Positions 1 through 64,000 of a DNA stretch of 64,000 bases are shown piece after piece. Both the position numbers and the translations under genes were made by a program. The notes beneath the pieces were generated by a model. It was not told the origin of the DNA and made no database searches. It saw nothing but the letters and a program-made list of their open reading frames with translations. This DNA is from Acidimicrobiaceae bacterium. GTDB lineage: Bacteria > Actinomycetota > Acidimicrobiia > Acidimicrobiales > RAAP-2. The first letter of the stretch is position 1. Every line of letters begins with the position of its first letter. The stretch spans positions 16,074-80,073 of the forward strand of contig DAHUYG010000038.1 in assembly GCA_027315315.1 (NCBI GenBank), read 5' to 3'.

Positions 1-202
1 ACGGTTGCCGGCCGCGCCCCGAGGGAGCTCCGCCGCGCTTGGTCGTCGACGCCGCTCGCTGCTGGTGACCACCGGACTGGGAGCGCTGCGCCTGCCCGGA
101 GCGTCCCCGCCCGCCGCGGCGGCGGCGTCGGCCCCCGCCCCCCGGCCGGGACCCGCCGCCCTGGGGATTGCCCCCGCTGTTCGGACGGTCAGAGTCGGGC
201 AT
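1..202 (-). CDS. Partial CDS, Arg/Gly-rich N-terminus, function unknown
   Basis: Reading leftward from an ATG at 202 gives an open frame that runs off the window edge after 67 codons. The visible part begins MPDSDRPNSGGNPQGGGSRP and continues as a low-complexity, strongly basic stretch rich in Gly, Arg, Gln and Ser, as in disordered N-terminal tails of some RNA- or membrane-associated actinobacterial proteins. It lies 37 nt downstream of pimA on the same strand, so it may be the next gene of that operon. The plus-strand ORF in the track (5-331) is its shadow. No domain is visible and no function can be given. Confidence 0.5.
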   Translation of the reverse strand, partial: MPDSDRPNSGGNPQGGGSRPGGGGRRRRRGGRGRSGQAQRSQSGGHQQRAASTTKRGGAPSGRGRQP

Positions 203-239
203 CGGTCGCTCAGGCTACAGAACGACCGGAGGTCCCTTG

Positions 240-1319
240 TCACCGAGCGAGCACCCGCTCGTAGATTTCCACGTAGCGCCCGGCGAGCCGCTCCATCGAC
301 CACCCCTGGGCGTGGGCGAGCGCGGCGTTGAGGGCCCCGGGCGAGGCGCGCCCGGTCCCGAGCTCGGCCTCGGCGAGCGCCTCGTCCAGGGCAGAGGCCA
401 GGGCCGCCGGGTCCCCGGGCGCCACCAGCCGGGCGTGCCCGCCGGCCGCCTCGCGGTACCCCTCGATGTCCGAGGCGATGACCGAGCAGCGGGCGGCCAT
501 CGCCTCGAGCAGCACCACCCCGAAGGATTCGCCCCCGAGCGACGGAGCGACGAGCACCCGGGCGGCGGCGAGGCGCGTCGCCTTCTCGGCATCGTCGACC
601 GCCCCGAGCCAATGCAGCGAGTCGCTCGCCGGGTGCCGGCGGCGCAGCTCGGCGGTGGCCGGCCCCTCGCCGATCACCCACAGCTCGGCGGGTCGGGTCC
701 GGCGCTCGAACGCCTCGAGGAGGACGGCCAGGCCCTTGCGCCGTTCGTGGCGACCGACGAAGACGACGCTCGGCTTGTCGGCCCGGGCCGGCGTCGCCCC
801 GGCGTAGGAGTCGAGATCGACCCCGTTGAAGAGGACCTCGAACTCGCCCCCGGCGAAACGGGCCACGTTGTCGCGGGCCGACTCGGAGACCGCGCACCGG
901 GCCGCCAGCCGGCGCGAGACGAGGCGGACCGCCGGCCGCAGCACGCGGTACAGGGCGCTCGAGCCGTTGCGGTGGAAGGTCCCCACCACCGGGGCCCGGG
1001 TGCGCAGCAGGCACCCGTAGTTGATGAGCGGGGCGAGCGGCTCGTGGAGGTGGACGACGTCGGGCCGGACCGAGTCGAGCGCCCGGGCGGCCCGGACCGC
1101 TGCGAGCGGCGACAGGGCGAGCGGTGCCACCGAACCGTTCGCCCGCACCCCGAGCGAGCGCCCGAGGGTGACCTCGCCGTCCGATCGACCCGGCGGGCCC
1201 GGAGAGAGCACCACCACCTCGTGGCCGAGGCCCCGCAGTGCCCGGGCGAGCCCGCGCACCTGGCCCTGGACCCCGCCGGGGACCCCGAGGTCATAGGGCG
1301 AGACCATCGCCACCCGCAT
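240..1319 (-). CDS. pimA: Phosphatidylinositol alpha-mannosyltransferase (PimA-like, GT4)
   Basis: GT-B fold glycosyltransferase of 359 aa, predicted to move mannose from GDP-mannose to the inositol ring of phosphatidylinositol on the inner face of the membrane, the first step of PIM synthesis. The N-terminus carries the PimA-type glycine loop GVPGGVQ (about residues 13-19). The C-terminal half has the GT4 donor-site pattern (VFVGRHERRKGL near 185; GESFGVVLLEAMA near 263). The start lies 10 nt downstream of the acyltransferase stop, and the order pgsA-acyltransferase-pimA matches the mycobacterial Rv2612c-Rv2610c block. This synteny makes PimA more likely than another GT4, but the exact acceptor is inferred. 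Confidence 0.85.
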   Translation of the reverse strand: MRVAMVSPYDLGVPGGVQGQVRGLARALRGLGHEVVVLSPGPPGRSDGEVTLGRSLGVRANGSVAPLALSPLAAVRAARALDSVRPDVVHLHEPLAPLINYGCLLRTRAPVVGTFHRNGSSALYRVLRPAVRLVSRRLAARCAVSESARDNVARFAGGEFEVLFNGVDLDSYAGATPARADKPSVVFVGRHERRKGLAVLLEAFERRTRPAELWVIGEGPATAELRRRHPASDSLHWLGAVDDAEKATRLAAARVLVAPSLGGESFGVVLLEAMAARCSVIASDIEGYREAAGGHARLVAPGDPAALASALDEALAEAELGTGRASPGALNAALAHAQGWSMERLAGRYVEIYERVLAR

Positions 1320-1329
1320 GCTCAGTCGC

Positions 1330-2295
1330 TCACCTGGAGCGGCGGGCCCGCTCGGCCTCGAAGTCGCTCGGCCAGGCCGGCTGGAACATGTGCCACTGCT
1401 CGGGCGCCCGGCGGATGTAGTCCTCGAACTCGCGGGCGATGGCCTGGGTGATCCGGGCGACGTCGGTGCGGAACGAGCCGGTCCGGGTGGTGTCGATCGG
1501 GCCGCGGATCACGGCGAGGTGGCCAAGGGCGGGCCCGATGTAGACGGCGGTCGCCACGAGCACGGCGCCGGTCCGCATGGCAAGGGTGGCCGGCCCGGCC
1601 GGGAAGGTCGTCGTCTCCCCGAAGAACTCGACTTCGACACCGCTGCCAACGAGATCCCGGTCGCACAACAGGCCCACGAGGCCCCCGGAGCGAAGCGTCT
1701 TGATCAGCGCCGCGCTCGCGTCCTTGTCGAGCGGGACGATCCGCAGCCCCATCGCCCGGCGCTGCTCGATGAACCACTCGAAGAGCTCGGGAGGGTCGAG
1801 CACCTCGGCCACCGAGGTCATGGGGTAGCCGACGGAATCGAGCCACGAGCCGCCCCACTCCCAGCTCCCGACGTGGGGCAGGGCCATCACCACCCCGTTG
1901 CCCTGCGCCATGGCCTTGTCGAGGATCTCCCGGCCCTCGACCGCGAAGCGCGAGTCGACGAGCTCCTTGGAGAGCTTGGGCAGCCGGGCGCCCTCCACCC
2001 AGTAGCGGGCGTAGGCGAGATAGGCCTCGCGGGTCTTGGCTGCGAGCAGCCGGTCGTCGGGCTCTGCGCCCGTGGTGTCGCGCAGTACCCGTCGGAGATG
2101 CTCGACGCGCATGCGCACCGTCATGGAGTGCCCCCGTCGCATGGCGAGGGCGACGGCCGCGGCGGCGGCCCGTGCCGCGGGCTCGGGGAGGTTGCGCAGG
2201 CAGCGTGCGAGCCCCGTGTAGAGGTAGAAGGCGGTGCGCTTGCGCGCCCGGTACCGGAGCGAGGCCATCGGCGCCCGAAGCTCGGCTGGACTCAA
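1330..2295 (-). CDS. Phosphatidylinositol mannoside acyltransferase (PatA-like, HtrB/LpxL superfamily)
   Basis: A 321-aa lysophospholipid-type acyltransferase predicted to acylate the mannose of PIM1/PIM2 at the cytoplasmic membrane surface. The catalytic HX4E motif is visible as HVGSWE (about residue 140), followed by the usual basic and hydrophobic blocks, and a hydrophobic N-terminal helix follows the basic start. The ORF start is a TTG overlapping the pgsA stop as TTGA; an ATG 27 nt further in (MASLRYRARKR) is an alternative. It lies between pgsA and pimA in the same order as in mycobacteria (Rv2611c), which supports the PIM role. Confidence 0.83.
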   Translation of the reverse strand: MSPAELRAPMASLRYRARKRTAFYLYTGLARCLRNLPEPAARAAAAAVALAMRRGHSMTVRMRVEHLRRVLRDTTGAEPDDRLLAAKTREAYLAYARYWVEGARLPKLSKELVDSRFAVEGREILDKAMAQGNGVVMALPHVGSWEWGGSWLDSVGYPMTSVAEVLDPPELFEWFIEQRRAMGLRIVPLDKDASAALIKTLRSGGLVGLLCDRDLVGSGVEVEFFGETTTFPAGPATLAMRTGAVLVATAVYIGPALGHLAVIRGPIDTTRTGSFRTDVARITQAIAREFEDYIRRAPEQWHMFQPAWPSDFEAERARRSR

Positions 2296-3119
2296 GAAGG
2301 TGCGTCGCTCGACGGGCGTCCGACCCGCACCCGGCGGTTGCCGGCCCGCCGGAGGCGCCCGCTCCGGCTGGCGAGCGGGGCCTCAGAGCGACGGGCCCGC
2401 CAGCGCGCCGCCGGCTGGGCGCTGCGCCCGGAACGCTCCCCCGAGGCCCGCGCCTCTCGCCGGGCGCGCCAGCGGGAGTCGACCCTCGCCTCGCGCCAGC
2501 GGGAACGCCCGGTGCGATCGGCCACCACGCGGGGCGGGCCCTCGGCTTGGCGCCAGGCCCGGGCGAAGCGGCCGAGCGCGGTCGCGCTCGTCAGGCCGAG
2601 GAGGACCCAGAGGTCCGGGAGGAGGAGCGACGAGCTGATGAAGCCGGCGCCGAGGAGGATCATGCGCTCGGCCCGCTCCATGAGCCCCCCGGTGGCCCCG
2701 CCGATGCCGAGGGCGTCGGCCTTGGCCCGCTGGTAGGAGATGAGCGAGGTCACGCCCAAGATCGCGAGCGGCAAGAGCACGAGGTGGCCCCGGTGGGTCG
2801 AGACCAGGTACCAGCTCACGCCGCCCATCAACAGCGCGTCGCTCACCCGGTCGACCACCGAGTCGAAGAAGGCGCCGCGCACCGAGGTCGTCCCGGCGGC
2901 CTTGGCGACGGGGCCGTCCAGCAGGTCGTGCAGCCCGGTCAAGGTGAGCAGGAAGATCGCGATAACGAGGTGGCCGGTCGCAACCATCCAGGCCGTCGCC
3001 ATCGCCGAGACGAGGCCGGTCGCCGTGAGCACGTCCGCGGTGACCCCGTGCCGATGCAGTGCGGCCCCGACGGGACCGGTGCGCCGGTCGACCGCCTCGC
3101 GCCAGCGACCATCGAACAT
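2292..3119 (-). CDS. pgsA: CDP-alcohol phosphatidyltransferase (PIP/PI synthase, PgsA-like)
   Basis: Integral membrane enzyme of the CDP-alcohol phosphatidyltransferase family, predicted to join CDP-diacylglycerol to inositol phosphate. The family signature is present as DGPVAKAAGTTSVRGAFFD followed by SVVD (residues about 69-92), with Lys where the canonical DGXXAR motif has Arg. Several hydrophobic helices follow. The last 90 or so residues form an Arg/Ala/Ser-rich, non-membrane tail that is unusual for the family, whose members are normally about 200-230 aa. It begins the leftward pgsA-acyltransferase-pimA operon. Substrate choice (inositol phosphate versus glycerol phosphate) is taken from synteny. 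Confidence 0.8.
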   Translation of the reverse strand: MFDGRWREAVDRRTGPVGAALHRHGVTADVLTATGLVSAMATAWMVATGHLVIAIFLLTLTGLHDLLDGPVAKAAGTTSVRGAFFDSVVDRVSDALLMGGVSWYLVSTHRGHLVLLPLAILGVTSLISYQRAKADALGIGGATGGLMERAERMILLGAGFISSSLLLPDLWVLLGLTSATALGRFARAWRQAEGPPRVVADRTGRSRWREARVDSRWRARREARASGERSGRSAQPAARWRARRSEAPLASRSGRLRRAGNRRVRVGRPSSDAPS

Positions 3120-3289
3120 GTCCCATCAAGGGTACCACCGGGGTCCCGGTGCACCCCCGGGACGAGCGGAAACGACGGGCGCGTCCGGTGCGAGCGACCC
3201 TATGCTCGACGACGACGACGCCCCTCCCGCCCGGCCCGACGCGGCCAGGGAGCGGACGCTCGCACGGGAGATCCAGGGGAGGTGGGGCC

Positions 3290-5323
3290 GTGGCGACGCT
3301 CTCGCCATCGTCGATCCGCAACGTGTGCCTGATCGGGCACCACGGGGCGGGCAAGACCGCGCTGGCCGAGGCGCTCCTCGCGGTGACCGGGACCATCCCT
3401 CGCCTCGGCTCGGTGGAGAAGGGCACGACGGTCTGCGACTTCGAGCCCGAGGAGACCCAGCGCCAGCTCTCGGTCTCGCTCGCCATCGCCCCCTTCGAGC
3501 TCGACGGCGTCAAGGTCAACCTCCTCGACGTGCCGGGCTACCCGGACTTCTCGGCGGAGCTGGCGATCGCGCTCGCGATGAGCGACCTCGCCGTGCTCGT
3601 GGTGAGCGCGACCGACGGGGTCCAGGGGCAGACCGAGGAGGCCTGGCGCGCCGCGGCGGCCGCCGGTGTGCCGCGCATGATCGTGGTGTCAAAGCTCGAC
3701 CGCGAGCGGGCCGACTTCGAGCGGGTGCTCGGCGAGATCCGCTCGGCCTTCGGCGCCGGGGTCGCGCCGGTCGAGCTGCCGATCGGGACCGAGGCCGCCT
3801 TCCGGGGCGTGATCGATCTCCTCGACGACACCGCCACGCTCTATGACCCCTCGGCGACCCCGCCGGCCAGGGGTTCTGAGGGCCCGATCCCCGAGGACCT
3901 CGCGAACCACGAGCACGAGGTCCACGAGCAGTTGGTCGAGGGGATCGTCGTCGCCGACGACGATCTCATGGCCCGCTACCTCGAGGGCGAGCCGATCGAG
4001 CGCAGCGAGCTGCAGAAGGCCCTGGCCTCGGGCATCGGGTCGGCGAGCGTCTTCCCGGTCCTGTGCGCGTCGGCGGTCTCGGGGGTCGGCGTGGACCGCC
4101 TGGCCAACGTCCTGGTCGAGCTGGCGCCGCCGGCCGACCACCGCTACCCGGTCGAGGTGCTGGCCGGGGACACGACGAGCGAGGTCGACTGCGACCCCCA
4201 GGGCCAACCGCTGCTCGTCGTGTGCAAGACGCTCTCGGACCAGCACGCCGGGCGCATCTCTCTCTGCAAGGTGGTCTCGGGCACCATCCGGCCCGACACC
4301 GTGCTCGTGAACACGAGGACCCGGTCCGAGGAGCGCCTCCACGTCCTCGAGCTGCTGCGGGGCCACGCGACAGCGCCATTGGCCGAGGCGGTGGCCGGCG
4401 ACTTCGTGGCGGTCCCCCGCCTGAGCGGGACCAGGACCGGCGATACGCTGGCCCCGAAGGGCTCGCCGGTCTCCTTCGCCTTCCCCGACCCCGACCCGCC
4501 GGCCCTCCGGGCGGCCGTCAAGCCGAGCTCGCGGGCCGATGAGGACAAGCTCATGACCTCGCTCCAGCGCCTGGCCGAGGAGGACCCCTCGATCGACGTG
4601 ACGCGGATCGACGAGACCCATCAGACCGTGCTCGGCTCGGCGGGCGAGGTGCACCTCTCGATCACCCTCGAGCGCCTCACCCGCAAGTTCGGGGTCCACG
4701 TCGAGCGCGAGGAGGTCATCGTCCCCTACCGCGAGACGGTCACCCAGGCCTCCGAGGCCGAGGGCCGCTACAAGAAGCAGACCGGCGGCCACGGCCAGTT
4801 CGGGGTGGTGCACCTGCGCATCGAGCCCTTGGCGCGCGGCGAGGGGTTCCAGTTCCACGACGAGGTGGTGGGCGGGGCGATCCCCCGCCAGTACATCCCG
4901 GCCGTGGAGAAGGGCGTCATGGAGGCGATGGAACAGGGCGGCCAGTTCGGCTACCGGGTCGTCGACGTCTCGGTCACCTGTGACGACGGCAAGTACCACT
5001 CGGTCGACTCCTCGGAGATGAGCTTCAAGATGGCGGGCGCGCTCGCGTTCAAGACCGCGCTCGAGAAGGCCGGCGGGGTCGTGCTCGAGCCCATCTCACG
5101 GCTCGTGGTGACGGTGCCGGCCGAGCTCCAGGGCGACGTGCTCGGGGACCTGCACGCGAAGCGCGGCCGGGTGCAGGGCACCGAGTCGGCCGACGGGTTG
5201 CAGACCATCACCGCCCTCGTGCCGACCGCCGAGCTCTCGCGCTACGCGGTCGACCTGCGCGCGATCACCGGCGGTCGCGGCCACTTCCAGGCCGCCCACG
5301 ACCACTACGACGTCAAGCCCTGA
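3290..5323 (+). CDS. Elongation factor G-like GTPase (EF-G2 / FusA2 type)
   Basis: A 677-aa translational GTPase of the EF-G-like group, distinct from canonical EF-G. G1 is GHHGAGKT (residues 16-23), G3 is DVPGYPDF (near 78), and G4 reads SKLD instead of the usual NKxD. The switch I RGITI block is replaced by EKGTTVCDFEPEE, as in the EF-G2 paralogues. Domains II-V follow, including the domain IV/V region near KKQTGGHGQFG. I chose the GTG at 3290 because the purine-rich GGGGAGGTGGGG lies just upstream; the longer ORF reaches back over the divergent pgsA start. Its cellular task is not established in this family. It separates pgsA from the HIT gene on the opposite strand. Confidence 0.85.
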   Translation: MATLSPSSIRNVCLIGHHGAGKTALAEALLAVTGTIPRLGSVEKGTTVCDFEPEETQRQLSVSLAIAPFELDGVKVNLLDVPGYPDFSAELAIALAMSDLAVLVVSATDGVQGQTEEAWRAAAAAGVPRMIVVSKLDRERADFERVLGEIRSAFGAGVAPVELPIGTEAAFRGVIDLLDDTATLYDPSATPPARGSEGPIPEDLANHEHEVHEQLVEGIVVADDDLMARYLEGEPIERSELQKALASGIGSASVFPVLCASAVSGVGVDRLANVLVELAPPADHRYPVEVLAGDTTSEVDCDPQGQPLLVVCKTLSDQHAGRISLCKVVSGTIRPDTVLVNTRTRSEERLHVLELLRGHATAPLAEAVAGDFVAVPRLSGTRTGDTLAPKGSPVSFAFPDPDPPALRAAVKPSSRADEDKLMTSLQRLAEEDPSIDVTRIDETHQTVLGSAGEVHLSITLERLTRKFGVHVEREEVIVPYRETVTQASEAEGRYKKQTGGHGQFGVVHLRIEPLARGEGFQFHDEVVGGAIPRQYIPAVEKGVMEAMEQGGQFGYRVVDVSVTCDDGKYHSVDSSEMSFKMAGALAFKTALEKAGGVVLEPISRLVVTVPAELQGDVLGDLHAKRGRVQGTESADGLQTITALVPTAELSRYAVDLRAITGGRGHFQAAHDHYDVKP

Positions 5324-5363
5324 CCGGCTGCTGGCCGAAGACCGCGGCGAGCGGGGACCGTCG

Positions 5364-6140
5364 ATGCGCGTCGAGCTGATCGCTCCGGAGGGGCTGCCGG
5401 TCTTCGGGCGCGGCGACGACCTGGCGCGGCTCTTGCTCGACGCGCTGGCGCGCGAGCACGAGTCGCTCGTCGAGCGCGACGTCGTGGTGGTGACGGCCAA
5501 GGTGCTGTCTAAGGTGCAAGGAAGGGTCCTCGACCTCGCGACGGTGGTCCCGAGCGAGCGGGCGCTGGGCCTCGGGGCGCTAACCGAGAAGGACCCGAGG
5601 CTGGTCGAGGTGGTGCTGCGCGAGAGCACCGAGGTCCTGCGGGCCCGCCCGGGGAACCTCCTCGTCCGGCACCGCAACGGCTGGATCTCGGGCATGGCCG
5701 GGGTCGACCGGTCGAACCTCGGCGACGAGGAGCGCGTCCTGCTCCTGCCCGAGGACCCCGACGGGAGCGCCGAGGCCCTCCGGGCACGCCTGTTGGAGCT
5801 CGCAGGCGTCGAGGTCGGGGTCGTCGTCAGCGACTCGCACGGCCGCCCCTTTCGCATCGGGAATACCGGCGTCGCGCTCGGGGCCGCCGGCATCTGTTCG
5901 GTGCGGCGTCTCGAGGGCCAGCCCGACCTCTTCGGCCGGCCGCTCACCGGGGCGTCGATCGTGCCCACGGCCGATCTTTTGGCCTCCGCCGCCATCCTGC
6001 TCGCCGGCGAGGCCGACGAGGGTCGGCCGGTCGTCGTCGTCCGCGGGCTCGATCTCGGGAGCGACCCGAGCGCGGCGGCCGAGCTCATCCGACCCGCCGG
6101 CTCCGACCTCTTCGCGTCGCCCGATCGCGACTACCGCTGA
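5364..6140 (+). CDS. cofE: Coenzyme F420-0:L-glutamate ligase (CofE)
   Basis: A 258-aa single-domain F420-0:gamma-glutamyl ligase, which adds glutamate residues to F420-0 using GTP. Supporting segments are VVVTAKVLSKVQGR (residues 41-54), the RHRNGWISGMAGVDRSN block (near 102-118) and VVVSDSHGRPFRIGNTG (near 154-170). These are typical CofE metal- and nucleotide-site sequences. The C-terminal FMN/nitroreductase domain of mycobacterial FbiB is absent. It begins 40 nt after the EF-G-like gene and is probably co-transcribed with it. NpdG and a DDN-type protein in the same window fit an F420-using organism. Confidence 0.9.
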   Translation: MRVELIAPEGLPVFGRGDDLARLLLDALAREHESLVERDVVVVTAKVLSKVQGRVLDLATVVPSERALGLGALTEKDPRLVEVVLRESTEVLRARPGNLLVRHRNGWISGMAGVDRSNLGDEERVLLLPEDPDGSAEALRARLLELAGVEVGVVVSDSHGRPFRIGNTGVALGAAGICSVRRLEGQPDLFGRPLTGASIVPTADLLASAAILLAGEADEGRPVVVVRGLDLGSDPSAAAELIRPAGSDLFASPDRDYR

Positions 6141-6156
6141 GGGGCGGGGCCGGTCC

Positions 6157-6669
6157 TCAGCGGCCCCAGGCGGCGTGCCGCTTCTCCCAGGCGACGGGGA
6201 GCGACTCGGGGATCACCCGGACGCCCGCCACCGAGGTCATGAAGTTGGTATCGCCGGACCACCGGGGCACCACGTGGAGGTGCAGGTGCCGCGGGATGCC
6301 GGCGCCGGCGGCCCGCCCGAGATTGGCGCCCATGTTCATCCCCTCGGGCCGATAGGCGACGCGCAGCGCCCGCAGCGCCGCCCGGGTCGTCGCCCACAGC
6401 TCGGCCGACTCGTCCTCACCCAGCTCCTCGGGGTCCTCCACGTGCGCGAGCGGCAGCACCAACAGGTGCCCGCTCGCATAGGGGTACGCGTTCAAGACGG
6501 CGAAGCACGTCTTGCCCCGGTGCACGACGCCGTTGTCCGGACTTGGCGGACCGCTCCCTGCGATCGCGCAGAAGACGCAGCCGCCGTCCTCGCCCCGGCG
6601 CTCGGCCTCGGTCGCCCGCGCCACGTACTCGTGGCGCCAGCCCGCCCAGAGCTGCTCGAGGCCGCTCAC
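6157..6669 (-). CDS. HIT-family hydrolase/phosphorylase (Rv2613c-like)
   Basis: A 170-aa histidine-triad protein related to the mycobacterial AP4A phosphorylase next to thrS. It has a CxxC pair (CVFC, residues 31-34) and the catalytic HIT motif HLHLHVVPRW near residue 130, so a nucleotidyl phosphate substrate is expected. The GTG start overlaps the thrS stop as GTGA, so the two are translationally coupled. In mycobacteria the next genes are pgsA-acyltransferase-pimA; here they lie 3 kb on, beyond the inserted EF-G-like and cofE genes. The exact substrate is not readable from sequence. Confidence 0.88.
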   Translation of the reverse strand: MSGLEQLWAGWRHEYVARATEAERRGEDGGCVFCAIAGSGPPSPDNGVVHRGKTCFAVLNAYPYASGHLLVLPLAHVEDPEELGEDESAELWATTRAALRALRVAYRPEGMNMGANLGRAAGAGIPRHLHLHVVPRWSGDTNFMTSVAGVRVIPESLPVAWEKRHAAWGR

Positions 6670-8672
6670 GAGCCGGCTGCCGCCGCCTTGGGCTGGGGTC
6701 CGGTCGCGCGCGTGGCGACCTCCTCGGTGACCTCTGCGACGAAGCGCTCGAGCGGCACGCCGCGCTCGTCGCGCTCGGCGCCCCGGCGGTTCACCCCGAT
6801 GGTGCCGGCCTCGACGTCGCGGTCCCCCACCACCACGACGTGGGGGATCTTCTGGGTCTTGGCCCGCGCCACGCGCGCCCCCACCCCCGAGTCGGCCGAA
6901 TCGACCGTGGCCCGCAGCCCCGCCCCCACGAGGCGCGCCAGCACCGCCTCGGCGTAGGGCTGGTTGTCGGCCTTGACCGGCAGCACGCGCACCTGCTCGG
7001 GCATGAGCCAGGTGGGCAGGGCGCCCGCGTAGTGCTCGAGGAGGATGGCGAGGAACCGCTCGACCGAGCCGAAGAGCGCTCGGTGCAACATGACCGGGCG
7101 GTGCCGGGCGTTGTCCGACCCCACGTACTGGAGGCCGAAGCGCTGGGGCAGCTGGAAGTCGACCTGGATGGTCGACACCTGCCAGGTGCGGCCGATCGCG
7201 TCGCGGGCCTGGACCGAGATCTTCGGGCCGTAGAAGGCGCCGCCGCCCGGGTCAAGGACGAGCTCGAGCCCGGCGCTGCGGGCGGCCACCTCCAGCGCCT
7301 CGGTCGCGACCTCCCACTCCTCGTCGGTCCCGAGCGCCTTGTCCTCGGGCTTGGTCGACAGCTCGAGGTAGAAGTCCTCGAGTCCGAAGTCGCGCAGCAT
7401 CCCGAGCACGAAGCCGAGGAGCGAGTCGATCTCGGCCGGCATCTGCTCGAGCGCGCAGAAGATGTGCGAGTCGTCCATCGTGAGGCCGCGGACCCGGGTG
7501 AGCCCGTGGACCACGCCCGACAGCTCGTAGCGGTAGACGACCCCGAACTCGAAGAGCCGCATCGGCAGCTCCCGGTAGGACCGCTGGCGCGACTGGTAGA
7601 TGAGGATGTGGAACGGGCAGTTCATGGGCTTCAGGTAGTAGAGCTGCCCGCCGTCGAGCTCCATCGGCGGGTACATCCCCTCGGCGAAGGACACGAGATG
7701 CCCCGACACCTCGAAGAGCTCGCGCTTGGTGATGTGGGGTGTGGCGACGAAGAGGTAGCCGCCCTCCTCGTGGCGCCGCCGGGAGTAGTCCTCCATGACC
7801 CGGCGGATCATGCCGCCCTTCGGGTGGAAGACCGGGAGCCCCGAGCCGATCTCCTCGGGGAACGAGAACAGGTCGAGCTCGGCGCCGATCTTGCGGTGGT
7901 CGCGCCGTTCGGCCTCCTCCAGGCGGTGCAGGTGTTCGGCCAGGGCCGCCTTGGACTCCCAGGCGGTGCCGTAGATGCGCTGGAGCTGGGGACGCTTCTC
8001 GTCGCCGCGCCAGTAGGCCCCGGCCACCCGGGTGAGCGAGAAGTGGCCGAGGCGGCCGGTCGAGGGCACGTGGGGGCCCCGGCACAGATCGACGAAGTCC
8101 TCGCCGTTGGCATACGTCGAGATCGCAGCGGCGCCGTCGGACGCCGCGGCGTCGTGCTCCTCGGCCCCGTCGCGGACCGCCTCGATGATCTCGCGCTTGA
8201 AGGGCTGGTCCCGGAAGATCACGAGCGCCTCGTCGATCGTGTGCTCGCTGCGGACGAAGGGCTGGTCCGAGGCGATGATCTCGCGCATCGCCTCGTCGAC
8301 CCGGCCGAGGTCCTCCTCGCTGAAGTGCGCGCCCCCCGGCAGCTCGAAGTCGTAGTAGAAGCCGTCCTCGATGGCCGGTCCGATCGCGTAGTGCGCGCCG
8401 GGCCACAGGCGCAGAACCGCCTGGGCCATGACGTGCGCGGTCGAGTGGCGGATGACGTCGCGGCCGGGCCCCGTCGCATCGGTGACGATCGCGACCTCGG
8501 CTCCGTCGGGCAGCACCGTCGCCAGGTCGACCTCGGCGCCGTCCACCGTCGCGGCCACCGCCGCCTTGGCCAGGCCGCTCCCGATCGACCGGGCGAGCTC
8601 GCCGGCCGTCGTGCCCGCTGCCAGCACCTTGTCGGAGCCGTCGGGGAGCCGGATCGAGATGTCGCCTGCCAT
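6666..8672 (-). CDS. thrS: Threonine--tRNA ligase
   Basis: Full-length class II ThrRS of 668 aa, charging tRNA-Thr. The order is an N-terminal TGS domain (DISIRLPDGSDKV, residues 4-16), the editing-type second domain with HSTAHVMAQAV (near 76), and the catalytic core. In the core, motif 2 is visible in FGVVYRYE and RVRGLTMDDSHIFC, and the zinc-site cysteine in LKPMNCPFH. The C-terminal anticodon-binding domain holds VRVLPVKADNQPYAE. It is the leftward gene before the coupled HIT gene. Confidence 0.96.
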   Translation of the reverse strand: MAGDISIRLPDGSDKVLAAGTTAGELARSIGSGLAKAAVAATVDGAEVDLATVLPDGAEVAIVTDATGPGRDVIRHSTAHVMAQAVLRLWPGAHYAIGPAIEDGFYYDFELPGGAHFSEEDLGRVDEAMREIIASDQPFVRSEHTIDEALVIFRDQPFKREIIEAVRDGAEEHDAAASDGAAAISTYANGEDFVDLCRGPHVPSTGRLGHFSLTRVAGAYWRGDEKRPQLQRIYGTAWESKAALAEHLHRLEEAERRDHRKIGAELDLFSFPEEIGSGLPVFHPKGGMIRRVMEDYSRRRHEEGGYLFVATPHITKRELFEVSGHLVSFAEGMYPPMELDGGQLYYLKPMNCPFHILIYQSRQRSYRELPMRLFEFGVVYRYELSGVVHGLTRVRGLTMDDSHIFCALEQMPAEIDSLLGFVLGMLRDFGLEDFYLELSTKPEDKALGTDEEWEVATEALEVAARSAGLELVLDPGGGAFYGPKISVQARDAIGRTWQVSTIQVDFQLPQRFGLQYVGSDNARHRPVMLHRALFGSVERFLAILLEHYAGALPTWLMPEQVRVLPVKADNQPYAEAVLARLVGAGLRATVDSADSGVGARVARAKTQKIPHVVVVGDRDVEAGTIGVNRRGAERDERGVPLERFVAEVTEEVATRATGPQPKAAAAGS

Positions 8673-8717
8673 GCGCCAGGGTACCGTTCGCCCGCCAGGC
8701 CGAAGAAAGCCGCGCGC

Positions 8718-9836
8718 CTAGAGCGCGACCCCGAGCAGTGCGGCGCCCGCCACCACCGGGCGACCGGCGCCGGCCAACGCATCGAGGGCACCGAGCGCGC
8801 CGGGCGAGTCGAGGTCCTCGTCGAGAAGGCGCCCGACCGCGTCGGCCGACTCGTCCAAGCCGCCGACCGGGGGCCCGCGCCAGCGCTCGAGGCGTGCCGC
8901 GGCCTCGTCCATGTCCGACGCGACCCACTGCCAGTCGGCCCGGTAGTGGTGGGCGAGCAATGCGAGGCGGACGGCCGCCGGCTCGTACTCCTTCAAGAGG
9001 TCCGAGACGAACACGAGGTTGCCGAGCGACTTGGACATCTTCGTGCCGTCCAGTCCGACCAACCCGACGTGCAGCCAGTGCCGGGCGAGCGGCCGGCCGG
9101 TCACCGCCTCGGCCTGGGCGACCTCGCACTCGTGGTGCGGGAAGACGAGGTCCCGGCCGCCGCCGTGGATGTCGATGGTGTCGCCGAGCTCCCGGCGCAC
9201 GAGGGCCGAGCACTCGATGTGCCAGCCCGGCCGGCCCGGTCCCCAGCGCGACTCCCACGCCGGCTCGTCGGGCAGCGAGGGCTGCCACAGCACGAAGTCG
9301 AGCGGGTTGCGCTTGTTCGGGTCGCCGGGGTTCCCGCCATGCTCCGCCGCGAGGCGCAGCATGGTGTCGCGGTCATAGCCGCTGAGCGCCCCGAAGCGGC
9401 CGAAGGTGCTGACATCGAAGTACACGGCGCCCCCGGACTGGTATGCGTGCCCCGAGTCGAGGACCGCCCCGATGAGCGAGAGGATCTCGGGGATAGCCGA
9501 GGTGGCGCGGGGCTCCGAATAGGCCGCCAGCAGCCCGAGGGCCCCCATGTCCGAGTCGAACCGGGCCATCTCCTCGGCGGCGAGGTCGAGGTAGTGGACG
9601 CCGAGCTCGCGCGCCTTGCGCAGGATGTCGTCGTCGACGTCGGTCACGTTGCGCACGCAGCGGGTTTCGTGACCGAGGTCCCGGAGGCGCCGCTGGAGCA
9701 GATCGAAGGTCAGATAGACCGCCGCGTGCCCGAGGTGCGCGGCGTCATAGGGCGTGATGCCGCAGGTGTACATCGTGACCGGGCCGCTTGGCACGAACTC
9801 GACGACCCCCCGGCGTGCCGTGTCGAACAGCCGCAT
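8718..9836 (-). CDS. mshC: Cysteine:GlcN-inositol ligase, MshC type (CysS paralogue)
   Basis: Class I CysRS-like enzyme of 372 aa, shorter than CysRS (about 460 aa). The region around the first zinc cysteine reads YTCGITPYDAAHLGHAA, with ITPYDAxHLGH as in MshC rather than the PTVYDxxHIGN of true CysS. The zinc-site HHECE, the GTKMSKS loop and WHIECS are present. MshC uses ATP to join cysteine to GlcN-myo-inositol in mycothiol synthesis, which fits the inositol chemistry nearby. I start at the ATG 9836, 7 nt after the npdG stop; the track starts at an upstream TTG. A cysteine--tRNA ligase role is less likely but not excluded. Confidence 0.75.
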   Translation of the reverse strand: MRLFDTARRGVVEFVPSGPVTMYTCGITPYDAAHLGHAAVYLTFDLLQRRLRDLGHETRCVRNVTDVDDDILRKARELGVHYLDLAAEEMARFDSDMGALGLLAAYSEPRATSAIPEILSLIGAVLDSGHAYQSGGAVYFDVSTFGRFGALSGYDRDTMLRLAAEHGGNPGDPNKRNPLDFVLWQPSLPDEPAWESRWGPGRPGWHIECSALVRRELGDTIDIHGGGRDLVFPHHECEVAQAEAVTGRPLARHWLHVGLVGLDGTKMSKSLGNLVFVSDLLKEYEPAAVRLALLAHHYRADWQWVASDMDEAAARLERWRGPPVGGLDESADAVGRLLDEDLDSPGALGALDALAGAGRPVVAGAALLGVAL

Positions 9837-9843
9837 CGACAAC

Positions 9844-10494
9844 TCAGATGCCGCCCATGCGCAGGTAGGTCCGGGCCTTGTAGCGGATGTTCACCGCGAT
9901 GCACACCGCCGTGAAGGCCTCGATCGCCTGGGCCTGGGTGAGCCGTCCGGCGTCGAGCGCCCGGAGCCCCTCGATCGACTCGACGAGCGCCATGGTCGCC
10001 TCGCGCGCCTCGGCGTCGTCGGCGCAGACGAGCACGTCGGCCATGAGCCCCTCGTCGAGGTTGGCCAGGTCCTCGGCCGGGAGGTGGTGGAAGGCCCCGG
10101 CGATCTTGGCGCCCGGCAGCGCGGCCTGGAGCGTGCCGGCGAAGGAACCCCGGGCGAGCTGGACCGCCTGGACGCCGTGGCCCACCCGGACGAGCGCCGA
10201 GACCATCGATACGACGACCTTGCCGCCGAGACGGTCGCGCAGCGGCTGGACCGTGCCGAGCGCCCCCTCCCAGGGGGTCGCCACCACCACGAGGTCGGCC
10301 TCCGCCGCCGCGACGTTGGCGTCGCCCCGGACGACCAGCCCCCGGCCGGGCCACGCGGCGAGCAGCTCCGCCGCCACCCCCTCGGCCCGTGCCTTGTCGC
10401 GTGAGCCGAGCGTGACCTCGATGCCGGCCGCCGCCAGGCGGCACCCGAGGCCCCGGCCGGCGGGTCCGGTGCCCCCGAGGATGCCGACGTGCAT
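9844..10494 (-). CDS. npdG: F420H2:NADP+ oxidoreductase (NpdG/Fno)
   Basis: A 216-aa Rossmann protein that transfers hydride between F420 and NADP. The N-terminus MHVGILGGTGPAGRGLGCRLA is the NADP-binding loop, LGSRDKARAE gives the 2-prime-phosphate-binding S/R, and the centre has VVVATPWEGALG and VVSMVSALVRV. The track ORF extends far upstream; I chose the ATG at 10494 because GGAAAGG lies 7 nt before it, though an ATG at 10500 is also possible. It is followed by mshC with a 7-nt gap. It is divergent from the enoyl reductase gene. Confidence 0.88.
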   Translation of the reverse strand: MHVGILGGTGPAGRGLGCRLAAAGIEVTLGSRDKARAEGVAAELLAAWPGRGLVVRGDANVAAAEADLVVVATPWEGALGTVQPLRDRLGGKVVVSMVSALVRVGHGVQAVQLARGSFAGTLQAALPGAKIAGAFHHLPAEDLANLDEGLMADVLVCADDAEAREATMALVESIEGLRALDAGRLTQAQAIEAFTAVCIAVNIRYKARTYLRMGGI

Positions 10495-10580
10495 GGCCAT
10501 ACCTTTCCACAGCGCGCCGGTCGGCCCGAAGACGCCTCGGACCGGGCCAGGCACACCGGGGCGCCCCAGGGGGGCCGAAG

Positions 10581-10586
10581 TATCGT
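10581..10586 (+). promoter_or_regulatory. Leaderless -10 element of the enoyl reductase gene
   Basis: TATCGT lies 7 nt before the ATG at 10594 and there is no Shine-Dalgarno sequence. This spacing fits a TANNNT -10 box with transcription starting at the start codon. It decides the start used for the gene, since the track extends the ORF to 10489. Confidence 0.55.
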
Positions 10587-10593
10587 GGCGACG

Positions 10594-11376
10594 ATGGGCA
10601 TCGTGGAGGGCAAGCGGATCCTCGTCACCGGGGTCCTGACCGAGGAGTCGCTCGCCTTTGCCGTGGCGCGCCTCGCGATCGAGGAGGGCGCCGAGGTCGT
10701 GCTCTCGGGCCACGGCCGGGCGCTGCGGATCACCGAGCGCGTGGCGCGCAAGCTTCCCGTCACCCCCGAGGTGCTCGAGGTCGACGTCGCGCTCCCCGAG
10801 CAGCTGGCGGCGGCGGCGGCCCGGCTCGCCCAGCGCTGGGACCGCCTCGACGGGCTGCTCCACGCCATCGGCTACGCCCCGCCCGAGGCGCTCGGCCGGG
10901 GCATGTTCGCGGCTGACTGGGAGGCGGTCGCCACCTCGCTCAACGTCTCGGCGTACTCGCTCAAGGCCCTCGTCGAGCACTTCGGCCCGCTCCTCGAGGC
11001 GGCCGGCAGATCGGGGGGCGCCTCGGTGGTCGGGCTCGACTTCGACGCCACGGTCGCCTGGCCGCTCTACGACTGGATGGGGGTGGCCAAGGCCGCGCTT
11101 GAGTCCCTGGCGCGCTATCTCGCCCGGGACCTCGGCGGGCAGGGCATCCGGGTGAACCTGGTCGCTGCGGGCCCGGTGCGCACGATGGCTGCCAAGTCCA
11201 TCCCGGGGTTCGGCGCCTTCGAGGACACCTGGAAGGAGCGCGCCCCGCTCGGGTGGGACGTCACCGACAGCGAGCCGGTGGCCAGGGCCTGTGTGGCCCT
11301 GTTCTCGGACTGGTTCCCGGCCACCACCGGGGAGATCGTCCACGTCGACGGGGGCGCGCACGCCCTCGGGGCGTGA
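10594..11376 (+). CDS. fabI: Enoyl-[acyl-carrier-protein] reductase, FabI/InhA type
   Basis: A 260-aa short-chain dehydrogenase-like enoyl-ACP reductase of fatty acid elongation. It starts MGIVEGKRILVTGVL with the variant NAD-binding loop, has LHAIGYAPPE, and carries the catalytic Tyr-x6-Lys in YDWMGVAKAALES (residues about 155-167), close to the InhA version. The C-terminus ends with TGEIVHVDGGAHALGA. It is divergent from npdG, and the ATG is set by a leaderless -10 box. It is probably NADH-dependent. Whether it serves FAS-II only or longer-chain lipids cannot be told from sequence. Confidence 0.92.
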   Translation: MGIVEGKRILVTGVLTEESLAFAVARLAIEEGAEVVLSGHGRALRITERVARKLPVTPEVLEVDVALPEQLAAAAARLAQRWDRLDGLLHAIGYAPPEALGRGMFAADWEAVATSLNVSAYSLKALVEHFGPLLEAAGRSGGASVVGLDFDATVAWPLYDWMGVAKAALESLARYLARDLGGQGIRVNLVAAGPVRTMAAKSIPGFGAFEDTWKERAPLGWDVTDSEPVARACVALFSDWFPATTGEIVHVDGGAHALGA

Positions 11377-11380
11377 GCGT

Positions 11381-12403
11381 TCAGCCCCGGCCCTCGATCG
11401 CCTCGATCAAGGCGGCCCGCTGGGTCGCCCAGCGCTCGAGCTGGCGCCGTCGGGCATGGGCCGCGCCAGCCGCCGTCGCCTCGTAGTCGCGCTCGAGGTC
11501 GAGCAGGGCCCGGGCAACACCGGGGCCGTCGTTGATCGCGAGGCGCGCATGGGCGAAGAGCCGCCGGGCGACCGGCCAGTCGCTCACGACGAGCGGGCGA
11601 CCGGCGTAGACGGCCTCGTATGCGGCCCGCATCACCGAGGTGGGCTCGGTCGTGAGGGTGACGACGACGTCGGCGTTGCGCAGCGCCGCCCGGTACGCAT
11701 CGGCGTCGAGGTAGCCGACGAACTCGACGTTGGGCCCGGCCGAGCGACGGAGCCGCTCGGGGCAGCGGGCCGGGTCACCGGTCAAGAGGAAGTCACACGA
11801 CGGGGCCATCGCGGCGGCCGCGAACACCGCCTCGACGGGCTCGTCGGGCCCGAACCGGCCGACCACGAGCGCCCGGAGCCGCCCGTGGCGCGCGCCGGGC
11901 GAGCACACCCAGTGCGCCGGCGCCTCGTGGACGACAAGGGGGGTCCCGCCCCAGCCGCGGACGACCCCCGACCAGTGCTCCTCGGTGACGAGCACGGCGT
12001 CCACGCGGGCCGCCAGCCAGCGGTGGAGGAACTGGAGGCGCGCCGCGACCCGGTCGCCCTGGGCGCCGAAGCCGCCCGGATGGCTGTCCATGATCACCCG
12101 GGCGCCGACCACCCTGGCGCAGGCGTAGGCGACGAGCGGGGCGAAGACCGGCGGGTTGGTCACGATGACCACCTCGGGACGCCGGGTGAGGACGAGGGCC
12201 GCGGTGCGGATCGCCGAGAGCGCCCAGCGCACGAGCACCGGCGGACGCCGGCCGCCCGGCGGGAAGAAGCACACGGCCTCCCCGCCGACCTCGGCCGCGA
12301 TCTCCTTGGAGCGTCCGGGGACCGCACCCCAGGCCACGAACGCGACCTTGGTCCGGCGCGTCGAGGATGGCTCGGTGCTCGGCGCGTCGAGGACCCGGGT
12401 CAT
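11381..12403 (-). CDS. Glycosyltransferase, GT4-like (surface polysaccharide)
   Basis: A 340-aa GT-B type protein. It has an N-terminal acceptor domain (KVAFVAWGAVPGRSKEIA, then VVIVTNPPVFAPLVAYACA, a pattern of lipid-linked glycan transferases) and a C-terminal donor domain (ALVVGRFGPDEP; VVTLTTEPTSVMRAAYEAVYAGRPLVV). The ATG lies 1 nt after the stop of the upstream Alg14/Alg13-like gene, so the two form an operon. The substrate is unknown. An exopolysaccharide or cell-wall glycan role is inferred from its neighbours. Confidence 0.72.
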   Translation of the reverse strand: MTRVLDAPSTEPSSTRRTKVAFVAWGAVPGRSKEIAAEVGGEAVCFFPPGGRRPPVLVRWALSAIRTAALVLTRRPEVVIVTNPPVFAPLVAYACARVVGARVIMDSHPGGFGAQGDRVAARLQFLHRWLAARVDAVLVTEEHWSGVVRGWGGTPLVVHEAPAHWVCSPGARHGRLRALVVGRFGPDEPVEAVFAAAAMAPSCDFLLTGDPARCPERLRRSAGPNVEFVGYLDADAYRAALRNADVVVTLTTEPTSVMRAAYEAVYAGRPLVVSDWPVARRLFAHARLAINDGPGVARALLDLERDYEATAAGAAHARRRQLERWATQRAALIEAIEGRG

Positions 12404-12404
12404 C

Positions 12405-13367
12405 TCAGTTCACCCCGAGGACGAAGGGCGACGCGTGGTCGTTCAGGACCACGCTCCGGCGGGCCGCCTCGGCGAGCACGTCCGCGTTCAGGCCCGGCGG
12501 GTCACAACCGATGGCGAGGCCGGCCCGGGTGAGCAGGTCGGCGATTTGGCGCTGGTGGTCGTCGACGTGCTCGCGATGGGCCCGCTCGCGCGGCACGAGG
12601 ATGGGGCACTTCCCGGCCTGCATCGCGAGGATCGCCGAGCCGACGCCGGCGTGGGAGATCACGACGTCGGCCCGCCGCATGGCACCCAACAGGTCCTCGG
12701 TCGCCATGACCGGGACCGCCGCGATGTCGCGGTCGGTGAGGTCGGTCGAGCCGGTCTGCCAGAGGATCTCGGCCCCCTCGGGCGCGACCCGGCGCAGCGC
12801 GTCGATGAGCCGCCCGAAGCCATAACCGTTCACCCCGACGGTGACCACGATCCGGCGCACCGGGCCCTCGGGGAGCCTCGAGGGCGCGAAGCCGTCGAAC
12901 ACCGAGCCGCGGTAGGCCCAGTGCTGGCGGCCCCAGTCGTACTGGCCGTAGCGGTGCACGCCGGGCACGCGCTCGAGGATGCGGGCGGTGAGCGAGGGCC
13001 CGCTGACCCGGGCCGCGCTCTCGATGAAGTGACAGGACATGCCGAGGGCGCGGCCGATGGTGAGGAACGGGACGGCCGGCATCGACCCGGTCGACACGAC
13101 GTGGTCGAAGCGGCGCCGGTGCAGGATCCCGAGCGCGCGCCTCGCGGTCGTGGCCGTCGCCCTCGCGTCGTGGGGCGCCGCCTTCGGGATGAAGATCCGC
13201 TCCTCGTCCCCGAGGAGCACCCGGCTCTGGGGCGTGTCGGCGGTGACCCAGGTCACCTCGTTCGAAATCCCGACCAGGCGTGGTCGCAACATGTGGAGCT
13301 CGTCGAGGTGCCCGCCGGCACCGGCCACCAGGAGCGTCGGCATGTCAACGTTGTCCCACTCGGCCAT
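12405..13367 (-). CDS. Alg14-Alg13-like fused glycosyltransferase (GT28 C-terminal domain)
   Basis: About 320 aa combining an Alg14/PssD-type membrane-associated half and an Alg13/PssE-type catalytic half in one chain. The first half has LLVAGAGGHLDELHMLRPR and VVSTGSMPAVPFLTIGRALG. The second has the GT28 C-terminal signature ISHAGVGSAILAMQAGKCPILVPR followed by HVDDHQRQIA. It is probably a nucleotide-sugar:lipid-linked acceptor transferase at the inner membrane. The start at 13367 (MAEWDNVD) is preceded by GAGGGGGG; an internal ATG at 13343 gives MPTLLVAGAG and is also plausible. It is divergent from the next glycosyltransferase and coupled to the GT4-like gene downstream. Confidence 0.75.
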   Translation of the reverse strand: MAEWDNVDMPTLLVAGAGGHLDELHMLRPRLVGISNEVTWVTADTPQSRVLLGDEERIFIPKAAPHDARATATTARRALGILHRRRFDHVVSTGSMPAVPFLTIGRALGMSCHFIESAARVSGPSLTARILERVPGVHRYGQYDWGRQHWAYRGSVFDGFAPSRLPEGPVRRIVVTVGVNGYGFGRLIDALRRVAPEGAEILWQTGSTDLTDRDIAAVPVMATEDLLGAMRRADVVISHAGVGSAILAMQAGKCPILVPRERAHREHVDDHQRQIADLLTRAGLAIGCDPPGLNADVLAEAARRSVVLNDHASPFVLGVN

Positions 13368-13440
13368 CTCGCCCGCGTCCCCCCTCGGCCGACGTTTGCC
13401 CTGAGACACGCCCGGGACGGGCCCCCAGCACACTTGGGTC

Positions 13441-14598
13441 ATGGCCCTCGCACGCCTCATGCCCCTTGACCAGGTCGTTCTCGACCGCGAGGCGGAAGCT
13501 GCGCCGGGCCCCGCGCGCTCGGTCCCCCAACCCCGGGTCGCCCTGGTCCACCTCGGCAACCGGGCGGCGCTCGGCACGACCCGGCGGGTCGAGGTCTGGC
13601 GCGAGCTCCTCGCGGCGGCGGGCATGGCCGTGGTGGAGGTGAACCTCCTCGCGGCGCACCGCCGGCTGATCCCCTCGCCGGTCGCGCTCGGGGCCTCGAT
13701 CAGCGGCCGGGTCGTCCCCGAGTCCTCGACCTGGTCGGTCGGGACCGCCGGGCGGACCATCGAGGCGCTCGGGCCCGACGCCGCCCTCTTCGTCACCCCC
13801 CGCGCCTTCCACCCCCGGCTGGCCGAGCTCGTCCCGCGGGCGGTGCTCGACTTCCAGGACCGGTTCAGCGCGAGCTACCGGGGACGGGCCGCCGTCGACG
13901 GCCGGCCCGTCGCCTCTTCGCTCTGGCGCACCCTCGCATGGGCGGTCGAGCGCTTCGAGCGCCGGGACCACGGGGTGCGGACCGTCACCGCCGGGTGGGC
14001 CGAGGCCGAGCACTTCGGCGCCACCTGGGTGCCGAACACCGTCCCCTGCCTCGCCGCCGGGCCCCTCGACGACCACGCCGACGCCCCGTTTGATCTCGTC
14101 TTCTTCGGCAAGCTGAGCGCGCTGCCCAACGTCGACGCGCTGCGCACGGTGGCCCGGCTCTGGCCCCTGCTGGCGGCCGAGGTCCCCGGGGTCAGCCTCC
14201 TCGTCGCCGGCAACGATCCGAGCGACGAGGTCCGGGCGCTCGCCTCGGAGCACGGCTGGGTGCTCGAGGAGGACTTCTCCGACGTGGCCACGCTGTGCGC
14301 CCGGGCGAGGGTCGCGCTGGCGCCGCTCCGCCACGCAAACGGCATCCAGAACAAGCTGCTCGAGGCGGCTGCGGTCGGGATCCCACAGGTGGTCTCGCCC
14401 CAGGCCCTCGGGGGCACCGAGCCCGGGTTCCCGGCCATCGTCGCCGCGACCGAGAAGGCGACGGTCGAGGCGATCGCCGGCCTGCTCGCGCACCCGGGCC
14501 GGCGCCTGCAACTGGCCCGCGCGGCGCGCGACCACGTCGCGAGCCACTACGGCGTCGAGCGGTGGGCCCCGGTGTCCCGGGCGCTCCTGAGCGACTGA
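13441..14598 (+). CDS. Glycosyltransferase (GT-B, GT4-like)
   Basis: A 385-aa protein with a variable N-terminal half and a recognisable donor domain: FDLVFFGKLSALPNVDAL (near 220), GVSLLVAGNDPSDEVRAL, and VALAPLRHANGIQNKLLEAAAVGIPQVVS. The last holds the conserved E of GT4 enzymes that bind the donor sugar. It diverges from the Alg14/13-like gene across about 70 nt, so the three genes form a small glycan-synthesis locus between fabI and the cobalamin block. Donor and acceptor are not predictable. Confidence 0.72.
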   Translation: MALARLMPLDQVVLDREAEAAPGPARSVPQPRVALVHLGNRAALGTTRRVEVWRELLAAAGMAVVEVNLLAAHRRLIPSPVALGASISGRVVPESSTWSVGTAGRTIEALGPDAALFVTPRAFHPRLAELVPRAVLDFQDRFSASYRGRAAVDGRPVASSLWRTLAWAVERFERRDHGVRTVTAGWAEAEHFGATWVPNTVPCLAAGPLDDHADAPFDLVFFGKLSALPNVDALRTVARLWPLLAAEVPGVSLLVAGNDPSDEVRALASEHGWVLEEDFSDVATLCARARVALAPLRHANGIQNKLLEAAAVGIPQVVSPQALGGTEPGFPAIVAATEKATVEAIAGLLAHPGRRLQLARAARDHVASHYGVERWAPVSRALLSD

Positions 14599-14625
14599 GC
14601 CACCGAGCCGAGATCCGGCGCCGGC

Positions 14626-16512
14626 TCAGCGCAGCGTGCGCCCGATCACCTCAGCCAGCGCGCTGCCCCCCTCCGCGCCGCCCAGCGCGCCGAGCGCCGC
14701 GTAGCGCGCCCCCATCGCCCCGGCCACGGCCCGCGCCGCACCGAGTGGGCGCACCGAGGACTCGCAGTCGACCACGAGCGCGTCGAGGCCCGCCACGCGG
14801 CACGCCCGGGCGGCCTCGAGCGCGGCCTCGAGCGGGTCGGCACCCCCCGGCGCCCAGGTCGCCCGGCCGTCGGTCACGAGGACGACGACGGGGTGCCCGC
14901 CGTGTCGGCGCTCGTCCATGGCGAGCGCCCGCGCCCGGTCGATCCCGGCTGCGAGCGGGGTGCGGCCGCCCGTGTGGACCTCCCCCAACCGGGCCAGCGC
15001 GACCTCGGTGCTCGAGGTGGGCCGCAGCACGACCGTCGCCTCCTCGCCGCGATAGGTGAGGAGCGCGACCCGGTCGCGTCGCTGATAGGCGTCGGCCACC
15101 AGGGTGAGCACGGCGGCCCGGGCGGCCGCCACCCGCTCGTCGGCCCCCATCGACCCCGACGCGTCGAGGGCCAGGATCACCACGTGCTCGCCGCGGTGCT
15201 CGCGCCTCGCGCTGCGCAGATCCTCCTCCTCGATGCGCAACGGCAGCGCCCCCGAGGTCCGCACCGCCGTCGCCCGGAGCGAGGCCGGGACCGAGACCGG
15301 ACCCGAGGCCGCGCCGCGCGGCTCGACCCCGACCACCCTGCCGCGTCCCTCCGTCCGAGCGCCGCGGTCGCGGCGCCGGCCGGCCCGGGCGCCCGCCCCC
15401 CGGCTGGCCGGGTCGAGCAGGCCGCGGAGCTCGGGCACCTCGCCCTCGACCGGCTCGTGGCGACGGGGCGTCTCCTCGCCGGGGCCCGGGCTGCCACCTT
15501 CTGTCGGCCCCGGGCCCGGGCCGGACCCCGGGGCCGCCCGCTCGACCCGCGGATCGCCGGTCCCCCCCGATCTCCCGCCCGCTGCGGGCTCCTCGGGGCG
15601 CGGTGGGGCGGGCGGGTGCAGCGCCTCGGACACCACCCGGCCGAGATCGCCCGCCTCCTCGGGGCTCTGCCCGAAGGGGGTCCGGCGGCGGTGCCCGAGG
15701 GCGAGGGGGGCGACCGCCTCGACCTCGTCCTCGCTGGCCTCGGGAAGCCCCCGCCAACCGGCGAGCGCCGCGGCTGCCCGGCAGATGACGAGATCGGCCC
15801 GCAGCCCCTCGGCGCCGGCGGCGACGCAGAGCGCGGCCACCGCCTCCTCGAGCCCGGGCGACAGCGGGGCCGGCCGGACGTCGCGCAGGCGGGCCGCCAG
15901 CTCGGCCTCGGCCCGCGCCCACTCGCTCGCGAAGGCCGCCGGATCGGCGTCGAAGGCGAGCCGTCGCCGCAGCGCCTCGGCGCGCACGGCGGGGTCCTCG
16001 GGGGCCCGGACGCGCACCGACAGCCCGAAGCGGTCGAGCAGCTGGGGCCGCAGCTCGCCCTCCTCGGGGTTCATCGAGCCGACGAGGACGAACCGGCTCG
16101 CCTGCACGTGGGAGAAGCCGTCGCGCTCGACCCGGTGCGCGCCGGTGGCGGCGGCGTCCAGGAGGACGTCGACGAGGTGATCCGCGAGCAGGTTGACCTC
16201 GTCGACGTAGAGGATCCCCCCGTCGGCCGCCGCGAGCAGCCCGGGCGAGAAGCGGTGCGCGCCATCGGCCAGGATCGCGCCGACGTCGACGGAGCCGACG
16301 ACCCGGTCCTCGCTCGCGCCGAGGGGGATCTCGACGAACGGCGCGTCCGGGAGGAGCGAGGCGAGCCCGCGGGCCGCCGTCGTCTTGGCCGAGCCCTTGT
16401 CGCCGCGCAGCAGCACCCCGCCGATCGCGGGCTCGACGGCGGCGAGGACGAGCGCGCGCACGAGGTCGTCGAGCCCGACCAGGGCCGACAACGGGAAGAC
16501 CTCCTGGTTCAT
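14626..16512 (-). CDS. Cobaltochelatase-associated AAA+/VWA ATPase (ChlI-ChlD fusion)
   Basis: A 628-aa protein fusing a ChlI-type AAA+ ATPase to a ChlD-type VWA domain, the motor partner of CobN in ATP-dependent cobalt insertion. Walker A is GDKGSAKTT (about residues 37-45) and Walker B is ILYVDEVNLL, followed by the sensor region FVLVGSMNPEEGELRPQLLDRFG. A Pro/Gly/Glu-rich linker (about 300-400) leads to the VWA domain with the MIDAS motif DASGSMG and TDGRATW. The ATG overlaps the cobN stop as ATGA. It replaces the separate CobS/CobT chelatase subunits of proteobacteria. It is the last gene of the riboswitch-led operon. Confidence 0.88.
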   Translation of the reverse strand: MNQEVFPLSALVGLDDLVRALVLAAVEPAIGGVLLRGDKGSAKTTAARGLASLLPDAPFVEIPLGASEDRVVGSVDVGAILADGAHRFSPGLLAAADGGILYVDEVNLLADHLVDVLLDAAATGAHRVERDGFSHVQASRFVLVGSMNPEEGELRPQLLDRFGLSVRVRAPEDPAVRAEALRRRLAFDADPAAFASEWARAEAELAARLRDVRPAPLSPGLEEAVAALCVAAGAEGLRADLVICRAAAALAGWRGLPEASEDEVEAVAPLALGHRRRTPFGQSPEEAGDLGRVVSEALHPPAPPRPEEPAAGGRSGGTGDPRVERAAPGSGPGPGPTEGGSPGPGEETPRRHEPVEGEVPELRGLLDPASRGAGARAGRRRDRGARTEGRGRVVGVEPRGAASGPVSVPASLRATAVRTSGALPLRIEEEDLRSARREHRGEHVVILALDASGSMGADERVAAARAAVLTLVADAYQRRDRVALLTYRGEEATVVLRPTSSTEVALARLGEVHTGGRTPLAAGIDRARALAMDERRHGGHPVVVLVTDGRATWAPGGADPLEAALEAARACRVAGLDALVVDCESSVRPLGAARAVAGAMGARYAALGALGGAEGGSALAEVIGRTLR

Positions 16513-19500
16513 CGCTCCTCCTCCAGTCCCTCGCCCTCCAAGATGGCGCCGCGCAGCGTGGAGAGCGACTCGGCGCTCGGCGACCAGAGCCCCCGCTCGG
16601 CCGCCTCGAGCAGCCGCTCGGCGATCGCCCGCAGCGCCCAGGGGTTGGAGTCGGCGAAGAACTTGCGTCTCGCGGCATCGCCCACGTAGGCCCGGGTCAC
16701 CCGCTCGTACATCCAGTCCTCGAGCACGCCGGCGGTGGCGTCGTAGCCGAAGAGGTAGTCGACCGTCGCCGCCATCTCGAAGGCGCCCTTGTAGCCGTGC
16801 CGCTCCATCGCCGCCAGCCACTTGGGGTTGAGCACCCGGGTGCGCACCACCCGGGCGGCCTCCTCGGCGAGCGAGCGCACCGTCGGGCGGGCCGGGTTCG
16901 ACGAGTCCCCGAACCACGCCTTGGGCTGACGCCCCGACAGGGCGCGGACCGCAGCGATCATCCCGCCGTGGTCCTGGAGGTAGTCGTCGGAGTCGAAGAT
17001 GTCGTGCTCGCGGTTGTCCTGGTTTTTGACCGCGATCTCGATCCGGGCCAGGCGGCGGGCGAACTCCTCCTCGGCCGGGCGCACCGCCCCCCCGCCGCCG
17101 TAGGCCCATCCGCCCCAGGCCACGTACACCGACGCCAGGTCCTCGTCGTCGCGCCAGTCCCCCGACTCGATGAGGGCGAGGATCCCCGACCCGTACGCGC
17201 CCGGTCGCGGCCCGAAGACCCGGGGCTCGTCGGCCCCGGCCTGGGCCACGGGGTTGTCGGGCCCCCGGTCGTCGGCGGCGAGCGCAACGGCCCGCTCGAG
17301 GAGGTCCAAGACGTGGGGGAAGGCGTCGCGGAAGAACCCCGACACCCGCACCGTCACGTCGACCCGGGGCCGGCCGAGCTCCGCCCGCTCGATGGCCTCG
17401 AGGCCGAGCACGCGCCCGCTCGACTCGTCCCACACCGGGCGAACGCCGAGGAGGGCCAGCACCTCGGCGACGTCGTCGCCACCGGTGCGCATGGCGCTCG
17501 TCCCCCAGACGACGAGGCCGACCGACTCGGGGTAGCGGCCCTCCTCGGCCAGGTGGCGCTCGACGAGCCGCTCGGCCAGCGCCGCCCCCACGTCCCAGGC
17601 GAGCCGGGAGGGCACGGCGCGGGGGTCGAGCGCGTAGAAGTTCCGCCCGGTCGGCAGCACGTTGGCCATGCCGCGGCTCGGCGCCCCGCTCGGGCCGGGC
17701 GCGACGAACCGGCCCGAGAGCGCGCCGAGGACCGCGTCGATCTCGGCGCCGGTCGCGCCGAGGGCGGGCGCGAGCCACCGGCACACCCATGCGATCGCCG
17801 GGCCCACCGGCACGCCGGCGTCCTCGATCCGCCACCCGGCCTCCTGGCAGCGGGCGAGGCGCGCCATGCACTCGGCGTCCAGGGCGTCGATGTCCCGGCG
17901 CCCGAGCCCCGAGGGCGGCCCGAGGCCGAGGTCGGCCGCCACCTCGTCGCGCAGCGAGGGGACGCTCCCCTGGGGCGAGCGCGCGATGGCCGCGACGAGG
18001 TCGAGCTCGGCCCGGCCCTCGGGGGGCCGGCCGAGGACGTGCAGGCCGCCACGGATCTGGGCGTCCTTCAGCTCGCAGAGATACCCGTCCACCTCGACCA
18101 GGACGTCGTCGAAGGCGGCGTCCTCGAAGTCGGCGGGGTCCCTCGCCGTGAGGCCGAGATCGCGGTGGATCTCGGCCGCCACGAGCGCCTCCCAGACCTG
18201 GGCCCGGATGGTGGGGAGCTTCGAGGGGTCGAGCGCGAGCAGCTCGGCGTGTCGGTCGAGGAGGGTCTCGAGCCGCGCCACGTCGTCATAGGAGTCGGCC
18301 CTCGTGAGCGGGGGCACGAGGTGGTCCACGATGACCGCGTGGGTGCGGCGCTTGGCCTGGGTCCCCTCGCCCGGGTCGTTCACGACGAAGGGGTACACGA
18401 GGGGGACGTCGCCGAGCGCGGCGTCCGGGAAGCACGCCCCCGAGAGCCCGACCCCCTTGCCCGGGAGCCACTCGAGGGTGCCGTGCTTGCCCACGTGCAC
18501 GACGGCGTGGGCCCCGAATCCCTCCGCCAGCCAGCGGTAGAAGGCGAGGTAGTGGTGGGTCGGGGGCAGGTCCGGCGAGTGGTAGACGGCGACCGGGTTC
18601 TCGCCGAAGCCCCGGGGCGGCTGCACGGCCACGACGACGTTGCCGAGGTCGAGCCCCGAGAAGACGAACTCGGCTCCCTCCCCCGACCCGACCACGCACA
18701 CCGACCCGGGGGCCTCCCCCCAGTGCGCCTCCACGGCCGCCCGCGCGCCATCGGGCAGGGCGGCGAACCAGGCGGCGTAGTCGCGCGCCCCGAGGCGACC
18801 GAGCGCCCGCTCGGGGGGCGCCGCCGCCTCGCCGTACACGAGCCCGTCGGCGAGCTCGGCCATGAGCTCGTCGCCCCCGCGCTCGAAGGCCCCCACCTCG
18901 TACCCCGCCCCCCGCAGAGCGCCGAGGAGGGCCAGGACCGACGCCGGGGTGTCGAGGCCGACCGCGTTGCCGAGGCGGCTCCGCTTGGTCGGGTAGGCCG
19001 ACAGGACGAGGGCGATGCGCCGCTCGGCGGGCGGGACCGAGGCGAGGCGGGCCATCGAGGCGGCGAGGTTCGCCACCCGGCTCACCCGGTCGGGCAGCGT
19101 CCGGTACGCGCTCACCTCGGTGCCGAGGTCCTCGCCTTGGTCGACGGCCTCCTTGAAGGAGAAGGGGACCGAGATCACCCGGCCGTCGAACTCGGGGATG
19201 GCGACCGACATCGCCACGTCGAGCGGGCCGAGCCCGAGGGGTGCGTCGCGCCAGGTGGCCGAGTCGGTCGTCGCGCAGATGCCCTGGATGACCGGCACGT
19301 CGAGGGTGGCGAGCGAGCCGGGGTCCCAGCACTCGAGCGACTCGGCCATCGACCCCGCAGCGAGCATGGTCGCGACCAGCGCGTCGCAGCCTTGGAGCAG
19401 GCCGACCGCCGGGTGGCGCTCCTCGGCGTCGCGGCCGCGCAGCGAGTAGGCGTAGACCGCCCGCGCGTTGGCCCCGGCGCGCTCGATCGCGTCGCAGAGC

Positions 19501-20030
19501 TCCTCGACGAAGCGCACGTTCCCCGCGACGAGGTGCGCCCGGTAGAAGACGACCCCGACCGTCGGGCGGCCCGGGTCGACCGGGCGATCGCCGAACACCC
19601 CGCACTCGGGGACGAGGGCCGCCGGCCGCCAGCCGTGCGCCGTGCCGAGGAGGGTGTCCGAGGCGTAGCGGATCAGCTGCTCGAGGTTGGCCGGGCCACC
19701 TTGGACGAGGTACTCGAACGCCGCCACCACCGTCTCGAGCGGCGCGCTCGAGGCCTCGGCCAGGTCCCGGTCGACGAAGGCCTCGCCGCCGAATGCGAGC
19801 AGCGGCACCGACGCCGCGGCGCAGGCCTCGACCAGCACCGAGAAGGGCTCCCAGGCGCTCCGGCCGCCGAGCAGGCGCACCAGCACCAGCTCCACGCCCG
19901 CCAGGTCCACCGGGCCGGCCAGCCGGTTCGGGTTGGCCGCCCGCAGCGGGCCGATCGCCTCGTCGAGGCCCTCGGCCACCACGCGCAGGCAGAGCAGCTC
20001 GGTGTCCGCGTTGGTGAGGACGAGGATCAT
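16509..20030 (-). CDS. cobN: Cobaltochelatase subunit CobN
   Basis: A 1173-aa CobN/BchH-family protein, the large subunit that binds hydrogenobyrinate a,c-diamide and inserts Co2+ in the late-insertion route. Typical blocks are GICATTDSATW, VVHVGKHGTLEWLPGKGVGLS (about residues 500-520), YPFVVNDPGEGTQAKRRTHAVIVDHL, and near the C-terminus KNQDNREHDIFDSDDYLQDHGG with NPKWLAAMERHGYKGAFE. The track fuses it into a 1903-aa ORF; the start at 20030 (MILVLTNADTELL) overlaps the cobQ stop as ATGA. The ChlI-ChlD fusion follows with the same type of overlap. Confidence 0.95.
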   Translation of the reverse strand: MILVLTNADTELLCLRVVAEGLDEAIGPLRAANPNRLAGPVDLAGVELVLVRLLGGRSAWEPFSVLVEACAAASVPLLAFGGEAFVDRDLAEASSAPLETVVAAFEYLVQGGPANLEQLIRYASDTLLGTAHGWRPAALVPECGVFGDRPVDPGRPTVGVVFYRAHLVAGNVRFVEELCDAIERAGANARAVYAYSLRGRDAEERHPAVGLLQGCDALVATMLAAGSMAESLECWDPGSLATLDVPVIQGICATTDSATWRDAPLGLGPLDVAMSVAIPEFDGRVISVPFSFKEAVDQGEDLGTEVSAYRTLPDRVSRVANLAASMARLASVPPAERRIALVLSAYPTKRSRLGNAVGLDTPASVLALLGALRGAGYEVGAFERGGDELMAELADGLVYGEAAAPPERALGRLGARDYAAWFAALPDGARAAVEAHWGEAPGSVCVVGSGEGAEFVFSGLDLGNVVVAVQPPRGFGENPVAVYHSPDLPPTHHYLAFYRWLAEGFGAHAVVHVGKHGTLEWLPGKGVGLSGACFPDAALGDVPLVYPFVVNDPGEGTQAKRRTHAVIVDHLVPPLTRADSYDDVARLETLLDRHAELLALDPSKLPTIRAQVWEALVAAEIHRDLGLTARDPADFEDAAFDDVLVEVDGYLCELKDAQIRGGLHVLGRPPEGRAELDLVAAIARSPQGSVPSLRDEVAADLGLGPPSGLGRRDIDALDAECMARLARCQEAGWRIEDAGVPVGPAIAWVCRWLAPALGATGAEIDAVLGALSGRFVAPGPSGAPSRGMANVLPTGRNFYALDPRAVPSRLAWDVGAALAERLVERHLAEEGRYPESVGLVVWGTSAMRTGGDDVAEVLALLGVRPVWDESSGRVLGLEAIERAELGRPRVDVTVRVSGFFRDAFPHVLDLLERAVALAADDRGPDNPVAQAGADEPRVFGPRPGAYGSGILALIESGDWRDDEDLASVYVAWGGWAYGGGGAVRPAEEEFARRLARIEIAVKNQDNREHDIFDSDDYLQDHGGMIAAVRALSGRQPKAWFGDSSNPARPTVRSLAEEAARVVRTRVLNPKWLAAMERHGYKGAFEMAATVDYLFGYDATAGVLEDWMYERVTRAYVGDAARRKFFADSNPWALRAIAERLLEAAERGLWSPSAESLSTLRGAILEGEGLEEER

Positions 20031-21532
20031 CGCAGGGCCCCCTCGCCGGCGATCCGCCACAGCGCGTCGAGGTCCAGGTGGCGCTCGCAGGCGTCGGCCA
20101 CCCGGTCGAGCTGAGCCTGGCGGAGGTCTGCGAAGCGCAGGCCGCTCGGGCGCCACTCGAGGTTGCGCCGCCTCGCCACCTCGCGTAGCAGCCCGGCACG
20201 CAGCTCGTCGTTCTCGAGCACCCCGTGCAGCACGGTCGCGAAGATCCCCCGGTCGGGGTCGACGACCCCCTCGGGCTCGGGACCGGCGTGGCCCTCGAGG
20301 TCGAACCATGGCCGCGACGGCGCGCCGGGACGGACCTGGCCGTGGTGGATCTCGTAGCCGTGCACTGCGACGCCCGTCTCGCGCTCGGCGCCCGAGCGTC
20401 GGCGGGTGACCTTCTCGGGCCCGAAGGTCGTCTCGGCCTCGAGCAGGGCGAGCCCGGGGGCCCCGCCCGCATCCTCGACGCCCGCCTCGTCGAGGATGCG
20501 GGTCCCGAGCATCTGGTAGCCGCCGCAAATCCCGAGCACCACCGGGCCGCGACCGGAACGCACGAGGGCACACAGGGCGTCGGCGAGTCCCCTCGCGCGG
20601 AGCCACGCCAGGTCGGCCACGGTCGACTTGGTCCCCGGGAGCACCACGAGGTCGGGGTCGCCCAGCTGGGAGGGCCGGTCCACCCACCTGAGCCCCACCC
20701 CGGCCTCGGCGCCCAGGGCGTCGACGTCGGTGAAGTTGGAGATCCTGGGCAAGCGGAGCACGGCCACGTCGAGGCCCTCGCCCCCGCCGTGCGCCCAACC
20801 GTTGGCCGCCTCGAGGGCGAGCGAGTCCTCGGCGTCGATCGCCACCCCCTCGAGCCAAGGCATGACGCCGAGCACCGGGATCCCGGTGCGCCGGGCGAGC
20901 TCCGCCGGCCCGTCGCCGAGCAGGCCGGGGTCGCCCCGCAGCTTGTTGATGAGGAGGCCCCGCACCCGGCGCCGGAGCTCGGGCGGGAGGAGCTCGACGG
21001 TGCCGTAGAGGTGGGCGAACACCCCGCCGCGGTCGATGTCCCCCACGACGACGGCCGGGATGCCTGCCGCGTCGGCGAGCCCCAGGTTGACGAGGTCGCC
21101 GTCCATGAGGTTGATCTCTGCCGGGCTGCCCGCCCCCTCGAGGACCACCATGTCGAAGCGCTCGCGCAAGGAGCCGAGGGCCGCGAGGACCGTGGGGCGC
21201 AGCCCGGGCTTGGCCCGCTGGTAGTCGGCGGCGTCGAGCACCCGCCACGGCCGGCCCATCACGACGACCTGGCTCCGGCGGTCGCTCGTCGGCTTCAAGA
21301 GCACCGGGTTCATCGCGACCTCGGGCTCGATCCCGGCCGCCGCCGCCTGGGCGCCCTGGGCCCGGCCGATCTCGGCCCCCTCGGCGGTCACGACCGAGTT
21401 GAGCGACATGTTCTGGCCCTTGAAGGGCGCCACCGAGACCCCGCTCCTCGCGAGCAGGCGACAGAGCCCCGCGACGAGCAGGCTCTTGCCCGAGTGCGAC
21501 GAGGTGCCACAGACCATGAGGGCGCCCCTCAC
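20027..21532 (-). CDS. cobQ: Cobyric acid synthase
   Basis: A 501-aa glutamine-dependent amidotransferase that amidates adenosylcobyrinic a,c-diamide at four positions. The N-terminal ATPase domain starts RGALMVCGTSSHSGKSLLVAG (P-loop SHSGKS) with FKGQNMSLNS and ISNFTDVDAL. The C-terminal class I glutaminase-like domain has the nucleophile motif VLGICGGYQMLG and VHGYEIHHG. The GTG at 21532 overlaps the cobC stop as GTGA, which decides the start over the internal ATG at 21517. It is coupled to cobN downstream. Confidence 0.95.
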   Translation of the reverse strand: MRGALMVCGTSSHSGKSLLVAGLCRLLARSGVSVAPFKGQNMSLNSVVTAEGAEIGRAQGAQAAAAGIEPEVAMNPVLLKPTSDRRSQVVVMGRPWRVLDAADYQRAKPGLRPTVLAALGSLRERFDMVVLEGAGSPAEINLMDGDLVNLGLADAAGIPAVVVGDIDRGGVFAHLYGTVELLPPELRRRVRGLLINKLRGDPGLLGDGPAELARRTGIPVLGVMPWLEGVAIDAEDSLALEAANGWAHGGGEGLDVAVLRLPRISNFTDVDALGAEAGVGLRWVDRPSQLGDPDLVVLPGTKSTVADLAWLRARGLADALCALVRSGRGPVVLGICGGYQMLGTRILDEAGVEDAGGAPGLALLEAETTFGPEKVTRRRSGAERETGVAVHGYEIHHGQVRPGAPSRPWFDLEGHAGPEPEGVVDPDRGIFATVLHGVLENDELRAGLLREVARRRNLEWRPSGLRFADLRQAQLDRVADACERHLDLDALWRIAGEGALR

Positions 21533-22479
21533 GCGCACCGCCCGAGCGCCCGGTCGAGACGGTCGAGGCCCGCGTCGTCGGGCACCGCGATCCGGACATG
21601 GCCGGGCAGCCCGAAGGAGGCACAGTCGCGCACCACGACCCCGTGGCGGGCGAGCGCCGGGCGCAACTCGCCGGCGCCCGGGACGAGCACGAAGTTCGCG
21701 TCCGAGCGCATCGGGGCCAGGCCGTGGCGCCGCAGCACCTCGACGAGGTGCGCCCGTGCCTCTCGCAGCGCCTCGGCCCACTTCTCGATGTCGGCCGTCG
21801 CCAGCAGTGCGGGGACGGCCCCGAGCGCGAGGGGCCCGACCGACCAGGCCGGCTGGCGCCGGGCCAGCCGGGAGCCGAGTCCCGGCACCCCGAGCCCTGC
21901 ACCGTCGTCGGCGGGCACCACCACGTAGCCGATGCGCAGGCCCGGGCATGCGAGCACCTTGGTGAGCGAGCCCACGACGACCGACCCGTCGCGCCCCGGG
22001 GCCCGCCAACGGCCGGTCGCGAGCGGGTAGAAGGCCTCGTCCCAGACCCCAGCCCGAGCACCCGGCGCTGCGAGGAGGCCCGTCGGGTTGTGCGGGTCGG
22101 AGCGGAAGAGGGGTCCGGCGGGGTCGACCAAGGGAAGGTGACGCTCGTAGAGGGAGAAGTCGGGCGGCTCCACGCGGCCGCGCCCGAGCTCGGCCGCAAC
22201 CAGCGCGATCGCCTCGGCACCCCCGTTGGTCACGAGCACGCGCTCGACCTCGACGCCGAGCACCCCGGCGAGCGCCGCCGTCGCCCGCAGCGCGTCGTCG
22301 CGGTCCGGGTAGCGCCCGAGGGCACCGGCCTCGAGCGCGGCCGCCACCGCGAGCGCCGGGTCCGGCGCGAAGGGATTGAGGCTGAGCGAGAGGTCGAGGA
22401 CCTCGTCGGCGTCCAGGCCGAGGGAGGCCGCGACCATCCGGCCGTCGCCCCCGTGCTCCCCCGCCGGCGATACCGTCAC
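21529..22479 (-). CDS. cobC: Threonine-phosphate decarboxylase / aminotransferase-fold CobC
   Basis: A 316-aa fold-type I PLP enzyme, similar to histidinol-phosphate aminotransferase, in the position of the enzyme that makes (R)-1-amino-2-propanol phosphate for the nucleotide loop. It has VLVTNGGAEAI (about 70), the HNPTG motif (DPHNPTGLLA) and the PLP lysine in VGSLTKVLACPGLRIGY. It is a little shorter than typical CobD/CobC (about 340-360 aa). The GTG overlaps the cobD/cbiB stop as GTGA. The operon context argues against a histidine-pathway role. Confidence 0.85.
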   Translation of the reverse strand: MTVSPAGEHGGDGRMVAASLGLDADEVLDLSLSLNPFAPDPALAVAAALEAGALGRYPDRDDALRATAALAGVLGVEVERVLVTNGGAEAIALVAAELGRGRVEPPDFSLYERHLPLVDPAGPLFRSDPHNPTGLLAAPGARAGVWDEAFYPLATGRWRAPGRDGSVVVGSLTKVLACPGLRIGYVVVPADDGAGLGVPGLGSRLARRQPAWSVGPLALGAVPALLATADIEKWAEALREARAHLVEVLRRHGLAPMRSDANFVLVPGAGELRPALARHGVVVRDCASFGLPGHVRIAVPDDAGLDRLDRALGRCA

Positions 22480-23414
22480 GGTCCCCACCGCCCGGCGACG
22501 AACTCGAGGCACGCCGCGCCAGCGAGCGCCAGCTGCAGGATCGTCGTGGAGCGGCGGACGAGGCCGATCGCCCGATCGATGTCGGCCGCTCGGGGCGGGC
22601 GGCCGGTGCCGAGCGGCGGCCGCAGCTCGGTGCGCTGCCCGTAGCGGTTGGTGCCGCCGAGGCGGAGCCCGAGGGCGCACGCGAAGGCCGCCTCGGCGAC
22701 CCCGGCGTTGGGCGAGGGGTGGCCCGGGGCGTCCTCGCGGCAGGCGGCCAGGATGTCGCGGGCCCGCTCGGGTGCCCCCAGTGCGACGAGCACGGCGGTC
22801 AGCCGCGCCGCGGGCCAGCCGAGGAGGTCGTCGAGCCGCGCCGCCGCCCAACCGAAGCGCTCGTAGCGCGCCGAGCGGTGGCCCACCATCGCGTCGAGGG
22901 TGTTGGCGGCCCGATGCGCGAGCGCACCGGGGGCGCCCCCGAGCAGGCCCCACAGCGCCGTCGCCACCACCGCGTCGGAGAGGTTCTCGGCCAACGACTC
23001 GACCACCGCCCTCGCGATCTCCCCCTCGTCGAGGCCGCTTGGGTCCCGCCCGACCAGGTTCACCAGCGCGCGCCGGGCGGCGTCGAGGTCGCCCGCGTCG
23101 AGGTGGCGCGCCACGGTCCGGGCGGCCCGGGTGAGGGCGAGCCCGGCGCTCGAGACGGCGACCGCCCCGGTGAGGGCGACGTCCTCGCCCACGAGGTCCC
23201 CGGCCAGCGCGCCCGTCGCCGCCGCGAGCAGCACCCCCACTCCGGCAAAGGCGGCACCCCGCATCCGATCGTCGGCCCACAGCCGGCGCTCGAGGCGTTC
23301 CATCCCGGTCCCGAAGCGGGCCACCGGGTGCAGCGCATCGGGCGGCTCCCCGGCGAGTCGGTCGATCGCGAGGCCGAGGGCGACCGACCCCGGTCGGCCG
23401 ATGCCCCTCACCAT
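22476..23414 (-). CDS. cobD: Adenosylcobinamide-phosphate synthase (CobD/CbiB)
   Basis: A 312-aa polytopic membrane protein of the CbiB family, which attaches the aminopropanol phosphate arm to adenosylcobyric acid. Signature segments are IDRLAGEPPDALHPVARFG (residues about 17-35), RALVNLVGRDPSGLDEGEIARAVVESLAENLSDAVVA, YERFGWAAARLDDLLGWPAARLT and REDAPGHPSPNAGVAEAAFA. Several hydrophobic helices are present. The start is the ATG at 23414; a GTG right behind it at 23411 forms a GTGA overlap with the cobS stop. Confidence 0.94.
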   Translation of the reverse strand: MVRGIGRPGSVALGLAIDRLAGEPPDALHPVARFGTGMERLERRLWADDRMRGAAFAGVGVLLAAATGALAGDLVGEDVALTGAVAVSSAGLALTRAARTVARHLDAGDLDAARRALVNLVGRDPSGLDEGEIARAVVESLAENLSDAVVATALWGLLGGAPGALAHRAANTLDAMVGHRSARYERFGWAAARLDDLLGWPAARLTAVLVALGAPERARDILAACREDAPGHPSPNAGVAEAAFACALGLRLGGTNRYGQRTELRPPLGTGRPPRAADIDRAIGLVRRSTTILQLALAGAACLEFVAGRWGP

Positions 23415-24136
23415 CTCGCGGCCGCGACGACGAGTGCGGTGGTCTCGAAGATGACGCCGGCCGCACCGAGGACGTCGCCGGTGAAACCCCCGACGCGCCG
23501 GCGGGCGAACCAGAGCACGAGCGCCCCCGAGAGGAGGGCGCAGAGCGCGCTGATCGCGCCGCCGAGGACCCTCCAGAGCATGATCGGCGCGAGGAGACCC
23601 GCCGCCCCGCTCAGCGCGGCGGCGATCGCCGGCGCCCGGGCGCTCTCCGAGAGGAACGACGTGGCCAGCCCGCCCTCGTCGGCCCGGGCATAGGGGATGC
23701 ACGACGGCGCGACGGCCATCACCGCTCGCGAGCCGCACCAGATCCCGACGGGGAGCAGCACCGAGGGGCCGATGGCCGCGAGTGCGGCGAAGCGGGCGAG
23801 GAGCACCGCCCCGCCGGTCGCGATGCCGAACGCGCCGACGCTGGGCTCGCGCATGACGGCCAGGCGTCGCTCCCGGGCGAGGTGCGGCAGGAGACCGTCG
23901 GCCGAGTCGACGAGCCCGTCGACGTGGAGGAGGCCGGTGATCGCGAGGTCCGCCAGCACGACGATCGCCGCGGCCACCGGGGCGGGCCAGAGGTGCTCGG
24001 CGCCCCACCAGAGGAGACCGAGGAGGCCGCCCATCGCCGCGCCGACGGCCGGGAACCAGGCGAGCGCCTCGGGGGTGGGCACCGTCGCGCCCCCGAAGGG
24101 GGTGAGGAAGCTGACCGCGGCCCGGAGCCCGCTCAC
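23408..24136 (-). CDS. cobS: Adenosylcobinamide-GDP ribazoletransferase (cobalamin synthase)
   Basis: A 242-aa integral membrane protein that joins adenosylcobinamide-GDP to alpha-ribazole. It begins SGLRAAVSFLTPFGG and contains the family motif GLLHVDGLVDSADGLL, whose acidic residues bind Mg2+, followed by MREPSVGAFGIATGG. About six hydrophobic helices follow. The GTG at 24136 overlaps the cobU stop as GTGA; the track ORF of 361 aa runs too far upstream. Confidence 0.94.
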   Translation of the reverse strand: MSGLRAAVSFLTPFGGATVPTPEALAWFPAVGAAMGGLLGLLWWGAEHLWPAPVAAAIVVLADLAITGLLHVDGLVDSADGLLPHLARERRLAVMREPSVGAFGIATGGAVLLARFAALAAIGPSVLLPVGIWCGSRAVMAVAPSCIPYARADEGGLATSFLSESARAPAIAAALSGAAGLLAPIMLWRVLGGAISALCALLSGALVLWFARRRVGGFTGDVLGAAGVIFETTALVVAAARW

Positions 24137-24672
24137 GAGCCTGCGCCGCCTGCCCGATCGAGCGGCAGGACGCGCCCGGCGACCACGAGCAGGACGCGGT
24201 CGGCCACCTCGGCGACGTCCTGGTTGAGCAAGCCGAGCGCGTCGCGGAACCTCCGCCCAAGGTCCGACGAGGGGTGCACCCCGAGACCCACCTCCTCGGA
24301 GACGACCACCGTGGCGAGCCCGGCCGACCGTCGATCGGTCAGGGCGGCGCAGAGCCGGGCGGTCGCCTCTCGCCCCGGGGAGGCGTCCTCGAACCCGGCC
24401 ACCCAGGTCCCGAGCGAGTCGACGAGCGCCGGCCCGTCGATCTCGCACAGGCGGCTCGCCAGGTCGTCGCCCCCGACCTCCATCGTCGACCACGCGGCCG
24501 GGCGCCGGGCACGGTGGCGGGCCACCCGCTCGGACCAGTCGGGGTCGTCCTCGTGGACCGGTCCGGTCGCGAGGTAGGAGACGCCGGGGGCGAGGTCGAG
24601 CGCCAAGCGTTCGGCGACCTCCGACTTGCCCGACCGTGCCCCACCGAGCACGAGGGTGATCTCAGCTGCCAC
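24133..24672 (-). CDS. cobU: Adenosylcobinamide kinase / GTP guanylyltransferase
   Basis: A 179-aa bifunctional enzyme that phosphorylates adenosylcobinamide and transfers GMP to it. The P-loop is LVLGGARSGKSEVAE (residues about 6-20), and the conserved YLATG and VVVSEEVGLGVHP blocks are present. The GTG at 24672 (MAAEITLVLGG) has GAGGA a few bases upstream; the track start at 24699 would extend into the leader. It is the first gene of the riboswitch-led operon, about 41 nt after the aptamer. Confidence 0.94.
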   Translation of the reverse strand: MAAEITLVLGGARSGKSEVAERLALDLAPGVSYLATGPVHEDDPDWSERVARHRARRPAAWSTMEVGGDDLASRLCEIDGPALVDSLGTWVAGFEDASPGREATARLCAALTDRRSAGLATVVVSEEVGLGVHPSSDLGRRFRDALGLLNQDVAEVADRVLLVVAGRVLPLDRAGGAGS

Positions 24673-24713
24673 GACGTCCTCGCGTCTTCGGGGCCGCAAC
24701 GCGGCCGACTCCT

Positions 24714-24854
24714 GCGGCGGGTCTCCTGACTCCCGGCTCGTCGCTCCCCCCGGCCTTCCGGACCCATCGGGCCGTGGCCACTGGCGAGGTTCGCTCCCCG
24801 GTCACAGTCGCGGGACGGTCCCAGATTCGCACCGGGTTCCCCTGACCGCGCCGC
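24714..24854 (-). promoter_or_regulatory. Cobalamin (B12) riboswitch
   Basis: Read on the minus strand, the segment shows the conserved AdoCbl aptamer pieces in order: GGTGCGAATCTGGGA, then CCGCGACTGTGA, a GCCAGTGGCC arm, and the 3-prime B12-box-like GGGAGTCAGGAGACC. The ends pair as GCGGCGCGGTC with GACCCGCCGC (P1). A TACGCT -10 hexamer lies just upstream at 24856-24861. The aptamer ends about 41 nt before cobU, so it should turn down the whole cobU-to-chelatase operon when cobalamin is plentiful. Confidence 0.93.
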
Positions 24855-24897
24855 GAGCGTACCGTGAGCGGTCGACGGCCGCCGACCCGACTCCAGC

Positions 24898-24903
24898 TAG
24901 CGT
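24898..24903 (+). promoter_or_regulatory. Leaderless -10 element of cobO
   Basis: TAGCGT stands 8 nt before the ATG at 24912 with no ribosome-binding site between. This points to a transcript starting at the cobO start codon. It lies outside the divergent riboswitch, so cobO should not be under that control. Confidence 0.5.
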
Positions 24904-24911
24904 CGGCGGCG

Positions 24912-25436
24912 ATGGCGCGCGAACCCTCGATCGTCTTGGTCAACACCGGCGATGGCAAGGGCAAGTCCTCGGCCGCCTTCGGCGTCATGGCCCGCGGCTG
25001 GGCCCGCGGCTGGCGGGTCGGCGTCGTGCAGTTCGTGAAGGGCGGACAGTGGAAGACCGGCGAACGCAAGCTCGCCGACCACCTCGGCATCGAATGGCAG
25101 ACCCTGGGCGACGGGTTCACCTGGGAGTCCACCGATCTCGATGAGACCGCGGCCAAGGGCCGTCACGCCTGGGGGGTGGCGAGCCAAAAGCTCGCCTCGG
25201 GCGACTACGACCTGTTGATCCTCGACGAGCTCACCTACGCCATCACCTACGGGTGGATCGAGGCGGCCGAGGTCGTCGGCGCGATCCGCTCGCGCGCCGC
25301 CCATACCAACGTCGTGATCACGGGGCGCAACGCCGTGCCCGAACTCGTCGAGGTGGCCGACACCGTCACCGAGATGCGCAAGGTGAAGCACGTCTATGAC
25401 CGGGGGGTCAAGGCCAAGAAGGGAATCGAGTACTGA
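24912..25436 (+). CDS. cobO: Cob(I)yrinic acid a,c-diamide adenosyltransferase
   Basis: A 174-aa BtuR/CobA-type corrinoid adenosyltransferase, which attaches the 5-prime-deoxyadenosyl group to the corrin cobalt. The N-terminus has the P-loop-like VNTGDGKGKSSAAFG (residues about 10-24), then VQFVKGGQWKTGE, LLILDELTYAITYGW and VVITGRNA. The C-terminal MRKVKHVYDRGVKAKKGIEY is characteristic. I start at the ATG 24912, set by a leaderless -10 box; the track begins 48 nt earlier. cobB lies 1.7 kb away, beyond a DUF664 gene and an IS110 remnant. Confidence 0.95.
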   Translation: MAREPSIVLVNTGDGKGKSSAAFGVMARGWARGWRVGVVQFVKGGQWKTGERKLADHLGIEWQTLGDGFTWESTDLDETAAKGRHAWGVASQKLASGDYDLLILDELTYAITYGWIEAAEVVGAIRSRAAHTNVVITGRNAVPELVEVADTVTEMRKVKHVYDRGVKAKKGIEY

Positions 25437-25460
25437 GCCGGGCTGGGGACCGGCCCGCGC

Positions 25461-25991
25461 TCACTCTCCGGTCATGCCGTCGATGCACTCGCGCAAGAGA
25501 TCGGCGTGGCCGTTGTGGCGCGCGTACTCCTCGAGCATGTGGAGGTAGATCCAGCGGATGTCGACGTGGCGTTCGGGGTTGGGACCATGGGAGAACGTCA
25601 GCTCGTGGAGCTCGCGTCGAGCCACGGTCCTCTTGGAGGCCTGGATCTCGGCCTTGAAGGCCTCGATGTTCGCCGCAGCGTCGGCGTCCTCGAGGTCGTC
25701 GAAGTCGGCCTCGGGGTTGGCGTCGTCCGAATAGGGGAACGCCAGGTCCTGGTCGCCGGCGTGGACCCGGAACCACCACCGCTCGACCTCGGTCATGTGG
25801 CGCACGAGCCCGAGGAGCGACAGGTTGGAGGGAGGGACCGAGCGCCGCGTCAGCTGCTCGGCGGTGAGGCCCGAACACTTCCACAAGAGCAGGACGCGGT
25901 GATGGTCGACCCAGGCCTCGAGCGCCTCGCGCTCGGGGAGCGGGCCCGGTTCGTTGCGCTCGACTGGGGGTGCCGTCCACTCGCTGGCCAT
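25461..25991 (-). CDS. DinB-fold protein, DUF664 family
   Basis: A 176-aa four-helix-bundle protein of the DinB/DUF664 group. Candidate metal-binding histidines lie in LVRHMTEVERWWFR (near residue 65) and in HMLEEYARHNGHADLLRE (near 150), and the C-terminal IDGMTGE is typical. Related DinB-fold enzymes include thiol-S-transferases, including mycothiol-dependent ones, but the reaction here is unknown. AGGAG stands 6 nt before the ATG. It faces cobO tail-to-tail and lies next to the IS110 remnant. Confidence 0.75.
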   Translation of the reverse strand: MASEWTAPPVERNEPGPLPEREALEAWVDHHRVLLLWKCSGLTAEQLTRRSVPPSNLSLLGLVRHMTEVERWWFRVHAGDQDLAFPYSDDANPEADFDDLEDADAAANIEAFKAEIQASKRTVARRELHELTFSHGPNPERHVDIRWIYLHMLEEYARHNGHADLLRECIDGMTGE

Positions 25992-26005
25992 CGGATGCTC
26001 CTATG

Positions 26006-26950
26006 TCAAGCGGCAGCGGCGACGCAAGCCGCCGCTGCCGAGTGCTGACTCTGAGCGTCTGCGAGGAGCCTCCCGAAGACCTCGTCGGAGAGCCGTCGAG
26101 GCAGGGCCCGAATGGCTTCGGTCTTGGTGACGCCCTGCTTCATGCGGTGCTCGAGGCAGTCACGTCCGAGTCCTCCCCGGAGTTGGGTCACCGCAATGCG
26201 GTGCAAGGCGGCATTGATCTGTCGGTTGCCACCCCAGTTGAGCCGGTGGCCGACGTCGTTGGCCGACCACACCGGGACCGGCGCGGTGCCGTTGTGACGG
26301 GCAAAGGCGGCCTTGGAGCGGAAACGGGTCACATCGGCAGTCTCACCCAGGATCTTGGCCGCGGTGAGCGGCCCGCAGCCGTGGAGGGCCAAGAGGTGCC
26401 GGGCCAACGGACGGACTCTTTCGGTCACGGTGCGCTCGAGCTCGTTGATGCGCCGGGTGTCGGCCTCGATGCGGGCCACGAGCTCGGTGGCCAGGGCAGC
26501 GACCAGCTCGTCCCGGCCGGCGAGCTCGGCGCCCGGACGGTGCAGGACGCAGAACCGGTCGAGGGCCCCGGGGGCGATGTCACCCCCGAGCCCGAGTTCG
26601 TGGAGATGCCAGCGCAGGCGGTTCTGGTTCCTGGTCCGCTCGGCCACCAGGTCCTCCCGGTGGTCCAGGAGCAGCCGGAGGAGCCGCTCCTCGTCGTCGA
26701 GGCGGGCCACGGGAAGTTGGTCCTCTCGGAGGGCGGCTCGGGCCACAGCCAGGGCGTCGATCGGGTCGGACTTGCCCCGATCGCGCCCAGAGCCCCGGGC
26801 CAGCCCCATGAGCCGGGGTGGCACCCGCACGACGTGCTCCCCGGCTCGGAGGAGGTCGGCTTCCAGGCGTCGGGACAGGTGCCCACAGCCCTCGATGGCC
26901 CAGGCCCGCTCCTCGAACTGCTCGCCGAAGCCAAGGGCGCTCCGATGCAA
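26006..26950 (-). pseudogene. IS110-family transposase, 5-prime truncated
   Basis: A 314-codon frame matching the middle and C-terminal part of an IS110 DEDD transposase: KSDPIDALAVARAAL from the N-terminal RuvC-like domain, and LLALHGCGPLTAAKILGE with LNWGGNRQINAALHRIA from the Transposase_20 domain. The first 50-60 residues of the family, with the first catalytic Asp (usually GIDxHK), are absent. The frame opens with a TTG and an in-frame TAG lies just upstream. This looks like a truncated remnant rather than an active element. No terminal repeats are visible, as expected for IS110. It lies between cobO and cobB. Confidence 0.8.
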
Positions 26951-27105
26951 GCCACACCTTGGTGGGCAGCGACCCTATGAGCCACTCGGCCGAGCTGGGA
27001 GAACCCTGACACTCAGGTGGACCCTACCGGCCGCCCGGTGCGTTCGTCGGGGGGCGCGAATGGTGCAAGCCTGGCGCCGATGCCCCCCGAGCGAACCGGT
27101 CGGCG

Positions 27106-28479
27106 ATGACCGCCGGCCTCGGCCCGCGCCTCGTCGTGGCCGGCACCCACTCGGGCGTCGGAAAGACGAGCGTGGCCACCGGGCTCATGGCGGCTTTCCG
27201 GCGGGCCGGCGACAAGGTGGGCGCGGCCAAGGTCGGGCCCGACTTCATCGACCCGGGCTACCACTCGCTCGCCACCGGCCGGCTGACCAGGAACCTCGAC
27301 AGCTACCTGTGCGGACCCGACGCCATCGCGCCGATCGCCGCCAAGGCGGCGGCCGGCACGGACATCCTCGTGATCGAGGGGGTGATGGGGCTCTTCGACG
27401 GCCTCGGGTCGACGCCGACCGCGAGCACGGCCGAGGTCGCGGCGCTGCTCGACGCGCCGATCGTGCTCGTGGTGGACGCGTCGTCGATGTCGAGCTCGGT
27501 GCGAGCGATGGTCGACGGCTACCACCGTCACATGGAGGCCACGTGGTCCCGTCCGGTGGCGGCCGTGGTCCTGAACCGGGTCGGCAGCGACACCCACGAG
27601 GCCCTCCTGCGCGAGGCGCTCGAAGGCTCCCCCGTCGAGGTGCTCGGCGTCATCCGGCGGGACCGGGCGCTCGAGTGGAGGGATCGCCACCTCGGGCTGG
27701 TCCCGATCGCAGAGGATCCGCCTGGCGTGGCGGCCGCGCTCGAAGGACTGGCCGACGCGGTCGCCGCCGGGGTCGACCTCGAGGCGGTCCAGCGCCTGGC
27801 CCGGGCGGCCCGCCCGCTCGACCCCCCGGCCCTCCCCCCCGCGAATCGCGTGAGCGAGCGCCCGGTCACCGTCGCGGTCATGTCGGGCCCGGCCTTCTCG
27901 TTCTCCTATCCCGACAACCTCGAGCGCCTGGCAGAGGCGGGCGCCGAGCTCGTCGAGGTCGATCCGGCCGGCGACGACGCGCTCCCCCCGGGCACCGATG
28001 CGCTGTATGCGTGCGGCGGGTTCCCCGAGGTCTTCGCAGCCGAGCTGGTGGCGAACCGGCCGCTCTTGGGAGACGTCCGCAGCCGGATCGCCTCGGGGCT
28101 GATCACCTGGGCCGAGTGCGGGGGCCTCCTGTGGCTGTCCCGGTCCCTCGAGGGCCAGCCGCTGTGCGGGGCGATCGACGCCGAGGCCACGCTCGGCTCG
28201 CGGGTGCACGTCGGCTATCGGCGCGCGACCCTCCGGGTGGACACCCCGATCGGATCCCGGGGGACCGAGATGCGCGGGCACGAGCACCACTACTCCTCGG
28301 TCGCCCCCGCTGGCGACGCCCTCGAGCTGGTCGGTCGATCGGGGTCGCGCCGCGAGGGTTGGGGGAACCCGACCATGCTCGCCACCTACCTGCACCTGCA
28401 CCTCGGCGGGGACCCGGGCCCGGCCGAGCGCTTCGTCGGCGCGGCGGCCGCCGCGACCTCGGGCGACCCCGGGGCCTGA
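27106..28479 (+). CDS. cobB: Cobyrinate a,c-diamide synthase
   Basis: A 457-aa CobB/CbiA amidotransferase that amidates the a and c side chains of the corrin ring using glutamine and ATP. The N-terminal ATPase part has LVVAGTHSGVGKTSVATGL and VGPDFIDPGYHSLATGR, with VIEGVMGLFDG in the middle. The C-terminal glutaminase domain has ITWAECGGLLWLSRSL with the nucleophilic Cys and the final HATYLHLH-like block (MLATYLHLHLGG). It lies downstream of the IS110 remnant and is probably transcribed alone, without the riboswitch. Confidence 0.95.
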   Translation: MTAGLGPRLVVAGTHSGVGKTSVATGLMAAFRRAGDKVGAAKVGPDFIDPGYHSLATGRLTRNLDSYLCGPDAIAPIAAKAAAGTDILVIEGVMGLFDGLGSTPTASTAEVAALLDAPIVLVVDASSMSSSVRAMVDGYHRHMEATWSRPVAAVVLNRVGSDTHEALLREALEGSPVEVLGVIRRDRALEWRDRHLGLVPIAEDPPGVAAALEGLADAVAAGVDLEAVQRLARAARPLDPPALPPANRVSERPVTVAVMSGPAFSFSYPDNLERLAEAGAELVEVDPAGDDALPPGTDALYACGGFPEVFAAELVANRPLLGDVRSRIASGLITWAECGGLLWLSRSLEGQPLCGAIDAEATLGSRVHVGYRRATLRVDTPIGSRGTEMRGHEHHYSSVAPAGDALELVGRSGSRREGWGNPTMLATYLHLHLGGDPGPAERFVGAAAAATSGDPGA

Positions 28480-28508
28480 GGGCTGCCCGCGCGCTCGGTT
28501 CGCGTGGC

Positions 28509-29678
28509 TCAGCCGGCGGCGTCCCCCGGGCGGCCAGCGCAGCTCGCGAAGTACGAGGGGTCCTCGCACGAGCGGGCGGCGGCCCCGATCGCGAGGCGGT
28601 CGAAGGTGTCGATCATGACCGCTGTCTCCTCGGTGCCGGGCTGAGCGAAGGAGGCCTCGACCGAGCCGGGCTGGGCTGGGCGGATGAAGCCCGCCGGGTG
28701 CAGCGAGATCGATCCGCGCTCGATGCCCGCGCCCTTGCGCGACATGAAATCGCCGGCCACGTAGAAGAGCACCTCGTCGCTGTCCACGTTGGCGTGGTTG
28801 TAGGGGACGGCGATGGCGTGCTCGTCGAAGTCCTAGGGGCGCGGACAGAACGAGCAGATGACCGCGCCCGGCGCCTCGAAGGTCTGACGGACGGGCGGAG
28901 GAAGGTGCACCCGGCCGACCCGGGGCTCGAAGTCGCCGATGTTGAAGGCGAAGGGGTACAGCCAGCCGTCCCACCCGACGACGTCGAACGGGTGGGTGGC
29001 GTACAGGTAGCGGATCCAGAGCCCCGGGCCGTGGTGCACGAGGACCTCGACGCCCTCGTCGTCGAGCGGCTCAATCGGATCGGGACCCCGCAGGTCGCGC
29101 TCGGAGTAGGGGGCGAGCTCGAGGAGCTGGCCCTCGGGGAGCGATAGCGACGGGGGATGTCCACGTGGCCGACGAGCTCGATCACGAGGGCGCGCACCTC
29201 GCCGGGGAGGACCCAGCGGTGCGTGGTCGACTTCGCCCGACGACGTAGTCGCCGGACCGGGCCCGCAGCGCCCCGAACACGCTCTCGAGGATCGCCTCGC
29301 CGCTCTCGATGAAGACGCACTCGTCGGCCATCGCGTCGCGGTAGGGGGGCGAGGTCTGTGCCGCTCTCGGGAACCCGATGCGCACCTCGCCGTTGGCGAG
29401 CAGCAGCCGGCGCCCGGTCACGAGGGCGTCGCACCTCGCCAGCTGCCCGGTGCGGAAGTGGCGGGGCAGCAACGGGTGGTTCGCCAGTCCTCGGGAGGCC
29501 CCTCGAACGCATCGGCCGCGACGATGGTCGTCGGGAGCCCCCGGTGGTAGAGGAGGCTGGTCGCCCCCGAGAGGCCGTGCGCGCTCATGAGCTCCTCGGC
29601 GTAGAGCCCGCCCCCCGGTCGCTCGGCGCGGGTGTGGCGCTTCCTCGGGATCTCCCCGGCTCAGCGGTAGAAGGGCAT
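28509..29678 (-). pseudogene. Homogentisate 1,2-dioxygenase (HmgA-like), multiply disrupted
   Basis: The minus strand can be read as one HmgA-like protein only by crossing three frames. It begins MPFYR, meets TGA at codon 6 (29661-29663), resumes with AGEIPRKRHT, and shifts frame near 29490 (LLPRHFRTGQ), near 29240 (KSTTHRWVLPGEVRALVIELVGH) and near 29150. It then reads HHGPGLWIRYLYATHPFDVVGWDGWLYPFAFNIGDFEP, hits an in-frame TAG (28833-28835), and ends with DSDEVLFYVAGDFMSRKGAGIERGSISLHPAGF. These blocks are characteristic of homogentisate dioxygenase. Two stops and three frameshifts mean no functional protein, so homogentisate ring cleavage from this copy is lost. The intact FAH-family and MBL genes downstream may be leftovers of the same pathway. 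Confidence 0.85.
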
Positions 29679-29730
29679 CAGCGCCCCTTGGAACCCGGCG
29701 TGCTGGCGGTGCGTCCCATGGGCTCTCCGA

Positions 29731-30672
29731 TCAGGCGAGGCAGCGCAGCGGCTTGCCCCCGTTGTACCGGACCATGTCGGCCAGCGCTGCCACCCCGATC
29801 GGGGCGCCCGGCGCCGCCCCGTCGAGTTCGGCATACGCCCGGTGAAGGTTCCCCACCAGCCGCTCGGGATCGAGGAGCGACGCAAATTCGCCCAGGTCGG
29901 CCTCGAGGGCGGCCTCGAGCGGGGTGAGCCCGGCCGCCCTGGCCCGGGCCGCGGTATCGGTCACGAAGTCGAGGTAGGCCTCGATCGGACCGATCACCGA
30001 GGTGTCGCACACCGCCCCGTGGCCCGGGACGATGACCGCCGGTTCGAGCGAGGCGATGAGCGCGAGCGCCGCCTTGGCGCCGCCGATCGAGCCGGCCACG
30101 TTGAACGGCGTCCCGCCGTTGAAGACCAGGTCGCCGGCGAAGAGGACCGAGCGCTCCGGAAGCCACACGATGACGTCGTTGGTCGTGTGGGCCGGCGTGC
30201 CGACGTAGCGGAGCTCGCACTCGAGGTCGTCGACCCACAGCGTGACGCCCTCGTCGAAGGTGAGCGTCGGGGGCGCCTTCTCGATCGCACCCCACTCGAC
30301 GCCCGGAAACGGGCCGCTCCCGGTCCTCATGGGCGGCGCATCGATGATGTCGGCCCGGCACCGCTCGTGGCCCACGATGGTGACCCCGGGGCCGAAGAGG
30401 CAGTTGCCGTTGGTGTGGTCGAGGTGCGAATGGGTGTTGACGAGGGTCCGCACCGGCGCGTCGGTGACCGAGGCGATCGCCTCCAGATACGCGCGCGTCC
30501 GGCGCTCGGTCGACGCCGCATCGACGCTCACCACCGCGTCGGAGCCGACCACGAAGCCCGTGTTGTTGATGCACCAGCTGCCGTCGGGCTGGATGTAGGC
30601 GAAGACGTCGTCGCTCACCTCCTCGAGCCGGGGTGGCCCGAGGGAGTCGTGCTCGTGGGGCGCCCAGGTCAT
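29731..30672 (-). CDS. MBL-fold metallo-hydrolase
   Basis: A 313-aa metallo-beta-lactamase superfamily hydrolase. The metal-site motif HSHLDH is visible in VNTHSHLDHTNGNC (near residue 85), further ligands in GTPAHTTND and LFAGDLVFNGG, and the last in VPGHGAVCD. This set fits two-metal MBL hydrolases of the glyoxalase-II-like or alkyl-sulfatase-like type. The substrate is unknown. The neighbouring hmgA remnant and FAH-family gene suggest a former role in aromatic catabolism, as inference only. AGGAG lies upstream of the ATG at a somewhat long distance. Confidence 0.82.
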   Translation of the reverse strand: MTWAPHEHDSLGPPRLEEVSDDVFAYIQPDGSWCINNTGFVVGSDAVVSVDAASTERRTRAYLEAIASVTDAPVRTLVNTHSHLDHTNGNCLFGPGVTIVGHERCRADIIDAPPMRTGSGPFPGVEWGAIEKAPPTLTFDEGVTLWVDDLECELRYVGTPAHTTNDVIVWLPERSVLFAGDLVFNGGTPFNVAGSIGGAKAALALIASLEPAVIVPGHGAVCDTSVIGPIEAYLDFVTDTAARARAAGLTPLEAALEADLGEFASLLDPERLVGNLHRAYAELDGAAPGAPIGVAALADMVRYNGGKPLRCLA

Positions 30673-30838
30673 CGAGCACCACGCTCCTGGGTGGCCCCGC
30701 GCCCACCCGGCGGCGCCGGTCCTCCGGATGGCGCTCTCGGAGCCAGGCGGGCAAGACCCCGAGCGGCCCCGAAGGCGCCGACCCGGCCCCCCCGGTGACG
30801 CCGAACATCCGCGAGCCGCTGCTCGAACGGTGCGCTGC

Positions 30839-31666
30839 TCACGACCGGCGCACGGTGTTGGCGCACTCCCCCACGCCCTCCACGGCCACCGTGACGACGT
30901 CGCCGTCGTGGAGGAACTCGGGCGGCGTGCGGGCGGCGCCGACCCCGCCCGGGGTGCCCGTCGCGATGAGGTCGCCCGGTTCGAGGGTCACGATTCTCGA
31001 GATGTACGAGACGAGCGCGGCCGGCCCGAACAACAGGTCGGCGACGTCGGAGTGCTGCTTGGTCTCGCCGTTCACGACGCAGGTGATCGCGCCCGACGAC
31101 CCGTCGAACTCGTCGGCCGTCACCATCCAGGGCCCGACCGGGGTCGAGCCCTCGAAGGTCTTCCCCTGGAGCCATTGGGCTGTGCGGTGTTGCCAGTCCC
31201 GGGCGCTGATGTCGTTCAACACGCTGTAACCGGCGATCGCCCGGGGTGCGTCGGCCTCCGACACGTTGCGCACCGAGGCGCCGATGACGACCGCCAGCTC
31301 GGCCTCCCAGTCGAGCTGCTCGATCCCCGCAGCGAGCGCGATGTCGTCGCGCGCCCCGATCAAGGCCGAGCGGAACTTGGCGAAGAGCGTCGGGAACCGG
31401 GGCGCCTCACGGCCGGTCTCCGCGATGTGGGCCCGGTAGTTGAGCCCGACGCAGATCACCTTGTCGGGCGAGGGGACGAGCGGCGCGTAGTCGACCGAGG
31501 CAGGGTCGAGCACCGGGCCGGCGACCGCGGCGCGCTCGCGCCAGTCGGGCAGTGCCAACAACGCGCGCAGATCGCCCGCTCCCTCGATCGCCACGACGCC
31601 TCCGTCGTCGACGCGCGCCGCGATGGTGCCGTCCCCCCGCCGGATCGTGGCCAGCCGCACGTTCAC
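30839..31666 (-). CDS. Fumarylacetoacetate hydrolase-family protein
   Basis: A 275-aa FAH-fold C-C bond hydrolase or decarboxylase. The family core is clear: KVICVGLNYRAHIAETG (about 85-101), LDWEAELAVVIG with the metal-binding Glu pair, GYSVLNDISARDWQ, GKTFEGSTPVGPWMV and GDLIATGTPGGVGAAR. The GTG at 31666 (MNVRLATIRRG) has a G-rich ribosome-binding site; the track start 42 nt earlier is less likely. A role after homogentisate cleavage is suggested by the adjacent hmgA remnant, but FAH proteins act in many aromatic pathways. Confidence 0.85.
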   Translation of the reverse strand: MNVRLATIRRGDGTIAARVDDGGVVAIEGAGDLRALLALPDWRERAAVAGPVLDPASVDYAPLVPSPDKVICVGLNYRAHIAETGREAPRFPTLFAKFRSALIGARDDIALAAGIEQLDWEAELAVVIGASVRNVSEADAPRAIAGYSVLNDISARDWQHRTAQWLQGKTFEGSTPVGPWMVTADEFDGSSGAITCVVNGETKQHSDVADLLFGPAALVSYISRIVTLEPGDLIATGTPGGVGAARTPPEFLHDGDVVTVAVEGVGECANTVRRS

Positions 31667-31772
31667 GCCCCCGTTCCCGGCGCACCGCCCGGCGTGCCGT
31701 GGGCCCAACGTAGGCGCGGCGCCGCTCGGCCGAGAAGCGACATCGGCAAGGCCGCCCGGGCGAAGCCACCCC

Positions 31773-32240
31773 TCAGGCGCGCACCCAGCGGTAGCGGACG
31801 TCGGGGGCCTTCTCGACGTTGTCGTCGTCGGTCGTCTCGACGGCCTCGAACCCGTGGCGCTCGTAGAAGCGCCGCGCGCCGAGGTTGCTCTGGAAGGTCC
31901 ACAGGTCGAGGGACCCCTCGGCGCGGGACTTCGCGAGCTCGATCAGGCGCGAGCCGATCCCCTGTCCGGTCACGTCGGGATCCACCATCAGATGTTCGAC
32001 CCGGCCCCCGTGCACCACGAGCATCGCGAGCAGGCCCCGGCCGGCGCGCTCGACCACCCACACCTCTTGGACCCCGACGACCTCGGTCGCGAAGTGCCGC
32101 CGCACGTTGTCGTCGTCGTACGCCGGCGGCGGATTGGCCGGCACCGACGCCTTGCGCGAGCGGAGCCACAGCTCGGCGACGGCGACGCCCTCCTCGGGGC
32201 GGGCCGGTCGCAGCACGTCGCCCGTCTCGGGTGTGGTCAC
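31773..32240 (-). CDS. GNAT-family N-acetyltransferase
   Basis: A 155-aa Gcn5-related acetyltransferase. The acetyl-CoA-binding motif A is GRVEHLMVDPDVTGQGIGSRLIELAK (about residues 78-103), followed by DLWTFQSNLGARRFYERHGF (motif B). The GTG start at 32240 was chosen because the ORF otherwise extends far into the divergent kinase gene. Substrate unknown. It diverges from the phosphotransferase gene. Confidence 0.82.
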   Translation of the reverse strand: MTTPETGDVLRPARPEEGVAVAELWLRSRKASVPANPPPAYDDDNVRRHFATEVVGVQEVWVVERAGRGLLAMLVVHGGRVEHLMVDPDVTGQGIGSRLIELAKSRAEGSLDLWTFQSNLGARRFYERHGFEAVETTDDDNVEKAPDVRYRWVRA

Positions 32241-32309
32241 GACCCTACGATGCCAAAGGGTCGCCCCGGCGTGCTTGTGGTTGCCGGTGCGAGGAGGTTG
32301 GCTTTCCCC

Positions 32310-33308
32310 GTGAGCGACGGCGCCGACCTCGAGCTGGTCGAGCACCTTGTCGAGCGCGGGGTCCTCGCCCATTCGGCGCGGGCGACGGTCGAGGTCCTCT
32401 CGGGCGGCGTCTCGGCCGACGTGGCCCTCGTCACCGCGGGACCTCGACGGGTGGTGGTGAAGCGGGCCCTCGCTCGCCTGCGCGTCGCCCGGGAGTGGTC
32501 CTCGTCGCCGACACGGGTCGAGACGGAGGCCGCCGCGCTCGAGGTCGCCCGCCGCATCCTCCCGGCCAACGTGCCAACGGTCATCGACCTCGATCGCGAG
32601 CGGTCCGTGCTGGTGCTCGAGTGCGCACCCATCGACGCCGTCAACTGGAAGCGGGAGCTGCTCGCGGGTTTGATCGATCCGGCGCTCGGCGGACGGCTCG
32701 GTGCGGCGCTGGCGCTCTGGCACGCCCACAGCGCCGAGGACCCCGAGGTCATCGATCGCTTCTCCCACGACACGCACTTCTTCGACCTTCGCATCTCGCC
32801 CTTCTTCCTCGCCACCGCCGAGGTGCACCGAGACCTCGAGGGAAGGATCCACGAGGTGGTCGAGCGCATGGCGCGCAGGCGGCTCTGCCTCGTCCACGGC
32901 GACTTCTCCCCCAAGAACGTGCTGCACGGGCACGACTGGTGCTGGGTGGTCGACTGGGAGACGGCGCACACCGGCGACCCCACCTTCGACCTCGCGTTCT
33001 TGGTCTCGCACCTCGTCAGCAAGTCGGTCCACCGCCGATCCGACTCGCCTCGCTACCGCGAGTGCGCGCTGGCCTTCCTCGACGCCTACCGGCGACACGG
33101 CGGGGTGCCCCCCGACGAAGCGGGGCTCGTGCCGATGATCGGCTGCCTCCTGCTCGCCCGGGTGGATGGCAAGTCGCCGGTCGACTACCTCGACGAGGAC
33201 GGGCGCGAGCGCCTGCGCTCGCTCGGCCGGGCGATCGTCGCCGGCGAGCGCCGCGACCTCGACGCGCTATGGCCCGACGGACCCGGACCGGCCGGGGTCA
33301 CCCGGTGA
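32310..33308 (+). CDS. Aminoglycoside-phosphotransferase-fold kinase (APH family)
   Basis: A protein-kinase-like small-molecule phosphotransferase of about 332 aa. The nucleotide-binding N-lobe has VVVKRALARLRV, and the catalytic loop is LCLVHGDFSPKNVLHGHDWCWVVDWETAHTGDPTFDLAF, with the HGD catalytic Asp and the DWE metal site. The GTG at 32310 is preceded by GAGGAGG, with a 12-nt gap that is a bit long; an ATG at 32250 is the alternative. The natural substrate is unknown, and resistance to an antibiotic should not be assumed. Its stop overlaps the convergent DDN-type gene by 11 nt. Confidence 0.8.
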   Translation: MSDGADLELVEHLVERGVLAHSARATVEVLSGGVSADVALVTAGPRRVVVKRALARLRVAREWSSSPTRVETEAAALEVARRILPANVPTVIDLDRERSVLVLECAPIDAVNWKRELLAGLIDPALGGRLGAALALWHAHSAEDPEVIDRFSHDTHFFDLRISPFFLATAEVHRDLEGRIHEVVERMARRRLCLVHGDFSPKNVLHGHDWCWVVDWETAHTGDPTFDLAFLVSHLVSKSVHRRSDSPRYRECALAFLDAYRRHGGVPPDEAGLVPMIGCLLLARVDGKSPVDYLDEDGRERLRSLGRAIVAGERRDLDALWPDGPGPAGVTR

Positions 33309-33732
33309 GCGGCTCGAGCACGACGAGGGGGATCTCGCGCGACGTCTTGGTCTGGTAGTTGGCGTAGCCCTTGTAGGCGCTCGTCACCTGGGGCCACATC
33401 GCGGCGCGCTCGTCGGCGGTGGCCACCCGGGCCCGCATCGGCCGCCTGGGGCCGCCGCCCACCGCCACCTGCACCTCGGGGTTGGCCGACAGGTTGTGAA
33501 ACCAGCCGGGGTGGTGGTCGTCGCCCCCGCGCGAGGCGACGACCACCAGGGTGTCGCCCTGCTGCAGCGGGGAGGTCAGCATGACCGTCCGGGGTTGCCC
33601 GCTCTTGTTGCCGATGGTCGTGAGCTCCACCACCGGCATCGACATGACCCGCCACCCGAGGCGCCCCCCGCTCAGCTTGAGGATGCCGCGGTGGAGCGCG
33701 TTCATGAGGTGGAGCTGGGCGTCGGTCGGCAT
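33298..33732 (-). CDS. Deazaflavin (F420)-dependent nitroreductase-like protein (DDN family)
   Basis: A 144-aa split-beta-barrel protein of the F420H2-dependent DDN/FDOR-A group. Typical blocks are VVELTTIGNKSGQPRTVMLTSPLQQGDTLVVVASRGGDDHHPGWFHNL and the NPEVQVAVGG segment. The C-terminal WPQVTSAYKGYANYQTKTSREIPLVVLEPL is characteristic. The substrate is unknown; relatives reduce quinones and nitro compounds. It fits the F420 genes cofE and npdG in this window. The ATG at 33732 is chosen because the longer ORF has a low-complexity extension. Confidence 0.88.
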   Translation of the reverse strand: MPTDAQLHLMNALHRGILKLSGGRLGWRVMSMPVVELTTIGNKSGQPRTVMLTSPLQQGDTLVVVASRGGDDHHPGWFHNLSANPEVQVAVGGGPRRPMRARVATADERAAMWPQVTSAYKGYANYQTKTSREIPLVVLEPLTG

Positions 33733-33972
33733 CGTCCCAGCGTAGGGAGTTCGATGCCGGACCGAAAGGGCCCGCCCGCCGGCCCGACCCTCGATCCGGG
33801 TCGCCCGCCTGCCCGATTCGCCTCGGCCGACGGTCTGCCGACGCCCGGCGATGGGGCGAGGGCCGTCGCGCGCTCGCGCCCCCCCCCCCGTCCGACCCCG
33901 ACGAGGTCGTGGCCATCGATTGGCCAACGACGGCCGGACAAGGGGGACCCCGGCGGCGCCCGGTCCGACTTC

Positions 33973-33978
33973 TAGGCT
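33973..33978 (+). promoter_or_regulatory. Leaderless -10 element of the small membrane protein gene
   Basis: TAGGCT precedes the ATG at 33987 by 8 nt and no Shine-Dalgarno sequence is present. It fixes the start at 33987 rather than 33909. An 11-C homopolymer lies about 85 nt upstream at 33879-33889. Confidence 0.45.
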
Positions 33979-33986
33979 CGTCGGCC

Positions 33987-34421
33987 ATGGCGGCGCCTGG
34001 GACCCCGCACCCGAGGCACGCCCGCCCGGTCGCCCGCCGACTGCTGCTCGGGCTCCTGGTCACTCTGGTGATCGCCGTGCCCACCCTCGCGCTCGAGGAG
34101 GACTGGCACGGCCGCCCGATGATCGACCAGCCCGGGCACCTCTGGGTCGGCCCGACGGTCGTCGTGGCCCTCGCCTTCGCGCTCGGCGGCGCGCTCGCCG
34201 CCCGGGGTCTCGTCGAGCTGTGGCGGGCGCTCCTCCACGGCCTCTTCGCCGGTGCCGGGGCGGCCGGCCTCCTGCTCCTCGCCGACGTCGTGCGGCGCGC
34301 CGTCAAGGGACAGGCGCTGTCCGAGGGCGTGCTGCGGCTGTGGATCGAGGCGGCCCTCCTGTCGGTCGTCATCGCATCGGTCGGCGGTGCGATCTCCTGT
34401 GTGCGCGCCAGGGGTCGCTGA
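33987..34421 (+). CDS. Small integral membrane protein, unknown function
   Basis: A 144-aa protein with three to four hydrophobic stretches (RRLLLGLLVTLVIAVPTLAL; VGPTVVVALAFALGGALAA; LLHGLFAGAGAAGLLLLADVV; IEAALLSVVIASVGGAI) joined by short loops. The conserved-looking DWHGRPMIDQPGHLW lies between the first two. I do not recognise the family. It lies upstream of the corrin-ring operon on the same strand but is separated from it by hairpins and a separate promoter, so a cobalamin role is not supported. Confidence 0.55.
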   Translation: MAAPGTPHPRHARPVARRLLLGLLVTLVIAVPTLALEEDWHGRPMIDQPGHLWVGPTVVVALAFALGGALAARGLVELWRALLHGLFAGAGAAGLLLLADVVRRAVKGQALSEGVLRLWIEAALLSVVIASVGGAISCVRARGR

Positions 34422-34475
34422 GCCGTCTCGCGCCCGCCCCGGAGCGCTCCGCGGCGGTGGGCCCGCCGCTGCGGG

Positions 34476-34499
34476 GGCCGCCGAATCCGGCCGGCGGCC
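34476..34499 (+). terminator. GC-rich hairpin after the membrane protein gene
   Basis: GGCCGCCG and CGGCGGCC form a perfect 8-bp inverted repeat around an 8-nt loop, 55 nt after the upstream stop codon. There is no T-run, so it would be a weak or factor-assisted terminator at most. It could simply be GC-rich dyad sequence. Confidence 0.3.
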
Positions 34500-34506
34500 A
34501 CCGCAG

Positions 34507-34538
34507 GGAGAACCGGCGTCCCCCGGTTCTCCTAACGT
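34507..34538 (+). promoter_or_regulatory. Promoter with operator-like dyad before cobI
   Basis: A perfect inverted repeat GGAGAACCGG / CCGGTTCTCC (34507-34516 and 34523-34532, 6-nt loop) is directly followed by TAACGT (34533-34538). TAACGT lies 6 nt before the cobI GTG at 34545 and fits a leaderless -10 box. The dyad covers the -35 and spacer region, so an operator for a dimeric regulator is more likely than a terminator. No cobalamin riboswitch motif is visible here. Confidence 0.55.
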
Positions 34539-34544
34539 TTGTCC

Positions 34545-35309
34545 GTGGCCGACCCGGGTGCAGCGCGACGCAGCGAGGAGGCCCTGCTCACGGGGGTGGG
34601 CGTCGGGCCGGGTGATCCGGGCCACCTCACCCTCGGCGCGCTTCGGGTGCTCGAGCACGCGGATCGTGTCGTCGCCCCGACGACGACCGAGGGATCCGCG
34701 GGCCGGGCCGAGTCCATCGTGCGGGGGGCGCTTCCCGACCTCGTCGTCGACCGGCTGCCCTTCGACATGAGCCCGGAGGGCGCCGGTGGGGCCGCCGCCC
34801 GCGCCGCCTCGCATCTCGCAGCGGCGCGCCGCCTCGTGCCCTGGCTCTCCGAGGGCCGCCACGTCGCCTTCATCACGCTCGGCGATCCGAACATCTACAG
34901 CACCTTCCCCTCGCTCGTGGCGGCGCTTCTCGAGCTCGGCTGGCGGGGCCGGGTCGAGACGGTGCCCGGCATCACCGCCTTCCAGGCGCTCGCCGCAGCG
35001 ACCGGCACGGTGCTGCTCGACGGGACCGAGTCGCTCTCCCTCGTCACCGCGCTGGAGGGGACCAGCGACGTCGAGCACGCCCTCGAGGACCCCGAGCGGG
35101 CGGTCGTGGTCTACAAGGGCGGCCGCAACGTCGCCGCGGTGGCCCAGCTGCTGGCGGCGGCCGGTCGGCTCGACGGAGCGGTCCTCGGCGAGCGCCTCGG
35201 GCTCGACGACGAGCGGGTCGTCGCGCTCGGGGAGGCGGGCGAGGGGCCGGCCTCGTACCTCGCGACCGTCGTGGTACCACCGGCCGGGCGAGCCGGGAGC
35301 TTGCGGTGA
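34545..35309 (+). CDS. cobI: Precorrin-2 C20-methyltransferase
   Basis: An SAM-dependent class III (tetrapyrrole) methyltransferase of 254 aa, acting at C20 of precorrin-2 or its cobalt form. It begins LTGVGVGPGDPGHLTLGALRVLEHADRVVAPT, the GxGxGDP SAM loop typical of CobI/CbiL. It continues with VAFITLGDPNIYSTF and VETVPGITAFQALAAATG. The GTG at 34545 is placed by the leaderless -10 box; a TTG at 34539 is the track start. It opens the corrin-ring operon and overlaps cobM as GTGA. Confidence 0.93.
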   Translation: MADPGAARRSEEALLTGVGVGPGDPGHLTLGALRVLEHADRVVAPTTTEGSAGRAESIVRGALPDLVVDRLPFDMSPEGAGGAAARAASHLAAARRLVPWLSEGRHVAFITLGDPNIYSTFPSLVAALLELGWRGRVETVPGITAFQALAAATGTVLLDGTESLSLVTALEGTSDVEHALEDPERAVVVYKGGRNVAAVAQLLAAAGRLDGAVLGERLGLDDERVVALGEAGEGPASYLATVVVPPAGRAGSLR

Positions 35310-36145
35310 GCGAGGCCATGGCCGGACTGACAGGACTGATCAGCTTCGTCGGGGCTGGACCCGGTGCGCCCGACCTCATCACGCTGCGGGGGGCGGCCCG
35401 ACTGGGCTCGGCCGACCTCGTGATCTGGGCGTCGTCGCTCGTCCCGGCCGAGGTGCTCACCCACGCCCGCCCGGGCGCCGAGGTCCACGACTCGGCCGGG
35501 ATGACGCTCGAGGACGTCCTCGCCCTCTACGAGGCGAGCCCGAGGGCATCGATCGTCCGGCTGCACTCGGGTGACCCTTCCCTCTATGGCGCGATCCAAG
35601 AGCAGATCGACTGGTGCGCGACGCAGGGCCGTTCCTTCGAGATCGTCCCTGGGGTCTCGTCGCTCTCGGCCGCCGCAGCGGCGGTCGGCCGGGAGCTCAC
35701 CATCCCGAGAATCGCCCAGAGCGTGGTGGTGACCCGTCTCGCCACCCGGACCGCAGCGTCGGTGCCCGAGCGCGAGCGCATCGCCTCGTTCGCCGCGATC
35801 GGGTGCACCCTGGCCGTCTTCCTGTCGGCGGCGCAGCCCGAGGCGCTCCAGCGCGAGCTGCTCGCTGCGCCGAGCGCGTACCGCCCCGAGACCCCGGCCG
35901 CCATCGTGATCAGGGCGAGCTGGCCCGACGAACGGGTCGTGCACAGCACACTCGGCCGGCTGGCCGAGGACCTCCGCGCGACCGGGGCGACGATGACCAC
36001 CCTCGTGCTCGTGGGCGACGCGCTCGTCGCACCGGCCTCCCGCAGCCACCTCTACTCGCCGGCGTTCGCCCACGCCCACCGCCGCCGCTCGCGCCCGGGT
36101 TCCACCTCGGGACGCCCGGCGCGTCGGCTCCGCAGGCGTGACTGA
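35306..36145 (+). CDS. cobM: Precorrin-4 C11-methyltransferase
   Basis: A 279-aa tetrapyrrole methyltransferase of the CobM/CbiF type, methylating C11. The N-terminus reads ISFVGAGPGAPDLITLRGAARLGSADLVIWASSLVP. The substrate-loop region IVRLHSGDPSLYGAIQEQ and FEIVPGVSSLSAAAAAVG follow. The C-terminal 25 residues are Arg/Ser-rich and probably disordered. The GTG overlaps the cobI stop (GTGA), and its own stop overlaps cbiD by 8 nt. Confidence 0.94.
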   Translation: MSEAMAGLTGLISFVGAGPGAPDLITLRGAARLGSADLVIWASSLVPAEVLTHARPGAEVHDSAGMTLEDVLALYEASPRASIVRLHSGDPSLYGAIQEQIDWCATQGRSFEIVPGVSSLSAAAAAVGRELTIPRIAQSVVVTRLATRTAASVPERERIASFAAIGCTLAVFLSAAQPEALQRELLAAPSAYRPETPAAIVIRASWPDERVVHSTLGRLAEDLRATGATMTTLVLVGDALVAPASRSHLYSPAFAHAHRRRSRPGSTSGRPARRLRRRD

Positions 36146-37283
36146 CGAACCCCGTCCCCACGAGCCCGAGCTGCCCGACGAGGTCGCGGCGCGCCGGAGC
36201 GGGCTGCGGACCGGCTGGACGACCGGGACCTGCGCCTCGGCGGCCGCCAAGGCGGCGGCAATCGGGCTGGCCAGCGGGACGGTCCCCGGAGAGGTCGAGA
36301 TCGGCCTGCCCAACGGCTCGCGGGTGAGCTTCCCGGTCGAGGGCGCCGGCCCGGTCGCACCCGGGGGCGCTGCGATCGCCGTGGTCGTGAAGGACGCCGG
36401 CGACGACCCGGACTGCACCGACGGGGCGCGCATGACCGCGACTGCCGAGTGGCTGGAGCGCTCCAACTCGCGCGACCTCCACGAGCTCGGCGCCGGGCCC
36501 GGGATCGGGACCATCACCAAGCCCGGGCTCGGGCTCCCCCTCGGGGCGCCGGCGATCAACCCGGTGCCCCGGCGGATGATCCTGGCCGCGCTGGCCGAGG
36601 TGCCGGGCGTCGGGACCGACGGGCGTGCGGTGCGGGTGGTGTTCTCGGTCCCCGGCGGCGAGGAGATGGCCGCCCAGACAAGCAACGAGCGCCTCGGGAT
36701 CGTGGGGGGCATCTCGATCCTCGGGACCTCGGGGATCGTCCGGCCCTTCTCGACGGCCGCCTACCGGGCGAGCGTCGTCCAGCAGGTCGACGTCGCCGGG
36801 GCCCAGGGCGAGCACAAGATGGTGCTCTGCACCGGGGCTCGCTCCGAGCGCGCCGCCATGGCCACCTATCGCGGGCTCGACCGGGTCTGTTTCGTCGAGG
36901 TGGGCGACTTCACCGGGATCGCGTTGCGTCGCTGCGTGAGCGCCGGGATGGACGCCGCCGCCGTCGTGGCGATGGCGGGCAAGATCACCAAGCTGGCCGC
37001 CGGGGTGATGATGACCCACTGGAACCGCAGCGTGGTCGACAACGAGCTCCTGGCCCGGGTGGCCCGGGAGGCCGGCGCCCCCGCCGGCGCCGTGTCGGCC
37101 GCCACCGAGACCGCGACGGCCCGCCACGTCTTCGAGGTCTGCGTGGCGGCCGGGGCGCTCGCGCCCCTCGAGCGCCTGTGCGAGCTCGCAGCGGCGAACT
37201 GCCGGGCCCATGTGACCGACCGCCTGGCAATCGAGGTGCTTATGGTCGACTTCGAGGGAGAGCGGGTGGTGGCCCGTGCCTGA
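36138..37283 (+). CDS. cbiD: Cobalt-precorrin-5B C1-methyltransferase
   Basis: A 381-aa CbiD, the anaerobic-route enzyme that methylates C1 in place of CobF. The signature LRTGWTTGTCASAAAKAA is at residues 23-40. KDAGDDPDCTDGARM, ITKPGLGLPLGAPAINPVPRRMI and GEHKMVLCTGARSE follow. Its presence is a marker of the early cobalt-insertion pathway. It is coupled to cobM upstream and cobL downstream by short overlaps, with a GTG start. Confidence 0.95.
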   Translation: MTDEPRPHEPELPDEVAARRSGLRTGWTTGTCASAAAKAAAIGLASGTVPGEVEIGLPNGSRVSFPVEGAGPVAPGGAAIAVVVKDAGDDPDCTDGARMTATAEWLERSNSRDLHELGAGPGIGTITKPGLGLPLGAPAINPVPRRMILAALAEVPGVGTDGRAVRVVFSVPGGEEMAAQTSNERLGIVGGISILGTSGIVRPFSTAAYRASVVQQVDVAGAQGEHKMVLCTGARSERAAMATYRGLDRVCFVEVGDFTGIALRRCVSAGMDAAAVVAMAGKITKLAAGVMMTHWNRSVVDNELLARVAREAGAPAGAVSAATETATARHVFEVCVAAGALAPLERLCELAAANCRAHVTDRLAIEVLMVDFEGERVVARA

Positions 37284-38550
37284 GGCCCCGGCGGTGACCG
37301 TCGTCGGCATCGCCGACGATCGCCTCGAGCTGCTCGCACCCGAGGCGAAGGACGCGCTGCGCCGAGCGCGGACCGTCATCGGCGGCCGCCGCCACCTCGC
37401 GCTCTACCGGGCCTGGGGCGAGGCCGAGGCAGCCGACACCGTGGCGATCACGGCCGACACCGACGAGCTCGGGGCCCGGATCCGGGCGCTCGTCGCCGGC
37501 GACGCCGGCCCGCTCTGCGTGCTCGCGTCGGGCGACCCGGGGTTCTTCGGCATCCTTCGGACCCTCCTCAACCACCTCGACCGCCACCAACTCCAGGTGT
37601 TGCCCGCCCCCTCGTCGGTGTCGGTCGCCTTCGCCCGGCTCGGGCTCCCCTGGGACGACGCCGTCGTGGTCTCGGCGCACGGCCGGCCCCTCGAGGACGC
37701 TGTCCGGGTCGCCCGGACGGCGCCCAAGGTCGCGGTGCTCACCTCGCCGGACTCGCCCCCCGAGGCCCTCGGCAAGGCGCTCCTGGTGGCGGGGTGCGCG
37801 GTGGACGCGCTCGCCGTGTGCAGCCGGCTCGGCGCCCCCGACGAGGAGGTGCGCGAGCTCTCCTTGGACGAGCTCGCCGAGGGCCGCTTCGACCCCCTCT
37901 CGGTCGTGGTCGTCCTCGGCCCGGGCGCCCTCCCACTCAGCGGCTGGAGCGCGGCCGGGGGCCTCGGGCGTGCGCCGCGGCCGAGGGTGCTCGCCTGGGG
38001 CCGCGACGACGTCCTGTACGCGCACCGCGGCGGCATGATCACCAAGGCCGAGACCCGCGCCATCGTGCTCGGCAAGCTCGCGCTCCCCGAGCACGGGGTC
38101 CTCTGGGACGTCGGCGCCGGCAGCGGGAGCGTCGCGATCGAGGCTGCGATGCTCTGCCCCGGGCTGACGGTGTTCGCGCTCGAGGCCGCAGACGAGGACG
38201 CCGAACGCATCAGCGCCAACGCGACTGCGGCCGGCGTCGGCGTGCACGTGCTCGCCGGTACTGCGCCCGGCTCCCTCCGCGCCCTGCCCGACCCCGACCG
38301 GGCCTTTGTCGGCGGCGGCGGGATCGACGTGCTCGAGGCGGTGCTCGCCCGGCTCGCACCGGGCGGCCAGGTCGTGGCGACCTTCGCGGCGCTCGACCGG
38401 GCCGTCGAGGCGGCGCACCTTCTCGGCAACCTGATCGAGGTGCGGGCCGACCGCGGCGAGCGCCTGCCCGACGGCGCGTGGCGGCTCGCCGCGAACAACC
38501 CGGTCTTCGTCGCGTGGGGCCCGGCCGAGCCCCCGGCGGGTGCCCGGTGA
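37276..38550 (+). CDS. cobL: Precorrin-6B C5,15-methyltransferase/decarboxylase (CbiE-CbiT fusion)
   Basis: A 424-aa two-domain enzyme. The N-terminal CbiE-type methyltransferase (residues 1-205) has VTVVGIADDRLELL, TVIGGRRHLAL and VLASGDPGFFGI. The C-terminal CbiT-type SAM domain (about 235-420) has MITKAETRAIVLGKLAL, LWDVGAGSGSVAIEAAML and AFVGGGG. Together they methylate C5 and C15 and decarboxylate the C12 acetate. The start overlaps cbiD by 8 nt, and the stop overlaps the next gene as GTGA. Confidence 0.95.
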   Translation: MPEAPAVTVVGIADDRLELLAPEAKDALRRARTVIGGRRHLALYRAWGEAEAADTVAITADTDELGARIRALVAGDAGPLCVLASGDPGFFGILRTLLNHLDRHQLQVLPAPSSVSVAFARLGLPWDDAVVVSAHGRPLEDAVRVARTAPKVAVLTSPDSPPEALGKALLVAGCAVDALAVCSRLGAPDEEVRELSLDELAEGRFDPLSVVVVLGPGALPLSGWSAAGGLGRAPRPRVLAWGRDDVLYAHRGGMITKAETRAIVLGKLALPEHGVLWDVGAGSGSVAIEAAMLCPGLTVFALEAADEDAERISANATAAGVGVHVLAGTAPGSLRALPDPDRAFVGGGGIDVLEAVLARLAPGGQVVATFAALDRAVEAAHLLGNLIEVRADRGERLPDGAWRLAANNPVFVAWGPAEPPAGAR

Positions 38551-40232
38551 GGGTGCTCACGATCTCGGTGTCCGAGCCCGGGCGGGCGATCGCGGCGAGG
38601 CTCCCCTACGAGCGCCGCCATGGGGAACCGGGCGCGGCCCTGGCCGAGCACTGGGGATCGGTGGACGGGTTCGTCGTGGTCCTGGCGCTCGGCGCGACCG
38701 TGCGGCTGATCGGGCCGCTGCTCGGCGACAAGGCCAGCGACCCCGCAGTCGTGTGCGTCGACGACGCCGGGGCCCACGCCATCGCCGTCGTGGGCGGCCA
38801 CGGCGCCGGCGCCAACGCGCTCGCACGCGAGGTTGCCGCACTCCTCGGTGCCGAGCCGGTGATCACGACCGCCACCGACGTCCTGGGCGTCCCCGCGTTC
38901 GACCTCCTCGCCGGTCTACGCGCCGAGGGCGACGTCGCCGGGGTCACCTCGGCCCTCCTGGCGGGCGAGCCGGTCGCGCTGGATCGCCGGCTCGACTGGC
39001 CGCTGCCGGCGCCGCTCCTCGGGTCCCTCGGAGGGCCCGCGGCGAGCGGCGCGAGGGCGCGGGTGGTCGTCGACGACGCCGTCGGGGCCCCGGGCTCCGG
39101 GCCGAGCGTCACCCTGCGACCGCCCTCGCTCGTGGTGGGCCTCGGGACGACGAGCGATGCGACCGGCGACGAGGCCTGCCGAGCGATCTCGGCGGTGCTG
39201 GCCGACGCCGGGCTCTCCGAGCTGGCGCTCGGATTGGTCGCGACGATCGACCGCCGGGCGGGTCACCCCGCCGTCGAGGCCGTCGCCGAGCGGTGGCGCC
39301 TCCCCGTGCGCAGCTTCCCGGCCCCGGCCCTCGACGCCGTCGAGGTCCCGACGCCGAGCGAAGCGGTCGCACGGGCCGTCGGCACGCGTTCGGTGGCCGA
39401 GGCGGCGGCCCTCGCCGCCGCCGGGCCGGGCGGGCGGCTCGTGGTCGACAAGGTCGTGTGCGGCCGGGTCACCGTCGCGCTGGCGCGCCGAGCCGGCCCC
39501 GTGGGGACCCTGCACGTCGTAGGGCTCGGTCCGGGCGGCCCCGACCGCCGGACGCCGGAGGCCACGAGGGCCGTGCGCGACGCCGAGATCGTGGTCGGGC
39601 TCGCGGCCTACGTCGAGCAGTCCGCCGACCTCCTCACGCCGGCCCAAGACGTCCGGCGGTTCCCGATCGGCGCCGAGACCGAGCGGGTGCGGGCCGCGCT
39701 CGCCCTCGCCGCCGAGGGGCGCCGGGTCGCCCTCGTGTGCTCCGGCGACGCCGGGGTCTACGCCATGGCCTCGCCCGCCCTCGAGCTCGCCGACGAGGTG
39801 GGCGGGCTCGAGATCTGCGTCGTCCCGGGCGTCACGGCCGGCCTAGCCGCCGGCGCCCTGCTCGGGGCGCCGCTCGGCCACGACTTCTTGGCCCTTAGCC
39901 TCGCGGACCTGCTCACCCCCTGGGAGCTCATCGAGTCGCGGGTCCGGGCGGCGGCCGAGACCGACCTGGTCCTCGCGCTCTACAACCCCCGCTCGTCCCG
40001 CCGGACCTGGCAGATCGAGAAGGCCCGGTCGATCCTGCTCGAGCACCGCCCGGCGCACACCCCGGTCGGGATCGTGACCGACGCCGGGCGACCCGGCGAG
40101 GCGGTGCGCCACACCACGCTCGGCGAGCTCGACTGCGCGTGGGTCACGATGACCACGTGCGTCATTGTCGGCTCCTCGAGGACAACGATCCGCTCCGGAC
40201 GCATGGTCACGCCCCGGGGGTACGAGAGGTGA
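38547..40232 (+). CDS. CbiG-CobJ fusion: cobalt-precorrin-5A hydrolase and precorrin-3B C17-methyltransferase
   Basis: A 561-aa fusion. Residues 1 to about 310 are CbiG: VLTISVSEPGRAIA, LALGATVRLIGPLLGDKASDPAVVCVDDAG, VVGGHGAGANALAREVA with VITTATDV, and the C-terminal VVGLGTTSDATGDE and VDKVVCGRV. Residues about 320-555 are CobJ/CbiH: LHVVGLGPGGPDRRTPEATRAV, VCSGDAGVYAMASPALEL, GHDFLALSLADLLTPWELI and LALYNPRSSRRTWQ. CbiG opens the delta-lactone left by ring contraction, which CobJ/CbiH performs, so fusing consecutive steps makes sense. The GTG overlaps the cobL stop; the next start overlaps its stop as GTGA. Confidence 0.92.
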   Translation: MRVLTISVSEPGRAIAARLPYERRHGEPGAALAEHWGSVDGFVVVLALGATVRLIGPLLGDKASDPAVVCVDDAGAHAIAVVGGHGAGANALAREVAALLGAEPVITTATDVLGVPAFDLLAGLRAEGDVAGVTSALLAGEPVALDRRLDWPLPAPLLGSLGGPAASGARARVVVDDAVGAPGSGPSVTLRPPSLVVGLGTTSDATGDEACRAISAVLADAGLSELALGLVATIDRRAGHPAVEAVAERWRLPVRSFPAPALDAVEVPTPSEAVARAVGTRSVAEAAALAAAGPGGRLVVDKVVCGRVTVALARRAGPVGTLHVVGLGPGGPDRRTPEATRAVRDAEIVVGLAAYVEQSADLLTPAQDVRRFPIGAETERVRAALALAAEGRRVALVCSGDAGVYAMASPALELADEVGGLEICVVPGVTAGLAAGALLGAPLGHDFLALSLADLLTPWELIESRVRAAAETDLVLALYNPRSSRRTWQIEKARSILLEHRPAHTPVGIVTDAGRPGEAVRHTTLGELDCAWVTMTTCVIVGSSRTTIRSGRMVTPRGYER

Positions 40233-40423
40233 CCGAGGTCGTGCCCTCCGGGACCCTCGTCGTCGACGAGCGATGCACCGCCTGCGGCGCCTGCCTCTCG
40301 ACGTGCCCGACCCGGGCGCTCGTCCCCGCCGCCGGCCGGCCGATCCTGCTCGAGGAGCGATGCACGCGCTGCCTCGCCTGCGTCGAGGTCTGCCCGAGGG
40401 GCGCGATCTGGGGGTCGCCATGA
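40229..40423 (+). CDS. Small 2[4Fe-4S] ferredoxin inside the corrin operon
   Basis: A 64-aa protein with two cysteine clusters, CTACGACLSTCP and CTRCLACVEVCP, each of the CxxCxxCxxxCP type, so two [4Fe-4S] clusters are expected. The GTG overlaps the cbiG-cobJ stop and its own stop overlaps cobH-cbiX as ATGA, so it is made in step with both neighbours. It may supply electrons for a corrin step such as ring contraction or reduction. Some CbiH proteins (CbiH60) carry a Fe-S C-terminal domain, which this separate protein might mimic; that link is inference. Confidence 0.88.
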   Translation: MTEVVPSGTLVVDERCTACGACLSTCPTRALVPAAGRPILLEERCTRCLACVEVCPRGAIWGSP

Positions 40424-41943
40424 GCGTGCACCCGATCGAGGAGGAGAGCTACCGGCTCCTCGCCGAACGGGTCGACATGACCGCTTGGCCCGAGGGACCC
40501 CGGGCCCTCGCGGCGCGCGTCGTGCACGCGACGGCCGACCCCGGACTCCTCGAGCAGCTGGTCATCCCCGAAGAGGCGGTCGCGGCCGGCGTCGCCGCGC
40601 TCCGGGCCGGCGCGACGGTGCTCTGCGACATCGAGATGGTGCGGGCCGGGATCTCGGGCGTGCGGGCGCTGTGCACCCTGGGCGAGGTGAGCGACGCCGG
40701 ACCCCATCCGAGCCGGAGCGCCGCCGCCATGGCGAGGGCGGCGGAGGCCCACCCACGAGGTGCGGTGATCGTCGTCGGCTGCGCCCCGACCGCGCTCGGC
40801 GAGGTGAACCGGCGCATCGAGGCGGGCGAGCTCGCCCCGGCGCTCGTGATCGGCACGCCGGTCGGCTACGTCGGAGCGGCCGACGCCAAGGAGGCCCTGC
40901 TCGAGCTGAGCGGGCGCACCGGCGTGCCGGCCATCGCACTGCGCGGCGAGCGGGGCGGGGCTGCGGTGGGCGCGGCCCTCTTGAACGCGCTGGTCCGGCT
41001 GGCCGGCGTGGCAACGCCCCGGGCCGCCGGGCCGGCCTCGCTCCTCCTGATCGGCCACGGCACCCGCTCCCGGGCCGGCGGCGACGAGCTCCACGGCTTC
41101 GCCGATGCGCTGTCCAAGGCCCGTCCCGAGGTGGCCGTCGGGGCTGGCTTCATCGAGTTCACCGAACCCCGCCTCGACGACGCACTCGACGCACTCGTGG
41201 CCGACGGCGCCACCCGGGTGGTGGCGGTCCCGCTCCTCTTGCTCGGCGCGGGCCACCTGAAGGACGACGGGCCGGCCGCCCTGGCGCGCGCTCGGCTGGC
41301 CCACCCCGGGGTCGCCTTCAGCTACGGGCGCGAGCTCGGCGTTCACCCGGCCGTCCTCGACGCCCTCGAGGAGCGCACCCGTGCCGTGGTGTTCGGGCCA
41401 TCGGCCCACCGTTGGCCCGGCGGTCCGACCGACGCGGTGGTGATCGTGGGACGGGGCTCGACCGACCCCGACGCGAACGCCGAGCTCGCCAAGGCGGCGC
41501 GGCTGCTCGCTGACGGCCGCGGCATCGGCGCCACCAAGGCGACGCCCGGGGTGGGCGCGCCCTTCGGCTTCGTCGAGCCGGCATTCGTCTCGCTCGCGTC
41601 GCCCGACGTTTCAGAGGCGCTCGACCGCTGCCACGCGCTCGGGGCCCGGCGGATCGCCGTCGTCCCGTACTTCCTCTTCACCGGCCTGCTCGTCGAGCGG
41701 ATCGGCGAGCAGGCCAGGCGCTGGGCCTCCGAGCATCCCAACGCCGAGGTCGCCCTGGGTGCCCACATCGGCATCGACGAGCGCATCGTCGAGCTCGCCT
41801 GGTCGCGCTACGACGAGGCGCTCGGCGCCCCCGTGCTCATGAACTGTGACGGCTGCCTGTACCGAACACCCCTGCCCGGCTACGAGGACCGGGCCGGGCG
41901 CCCGGTCGCCCTAGCGACGCCGGAGCCGCGCCTCGAGCAGTGA
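40420..41943 (+). CDS. CobH-CbiX fusion: precorrin-8X methylmutase and sirohydrochlorin cobaltochelatase
   Basis: A 507-aa fusion. Residues 1 to about 205 are CobH/CbiC: HPIEEESYRLLAERVDMTAW, CDIEMVRAGISG, VIVVGCAPTALGEV and VIGTPVGYVGAADAKEAL. Residues about 207-500 are a two-lobed CbiX: LLLIGHGTRSRAGGDE with VPLLLLGAGHLKDDGP in lobe 1, and VIVGRGSTDPDANAEL with VPYFLFTGLLVERI in lobe 2. The His of the GHG motif is kept in lobe 1 but is Arg in lobe 2. The C-terminal MNCDGCLYRTPLPGYE resembles the metal-binding tail of long CbiX. It ends the operon; its stop lies inside the convergent aldo/keto reductase gene. Confidence 0.92.
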   Translation: MSVHPIEEESYRLLAERVDMTAWPEGPRALAARVVHATADPGLLEQLVIPEEAVAAGVAALRAGATVLCDIEMVRAGISGVRALCTLGEVSDAGPHPSRSAAAMARAAEAHPRGAVIVVGCAPTALGEVNRRIEAGELAPALVIGTPVGYVGAADAKEALLELSGRTGVPAIALRGERGGAAVGAALLNALVRLAGVATPRAAGPASLLLIGHGTRSRAGGDELHGFADALSKARPEVAVGAGFIEFTEPRLDDALDALVADGATRVVAVPLLLLGAGHLKDDGPAALARARLAHPGVAFSYGRELGVHPAVLDALEERTRAVVFGPSAHRWPGGPTDAVVIVGRGSTDPDANAELAKAARLLADGRGIGATKATPGVGAPFGFVEPAFVSLASPDVSEALDRCHALGARRIAVVPYFLFTGLLVERIGEQARRWASEHPNAEVALGAHIGIDERIVELAWSRYDEALGAPVLMNCDGCLYRTPLPGYEDRAGRPVALATPEPRLEQ

Positions 41944-42933
41944 CGGCGGGGTGTAGCCGGCATCGGCCCGGCTGAAGTTGCGCCCGGGCGCGTTGATGCG
42001 GTCGATCGCGTCGAGCAGCTCGCCCGAGGGTTCGATGTCGGTCGCCCCGAGCTGGGTCTCGAGCTGCTCCATCGTCCGGGGGCCGATGATCGCCGAGGTC
42101 ACCGCGGGGTGCGCGAGCACGAAGGCGAGCGCCATGTGGACGAGCGACATCCCGTGGTCCTCCGCCAGCTGGGCGAACTGGTCGGCCGCCTCCAGCTTGC
42201 GCTCGTTGGCCGGGATCGACATGTCGTAGCGCTGGGGGATCCGCTGGGCCCGCCGCGACCTGGGGACCTCGGCCCCGAGGCGGTAGTTGCCCGACAGCCA
42301 ACCGCCGGCGAGCGGGCTCCAGGTGATCGCGCCCATCCCGTATCGCTCGATGGCCGGGAGCACGTCGGTCTCGATGCCCCGCACGAGGAGCGAGTAGGGC
42401 GGCTGCTCGCACACGAAGCGCTCGAGGTTGCGGCGCTCGGCGGCCCACTGGGCCTCGACGATCCGGTCGGCGGGGAAGGTGGACGAGCCGAGGTAGCGGA
42501 CCTTGCCCTGGTGCACGAGGTCGCTCAGCGCGCCGAGGGTCTCCTCCACGTCGCAACGCTCGTCGGGCCGGTGGATCTGGTACAGGTCGATCCAGTCGGT
42601 GCCGAGCCGGCGCAGGCTGTTCTCGCATTCCCGAATGATCCAGCGGCGCGAGTTGCCCTGGGCGTTGGGATCCTCGCCCATCTGGCCGTGGACCTTGGTC
42701 GCCAGCACCACCTCGTCGCGCCGTCCCTTGAGCGCCTTGCCCACGATCTCCTCGGACTCCCCTTGGGAGTACACGTCGGCCGTGTCGACGAAGTTGATGC
42801 CGGCGTCGAGCGCCCGGTGGATGATCCTGACCGAGTCGTCGTGGTCGCGGTTGCCCCAGCCGCCGAACATCATCGCCCCGAGGCACAGCGGGCTCACCCG
42901 GACGCCGGTTCTTCCCAGTGTTCGCAGTTCCAT
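41911..42933 (-). CDS. Aldo/keto reductase
   Basis: A 340-aa TIM-barrel NADPH-dependent reductase. Catalytic residues are visible in FVDTADVYSQGESEE (Asp, Tyr), LATKVHGQ (Lys) and DLYQIHRPD (His). The cofactor-binding C-terminal part has HPAVTSAIIGPRTMEQLE. It is closest in style to the broad-specificity AKR families acting on carbonyls; the substrate is unknown. TACGGT stands 7 nt before the ATG, a leaderless promoter. The 3-prime end overlaps the cobH-cbiX gene by 33 nt on the other strand. Confidence 0.88.
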   Translation of the reverse strand: MELRTLGRTGVRVSPLCLGAMMFGGWGNRDHDDSVRIIHRALDAGINFVDTADVYSQGESEEIVGKALKGRRDEVVLATKVHGQMGEDPNAQGNSRRWIIRECENSLRRLGTDWIDLYQIHRPDERCDVEETLGALSDLVHQGKVRYLGSSTFPADRIVEAQWAAERRNLERFVCEQPPYSLLVRGIETDVLPAIERYGMGAITWSPLAGGWLSGNYRLGAEVPRSRRAQRIPQRYDMSIPANERKLEAADQFAQLAEDHGMSLVHMALAFVLAHPAVTSAIIGPRTMEQLETQLGATDIEPSGELLDAIDRINAPGRNFSRADAGYTPPSLLEARLRRR

Positions 42934-42998
42934 TCATCGGACCGTAGCCCCCGATGCGAGCCCCCGGGGCAAGCCGGGGCGCCCCCTAGGATCGGCTC

Positions 42999-43856
42999 GT
43001 GCGGGCCGCCCAGGCCAGGGAGCTATGGCGCAACTTCGAACCGCTGCACGCGGTCACCTACTTCAGTCCCACCTGCACCGAGGCGTTCAAGGCGCTCGGG
43101 CTGCGCGGCTTTTGGATGGGCTACTTCGCGGGCCGGGCCGCCCCGATGGGCGCGGTCGACGCGCCGCTCGTGACGGCGACGTTCTACAACTTCGAGCCGA
43201 ACATGGTCGCGAGGGCGCTTCCCGACGCGTGGTCCCTGGCCGCGCCGGCCGACGTCGTGGCGGTGCGCCGCCGGGCCGCCGCGGCCGTGCTGCGCTCGAC
43301 ATGCCCGAGCGCCGGCGCGCTGGCGCCCTCGATCGTGGAACTGCTCGGCGCGGTGGTGGAGCGGGCTCCCGGCGAGGGACGCCCGCTCTTCTCGGCCAAC
43401 CGGGCGCTCGGGCTCCCCGCCGACCCGGTCGAGTCGCTGTGGCAGCTCGCGACGTCGCTGCGCGAGCAGCGCGGCGACGGGCACGTGGCAGCGCTCGGTG
43501 CCCACGACCTGCGCGGGGTCGAGGCCATCGCGCTCTTCGCCCGCTGCGAGGGGATCGACGACGAGCTCTTCCGGGCGAGCCGGGGCTGGAGCGAGGACGC
43601 CTGGCGCGACGCGCTCGGGGCGCTCGAGTCCCAGGGGCTCCTCGGGGGCGGGAGGCCGACCGGCGATGCCCTCGAGCTGCGAGCGTCGATCGAGGAGACG
43701 ACGGACCGCTTGGCCGCTCGTCCCTTCGACGACCTCGACGGAGCGGCTCTCGCGCGGCTCGAGGCGGACCTCGGCACGCTCGCCGCCGAGCTCGACCGGG
43801 CCTCGGTCATCCCCTATCCGAACCCGGTGGGCCTCACCCGACCCAGCCGAGGCTGA
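42999..43856 (+). CDS. SCO6745-like protein, function unknown
   Basis: A 285-aa protein recognisable from the N-terminal block LHAVTYFSPTCTEAFKALGLRGFWMGYFAGRAAPMG and the following FYNFEPNMVARALPDAW, a pattern seen in the actinobacterial SCO6745-type family. The C-terminal part (WRDALGALESQGLLGG onwards) looks like a winged-helix-type arrangement. TAGGAT lies 6 nt before the GTG start, so the mRNA is probably leaderless. The function is not known. The 3-prime end overlaps the convergent MBL gene by 43 nt. Confidence 0.65.
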   Translation: MRAAQARELWRNFEPLHAVTYFSPTCTEAFKALGLRGFWMGYFAGRAAPMGAVDAPLVTATFYNFEPNMVARALPDAWSLAAPADVVAVRRRAAAAVLRSTCPSAGALAPSIVELLGAVVERAPGEGRPLFSANRALGLPADPVESLWQLATSLREQRGDGHVAALGAHDLRGVEAIALFARCEGIDDELFRASRGWSEDAWRDALGALESQGLLGGGRPTGDALELRASIEETTDRLAARPFDDLDGAALARLEADLGTLAAELDRASVIPYPNPVGLTRPSRG

Positions 43857-44692
43857 GCTCGGGGGAGGTCGATCACCGTGCCCTGGCGGGCCGCCGCGAC
43901 GGGGACCCCCGAACCCCCGTAGCGAGCGACTAGGGCGTCGATCTCGGCATCGGTCCTCGGAGGGTCGTGATGGAAGAGGAGCACGGATCGCGCGCCCGCC
44001 GCCTCGGCGAGACCGACCGCGTAGCCGGGGCACGAGTGGCCGAACGACGCCCTGTCGGACAGCTCCTCGTCGAGGTACTGCGCGTCGTGGATGAGCAGGT
44101 CGCAGCCCTCGGCAAGCGCCAGGGCGGCGGCGTGCAGCTCGCCCAGGCCGTTGGCGCCCGGACCGAGCACCGTCGGGCAGTGGTCCGACATGTAGGCGAA
44201 CGATCCCATCGCGTCCGACACCCGGTAGCCGAAGGTGCGTCCACCCTTGTGGGGGATCTCCATCGCCACCACCTCGAAGCCCGAGATCTCGTGGGGCCCC
44301 TCCTCCAGACCGCCGAAGCGCCACGCGCCGCGCAACTGTCGCGGGGTGATCGGGAAGTGCGGCGGCGCCATCCAGCGCGCGAGGATCGCCTCGGTGTCCC
44401 CCTGGGCCGGCACCCAGAGGTCGACCGTGGCGTCGGGATGGTCGACCGACCGGCAGAAGGGCAGCCCCATGGTGTGGTCCCAGTGGAGGTGCCCGAGGAT
44501 GATCGCACCGCCATAGGGACCCTCGCCGAGGAGCGAGGGCAGCGACCGCAGGCCGGTGCCGGCGTCGAGCACGAGGGACGGCTCCTCACCGTCGTGGGCG
44601 ACGGCGATACACGCGGTGTGGCCGCCGTAGCGGACGAACTCGGGGCCGGGCGCCGGCGTGGAGCCGCGGACGCCGAGCAGGCCTAGCCGCAC
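43814..44692 (-). CDS. MBL-fold metallo-hydrolase (phosphodiesterase-like)
   Basis: A 292-aa MBL protein of the RNase Z/PhnP-like type, which often cleaves cyclic or phosphodiester substrates. It begins LGLLGVRGSTPAPGPEFVRYGGHTACIAV, with the metal motif LGHLHWDHTMGLPF (about residues 78-91), FAYMSDHCP, LIHDAQYLDEE and the late histidine in LLFHHDPPRTD. The GTG at 44692 is preceded by GGGG; the ORF itself extends to 44740. The substrate is unknown. Confidence 0.8.
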   Translation of the reverse strand: MRLGLLGVRGSTPAPGPEFVRYGGHTACIAVAHDGEEPSLVLDAGTGLRSLPSLLGEGPYGGAIILGHLHWDHTMGLPFCRSVDHPDATVDLWVPAQGDTEAILARWMAPPHFPITPRQLRGAWRFGGLEEGPHEISGFEVVAMEIPHKGGRTFGYRVSDAMGSFAYMSDHCPTVLGPGANGLGELHAAALALAEGCDLLIHDAQYLDEELSDRASFGHSCPGYAVGLAEAAGARSVLLFHHDPPRTDAEIDALVARYGGSGVPVAAARQGTVIDLPRAQPRLGRVRPTGFG

Positions 44693-44868
44693 CGCACCCC
44701 GCACGCAGCCGTCGTCGTCGCGAGTGCGGGGGTCACGCACTCTGCGGGCACGCCAGCAGTCTCGCGCACCGGGCGGCGCACGGAGCCGGCACGGGCGCCT
44801 GCCGGGGCGCGGCGTTATGGTGACCGACGCTGGTGCGGAAACGATCCCGCGCCGATGGGAGGGGCATC

Positions 44869-46086
44869 GTGAAGATCGACGCTGAGGCAGCGGGGTTCGA
44901 CGAGCGACGGCTCGAGCGCATCACCGAGCACTTCGAAACGCGCTACGTCGACACGGGCAAGATCGCCGGCTGCCAGATCACCGTCGCCCGCGGCGAGCAC
45001 GTCGCATACCACCGCAACATCGGCCTCATGGACCGCGAACGCGCCAAGCCGGTCACCGACGACACGATCTGGCGGATCTACTCCATGACCAAGCCCATCA
45101 CCTCGGTGGCGCTCATGCAGCTCTACGAGCGCGGCCTCTTCTTGCTGAGCGATCCGGTCGAGCGCTTCATCCCCTCGTGGCGAGGGCTCAAGGTGGGCAC
45201 CGTGGAGGGCGATGCGGTGGTCGGCCTCGCCGATCCCGACCAACCGATCACGGTGCGCGACGCACTCATGCACACGAGCGGGCTGCCCAGCCCGATGGGT
45301 GGGGTGCACCCGATCGACAGGGCGTTCTCGGCCGAGCGCCGCGCTGCGGGTCGGGACGCCACCTTGGAGTCGGTCTGCGAGCTGCTCTCGAGGCATCCGC
45401 TCAAGTTCCAGCCCGGCACCCGCTGGAACTACGGGCTGTCGACCGACATCTGCGCCCGGCTGGTGGAGATCCTCTCGGAGAAGCGCTTCGACGAGTACCT
45501 CGAGGCCGAGATCTTCGGACCGCTCGGGATGTCCGACACGGCGTTCTTCGTGCCAGAAGAGAAGCTGGAGCGGTTCGCGGCCAACTACACCCGCCGTCCC
45601 GGTGAGCCGCCGGCGCTCGGCGACGACCCCGCCGCATCGCCGTACCGGAGCCGGCCAACGTACCTGTCGGGCGCAGGGGGTCTCGTCTCGACCACGCCCG
45701 ACTACCTCCGGTTCTGCCGGATGCTCGTCGAGGGCGGCGAGCTCGACGGCCATCGCATCCTCGGGCGAAAGACCCTCGAGCTCATGACCGTCAACCACCT
45801 GCCAGGAGGGGCCGACCTGACCCGGTTCGCCGTGGGCGGGTTCGGCGAGGCCGGCTTCACCGGCGTGGGCTTCGGGCTGGGCTTCGCCGTCGGCCAGGGG
45901 CCCGCCGCGACCTCGATGGCCGGTTCGGTTGGCGAGTACTACTGGGGTGGTGCGGCGTCGACGGCCTTCTGGATCGATCCCGCCGAGGACCTCGCTGTCA
46001 TCTTCATGACCCAGCTGATGCCGTCGGCCTCCTACCCGTTCCGGGCCCAGCTGCGCTCGCTCGTCTACCAGGCGCTGGCCGACTGA
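44869..46086 (+). CDS. Beta-lactamase-fold serine hydrolase (esterase/transpeptidase-like)
   Basis: A 405-aa class C-like serine hydrolase. The nucleophile motif SxxK is in IYSMTKPITSVALMQLYE (near residue 80), and a candidate second motif Tyr is in WNYGLSTDICARLVE. The C-terminal YYWGGAASTAFWIDPAEDLAVIFMTQL is typical of this esterase/EstB group. No signal peptide is seen, so a cytoplasmic esterase or lactonase role fits better than antibiotic resistance. The GTG 44869 has GGGAGGGG just upstream. TATGGT further upstream may be its -10. Confidence 0.85.
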   Translation: MKIDAEAAGFDERRLERITEHFETRYVDTGKIAGCQITVARGEHVAYHRNIGLMDRERAKPVTDDTIWRIYSMTKPITSVALMQLYERGLFLLSDPVERFIPSWRGLKVGTVEGDAVVGLADPDQPITVRDALMHTSGLPSPMGGVHPIDRAFSAERRAAGRDATLESVCELLSRHPLKFQPGTRWNYGLSTDICARLVEILSEKRFDEYLEAEIFGPLGMSDTAFFVPEEKLERFAANYTRRPGEPPALGDDPAASPYRSRPTYLSGAGGLVSTTPDYLRFCRMLVEGGELDGHRILGRKTLELMTVNHLPGGADLTRFAVGGFGEAGFTGVGFGLGFAVGQGPAATSMAGSVGEYYWGGAASTAFWIDPAEDLAVIFMTQLMPSASYPFRAQLRSLVYQALAD

Positions 46087-46258
46087 GACCTGGCCGGGGG
46101 TTGAAGAACCCTCGGCGCCGGCGAGCCGGTCGAGCCAGTCGCGAAGCGTCCGGGTGGCGCCTCCACGCTCCAAGTCTCAACCGCGCACGGGCGAGCGCCT
46201 GATGCCGCCGGGGTCCCACCGGCATCGCCGCCGCCGGGCCAGGGGTGCTTGACGGAGT

Positions 46259-46279
46259 GAAGAATGAATTTTATTCTTC
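46259..46279 (+). promoter_or_regulatory. TetR operator overlapping a leaderless promoter
   Basis: The perfect inverted repeat GAAGAAT / ATTCTTC, with a 7-nt centre, lies in an AT-rich patch unlike its surroundings. TATTCT (46272-46277) inside it stands 6 nt before the TetR GTG at 46284. Binding here would block RNA polymerase, so autorepression of the tetR-oxygenase pair is expected. Confidence 0.65.
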
Positions 46280-46283
46280 GGCT

Positions 46284-46919
46284 GTGGTCCAGCCCGCCCC
46301 CGTGCTCGCGGCGCCCGAGGTCGACCCCATCAGAGAACGCCTGCTCGACGCGGCGGCCACCGTCTTCGCCCGCAAGGGCTACACCGGGACCCGCATCTTG
46401 GACGTGGTCGCCGAGGCCGGACTTTCGACCGGCGCCGTGTACGGGCGGTTCGGCTCGAAGAACGAGCTCTTGCGCGAGGCCGTGTGCAGCCGGTCGGCCG
46501 CCGGGGCGCCCGGCGAGGTGGCGCGAGCCCAGAAGGTGGCCGATCTGCTCGTGCGCGGTGCGCTCAAGTCGGCGCCGCTGCACGACTCGGAGGCCATGCG
46601 CCTCGAGGCCTACGTCGCCGCACGCCGCGAGCCCGAGGTGGCACGGGTGATCGCCGAGGCCGAGGAACTGGCCCGGGAGCGGGCCCGGCCGCTCGTAGAG
46701 GCGGCCTTCGAAGACGGGACGGTCGCCCCCCACATCGATCCCGACGCCTTCTTCTACTTCGTCCGCACGGTCGGCCTCGGTCTCATGCTCCAGCGCGCCG
46801 CTGGGATCGCCGCGCCCGAGGGCCGGGGCTGGGAAGACCTGATCGCCCGCATCGTCGCCGATTTCGGCGAGCACGACGAGGGGACCGCCGAGGCGGGACC
46901 CACGAGAGGAGAACAATGA
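46284..46919 (+). CDS. TetR-family transcriptional regulator
   Basis: A 211-aa regulator. The N-terminal HTH domain is clear: IRERLLDAAATVFARKGYTGTRILDVVAEAGLSTGAVYGRFGSKNELLREAV. The C-terminal ligand/dimer domain is variable and all helical. The track starts at 46245, which would translate the operator; the GTG at 46284 follows a -10 box by 6 nt and is preferred. The stop overlaps the diiron oxygenase ATG as ATGA, so both genes share the promoter and the TetR probably senses the oxygenase's substrate or product. Confidence 0.88.
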   Translation: MVQPAPVLAAPEVDPIRERLLDAAATVFARKGYTGTRILDVVAEAGLSTGAVYGRFGSKNELLREAVCSRSAAGAPGEVARAQKVADLLVRGALKSAPLHDSEAMRLEAYVAARREPEVARVIAEAEELARERARPLVEAAFEDGTVAPHIDPDAFFYFVRTVGLGLMLQRAAGIAAPEGRGWEDLIARIVADFGEHDEGTAEAGPTRGEQ

Positions 46920-48034
46920 CCGACGTTACCGAACGGCCGCTCCCGCTCGGGATCCCGACCGACGATCCCGAGCATCCGGTCTTCCGCAACGTCGATGACA
47001 AGGCGCAGCGGATCTTCCTCTGGCAATACGAGCGGTCCCGCGAGCAGCTCGTCACGCTCTACAACCGCGCCTCGGTCTCGCAGTGGAGCAGCACCCGGGA
47101 CCTCGACTGGTCGACCGAGGTCGACCCGGAGCGCTATGTGGACACCGGGGACTCGGCGATGCGCCTCTACCGGGAGGCGGGCAAGGTCCCCGGCTCCCCC
47201 ATCGCCTCGTGGGGGGACAAGGAGTACCTCCAGCTCGCCCTCGAGCTCCAGAAGGCGTCCCTCAGCCAGTTCATGCACGGCGAGCAGGGCGCCATGATGA
47301 CCGCGGCCAAGATCGTCGAGACCGTGCCGTGGATCGACGCCCGCTACTACGCGGCGACCCAGACGATGGACGAGGCCCGTCACACCGAGGTCTTCGCGCG
47401 CTATCTCCAAGAGAAGCTGGGCGAGCCGTACCCGATGAGCCCCTTCCTCGAGGAGCAGATCATGGTGCTGCTCGAGGACGGCCGCTGGGACATCGCCTAT
47501 CTCGGCATGCAGGTGATCATCGAGAGCCTGGCGCTCGCGGCGTTCGGCGACATGCACCGGCGCACCGAGGAGCCGCTCTTGAAGAAGCTCCTCCGCTACG
47601 TGATGGCCGACGAGGCCCGCCATGTCGCCTTCGGGATCCTCAGCCTCTCGGAGCTGTACTCCGAGCTGACCGACGCCGAGTTGAAGGACCGACAGGAGTT
47701 TCTCCTCGAGAACACCCTCCGTAATCGGACCCGGGCCACCACCCCCGAGGTGTGGGAGCGCCTCGGTGTCGACCCCACCGTGCTGCTCCCCTACCTCATG
47801 GAGGCCGCGACCAAGATCGAGGGCGGGTTCAACCGGGCGATCATGAAGGGGTTCTTCTCCAAGCTCGTGCCCAACGTGAAGAAGCTCGGGCTGCTGGAGG
47901 CCAACAACGGCTACCTACGCAAGGCGTGGGGGGAGGCCGGCCTCCTCGAGTACGAGTTCGCGCCGGACACGAGCGAGGACTACGCCACCTACGACGAGGT
48001 CGCGAAGGATCGCGAGGCTGCGGCCTCGAGCTGA
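46916..48034 (+). CDS. Ferritin-like diiron oxygenase (AurF/R2-like)
   Basis: A 372-aa protein with the carboxylate/histidine pattern of ferritin-like diiron oxidases. It has QFMHGEQGAMMTAAKIV, the first EARH in TMDEARHTEVFARYL, a Glu in VIIESLALAAFGDMHRR, and a second EARH in VMADEARHVAFGIL. The pair of EARH motifs fits AurF-like N-oxygenases or related R2-type oxygenases. The substrate is unknown. AGAGGAG stands before the ATG. Coupled behind a TetR gene, it is probably inducible and may work in xenobiotic or lipid oxidation. Confidence 0.8.
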   Translation: MTDVTERPLPLGIPTDDPEHPVFRNVDDKAQRIFLWQYERSREQLVTLYNRASVSQWSSTRDLDWSTEVDPERYVDTGDSAMRLYREAGKVPGSPIASWGDKEYLQLALELQKASLSQFMHGEQGAMMTAAKIVETVPWIDARYYAATQTMDEARHTEVFARYLQEKLGEPYPMSPFLEEQIMVLLEDGRWDIAYLGMQVIIESLALAAFGDMHRRTEEPLLKKLLRYVMADEARHVAFGILSLSELYSELTDAELKDRQEFLLENTLRNRTRATTPEVWERLGVDPTVLLPYLMEAATKIEGGFNRAIMKGFFSKLVPNVKKLGLLEANNGYLRKAWGEAGLLEYEFAPDTSEDYATYDEVAKDREAAASS

Positions 48035-48037
48035 TCG

Positions 48038-49264
48038 CTAGCCGGGGGGCCCCGACGCCCTCACGATCCCGGCGTCGATGAGCCCCTGGATCGTGCCCTG
48101 GTCCAATCCGAGCTCGGCCAGCACCTCGTGGCTGTGCTCGCCAACCTCGGGCGCCCGTCCACGCGCCTTGACCTCTGAGCGCTCGAAGGCGAACGGTGCC
48201 GCCAGGGTTTCGAAGCGCCCGACGTCGGGGTGCTCGAGCTCGACGAACATCCCCATCTCGCGCGCCTGGGGGTCGGCGATGACGTCGGAGAGCTCGGCGA
48301 CCTTGGACCAGATGAGGCTGGTCCGTCGCAGCCGGGGCGCCCAGTACTCGAAGGGCTCCGAGCCGAACACCTCGTCGAAGATCCCGACCAGCTCCTGGGC
48401 GTTGGAAAAGCGGTTGGCGGCGGTGTCAAAGCGCGGGTCTGCGATGAGCTCGGGGCGGTCCAGGGCCTGGCAGAACTCGGGCCATGTCGCCGGGTTGTGT
48501 GACGAGAGCACCAGCCAGGCGCCGTCGGCGCACTTGTACATCGTGTTCATGGGCGAGATGGGCCGGACCCGAGAGCGCTTGGCCGGCTGACGCCCGTCGA
48601 CCAGGGCGGTCACCATGTCGCAGCCGATCGTCCAGGCCCCCACCCGCATGAGCGCGGTCTCCACCACCTCGCCCTCACCGGTGCGATCGCGCACCCGCAA
48701 CGCCCCGAGGATGGCGACCAGCAGCGCGAGCGACGTCGGATGGTCCCCGGCGCCCGGGCGGGGCTGCACCGGCGGGCCCTCGGGCTCCCCGAGGAGCCCG
48801 GTCACCCCGCCGCGGCCGAAGAACGCTGAGACGTCGAAGGCCAGGTTGTCGGCGTCCTCACCGGTCGAGCCCTGCCCGGTGACGAGGGCGAAGACGAGGC
48901 CGGGGTTGCGCCGGTGCAGCGTCTCGGGACTCAGCCCGTAGCGCTCGAGCCGGGCACGGGTCAGGTTGGTCACGAGCACGTCGGCCCGGTCGATCAGCCC
49001 CACCACGATTTCGCGACCCCGCTCGTCGTTGAGGTCGACGGCGACCGAGCGCTTCCCGCGGTTGTCCATCTGGAAGACCATGTCGGTCCCCTTCACGCCC
49101 TCGGGGAACCGGGGCTGGCGCAGCTTGTCGCGCATCGAGTCGCCGGCCGGGGGCTCGACCTTCACGACCCGGGCCCCCATGTCGGCCATCAGCGCGGTCG
49201 CACTGGGCGCCGCGACCCAGTTCGCGATCTCCACCACGAAGAGGTCGTCGAGCGGCCCGCTCAC
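48038..49264 (-). CDS. Family III CoA-transferase (CaiB/BaiF type)
   Basis: A 408-aa CoA-transferase. It starts PLDDLFVVEIANWVAAPSATALMADMGARVVKVEPPAGD. The catalytic Asp is in NLAFDVSAFFGRGG (near residue 163), and the C-terminal MGMFVELEHPDVGRFETLAAPFAF is a family hallmark. It moves CoA between acyl donors and acids; the substrate is unknown. The GTG at 49264 overlaps the HAD gene stop as GTGA, so it is translated with that gene. Confidence 0.88.
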   Translation of the reverse strand: MSGPLDDLFVVEIANWVAAPSATALMADMGARVVKVEPPAGDSMRDKLRQPRFPEGVKGTDMVFQMDNRGKRSVAVDLNDERGREIVVGLIDRADVLVTNLTRARLERYGLSPETLHRRNPGLVFALVTGQGSTGEDADNLAFDVSAFFGRGGVTGLLGEPEGPPVQPRPGAGDHPTSLALLVAILGALRVRDRTGEGEVVETALMRVGAWTIGCDMVTALVDGRQPAKRSRVRPISPMNTMYKCADGAWLVLSSHNPATWPEFCQALDRPELIADPRFDTAANRFSNAQELVGIFDEVFGSEPFEYWAPRLRRTSLIWSKVAELSDVIADPQAREMGMFVELEHPDVGRFETLAAPFAFERSEVKARGRAPEVGEHSHEVLAELGLDQGTIQGLIDAGIVRASGPPG

Positions 49265-49926
49265 CGCCCCGGCCTCCAACCCAGCGGAGCGACCCCCAGC
49301 ACCTGGTAGAGCTCGGCGACCGCCTGGTAGCCGTCTCGCACCTTGACTGTGCGCATGCCCATCGCCCGGGCCGGCTTCAGGTTGATCCCGAGGTCGTCGA
49401 GGAAGACCGACTCGCTCGGTTCGACGCCGAGCGCCTCGCAGGCCAACTCGTAAAAGCGCGGGTCGGGCTTTCGGACGCCGACCCGGCTCGACTCGATGAC
49501 CACGTCGAAGAGCTCGCCGAAGAGCCCGAGGGTGTCGCCACGCCGCTCGGCCTCATTCGAGACGAAGTTGTTGGTGAGCGCCGCCGTCTTATACCGCCCC
49601 CTGCAGAAGCGGACCGCCTCCACCATCTCGGGCCGGGGCTCGCCACGCATTGCCGCCATGACGGCTCGGGCGTCGACCTCGTGGCCGAGCGCCCTGCCCT
49701 CCTCCTCGAAGAGCGCACAGAAGCCCTCGACGTCCACCTCGCCGCGCTCGAAGCGCGCCCAGGCGTTGGCGTCGGGATTCGTCGAGTTCATCTTCCGGAT
49801 CAGGCCCTCGGGGAGGCCCTGGGCCCTCTCGTATCGGGCGAACCCCTCGAACGGCCCGGTCGTGAGCACCCCGCCCAGGTCGAAGAGGACCGCCTTGATG
49901 CCTTCGTCGCGTCCGGGTGGCTCCAC
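49261..49926 (-). CDS. HAD-superfamily hydrolase
   Basis: A 221-aa HAD subfamily IA hydrolase. Motif I is AVLFDLGGVLTTG (nucleophile DLGG form), motif II lies in TAALTNNFVSNE, the motif III Lys in GVRKPDPRFYELACEALG, and motif IV is SVFLDDLGINLKPARAMG. This version resembles the phosphatase domain of bifunctional epoxide hydrolases. TACCCT lies 8 nt before the GTG at 49926, which supports this start. It is upstream of and coupled to the CoA-transferase; they may act in acyl-CoA metabolism. Confidence 0.85.
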   Translation of the reverse strand: MEPPGRDEGIKAVLFDLGGVLTTGPFEGFARYERAQGLPEGLIRKMNSTNPDANAWARFERGEVDVEGFCALFEEEGRALGHEVDARAVMAAMRGEPRPEMVEAVRFCRGRYKTAALTNNFVSNEAERRGDTLGLFGELFDVVIESSRVGVRKPDPRFYELACEALGVEPSESVFLDDLGINLKPARAMGMRTVKVRDGYQAVAELYQVLGVAPLGWRPGR

Positions 49927-49980
49927 GGGCCGCAAGGGTACAAGAAGACCAAATCGGCCCGGACGCCTACGCTGGACGAC

Positions 49981-50046
49981 ATGTACTTCCTGATTCGCCG
50001 CCTGGTCCGCATCGTCGTGCGGCGCTGGGCGAAGCGGAGCCGCTGA
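49981..50046 (+). CDS. 21-residue cationic microprotein (candidate)
   Basis: The frame ATG-to-TGA encodes MYFLIRRLVRIVVRRWAKRS plus a final Arg. It has eight Arg/Lys residues alternating with aliphatic and aromatic ones, an amphipathic membrane-active pattern. TACGCT stands 7 nt before the ATG, a good leaderless promoter, and almost every codon ends in G or C like real genes here. It fills the gap between two leftward genes on the opposite strand. I do not recognise a family. It could be a regulatory small protein, a membrane peptide or chance. Confidence 0.4.
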   Translation: MYFLIRRLVRIVVRRWAKRSR

Positions 50047-50058
50047 ACCCGCCTCCAC

Positions 50059-51180
50059 CTAGTGGCGGGCCGAGTAGGACGCCTCCTCGGCCCTGACGTC
50101 GTTCACGAGATTGCCCAGCGCCAGGTTGACGTCATCCGCGTGGAGACCCCACGTCGGGCCGAGGCTTGCGCTCACCACCGGCCGTGGGTCGCCGGGCGCC
50201 GCCGTCACCTGCAGCCAGCTCGCCCCGCCATTGCTCTCACAGGTCCCCGTGTAGAGCCCGGGATAGGTGACCCAGAGAATCGCGCCGTGAGCGGCGGGAA
50301 AGTACGGCACGAGCGCGGCAGGCCCCTTCTTGCCGAGGTCCGCCGGGTCCGTGCAGAGGACCTGTTGGCCGCTCGACCGGGTCTGGCCGGACTGGAGGCT
50401 CACGCCCGTTCCCGGCCGGCCGAACAGGGCATCCGATGGGGGTTCGGAGCCGAACGAGGAGTAGGCGATGACGCACCCGGTCTCCCGCATCGACGTGCAG
50501 GCCGGGATGTGCCCGAAGGTGCCCCCGACCGTTTTGCCGATCGGGACCTGGACGTTGCCACCGAGGATGATCGCGACGACCATGCGAGCGCGCAGCTTCG
50601 AGTTGTCGTCGATCTGTCCCCGCAGCAGCCGGATGAGGTTCGCCGCTCCCTGGGAGTGACCGAGAAAGACGATGGGTCGGCCGTCGTTGTAGTGCGCGAG
50701 ATAGTCCTTCCACCCCTTGAGGAGGCTGTCGTAGGAGACGAGGTCGGCCGCCGGGTCGTTGCCGAGTCCAACGGCGAGCGAGGCTGCGGTGCGCTGCCGA
50801 TAGGTCGGCGCGAACACCCGGCACACCTGCGAAAAGCGCGACGCCTGGGCGACCGCCGTCGCTATCTCGGCCGCCGAAACCGCCAGGCCGGTGTTCGAGG
50901 TCGGCGCCGAGGCGGTCACCGTCGGATAGATGTAGAAGCAGTCGAACTTGGTGTGTGCCGCCGGGGCCGCCGACACTGGGGTCTTCGTCCCGTTCGCCGA
51001 CACCGAGAGCGCGTCCTCGTTGGCGAGGCACGGATCGTTCGTGAGTCCCGGCCGGCACAGCCAGGTGACGCCGGCGGCGTCGGACCCGCTCGTGGTCACG
51101 GCCGAAGCCGGGGCTGGCAGGCCGAATGAGCCGAGCAGCGTCAACGCGCCGAGGACCGTCGTCGACCCTCGCCAGCTCAT
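50059..51180 (-). CDS. Secreted DUF3089-family lipase/esterase
   Basis: A 373-aa alpha/beta-hydrolase of the DUF3089 type. It has an N-terminal signal peptide (STTVLGALTLLGSFGLPAPASA, cleavage near AXA). It then reads KFDCFYIYPTV, VCRVFAPTYRQ and the nucleophile elbow VFLGHSQGAANLIRLL. The Ser of GHSQG is the likely nucleophile, and a late His in GLHADDVNLALGNL may complete the triad. Several cysteines suggest disulphides in the exported protein. The ATG at 51180 is chosen to begin at the signal peptide; the track extends 48 nt upstream. Confidence 0.82.
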   Translation of the reverse strand: MSWRGSTTVLGALTLLGSFGLPAPASAVTTSGSDAAGVTWLCRPGLTNDPCLANEDALSVSANGTKTPVSAAPAAHTKFDCFYIYPTVTASAPTSNTGLAVSAAEIATAVAQASRFSQVCRVFAPTYRQRTAASLAVGLGNDPAADLVSYDSLLKGWKDYLAHYNDGRPIVFLGHSQGAANLIRLLRGQIDDNSKLRARMVVAIILGGNVQVPIGKTVGGTFGHIPACTSMRETGCVIAYSSFGSEPPSDALFGRPGTGVSLQSGQTRSSGQQVLCTDPADLGKKGPAALVPYFPAAHGAILWVTYPGLYTGTCESNGGASWLQVTAAPGDPRPVVSASLGPTWGLHADDVNLALGNLVNDVRAEEASYSARH

Positions 51181-51266
51181 CGCCACGCCGATAGCGTGAC
51201 AGACCCCCGTCCCGCAGGGTGCAGGCACTTCCTCCGGCCTCCGATCGGGCCGCGCTCATCTGGACG

Positions 51267-51594
51267 ATGGGCCGCGTCCTTCGGCGGTACGCCGGCCGGC
51301 GCGCGACGCCCTCGACGCGGCGGGAATGCGCGACCTCCCTCAGGCCGCTCTGGGCCATCACCGCCCTCGCGATCCCCGGCTCTCGCGCTCGGGACCTGGT
51401 CGAGCGCGAGAGGATCTCAAGCAGGCGGTCGCCCGAATGCTCGGTTTGCTCGTCGAGGGCGGCTACGTCGAGCGCTCCAGTACCCCTCGGACCGGCGACG
51501 CACCCTGCTCGAGCTGACGGCGTCGGTGGAGACCCTCTGGATGATCGAAGGGGCCGACCTCTACGCCATGCTCACCGGGCTCGACCATCGGTAG
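51267..51594 (+). pseudogene. MarR-family regulator, frameshifted
   Basis: Pieces of one MarR-type protein are spread over the three plus frames: VRRPARDALDAAGMRDLPQAALGHH, then GSRARDLVERERIS, then KQAVARMLGLLVEGGYVERS, and finally YPSDRRRTLLELTASVETLWM. Read together they give the winged-helix core with the DRR wing of MarR. At least three frameshifts break it. It lies between the lipase and the kdp locus and faces kdpD-N tail-to-tail. Confidence 0.7.
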
Positions 51595-51598
51595 GCGC

Positions 51599-52771
51599 TC
51601 AGGACTCCTCGGAGCCGACGTTGTCGTTCGGGCGATGCCCCTCGGTGTGCTCCACGTGGCGCCTGGCGATGATGTGCACGTCAATGCCCGCGTCGGCCGC
51701 CCCTCGCGAGACCTTGCGCACGATCGAACCTCCCCGCAGCAGCTCCTGGAACCGGCCGCGCTGGCTCGATCCGAGCACGATCTGGGTGATCTGGCGCCTC
51801 CTCGCGAAATCGATGATGGCCGTCGCCGGGTCGTCGGATTCGATCTCAGTCCAGTCGGCCCCGACGTCGATGCAGAGCTGTCGCAGCCCATCGAGTGCCG
51901 ACTGGTCCGAACGGCTGCTGTCGTGCAGGTGGATGTGGACGGCGTGCAGGTCCGCCTTGGTGCGCGCCGCCATGCGTGACGCCCGCCGGATGATGGCCTC
52001 GGTGCCGGGGGCCGTGATCACCGCGACCAGGAATCGCTCGCTCGTCTCCCAGAGGACCTGGGTCTGGTACCGGGCGAGATGTTCGAGCAGTTCCTCCTCG
52101 GTCTCGTCGGCGAGGAATCGCAAGGCGAGCTCGCGCAACGCGATCAGGTTGTCGGTGCGAAAGAAGTGACTGAGAGCCTGGGGCACCTTCTCGGGCGGGT
52201 AGATGTTGCCGTGCAGCATGCGGCGGCGGAGCTGCTCGGGCGAGGAGTCGACCAGCTCGATCTGGTCGGCCCGGCGGAGCACCCAGTCCGGCACCCGCTC
52301 GCCGATGGAGACGCCGGTGATGGGCTCGACCGCGTCGGCGATCGACTCGAGGTGCTGGATGTTCACGGTGGTGATGACGTCGATCCCGGCGTCGAGGATC
52401 TGCAGGACGTCCTCCCAGCGCTTGGCGTGGGGGCCCGACCCGGGCACATTCGTGTGCGCCAGCTCGTCGATCAACGCGACGGCGGGATGACGATCGAGCA
52501 CCGCCTGGAGGTCCATCTCCTCGAACCGGGTTCCCCGGTACTCGACCGCCTTGCGGGGGATCACCTCCAGGCCCTTGGTCATGGCCTCGGTCTGGGGGCG
52601 ACCGTGCGATTCGACGAAGCCGATCGCGACGTCGGTCCCCCGGTCGTGGCGCCGAACCCCCTCCGAGAGCATGGCGTAGGTCTTCCCCACGCCGGCGGCC
52701 GACCCGAGATACACCCGGAAGCGCCCGGCCGGCTCGATGTCCTCTTGGTATTCCGTGGCGCGCTCATTCAT
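51599..52771 (-). CDS. KdpD N-terminal half (KdpD sensor + USP domains, no kinase)
   Basis: A 390-aa protein holding only the cytoplasmic front part of KdpD. The KdpD domain has the Walker A-like VYLGSAAGVGKTYAML (residues about 20-35), VALIDELAHTNVPGS (Walker B) and DVITTVNIQHLESI. It is followed by a universal-stress-like domain ending in ITQIVLGSSQRGRFQELLRGGSIVRKV. There are no membrane helices, His box or ATPase domain. The missing half is encoded at 57816-59291. It is the last gene of the leftward kdp operon, overlapping the OB-fold gene by 8 nt, and may regulate the kinase half in trans. Confidence 0.9.
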   Translation of the reverse strand: MNERATEYQEDIEPAGRFRVYLGSAAGVGKTYAMLSEGVRRHDRGTDVAIGFVESHGRPQTEAMTKGLEVIPRKAVEYRGTRFEEMDLQAVLDRHPAVALIDELAHTNVPGSGPHAKRWEDVLQILDAGIDVITTVNIQHLESIADAVEPITGVSIGERVPDWVLRRADQIELVDSSPEQLRRRMLHGNIYPPEKVPQALSHFFRTDNLIALRELALRFLADETEEELLEHLARYQTQVLWETSERFLVAVITAPGTEAIIRRASRMAARTKADLHAVHIHLHDSSRSDQSALDGLRQLCIDVGADWTEIESDDPATAIIDFARRRQITQIVLGSSQRGRFQELLRGGSIVRKVSRGAADAGIDVHIIARRHVEHTEGHRPNDNVGSEES

Positions 52772-53123
52772 CGCCGGTGCCCCCACCCGGCGCTGGCCCG
52801 TCGGGGCCGAGGCGGTAGAGCGGGTTCCAGATCGTGAGTCGGCCGTGGTCCATTCTCGCCGTCCCCTCCACGTGACACCGTGCACCGGACACCAGGCCCG
52901 GCACCCGGTCGCGGCCGAGGAACAGCAAGTCGACTCGCCCGGTGCCGTCGTCGAGGACGCAGCGGAACCCGAGCCCGCTCGGGCCCCCGTCGCCTCGCGA
53001 CCACGGACTCGTCTCGACGATCGTTCCGCCCGCAGTGACCCTGGTTCGCTCGGCGGCCTCCCCGAGGCGGAGCACGAGCCGCATGCCCGGCGTAGGCGGG
53101 TCCGAGGCGATCATCCCGCTCAT
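52764..53123 (-). CDS. OB-fold nucleic-acid-binding-type protein in the kdp operon
   Basis: A 119-aa protein with a predicted OB-fold: RTRVTAGGTIVETSPW, then GFRCVLDDGTGRVDLLFLGRDRVPGLVSGARCHVEGTARMDHGRLTIWNPLYRL, the strand pattern of OB-fold nucleic-acid-binding (tRNA_anti-like) domains. Its ATG overlaps the kdpC stop as ATGA and its stop overlaps kdpD-N. Similar OB-fold genes occur beside Trk potassium genes in other actinobacteria (mycobacterial Rv2694c region, from memory), so a link to potassium uptake is plausible. Its function is unknown. Confidence 0.75.
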   Translation of the reverse strand: MSGMIASDPPTPGMRLVLRLGEAAERTRVTAGGTIVETSPWSRGDGGPSGLGFRCVLDDGTGRVDLLFLGRDRVPGLVSGARCHVEGTARMDHGRLTIWNPLYRLGPDGPAPGGGTGDE

Positions 53124-53743
53124 CGCAACTTGGCCAGCGCCTCGTTCAACTGGAGGACGTCGATATACGCGCTCCCGAGGAACCCCAGCGCGGCACCGTT
53201 GGTCTCTTTGGCGACGAGCTTTCGCAGCCGGGCGGCGGGGATGCCGGTGGCCTTCGAGACCATCGGGACCTGCACGAGGGCGTCCTGGGGCGTGACGTCC
53301 GGATCGAGGCCACTCCCCGAGGTGGTCACGAGATCCGCGGTCGGGTTGACCCCCAGCGCGTGCCAATAGCGCACCAGGGCCTTGGTGTTGTCGTAGAGCG
53401 CCTTGGAGCGCGGCCCGAGGTTCGTCGCCCCGGACTCACCGGAGACGCCGTTGGCCACGAGCGGGTTGTCGCCGCCCGAGGAATGCGTCTTGGCGTTCGC
53501 TGCGTATGGGCCGGTGTCGTCGGGGCGCCCGTGGAAGACGCAGCTGCCCAATGGGTGACCGGGGCACTTGACCGCCGCCCAGTTCTGGCCGATCAGCGTC
53601 GAGCCGTTGGCGGTGATCGACCCGTCCGCCTGGTGCCTGAAGAGCAGCTGGGCGACTCCGGTCCCGGCCAGTGCGTAGACGAACCCGAAGAACACGGTGA
53701 AGGCGAAGATGGCCACGAGCGAACGCCGGAGGTTGATGAGCAT
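53120..53743 (-). CDS. kdpC: Potassium-transporting ATPase subunit KdpC
   Basis: A 207-aa KdpC with one N-terminal membrane helix (LVAIFAFTVFFGFVYALAGTGVAQLLF), then the periplasmic domain with SGSGLDPDVTPQDALVQVP and LGSAYIDVLQLNEAL, the family signatures. KdpC joins KdpB to KdpA in the complex. It starts 12 nt after kdpB and is coupled to the OB-fold gene. Confidence 0.95.
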   Translation of the reverse strand: MLINLRRSLVAIFAFTVFFGFVYALAGTGVAQLLFRHQADGSITANGSTLIGQNWAAVKCPGHPLGSCVFHGRPDDTGPYAANAKTHSSGGDNPLVANGVSGESGATNLGPRSKALYDNTKALVRYWHALGVNPTADLVTTSGSGLDPDVTPQDALVQVPMVSKATGIPAARLRKLVAKETNGAALGFLGSAYIDVLQLNEALAKLR

Positions 53744-53755
53744 GTCGACCCGCGA

Positions 53756-55828
53756 TTAGTAGGCGTGGAGGGCGACCAGGATGAGGTCGATCAGCTTGAT
53801 GAAGATGAAGGGCACGATGATCCCGCCGATGCCGTAGATCCAGACGTTGCGGCGCAGGATCGCAGAGGAGCTCATCGCCCGGAACTTCACCCCTCGGAGC
53901 GCCAGGGGGATCAGCGCGATGATCACGAGCGCATTGAAGATCACTGCGGAGAGCACCGCGCTCTGGGAGTTGTGGAGCTTCATGATGTTGAGGGTGTTGA
54001 GCTGCGGATACGTGGCCACGAACAACGCCGGGATGATGGCGAAGTACTTCGCCACATCGTTGGCGATCGAGAACGTCGTCAGCGAGCCACGCGTGATGAG
54101 CAACTGCTTTCCGATCTCCACGATGTCGATCAGCTTCGTCGGATTCGAATCGAGATCGACCATGTTGCCGGCCTCCTTGGCCGCGGTCGTTCCGGTGTTC
54201 ATCGCCACACCGACGTCGGCCTGGGCGAGCGCCGGCGCGTCGTTCGTGCCGTCGCCGGTCATGGCGATGAGTTTTCCGCCCTTCTGCTCCGAACGGATCA
54301 GTGCCAGCTTGGCCTCGGGCGTCGCCTCGGCCAGGAAGTCGTCGACACCTGCCTCCTGCGCGATCGCAGCAGCCGTCAGGGGATTGTCCCCGGTGATCAT
54401 CACCGTGCGAATCCCCATCGAGCGCATCTCGTCGAACTTCTCGCGGATCCCCTGCTTCACGACGTCCTTCAGCTCGATGACGCCGAGGGTCTCGCTCCCT
54501 TCGGCCACGACCAGGGGCGTCGAACCGGCCCGGGAGATGCCCTCGACGATCTCGTCGAGATCACTCGGCACCTCTCCGCCCTGACCGCGCACCCAGGTTC
54601 TGATCGATTCGGCCGCTCCCTTGCGGATCCGCCGTCCTTCGACGTCGAGACCGGACATGCGGGTCGTCGCGCTGAACGGCACGAACGTGTGCTGCTCGAG
54701 TTGGCGCTCGCGGATGTCGAAGCGCTCCTTGGCCAGGATCACGATGGAACGACCCTCGGGCGTCTCGTCCGCGAGCGAGGCCAACTGGGAGGCGTCGGCG
54801 ACCTCACGCTCCTCGTGGTCAGCGACGGGGACGAAGCGGGTGGCCATGCGGTTTCCGAGGGTGATGGTGCCGGTCTTGTCCAACAGGAGCGTCTGGACGT
54901 CGCCCGCCGCCTCGACGGCTCTCCCGCTCATGGCGAGGACGTTGCGCTGGACCAGGCGGTCCATCCCGGCGATCCCGATGGCGGACAGGAGTGCCCCGAT
55001 GGTCGTCGGGATGAGACAGACCAGGAGCGAGACCAAGACGACCACCGACACCGAAGCACCCGAGTAATGGCCGAAGGCCTGGAGGGTGACCACCACCGGA
55101 ATGAACACGATCGTCAATACCGACAGCAGGATCGTCAAGGCGATCTCGTTCGGCGTCTTCTGCCGGTTGGCCCCCTCGACGAGGGTGATCATCCGGTCTA
55201 GGAAGGTTTGTCCCCTCTCGGCGGTGATCCGCACGACGATCCGGTCCGAGAGCACCTTGGTCCCTCCGGTGACCGCCGAGCGGTCCCCTCCGGACTCCCG
55301 GATCACCGGTGCCGATTCTCCGGTGATCGCGGACTCGTCGACGGACGCGATGCCTTCGACAATCTCGCCATCGGAGGGGATCAGATCGTTCGCTTCACAG
55401 ACCACCAGGTCTCCCCGGGCCAGCGTCGACGCCGGCACGCGCTCCTCGGTGATGCCGTCGGCCCGCAGCCGGCGGGCCTCGGTCTCCGCGCGCATCCGAC
55501 GCAAGGTCTCCGCCTGCGCCTTTCCTCGCCCCTCGGCCATGGCCTCGGCGAAGTTGGCGAAGATCACGGTCAAGAAGAGCCAGATCGTGATCGACCAGGC
55601 GAACTTTCCCGGGTGTGCGACGGCCTCGATGAAGCTCACCACCGTGCCGATGAGTACGACGAACATGACCGGGTTTCTGATCTGGACCCTGGGCGTCAAC
55701 TTCTTGAAGGCGTCGACCAGGGCCTGGCGCATGATCGTCCGGTCGAACAGGCTGCGCCCCTGAGCCACCCCGCGCGCCGCGGGGGTCTCGGGCGCCTCTG
55801 GCTGCAACAGTGCCGGTGCGCTGGACAT
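53756..55828 (-). CDS. kdpB: Potassium-transporting P-type ATPase subunit KdpB
   Basis: A 690-aa P-type ATPase that powers K+ uptake by KdpFABC. The phosphorylation motif is [13 protein letters not shown] (Asp near residue 315), the actuator loop is [19 protein letters not shown], and the hinge is [21 protein letters not shown]. About seven membrane helices are expected. The ATG overlaps the kdpA stop by one base (TGATG). The C-terminus [18 protein letters not shown] is typical. Confidence 0.97.
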
Positions 55829-57522
55829 CAGAAAAACCTCCCGCGGCTCAGTTGCTCGACGATCGGCCCCAGGGAGATGGCCGGGAAGAAGGTCAGCCCT
55901 CCGATGATGATGATGACCCCGATCGTCAGGCCGATGAACATCGTGTTGTCGGTCCGGAACGTGCCGAGCGAGGCCGGGACGACGTGCTTTGCTGCGAGCG
56001 AACCGGCGAGAGCAAGGGCGGGGATGAGGATGCCGAACCGGCCGATCAACATGTCGATCGCGCCGAGCACGTTGTAGAAGGCGGTGTTGCCGGTCAGACC
56101 GGCCATCGCCGAGCCGTTGTTGTTCCCCTGGGACGTGAAGGCGTAGAGGATCTCGGTGAAACCGTGGGGCCCACCGTTCAGTGGTCCGGCCCGCCCGGCG
56201 TGGATCGATACTGCGATGGCTGTGAGGACGAGCACGACGAGCGGCATGACGAGCGCCCCCAGGCCGGCGAGCTTCACCTCCTTGGCCTGGATCTTCTTTC
56301 CGAGGTACTCGGGTGTTCGCCCGATCATCAGTCCGCCGATGAACACGGCGATGATCGCGTAGATCAGGATCGTGTAGAGCCCGCTTCCCACCCCGCCCGG
56401 CGTGACCTCTCCCAGCATCATCCCGGAGAGGGCCCCGAACCCGCCGATCGGGGTGTACGAGTCCGTCGCGCTGTCGACCGCCCCGTCTGAGGTCTGGGTC
56501 ATCGAGACGTTGAACAACGCACTGGTCGGGATCCCGAAACGGACCTCTTTGCCTTCGGTGTTGCCGACACTCGAATGCACCCCGGCCGCCGCGACGGCCG
56601 GGGTGTTCTGGTGCTCGGCATAGGCGGTGAAGCTGACCCAGGCACCGAAAATGATCACCATCGCCGCCAACAAGGCGGCCCCGTGGCGAACGCTCTTCAC
56701 CATCTTGCCGAACGTGTAGGTGAGGGCGAACGGGATCGAGAGTGTGAGCCAGATGTACAGCAGATTGGTGATCGCAGTCGGGTTCTCGAAGGGATGGGCC
56801 AGGTCGGCGTTGAAGAAGCCGCCACCGTTGGTCCCGAACTGCATGATCGAGGCCATGAAGCCGGCCGGCCCCCGGGGGATGGTCTGGGTGACCCCGTTCA
56901 AGGCATCGTGGATGACCACTGGGCCGGCGAGGGTCTGCACGGCTCCCTGTCCGACGACGATGATCCCCGCCACGAAGGCGACCGGCAGCAGGATGTAGAG
57001 CATGCAGCGGGTGATGTCGACCCAGAAGTTCCCGATCGTCGGAGAGCTGCGCCGCGAGAAACCCCTCACGAGGGCGATGGCCGCCGCGATCCCGACCGCC
57101 GCGCTCACGAACTGTTGCACCGTGAGGACGCCGATCTGGGAGAAGTACGACAAGGTCGTCTCGCCGCCGTAGTTCTGCCAGTTCGTGTTCGTGACGAACG
57201 ACACGATGGTGTTGAGGCTCAGAGCCGGCGCAACGGCACCGAAGTGCTGTGGGTTGAGCGGCAGCGATCCCTGGATCCGCAGGAGCAGGTAGCCGAAGGC
57301 GAGGAAGAGGGCCGAGAAGATGACCGTCGAACTCGCGTAGCGCTTCCAGGGCTGCTCGTACTCCTCGGCGGGACCGGTTCGGAGCAGACGGTAGAAGGGC
57401 CGCTCGGCCCAGGCCAAGAACTGCACCCGCCCCTCGAAGACGGCCGCCATGTACGCGCCGAGGTACCGCCAGGTCAACCCCAGCAGGACGATGAGGACGA
57501 CGATGGTCCAGAAGAACCCCAT
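55828..57522 (-). CDS. kdpA: Potassium-transporting ATPase subunit KdpA
   Basis: A 564-aa polytopic channel-like subunit that binds K+. Selectivity-region repeats are visible: [46 protein letters not shown] and [14 protein letters not shown]. The ATG at 57522 overlaps the kdpF stop (TGATG), which fits better than the GTG at 57531 used in the track. kdpB follows with a one-base overlap. Confidence 0.96.
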
Positions 57523-57611
57523 CAGAACCACTCGGGCTTGAACATGGCCACGCCCAAATAGATGACGGTCACGATCGAGACCGCGAGGAGGACCCCTTGC
57601 GCCCAGGTCAC
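57522..57611 (-). CDS. kdpF: KdpF, small membrane subunit
   Basis: A 29-residue peptide with one hydrophobic helix ([17 protein letters not shown]) and the conserved KdpF ending KPEWF, which matches the usual RPExF. It stabilises the KdpABC complex. It is too short for the track. The GTG at 57611 overlaps the stop of an even smaller upstream ORF as GTGA. Confidence 0.85.
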
Positions 57612-57691
57612 ACGCGCTCCAACGCCCAGATGAAGCCGAGCAGGGTCAGGCCGAAGCCGATCACCCCGAGGACAACCAAGAAGTCCGCCAC
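57608..57691 (-). CDS. 27-residue membrane micro-ORF upstream of kdpF
   Basis: From the GTG at 57691 the frame encodes MADFLVVLGVIGFGLTLLGF and then IWALERV. It is a single hydrophobic helix ending in a charged ALER, coupled to kdpF through a GTGA overlap. Such tiny helices are often missed upstream of kdpF in actinobacteria (as I recall). A structural or regulatory role in the Kdp complex is inferred from position only. Confidence 0.55.
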   Translation of the reverse strand: MADFLVVLGVIGFGLTLLGFIWALERV

Positions 57692-57740
57692 ACCCCGATC
57701 CTGTGCACGCCAAAGCTGAACGGGGCCTCAATGCGACCCG

Positions 57741-57761
57741 GAAGGGCTGAATAATTCCTTC
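57741..57761. promoter_or_regulatory. AT-rich dyad in the divergent kdp promoter region
   Basis: GAAGG and CCTTC flank the palindrome GAATAATTC, an AT-rich island between the kdpF operon and the kdpD-C/kdpE operon. It is a good candidate for the KdpE binding site or the shared promoter. No -35 box is clear. Confidence 0.45.
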
Positions 57762-57815
57762 ACGGCCTCGTCGGGACCTTGATCCCGACAGGATGTCGGC
57801 TCCCGGCGCGTGAGA

Positions 57816-59291
57816 ATGAAGCCCATGCGCGCTGGGCTGAGGGGCTCGATCGTGGGCATCTCCACCGCCCTCGGGCTGGGCGCCGCCATGTTGCCGTGGC
57901 GATCGCACCTGGCCATCGCCACGACCGCCCTCGTGCTCGTCGTACCGGTCGTCGCCGGGGTGATCGTTGGGGGATATCCGGGCGGGATCGCGAGCGTCGC
58001 AGCCGGGTTCCTCGTGTACGACTTCGCCTACATCCCGCCCTACAACACGCTGAGCGTCGGTGCAGGTCAGAATTGGGTGGCGCTCGGGGTCTACCTCGTG
58101 GTGATGCTCCTGGTCGCCCAGGTAGCTGCCCACCTCAGATCGGCCCGGGCCGTCGCCCAGCGTCGCGCCGACGAGGCGCTTCGACTCTCAGCCTTGACCC
58201 AACTTCTTGTCGAGGGCGGATCGGTCCAGGAACTGCTCGACACCGTGGTCCGGGCGATAGCCACCGTCTTCGAGGTCGAATCGGTGGCGCTGCTCCTACC
58301 GGAGGAGGGCAAGCTGCTGGTTGCCGCTTCCGCCGGGACTCCCCTCGAGGACTCCGATCTCGCACGAGTGGCATCCGGCTCCGGACTCCCGGTGGCGGTC
58401 GGCACCCTTCGCCCCGGCTCCGATTCCTTGCAGACGCTCGCCCTGGATGCATCGGAGGGTCCCGTGGGGATCCTCGCCCTGCGGGGCCTCCCGGCATCCT
58501 TCCGCGATGGTGCACTCCTTCGGACCTTTGCCAACCACGCCGCGCTCGCCCTCGAGAAGGTGCAGCTCCGGGCGAGGGCCGAACGCACCCTGCTGCTCGA
58601 GGAGATGGACCGTATCCGGAAGGACCTAATCGGTGCGGTGTCCCATGACCTCCGCACCCCGCTTGCCACGATGAAGGTCGCCTCGTCCTCGCTTCTCGAT
58701 CCGACGGCCAAGCTCTCCGCGCAAGACATCGCGGAACTCCATGGCCTCATCGACGCGCAGGTCGATCGCCTGACCCGACTCGTCACGAGCCTCTTAGACC
58801 TCAACCGCTACGAACACGGCGCGCTCACACTCGAACGCCATACGCGTGGCGTCCTCGATCTCATCGGAGATGCCCTGGCAGACATGCGCCCGACACTCGG
58901 GGACCGCTCGATCGTCCTCGACGTTCCCTCGGCGCTTCCCGACGTCGACGTCGACCCGGTGCTCATCGGTCAGGTGCTAGCCAACCTGCTCGACAACGCC
59001 GAGTGCCATTCGCCCCCACGAGCGCCCATTCGGATCGCGGCCGAATGGCTGGACGGCTGCGTCGCGATCTCGATCAGTGACAGCGGCCCCGGGGTCCCGA
59101 ACGCGCAACGTGACACCATCTTCGGCAGCTTCGTCCGGTTCGACACCGGTGGCCGGGCAGGCCTGGGGCTCGCCATCGTCAAGGCCTTCGTGCAAGCCCA
59201 CGGCGAGCGAGTCTGGGTAGACGACGCCGTCGGCGGGGGTGCCCGCTTCGTCTTCACGATGCCCCCCCACCCCGTGGGAGGCCCGCTCTGA
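57816..59291 (+). CDS. KdpD C-terminal half: membrane sensor histidine kinase
   Basis: A 491-aa sensor kinase. The N-terminal four-helix DUF4118 membrane domain, typical of KdpD, includes VYDFAYIPPYNTLSV (near residue 70). It is followed by a GAF-like domain (about 125-265), then the HisKA box AVSHDLRTPLATMKVASSS with the phospho-His, and the HATPase domain (NLLDNAECHS; ISDSGPGVP; GLGLAIVKAFV). The cytoplasmic KdpD/USP part is absent and is encoded at 51599-52771. The start may be the GTG at 57810 or the ATG at 57816. It is coupled to kdpE by a TGATG overlap. Confidence 0.9.
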   Translation: MKPMRAGLRGSIVGISTALGLGAAMLPWRSHLAIATTALVLVVPVVAGVIVGGYPGGIASVAAGFLVYDFAYIPPYNTLSVGAGQNWVALGVYLVVMLLVAQVAAHLRSARAVAQRRADEALRLSALTQLLVEGGSVQELLDTVVRAIATVFEVESVALLLPEEGKLLVAASAGTPLEDSDLARVASGSGLPVAVGTLRPGSDSLQTLALDASEGPVGILALRGLPASFRDGALLRTFANHAALALEKVQLRARAERTLLLEEMDRIRKDLIGAVSHDLRTPLATMKVASSSLLDPTAKLSAQDIAELHGLIDAQVDRLTRLVTSLLDLNRYEHGALTLERHTRGVLDLIGDALADMRPTLGDRSIVLDVPSALPDVDVDPVLIGQVLANLLDNAECHSPPRAPIRIAAEWLDGCVAISISDSGPGVPNAQRDTIFGSFVRFDTGGRAGLGLAIVKAFVQAHGERVWVDDAVGGGARFVFTMPPHPVGGPL

Positions 59292-59977
59292 TGGCCAAGA
59301 TCCTCGTCATCGACGACGATCCCTCGCTCCTCCGGGCGTTGCGCCTGGGCCTGCAGGCCGGCGGCCACCAGGTGCTCACGGCATCGAACGGTGAGCAGGG
59401 GGTGACGACTACGGCGACCTCCGCCCCCGACGTGGTGATCTTGGACCTCGGGCTCCCCGATATCGAGGGACTCGAGGTGTGTCGGCGGATCCGCCAGTGG
59501 AGCGACGTGCCGATCGTCGTCCTGTCCGCCACCGAAGCCGAGGACCGCAAGGTCGCCGCACTCGACGGGGGCGCAAACGACTACGTCACCAAGCCCTTCG
59601 GCATGGCCGAGCTCGAGGCCCGGATCCGGGTCGCGCTGCGGAGGAAGGGGGCCGACGCAGAATCCCTCGAGGAACCGGTGATGACCGTCGGGGGCCTGAC
59701 CCTCGATCCGGTGCGCCGCGATGCCAGGCTCGAAGGGCGACCGGTCGACCTGACCGCCAAAGAGTTCGACGTGCTCGCCTTCCTGGCCCGGCACGCCGGC
59801 AAACGGTGCACGCACGAGATGATCCTCTCGGCAGTCTGGGGACCCGGGTACGGGCGCGAGTCCCAGTACCTGCATGCCTACATCCACCGCCTGCGCCAGA
59901 AGCTCAATGACCCAGATGCCCAGCTCATCCGTACCGCACCGGGGATCGGCTATGTGCTCGACGCCGGCGGGAGCTGA
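59291..59977 (+). CDS. kdpE: Response regulator KdpE
   Basis: A 228-aa OmpR-family regulator. The receiver domain has the acidic pocket VIDDDPS, the phospho-Asp in VVILDLGLPDIEG, and the Lys in DYVTKPFG. The DNA-binding winged helix has LTAKEFDVLAFLARHAGKRCTHEMIL and YLHAYIHRLRQKL. It should activate the divergent kdp operon. The ATG overlaps the kinase stop (TGATG). Confidence 0.94.
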   Translation: MAKILVIDDDPSLLRALRLGLQAGGHQVLTASNGEQGVTTTATSAPDVVILDLGLPDIEGLEVCRRIRQWSDVPIVVLSATEAEDRKVAALDGGANDYVTKPFGMAELEARIRVALRRKGADAESLEEPVMTVGGLTLDPVRRDARLEGRPVDLTAKEFDVLAFLARHAGKRCTHEMILSAVWGPGYGRESQYLHAYIHRLRQKLNDPDAQLIRTAPGIGYVLDAGGS

Positions 59978-60018
59978 TCCGAGCTCGCCCTGTCGCGACC
60001 GAGCACTTCAATAGAACC

Positions 60019-60564
60019 ATGACCGCTACTTCGACCTCGCTCCTCGCGGCATTCGATTACGTCTGGGGGCGGTTGATGCACCGGATCGAGGGCCTCACAG
60101 ACGAGGAGTACCGCTGGGAGCCAGTCGCTGCATGCTGGTCCCTCCGGCAGGACGACAGTGGGGCGTGGCGGATCGAAGGCTCGGTTGGCGACACCAGTTC
60201 ACCGATGCCGACGCCGGTGACGACGATCGCCTGGCGTCTCGGGCACCTGGCCGGAGTGGCGCTCGGAGGCTTCGCGGATCGATGGTTCGGTTCGGGCACG
60301 CTTCGGATCGAGGACATCGAATTCCCGGGGGCGGCCGCCGGTGTGCCTTCGTTCTGCGAGGAGAACTATCGCCGGTGGCGCGAAGGAATCGCATCGATCG
60401 AGGAGGGTCAGTGGTGGGAACCCCTCGGGGCGAGCTGGGGCATCTGGGCCGAGGCGAACCACGTGGACCTTGCCATCCACGTCTTCGACGAGGTCGTGCA
60501 CCACGGTGCAGAGGTTGGGTTGCTGCGGGACCTCTACCCTCGCCGTGCCGAGGTTCGGTGCTAG
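60019..60564 (+). CDS. DinB-superfamily protein
   Basis: A 181-aa four-helix protein of the DinB type, with possible metal ligands in TIAWRLGHLAGVALGGFADRWFG (near residue 78), in NHVDLAIHVFDEVVHHGAEVGLLRDL, and a W-rich RWEP segment early on. The function is unknown. Its TAG stop lies within the CTAG repeat that borders the IS1182-type element, so the insertion touches the end of the gene without changing the protein. Confidence 0.7.
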   Translation: MTATSTSLLAAFDYVWGRLMHRIEGLTDEEYRWEPVAACWSLRQDDSGAWRIEGSVGDTSSPMPTPVTTIAWRLGHLAGVALGGFADRWFGSGTLRIEDIEFPGAAAGVPSFCEENYRRWREGIASIEEGQWWEPLGASWGIWAEANHVDLAIHVFDEVVHHGAEVGLLRDLYPRRAEVRC

Positions 60565-62260
60565 GGCGCTGTTGAACAAGGCTCTTCCCCGCCGGGGAGG
60601 AGGCGGCGTAGCGTGCTGGTGGGTCCTCGGGGATGAGCCCGCACCGAAGAGCCGGAGTTGAGGGGGAAGATCCGGTCGCGCTGGATTTGGCCTCGGGCCA
60701 ACAGGTGTCGTGCCCTCCTTGGGACGTCCCCGAGGACCCCTATGGGGCCGGCGAGCACCCAGTTGCCGTCGGTTCTGGTGAGCCCGAGCACGACCAGCCT
60801 GCGCAAGTTGAGGGCGGCGACGCGCCGGTGCGCCCAGGCCACATTGCGTTCGACGCCGCGATAGCGAAGCCGGCGCTTGCCCTTGGCCACCAGCCAGGAG
60901 ATCGACCGCTCGGCCATCGGGCGGTGCTGTCGATAGACGGCCCGCAGCTCGTCCTCGCTCCAGGCCGCTCGGGCCTCGACCAGCTCGGCGTCGTGTGCAG
61001 AGACGCTGAAGGAGCGGGCCCTCGCCTTGGTGCAGCGGGACCGCATCGGACAGGGGCCACAGTGGGGTGCGAACCTGGCCACGCAGGCGCTCGAGAGCTT
61101 GGCGGTGTGACCGGCCGGGCAGGTGACGACGCCCTGGTCGTGGTCGACCACGAAGTCGTCTCGCACGAACCCCCCGGGGATGACCGGGCGGCTGGGCAGC
61201 GGCTTGATGACCAGGCGGTGGTGCCGCCGCTTCAAGCCTGCCCGCACCGCTCCGGACCCGTAGGCCGAGTCGGCCAGGACCTCGAGGCCATCGGGCTCGG
61301 CGGCCATGAGCTCGACCCCGACCGGCCCATCGGGGGCATTGGCCGCGGTGAGCTTGAGCGCTGTGATGATCCCGCTCTCGGGCTCGGTGGCCAGGTGGGC
61401 CTTGAAGCCGTCGGTGCGCACGGGGCGGTGGACTTGTGGCCGTGGCGAGCCTCGACGTCGACCGTCGAGATGACCCGGTCCTTGGCCATCTTGCGGGCGA
61501 TCCTCCAGGTGCCCTCTCTCAGTAGGTTCGACGTCCCGGCCGGCGATCAAGGCCAGAAGGCCGATGGAGTCGGCGGCCATCTCGGCCGAGGGGCTCGTCT
61601 CGGCCGCCGCCAGCACCGCCTCGGCGTCGTGGACCAGCCCGGTGACCAGTTCGTTCCTGGCCACGGTGTCGGACCACTCGATGATGGGCTTGCCCCCTCG
61701 TCGCTGGCGGTCGAGAGCTCGACCAGGGCCGCCTCGGGCACCGCTCCTCGCACCTTGCGGATGGCCGCGACGAGCTGGGTGACGGTGTCCTGGGTGGCCA
61801 CCGCGTCGTCCAAGATGCTCGAGTCGAGGGCCCGCCGGTGCTTGCCAACGAGCACCCCGGTGGCGGCGACCACGGCCGCACCGCGTCGAAGATCCGCTGG
61901 GGCCGCTCGGAGTTGGGCAGTCGGCTCCGCCAATAGGTGAGGACGGTGAAGTCGAAGCCCTCATCGTCGAGGGCCAGGCCGCAGGCGACCTTCCAGTCGA
62001 TCCGGGTCCGCAGCGCTCAGATGGCGTCGCGATCGGACAGGCCTTCCAAGGCCTGGAGCACCATGACCGGGCAGACCACCGGCGCCGGGGTGGAGGGGGC
62101 GTCCCCTCTCGGAGGGGAACAGGTCGGCGAAGTCCTCGTCTATGAAGAGCTCTTCTCGGTGATCGGCCAAGAAGGCGTAGACGGTCCCCTCTTCGATCAG
62201 CCCCCGGCACAGGGCCGCGGCATCGAGGAGGTGGCGGTCGGGATCGGCTTTGCCTTGCAT
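60561..62260 (-). pseudogene. IS1182-family transposase, frameshifted
   Basis: The protein is readable only across several frames. The N-terminal GKADPDRHLLDAAALCRGLIEEGTVYAFLADHREELF is in one frame. Middle pieces include ALDSSILDDAVATQDTVTQLVAAIRKVRGAVPE and SDTVARNELVTGLVHDAEAVLAA. The C-terminal part from DGFKAHLATEPESGIITALKLTAANAPDG to NVAWAHRRVAALNLRRLVVL is intact. Visible DDE residues are in TVDVEARHGH, GLEVLADSAYGSG and HRPMAERSISWL. The terminal TAG is supplied by the CTAG target repeat at the element edge. Confidence 0.85.
60565..60575 (+). repeat. Left terminal inverted repeat of the IS1182-type element
   Basis: GGCGCTGTTGA directly follows the CTAG copy at 60561-60564 and matches the inverse of the right end exactly. 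Confidence 0.85.
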
Positions 62261-62312
62261 GGCCAATTCTCGCCCGCTGGCTGGCAAATCGCGAGCCTTT
62301 CGGCGCTTCAAA

Positions 62313-62323
62313 TCAACAGCGCC
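62313..62323 (-). repeat. Right terminal inverted repeat of the IS1182-type element
   Basis: TCAACAGCGCC, the exact inverse of the left end, is followed directly by CTAG (62324-62327). That CTAG also contains the TA target and first base of the adjoining IS630 element. Confidence 0.85.
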
Positions 62324-62326
62324 CTA

Positions 62327-63554
62327 GTGTCCTGGAAGCTGATCCACTGTGAAATGCCGTTCACCCGTCGGCGTTGATGGCGGCGCAGTATCCAGCGAGG
62401 CGTTCGAGGATCTGCTCGGCCGTCTTCGTCCAGACGAATGGACGCGGGTTCTCGTTCCAGGTGGTGACCCAGGCGAGGATGTCGGCAGCGAGTTCTTTCA
62501 CGTTGCGATGGGCGGAGCGCTTGAGCTTCTTGGTCGTGAGGGCGGAGAACCAGCGCTCAACGAGGTTCATCCACGACCCATAGGTGGGAGTGAAGTGGAA
62601 GTGGAACCGTCGATGCCGCAACAGCCAGCGGTGCACGAGCGGGGTCTTGTGGGTGGCGAGGTTGTCCAAGATCGCATGCACGTCGAGCTCGGCGGGCACC
62701 TCACGGTTGAGCTTGTTCAAGAAAGCCACGAAGTCGCCGCTGGTGTGGGACTTGCGAATGTCGGTGATCACCGTCCCGGTGGCCACCTCCAGTGCCGCGA
62801 AGAGATCACAGGTGCCGTTGCGTTCGTAGTCATGGGTGGCCCGAGCCGGGGTGGTGGGCAGCATGGGCAACGTCGGGACGATGCGGTTGATGGCCTCAAT
62901 CTGGGGCTTCTCGTCGACCGCGAAGACCGCCGCGGCAACCGGAGGGCTCATGTAGAGCCCGACGAGATCACGGATCTTCTCCACGAGGTCCGGGTCCGGC
63001 GACACCTTGAAGCTGTCTTCGCGCCAGGGCTTGAGCCCGAAGGCCCGCCAGATCTCACGCACCGTCGTGTGGCTGATCCCGTGGCGCTTGGCCAGGGACC
63101 TCGTCGACCAGTGGGTTGCGTCCTCGGGAGCACTTTCGAGCGTCTCGACCACGATCGCCTTGATCACGTCGTCGCCGATGGTGCGGGCCGCTCCCGGGCG
63201 AGGAGCGTCGACCAGCCCGTCGAGCCGGGCGGCCCCGAAACGCTGACGCCACTTACCCACCGTCACCGGGTTGCAACCCAGCTCGGCTGCGATCTCGGCG
63301 TGGGTCGCGTCCCCCGCCGCGCAGGCCAGCACGATATTGGAGCGAAAGGCCAACGCCTGCGACGAGGAGTCCCGGCGTGCCCAGCGCTCCAGGGTAGAGC
63401 GCTCCTCGGCGCTCAAGATGATCTCGACGGTCGGTCGTCCGCGACGTGCCATGGTCTCCCTCCGATGTTGGCGTACAACACCGGAGGAACGCGCCTCGAA
63501 CGCAACAATTCCCGCTCAGCGGAGATTTATCCGCGAATCAGCCTTCCAGGACAC
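62327..63554. mobile_element. IS630-family insertion sequence, apparently intact
   Basis: The ends are inverted repeats starting GTGTCCTGGAAG (62327 onwards, and the reverse complement CTTCCAGGACAC ending at 63554), flanked by the TA duplication typical of this family (62325-62326 and 63555-63556). It is about 1.23 kb with one complete transposase gene. It directly abuts the IS1182-type element. Confidence 0.88.
62361..63452 (-). CDS. IS630-family transposase
   Basis: A 363-aa DDE transposase. Two N-terminal helix-turn-helix regions (HAEIAAELGCNPVTVGKWRQRFG and SLAKRHGISHTTVREIWRAFGL) are followed by the catalytic domain. The three acidic residues are visible in AVFAVDEKPQIEA, VHAILDNLATHKTP and PTYGSWMNLVERWFSALT. 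No stop or frameshift interrupts it and both terminal repeats are present, so the element could still be mobile. Confidence 0.93.
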   Translation of the reverse strand: MARRGRPTVEIILSAEERSTLERWARRDSSSQALAFRSNIVLACAAGDATHAEIAAELGCNPVTVGKWRQRFGAARLDGLVDAPRPGAARTIGDDVIKAIVVETLESAPEDATHWSTRSLAKRHGISHTTVREIWRAFGLKPWREDSFKVSPDPDLVEKIRDLVGLYMSPPVAAAVFAVDEKPQIEAINRIVPTLPMLPTTPARATHDYERNGTCDLFAALEVATGTVITDIRKSHTSGDFVAFLNKLNREVPAELDVHAILDNLATHKTPLVHRWLLRHRRFHFHFTPTYGSWMNLVERWFSALTTKKLKRSAHRNVKELAADILAWVTTWNENPRPFVWTKTAEQILERLAGYCAAINADG

Positions 63555-63567
63555 TAGTCGCCGGTTG

Positions 63568-64000
63568 CTATTTGCACGAGGGGGGAATCGACCCGTCGAC
63601 CTCGGTGCGCCCCCCGCGCCCCGCGACCAACGTGACCGACACCGAGTCCGCTGCCGCGGACTGAGTGATCTCAAGAACCCCGGAATCCCGCTGCGACACG
63701 ACTCGTCCTCCACGCACCGTGACCCGATAACCATGCGGGTACTGGCCCGGTGGCACCAAGATCGCAGTGCACGCACCGCGGCCAAAGCGGTGGTGGTCCG
63801 GCGCGGTCGTCGAGTACGTGAGATGGAATTCGCGTGTCGGCGCGTCGAAGCCGTAGGTCAACGGCGTCCCTGAGACCACCCGGGGGTAGGGCTCGGCCAG
63901 GACATCCAGCTTGGCCTCATTCACGTTCGATCCCGTGCCGGGGCGGGCGGCGTCGGTGACAAGTCCCTCGATGCTCGGGGGCTTTGACCCCGTCGGATCT
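63568..64000 (-). CDS. C-terminal part of a GH5 endoglycoceramidase-like glycosidase (partial)
   Basis: The frame is open from the window edge to a TAG at 63568-63570. It reads SIEGLVTDAARPGTGSNVNEAKLDVLAEPYPRVVSGTPLTYGFDAPTREFHLTYS, then VPPGQYPHGYRVTVRGG. The AKL-x-VL-x-PYP-x-x-V-x-GTP and the beta-rich tail match the C-terminal Ig-like domain of GH5 endoglycoceramidase-type glycosidases. The catalytic TIM barrel must lie beyond 64000. The track starts it at an internal GTG (63924), but the frame continues upstream. A Ser-Cys-Lys end lies 12 nt from the IS630 border. Confidence 0.65.
   Translation of the reverse strand, partial: DPTGSKPPSIEGLVTDAARPGTGSNVNEAKLDVLAEPYPRVVSGTPLTYGFDAPTREFHLTYSTTAPDHHRFGRGACTAILVPPGQYPHGYRVTVRGGRVVSQRDSGVLEITQSAAADSVSVTLVAGRGGRTEVDGSIPPSCK

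What the first reader, a model, noticed from the sequence alone, without database searches (positions are those of the whole stretch)
51599..59977. KdpD split into two genes at opposite ends of a divergent kdp locus
The cytoplasmic KdpD+USP part (51599-52771) has no kinase, and the DUF4118-GAF-HisKA-HATPase part (57816-59291) has no KdpD/USP domain. They belong to two divergent operons, one ending with the sensor module and one starting with the kinase. Normal KdpD joins them in one chain. The arrangement implies control in trans, with the K+/nucleotide-sensing half made with the transporter and the kinase made with KdpE, which could give feedback from transporter level to kinase. A GAF domain in place of the sensor front half is also notable.
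Basis: partly seen in the sequence, partly recalled or inferred. Interest (0 to 1): 0.72.

Follow-up and report, generated by a model that had tools for sequence, protein, structure and literature searches.

The report
Two-gene KdpD in a potassium-pump locus
The potassium sensor KdpD is really made here as two separate proteins, an arrangement already described in Deinococcus, cyanobacteria and Alicyclobacillus; the free front half is most likely a switch that shuts off the potassium pump, and a small unrecognised gene beside it looks like the newer find.

Summary
The halves match NCBI's KdpD model as residues 20-387 and 399-882, a clean cut between Usp and membrane part. No other KdpD lies in the genome. 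It is not an artefact: close relatives share it, and on a tree short and full-length KdpD separate by one change.

It is not new. The same split on two divergent operons is published for D. radiodurans and, by title, Alicyclobacillus. More likely KdpD-N is an atypical serine kinase that phosphorylates the TGES serine of KdpB, as shown in 2024 for E. coli KdpD and, on E. coli KdpB, for the short D. geothermalis protein; most catalytic motifs and the target serine are intact here. The GAF domain is the ordinary KdpD one.

Two points go further. Seven of seven genomes sampled from this genus have short KdpD but no detectable c-di-AMP synthase, so its signal is open. The OB-fold gene follows kdpC only at short-KdpD loci (42/74 versus 0/34); its relatives sit with or inside KimA-like K+ permeases.

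The parts
51599..52771 (-). kdpD-N: KdpD (P-loop, atypical serine kinase type) plus Usp domain, no histidine kinase
   Evidence: PF02702 1.4e-91, PF00582 4.2e-9; Walker A G23-x5-GKT31, Walker B D102-E103 and R184 intact and near-invariant in 182 relative sequences (not deduplicated), E. coli W39 position is Y32
52764..53123 (-). small OB-fold protein (119 aa), ATGA overlap with the kdpC stop and 8-bp overlap with the kdpD-N start
   Evidence: translation; weak OB-fold Pfam match, 25 of 30 members; AlphaFold pLDDT 87.7, Foldseek hits to RPA/OB domains
53120..53743 (-). kdpC
   Evidence: PF02669 2.5e-43
53756..55828 (-). kdpB; TGES motif at residues 169-172, Ser172 = E. coli Ser162
   Evidence: TIGR01497 1049 bits; motif; SAITGES found in 62 of 66 relative KdpB sequences searched
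55828..57531 (-). kdpA
   Evidence: PF03814 5.5e-212
57522..57611 (-). kdpF (29 aa)
   Evidence: PF09604 6e-7
57716..57731 (+). candidate response-regulator operator: 11-bp-spaced direct repeat CTGAA-N6-CTCAA in the divergent intergenic region
   Evidence: found in all 8 divergent intergenic regions compared; 10 of 54 kdpA-upstream regions against 0.39 expected, but the pattern was defined post hoc
57810..59291 (+). KdpD C-terminal half: DUF4118-GAF-HisKA-HATPase histidine kinase, phospho-acceptor His279 (SHDLRTPL)
59291..59977 (+). kdpE response regulator
   Evidence: Response_reg + Trans_reg_C; best NCBIfam match is KdpE, below that family's cut-off

Best explanation
This is a split-KdpD kdp locus of a known type. 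The membrane protein (DUF4118-GAF-histidine kinase) most likely senses low K+ and phosphorylates KdpE, which turns on the divergent operons from the shared intergenic region (inferred from domains, gene order and published KdpDE work). The free KdpD+Usp protein is most likely an atypical serine kinase made with its own substrate: when K+ is plentiful it uses ATP (Walker A/B) to phosphorylate Ser172 of the KdpB TGES loop and stops the pump (shown biochemically in E. coli and with the short D. geothermalis KdpD on E. coli KdpB; inferred here from conserved motifs). What switches it on in this genus is unknown: no c-di-AMP synthase was found and the Usp lacks the described c-di-AMP motif. The neighbouring OB-fold protein is a candidate for part of that input (speculative).
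For: Complementary halves of one KdpD model. Serine-kinase site: G23-x5-G29K30T31, D102-E103 and R184 (E. coli Walker A, D109/E110, R190), near-invariant in 182 relative sequences (the E. coli numbering was matched by eye). KdpB TGES serine present. Published mechanism, including separate-chain species (PMC11018627) and the same gene layout in D. radiodurans with the response regulator required for kdp expression (PMC5716572). kdpD-N lies in the pump operon with overlapping genes. Short-type KdpD is a coherent lineage, one label change on the tree against about 40 in shuffles (quick tree).
Against: No experiment in this lineage. The adenine-stacking W39 of E. coli is Tyr32 here. Score on NCBI's non-kinase KdpD family is 377 bits against a cut-off of 550. 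The c-di-AMP input shown for D. geothermalis is unlikely here, so regulation must differ in at least one step. An added or alternative role acting on the histidine kinase is not excluded.
Confidence: 0.72

Rival explanations
1. One reading: KdpD-N binds the separate histidine kinase and controls it in trans, rebuilding a normal KdpD from two chains, with feedback from transporter level.
For: The two proteins are complementary halves of KdpD and occur together at many loci. In E. coli ATP binding to the KdpD domain has been linked to phosphatase control (PMC11018627), and in S. [quoted passage not shown]
Against: Direct published activity of the domain is on KdpB, also when separate. In 30 of 74 split loci kdpD-N does not follow kdpC, so co-production with the transporter is not a fixed feature. 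Forms lacking histidine-kinase domains occur mainly in species without KdpE, so the N-part has a role of its own. A complex prediction could not be run.
Confidence: 0.12
2. Both at once: KdpD-N phosphorylates KdpB and also docks on the histidine kinase.
For: Full-length KdpD does both jobs in one chain (PMC11018627).
Against: No evidence of docking. The loss of covalent linkage looks old and stable in this order.
Confidence: 0.15
3. Sequencing or assembly artefact, or a recently broken kdpD.
For: The genome is a draft of 68 contigs.
Against: The halves lie 5 kb apart on opposite strands with the pump between them; the same layout is complete in two same-genus genomes (L145, L147); short and full KdpD form separate sides of the tree.
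Confidence: 0.01

Closest known systems
Deinococcus radiodurans kdp locus (DR_B0081-B0088; PMC5716572)
   Same: kdpD-N at the end of the pump operon; sensor kinase and response regulator in a divergent operon immediately upstream
   Different: Pump order B-A-C there; no OB-fold gene annotated between kdpC and kdpD-N in the Deinococcus locus checked (Deinococcus sp. AJ005, L182)
Alicyclobacillus acidocaldarius split kdpD in two divergent kdp operons (Schleussinger et al. 2006, known here by title only, as reference 55 of PMC11018627)
   Same: Title describes the same arrangement
   Different: Different phylum; the paper is not in the held library, so its details were not checked
D. geothermalis short KdpD, c-di-AMP-stimulated atypical serine kinase (PMC11018627)
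   Same: KdpD+Usp only
   Different: This genus has no detectable diadenylate cyclase and its Usp lacks the described c-di-AMP motif; the D. geothermalis sequence itself was not fetched
E. coli KdpD
   Same: Same domains overall, GAF included
   Different: One chain there, two here

Membership tests
Split-KdpD kdp system (D. radiodurans/Alicyclobacillus type) | KdpD+Usp protein without histidine-kinase domains | tested here: met
Split-KdpD kdp system (D. radiodurans/Alicyclobacillus type) | Separate TM-GAF-HisKA-HATPase kinase next to a KdpE-type regulator | tested here: met
Split-KdpD kdp system (D. radiodurans/Alicyclobacillus type) | Two divergent operons, kdpD-N with the pump, kinase with the regulator | tested here: met
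   Deinococcus comparison
Split-KdpD kdp system (D. radiodurans/Alicyclobacillus type) | No full-length KdpD elsewhere | tested here: met
   one PF02702 hit in a 92% complete genome
KdpD atypical serine kinase | Walker A G-x5-GKT, Walker B DE, adenine-site Trp and Arg | tested here: inconclusive
   Walker A, DE and Arg met; Trp39 is Tyr here and the position varies in relatives
KdpD atypical serine kinase | Substrate serine in the KdpB TGES loop | tested here: met
   TGES 169-172, 62 of 66 relatives
KdpD atypical serine kinase | Phosphorylates KdpB | not testable with these tools
   needs biochemistry
NCBIfam NF038185 KdpD-like non-kinase potassium sensor | Score at or above the curated cut-off of 550 bits | tested here: not met
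   best NCBIfam hit, but 377 bits
c-di-AMP-gated KdpD | (A/G/C)xSxSx2N...(Y/F) motif in Usp (S. aureus A242, S244, S246, N249, Y271) | tested here: not met
   1 of 5 positions (A; then I, A, T, H) (motif from PMC8214093); the motif was derived in Firmicutes
c-di-AMP-gated KdpD | Diadenylate cyclase in the genome | tested here: not met
   no PF02457 in own genome nor in any of 7 same-genus genomes, own included

The most novel reading that the evidence does not exclude
In these Acidimicrobiales without c-di-AMP synthase, K+ import is governed by an undescribed OB-fold module shared by unrelated importers: a free protein in the split-KdpD kdp operon, and a C-terminal domain of, or neighbour to, KimA-like permeases. 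It would feed the K+ or nucleotide signal to KdpD-N and the pump in place of c-di-AMP.
Probability: 0.2. Interest if true: 0.65.

Novelty: new member of a known kind. Interest (0 to 1): 0.33.

Why it matters
The split itself extends a published arrangement to a little-studied actinobacterial order and shows it there as an old, stable lineage of KdpD. The value lies in what does not fit the 2024 model: a genus with short KdpD but no c-di-AMP synthase is a natural test of how the free serine kinase senses K+. The OB-fold gene tied to short KdpD and to KimA permeases is a concrete candidate for a missing K+-import regulator.

Tried and rejected
Recent gene breakage or assembly error: rejected by synteny and tree. 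A hidden full-length KdpD: none. A c-di-AMP riboswitch or other Rfam element in 45-64 kb: none at gathering threshold. Sigma-70 promoters: none by consensus. Usp motif differing between relatives with and without c-di-AMP synthase: no evident difference by eye, the Acidimicrobiales Usp loops mostly lack the Firmicutes motif in both, so the motif does not track the enzyme. The OB gene's presence does not obviously track the enzyme either. The careful maximum-likelihood tree did not finish, so the quick tree is reported.

Full report
What is there. On the - strand from 57611 down to 51599 lie kdpF, kdpA, kdpB, kdpC, a 119-aa OB-fold gene and kdpD-N; on the + strand from 57810 lie a histidine kinase and kdpE. 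The genes of the pump operon lie close or overlap: the kdpC stop overlaps the OB start (ATGA), and the OB gene overlaps the kdpD-N start by 8 bases. The two KdpD parts map to positions 20-387 and 399-882 of NCBI's 895-position KdpD model, so the cut lies between the Usp domain and the first membrane segment. The GAF domain belongs to the C-terminal half of ordinary KdpD as well (PMC11018627). It holds no other PF02702 match.

Is it real and how common. Eighty loci encoding relatives came from a scan of named genomes, mostly Acidimicrobiales, and 37 more stretches were fetched by genome handle (some repeat the same contigs). Many show a short KdpD with a separate DUF4118-type kinase and KdpE nearby. 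Two genomes of the same genus (L145, L147) have the identical layout. The position of the kinase-regulator pair varies: divergent from kdpF/A as here, upstream on the same strand, or divergent from kdpD-N. Among 74 distinct short-KdpD loci, kdpD-N follows kdpC in 44 and lies elsewhere in 30. A tree of 150 KdpD domains puts 103 short and 47 full-length proteins on two sides of one branch (SH-aLRT 93, quick tree), with about 40 changes expected in shuffles. Long branches of Deinococcus and cyanobacterial rows make their place unsure.

How it most likely works. PMC11018627 showed that the KdpD domain of E. coli is an atypical serine kinase that phosphorylates KdpB Ser162, that the short D. geothermalis protein does so on E. 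coli KdpB, and that c-di-AMP stimulates the latter. It also recorded species with the two activities on separate chains. Here Walker A, the Walker B DE pair and the adenine-site Arg are conserved, while the adenine-site Trp is Tyr; KdpB carries TGES at 169-172, as do 62 of 66 relatives in which the site was sought. I therefore read kdpD-N as a post-translational off switch made with its target, and the membrane kinase with KdpE as the transcriptional on switch. All of this is inference for this organism. A role of kdpD-N on the histidine kinase remains possible.

The signal. No diadenylate cyclase (PF02457) was found in this genome or in any of the 7 genomes of its genus in the family sample, own included, at 87-95% completeness, all of which carry a short KdpD. 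Several other genera of the family do have it, so absence is lineage-specific. The Usp matches only one of five c-di-AMP-binding positions from PMC8214093. That motif was defined in Firmicutes, and most Acidimicrobiales Usp loops lack it whether or not the enzyme is present, so the motif alone proves little. Together they make c-di-AMP gating unlikely here.

The OB-fold gene. AlphaFold gives a confident beta-barrel (pLDDT 87.7) and Foldseek finds OB domains of RPA and related proteins. Directly after kdpC it occurs in 42 of 74 short-KdpD loci and 0 of 34 full-length loci; the rows share ancestry, so this is an association, not an independent count. In this genome the other strong relative is the C-terminal domain of an 836-aa protein matching the K+ transporter KimA (phmmer 2.3e-95 to 6s3k); a weak third match has the length and score that RecG would give, not checked. 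Twenty further stretches fetched around order-level hits, chosen mostly as free-standing copies, all have a KimA-like permease nearby, and in the one examined an ORF with TrkA domains lies between. No paper combining these terms was found in the held library. Its role is unknown.

Verdict. The open leads are the missing c-di-AMP synthase and the OB-fold module.

Noticed in passing
window 52764-53123 (-): Unannotated OB-fold gene in the kdp operon, seen after kdpC only at short-KdpD loci; relatives are fused to or beside KimA-like K+ permeases (L187:6227-8737, L218-L237).
   Followed up: partly
window, - strand, about 57608-57690: A 27-residue single-membrane-span peptide ([27 protein letters not shown]) overlaps the kdpF start; a similar peptide ending in (E/D)(R/K)(V/L/I) lies upstream of kdpA in most relative loci. 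No significant Pfam match.
   Followed up: partly
window 57716-57758: Direct repeat CTGAA-N6-CTCAA and a conserved CTGAATAATTCC in the divergent intergenic region: candidate KdpE operator and promoter.
   Followed up: partly
G000 and 6 other genomes of the genus: No diadenylate cyclase (PF02457) although short KdpD with Usp, and in G000 a KimA-like permease, are present.
   Followed up: partly
window 60561-63452 (-): ORFs that look like two transposases, judged by eye from the translations, lie just beyond kdpE and a DinB-like gene.
   Followed up: no
L127, L135, L136, L140, L143: In these full-length-KdpD loci kdpC and kdpD are 0.8-1.1 kb apart instead of about 30-90 bp; what lies between was not examined.
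   Followed up: no
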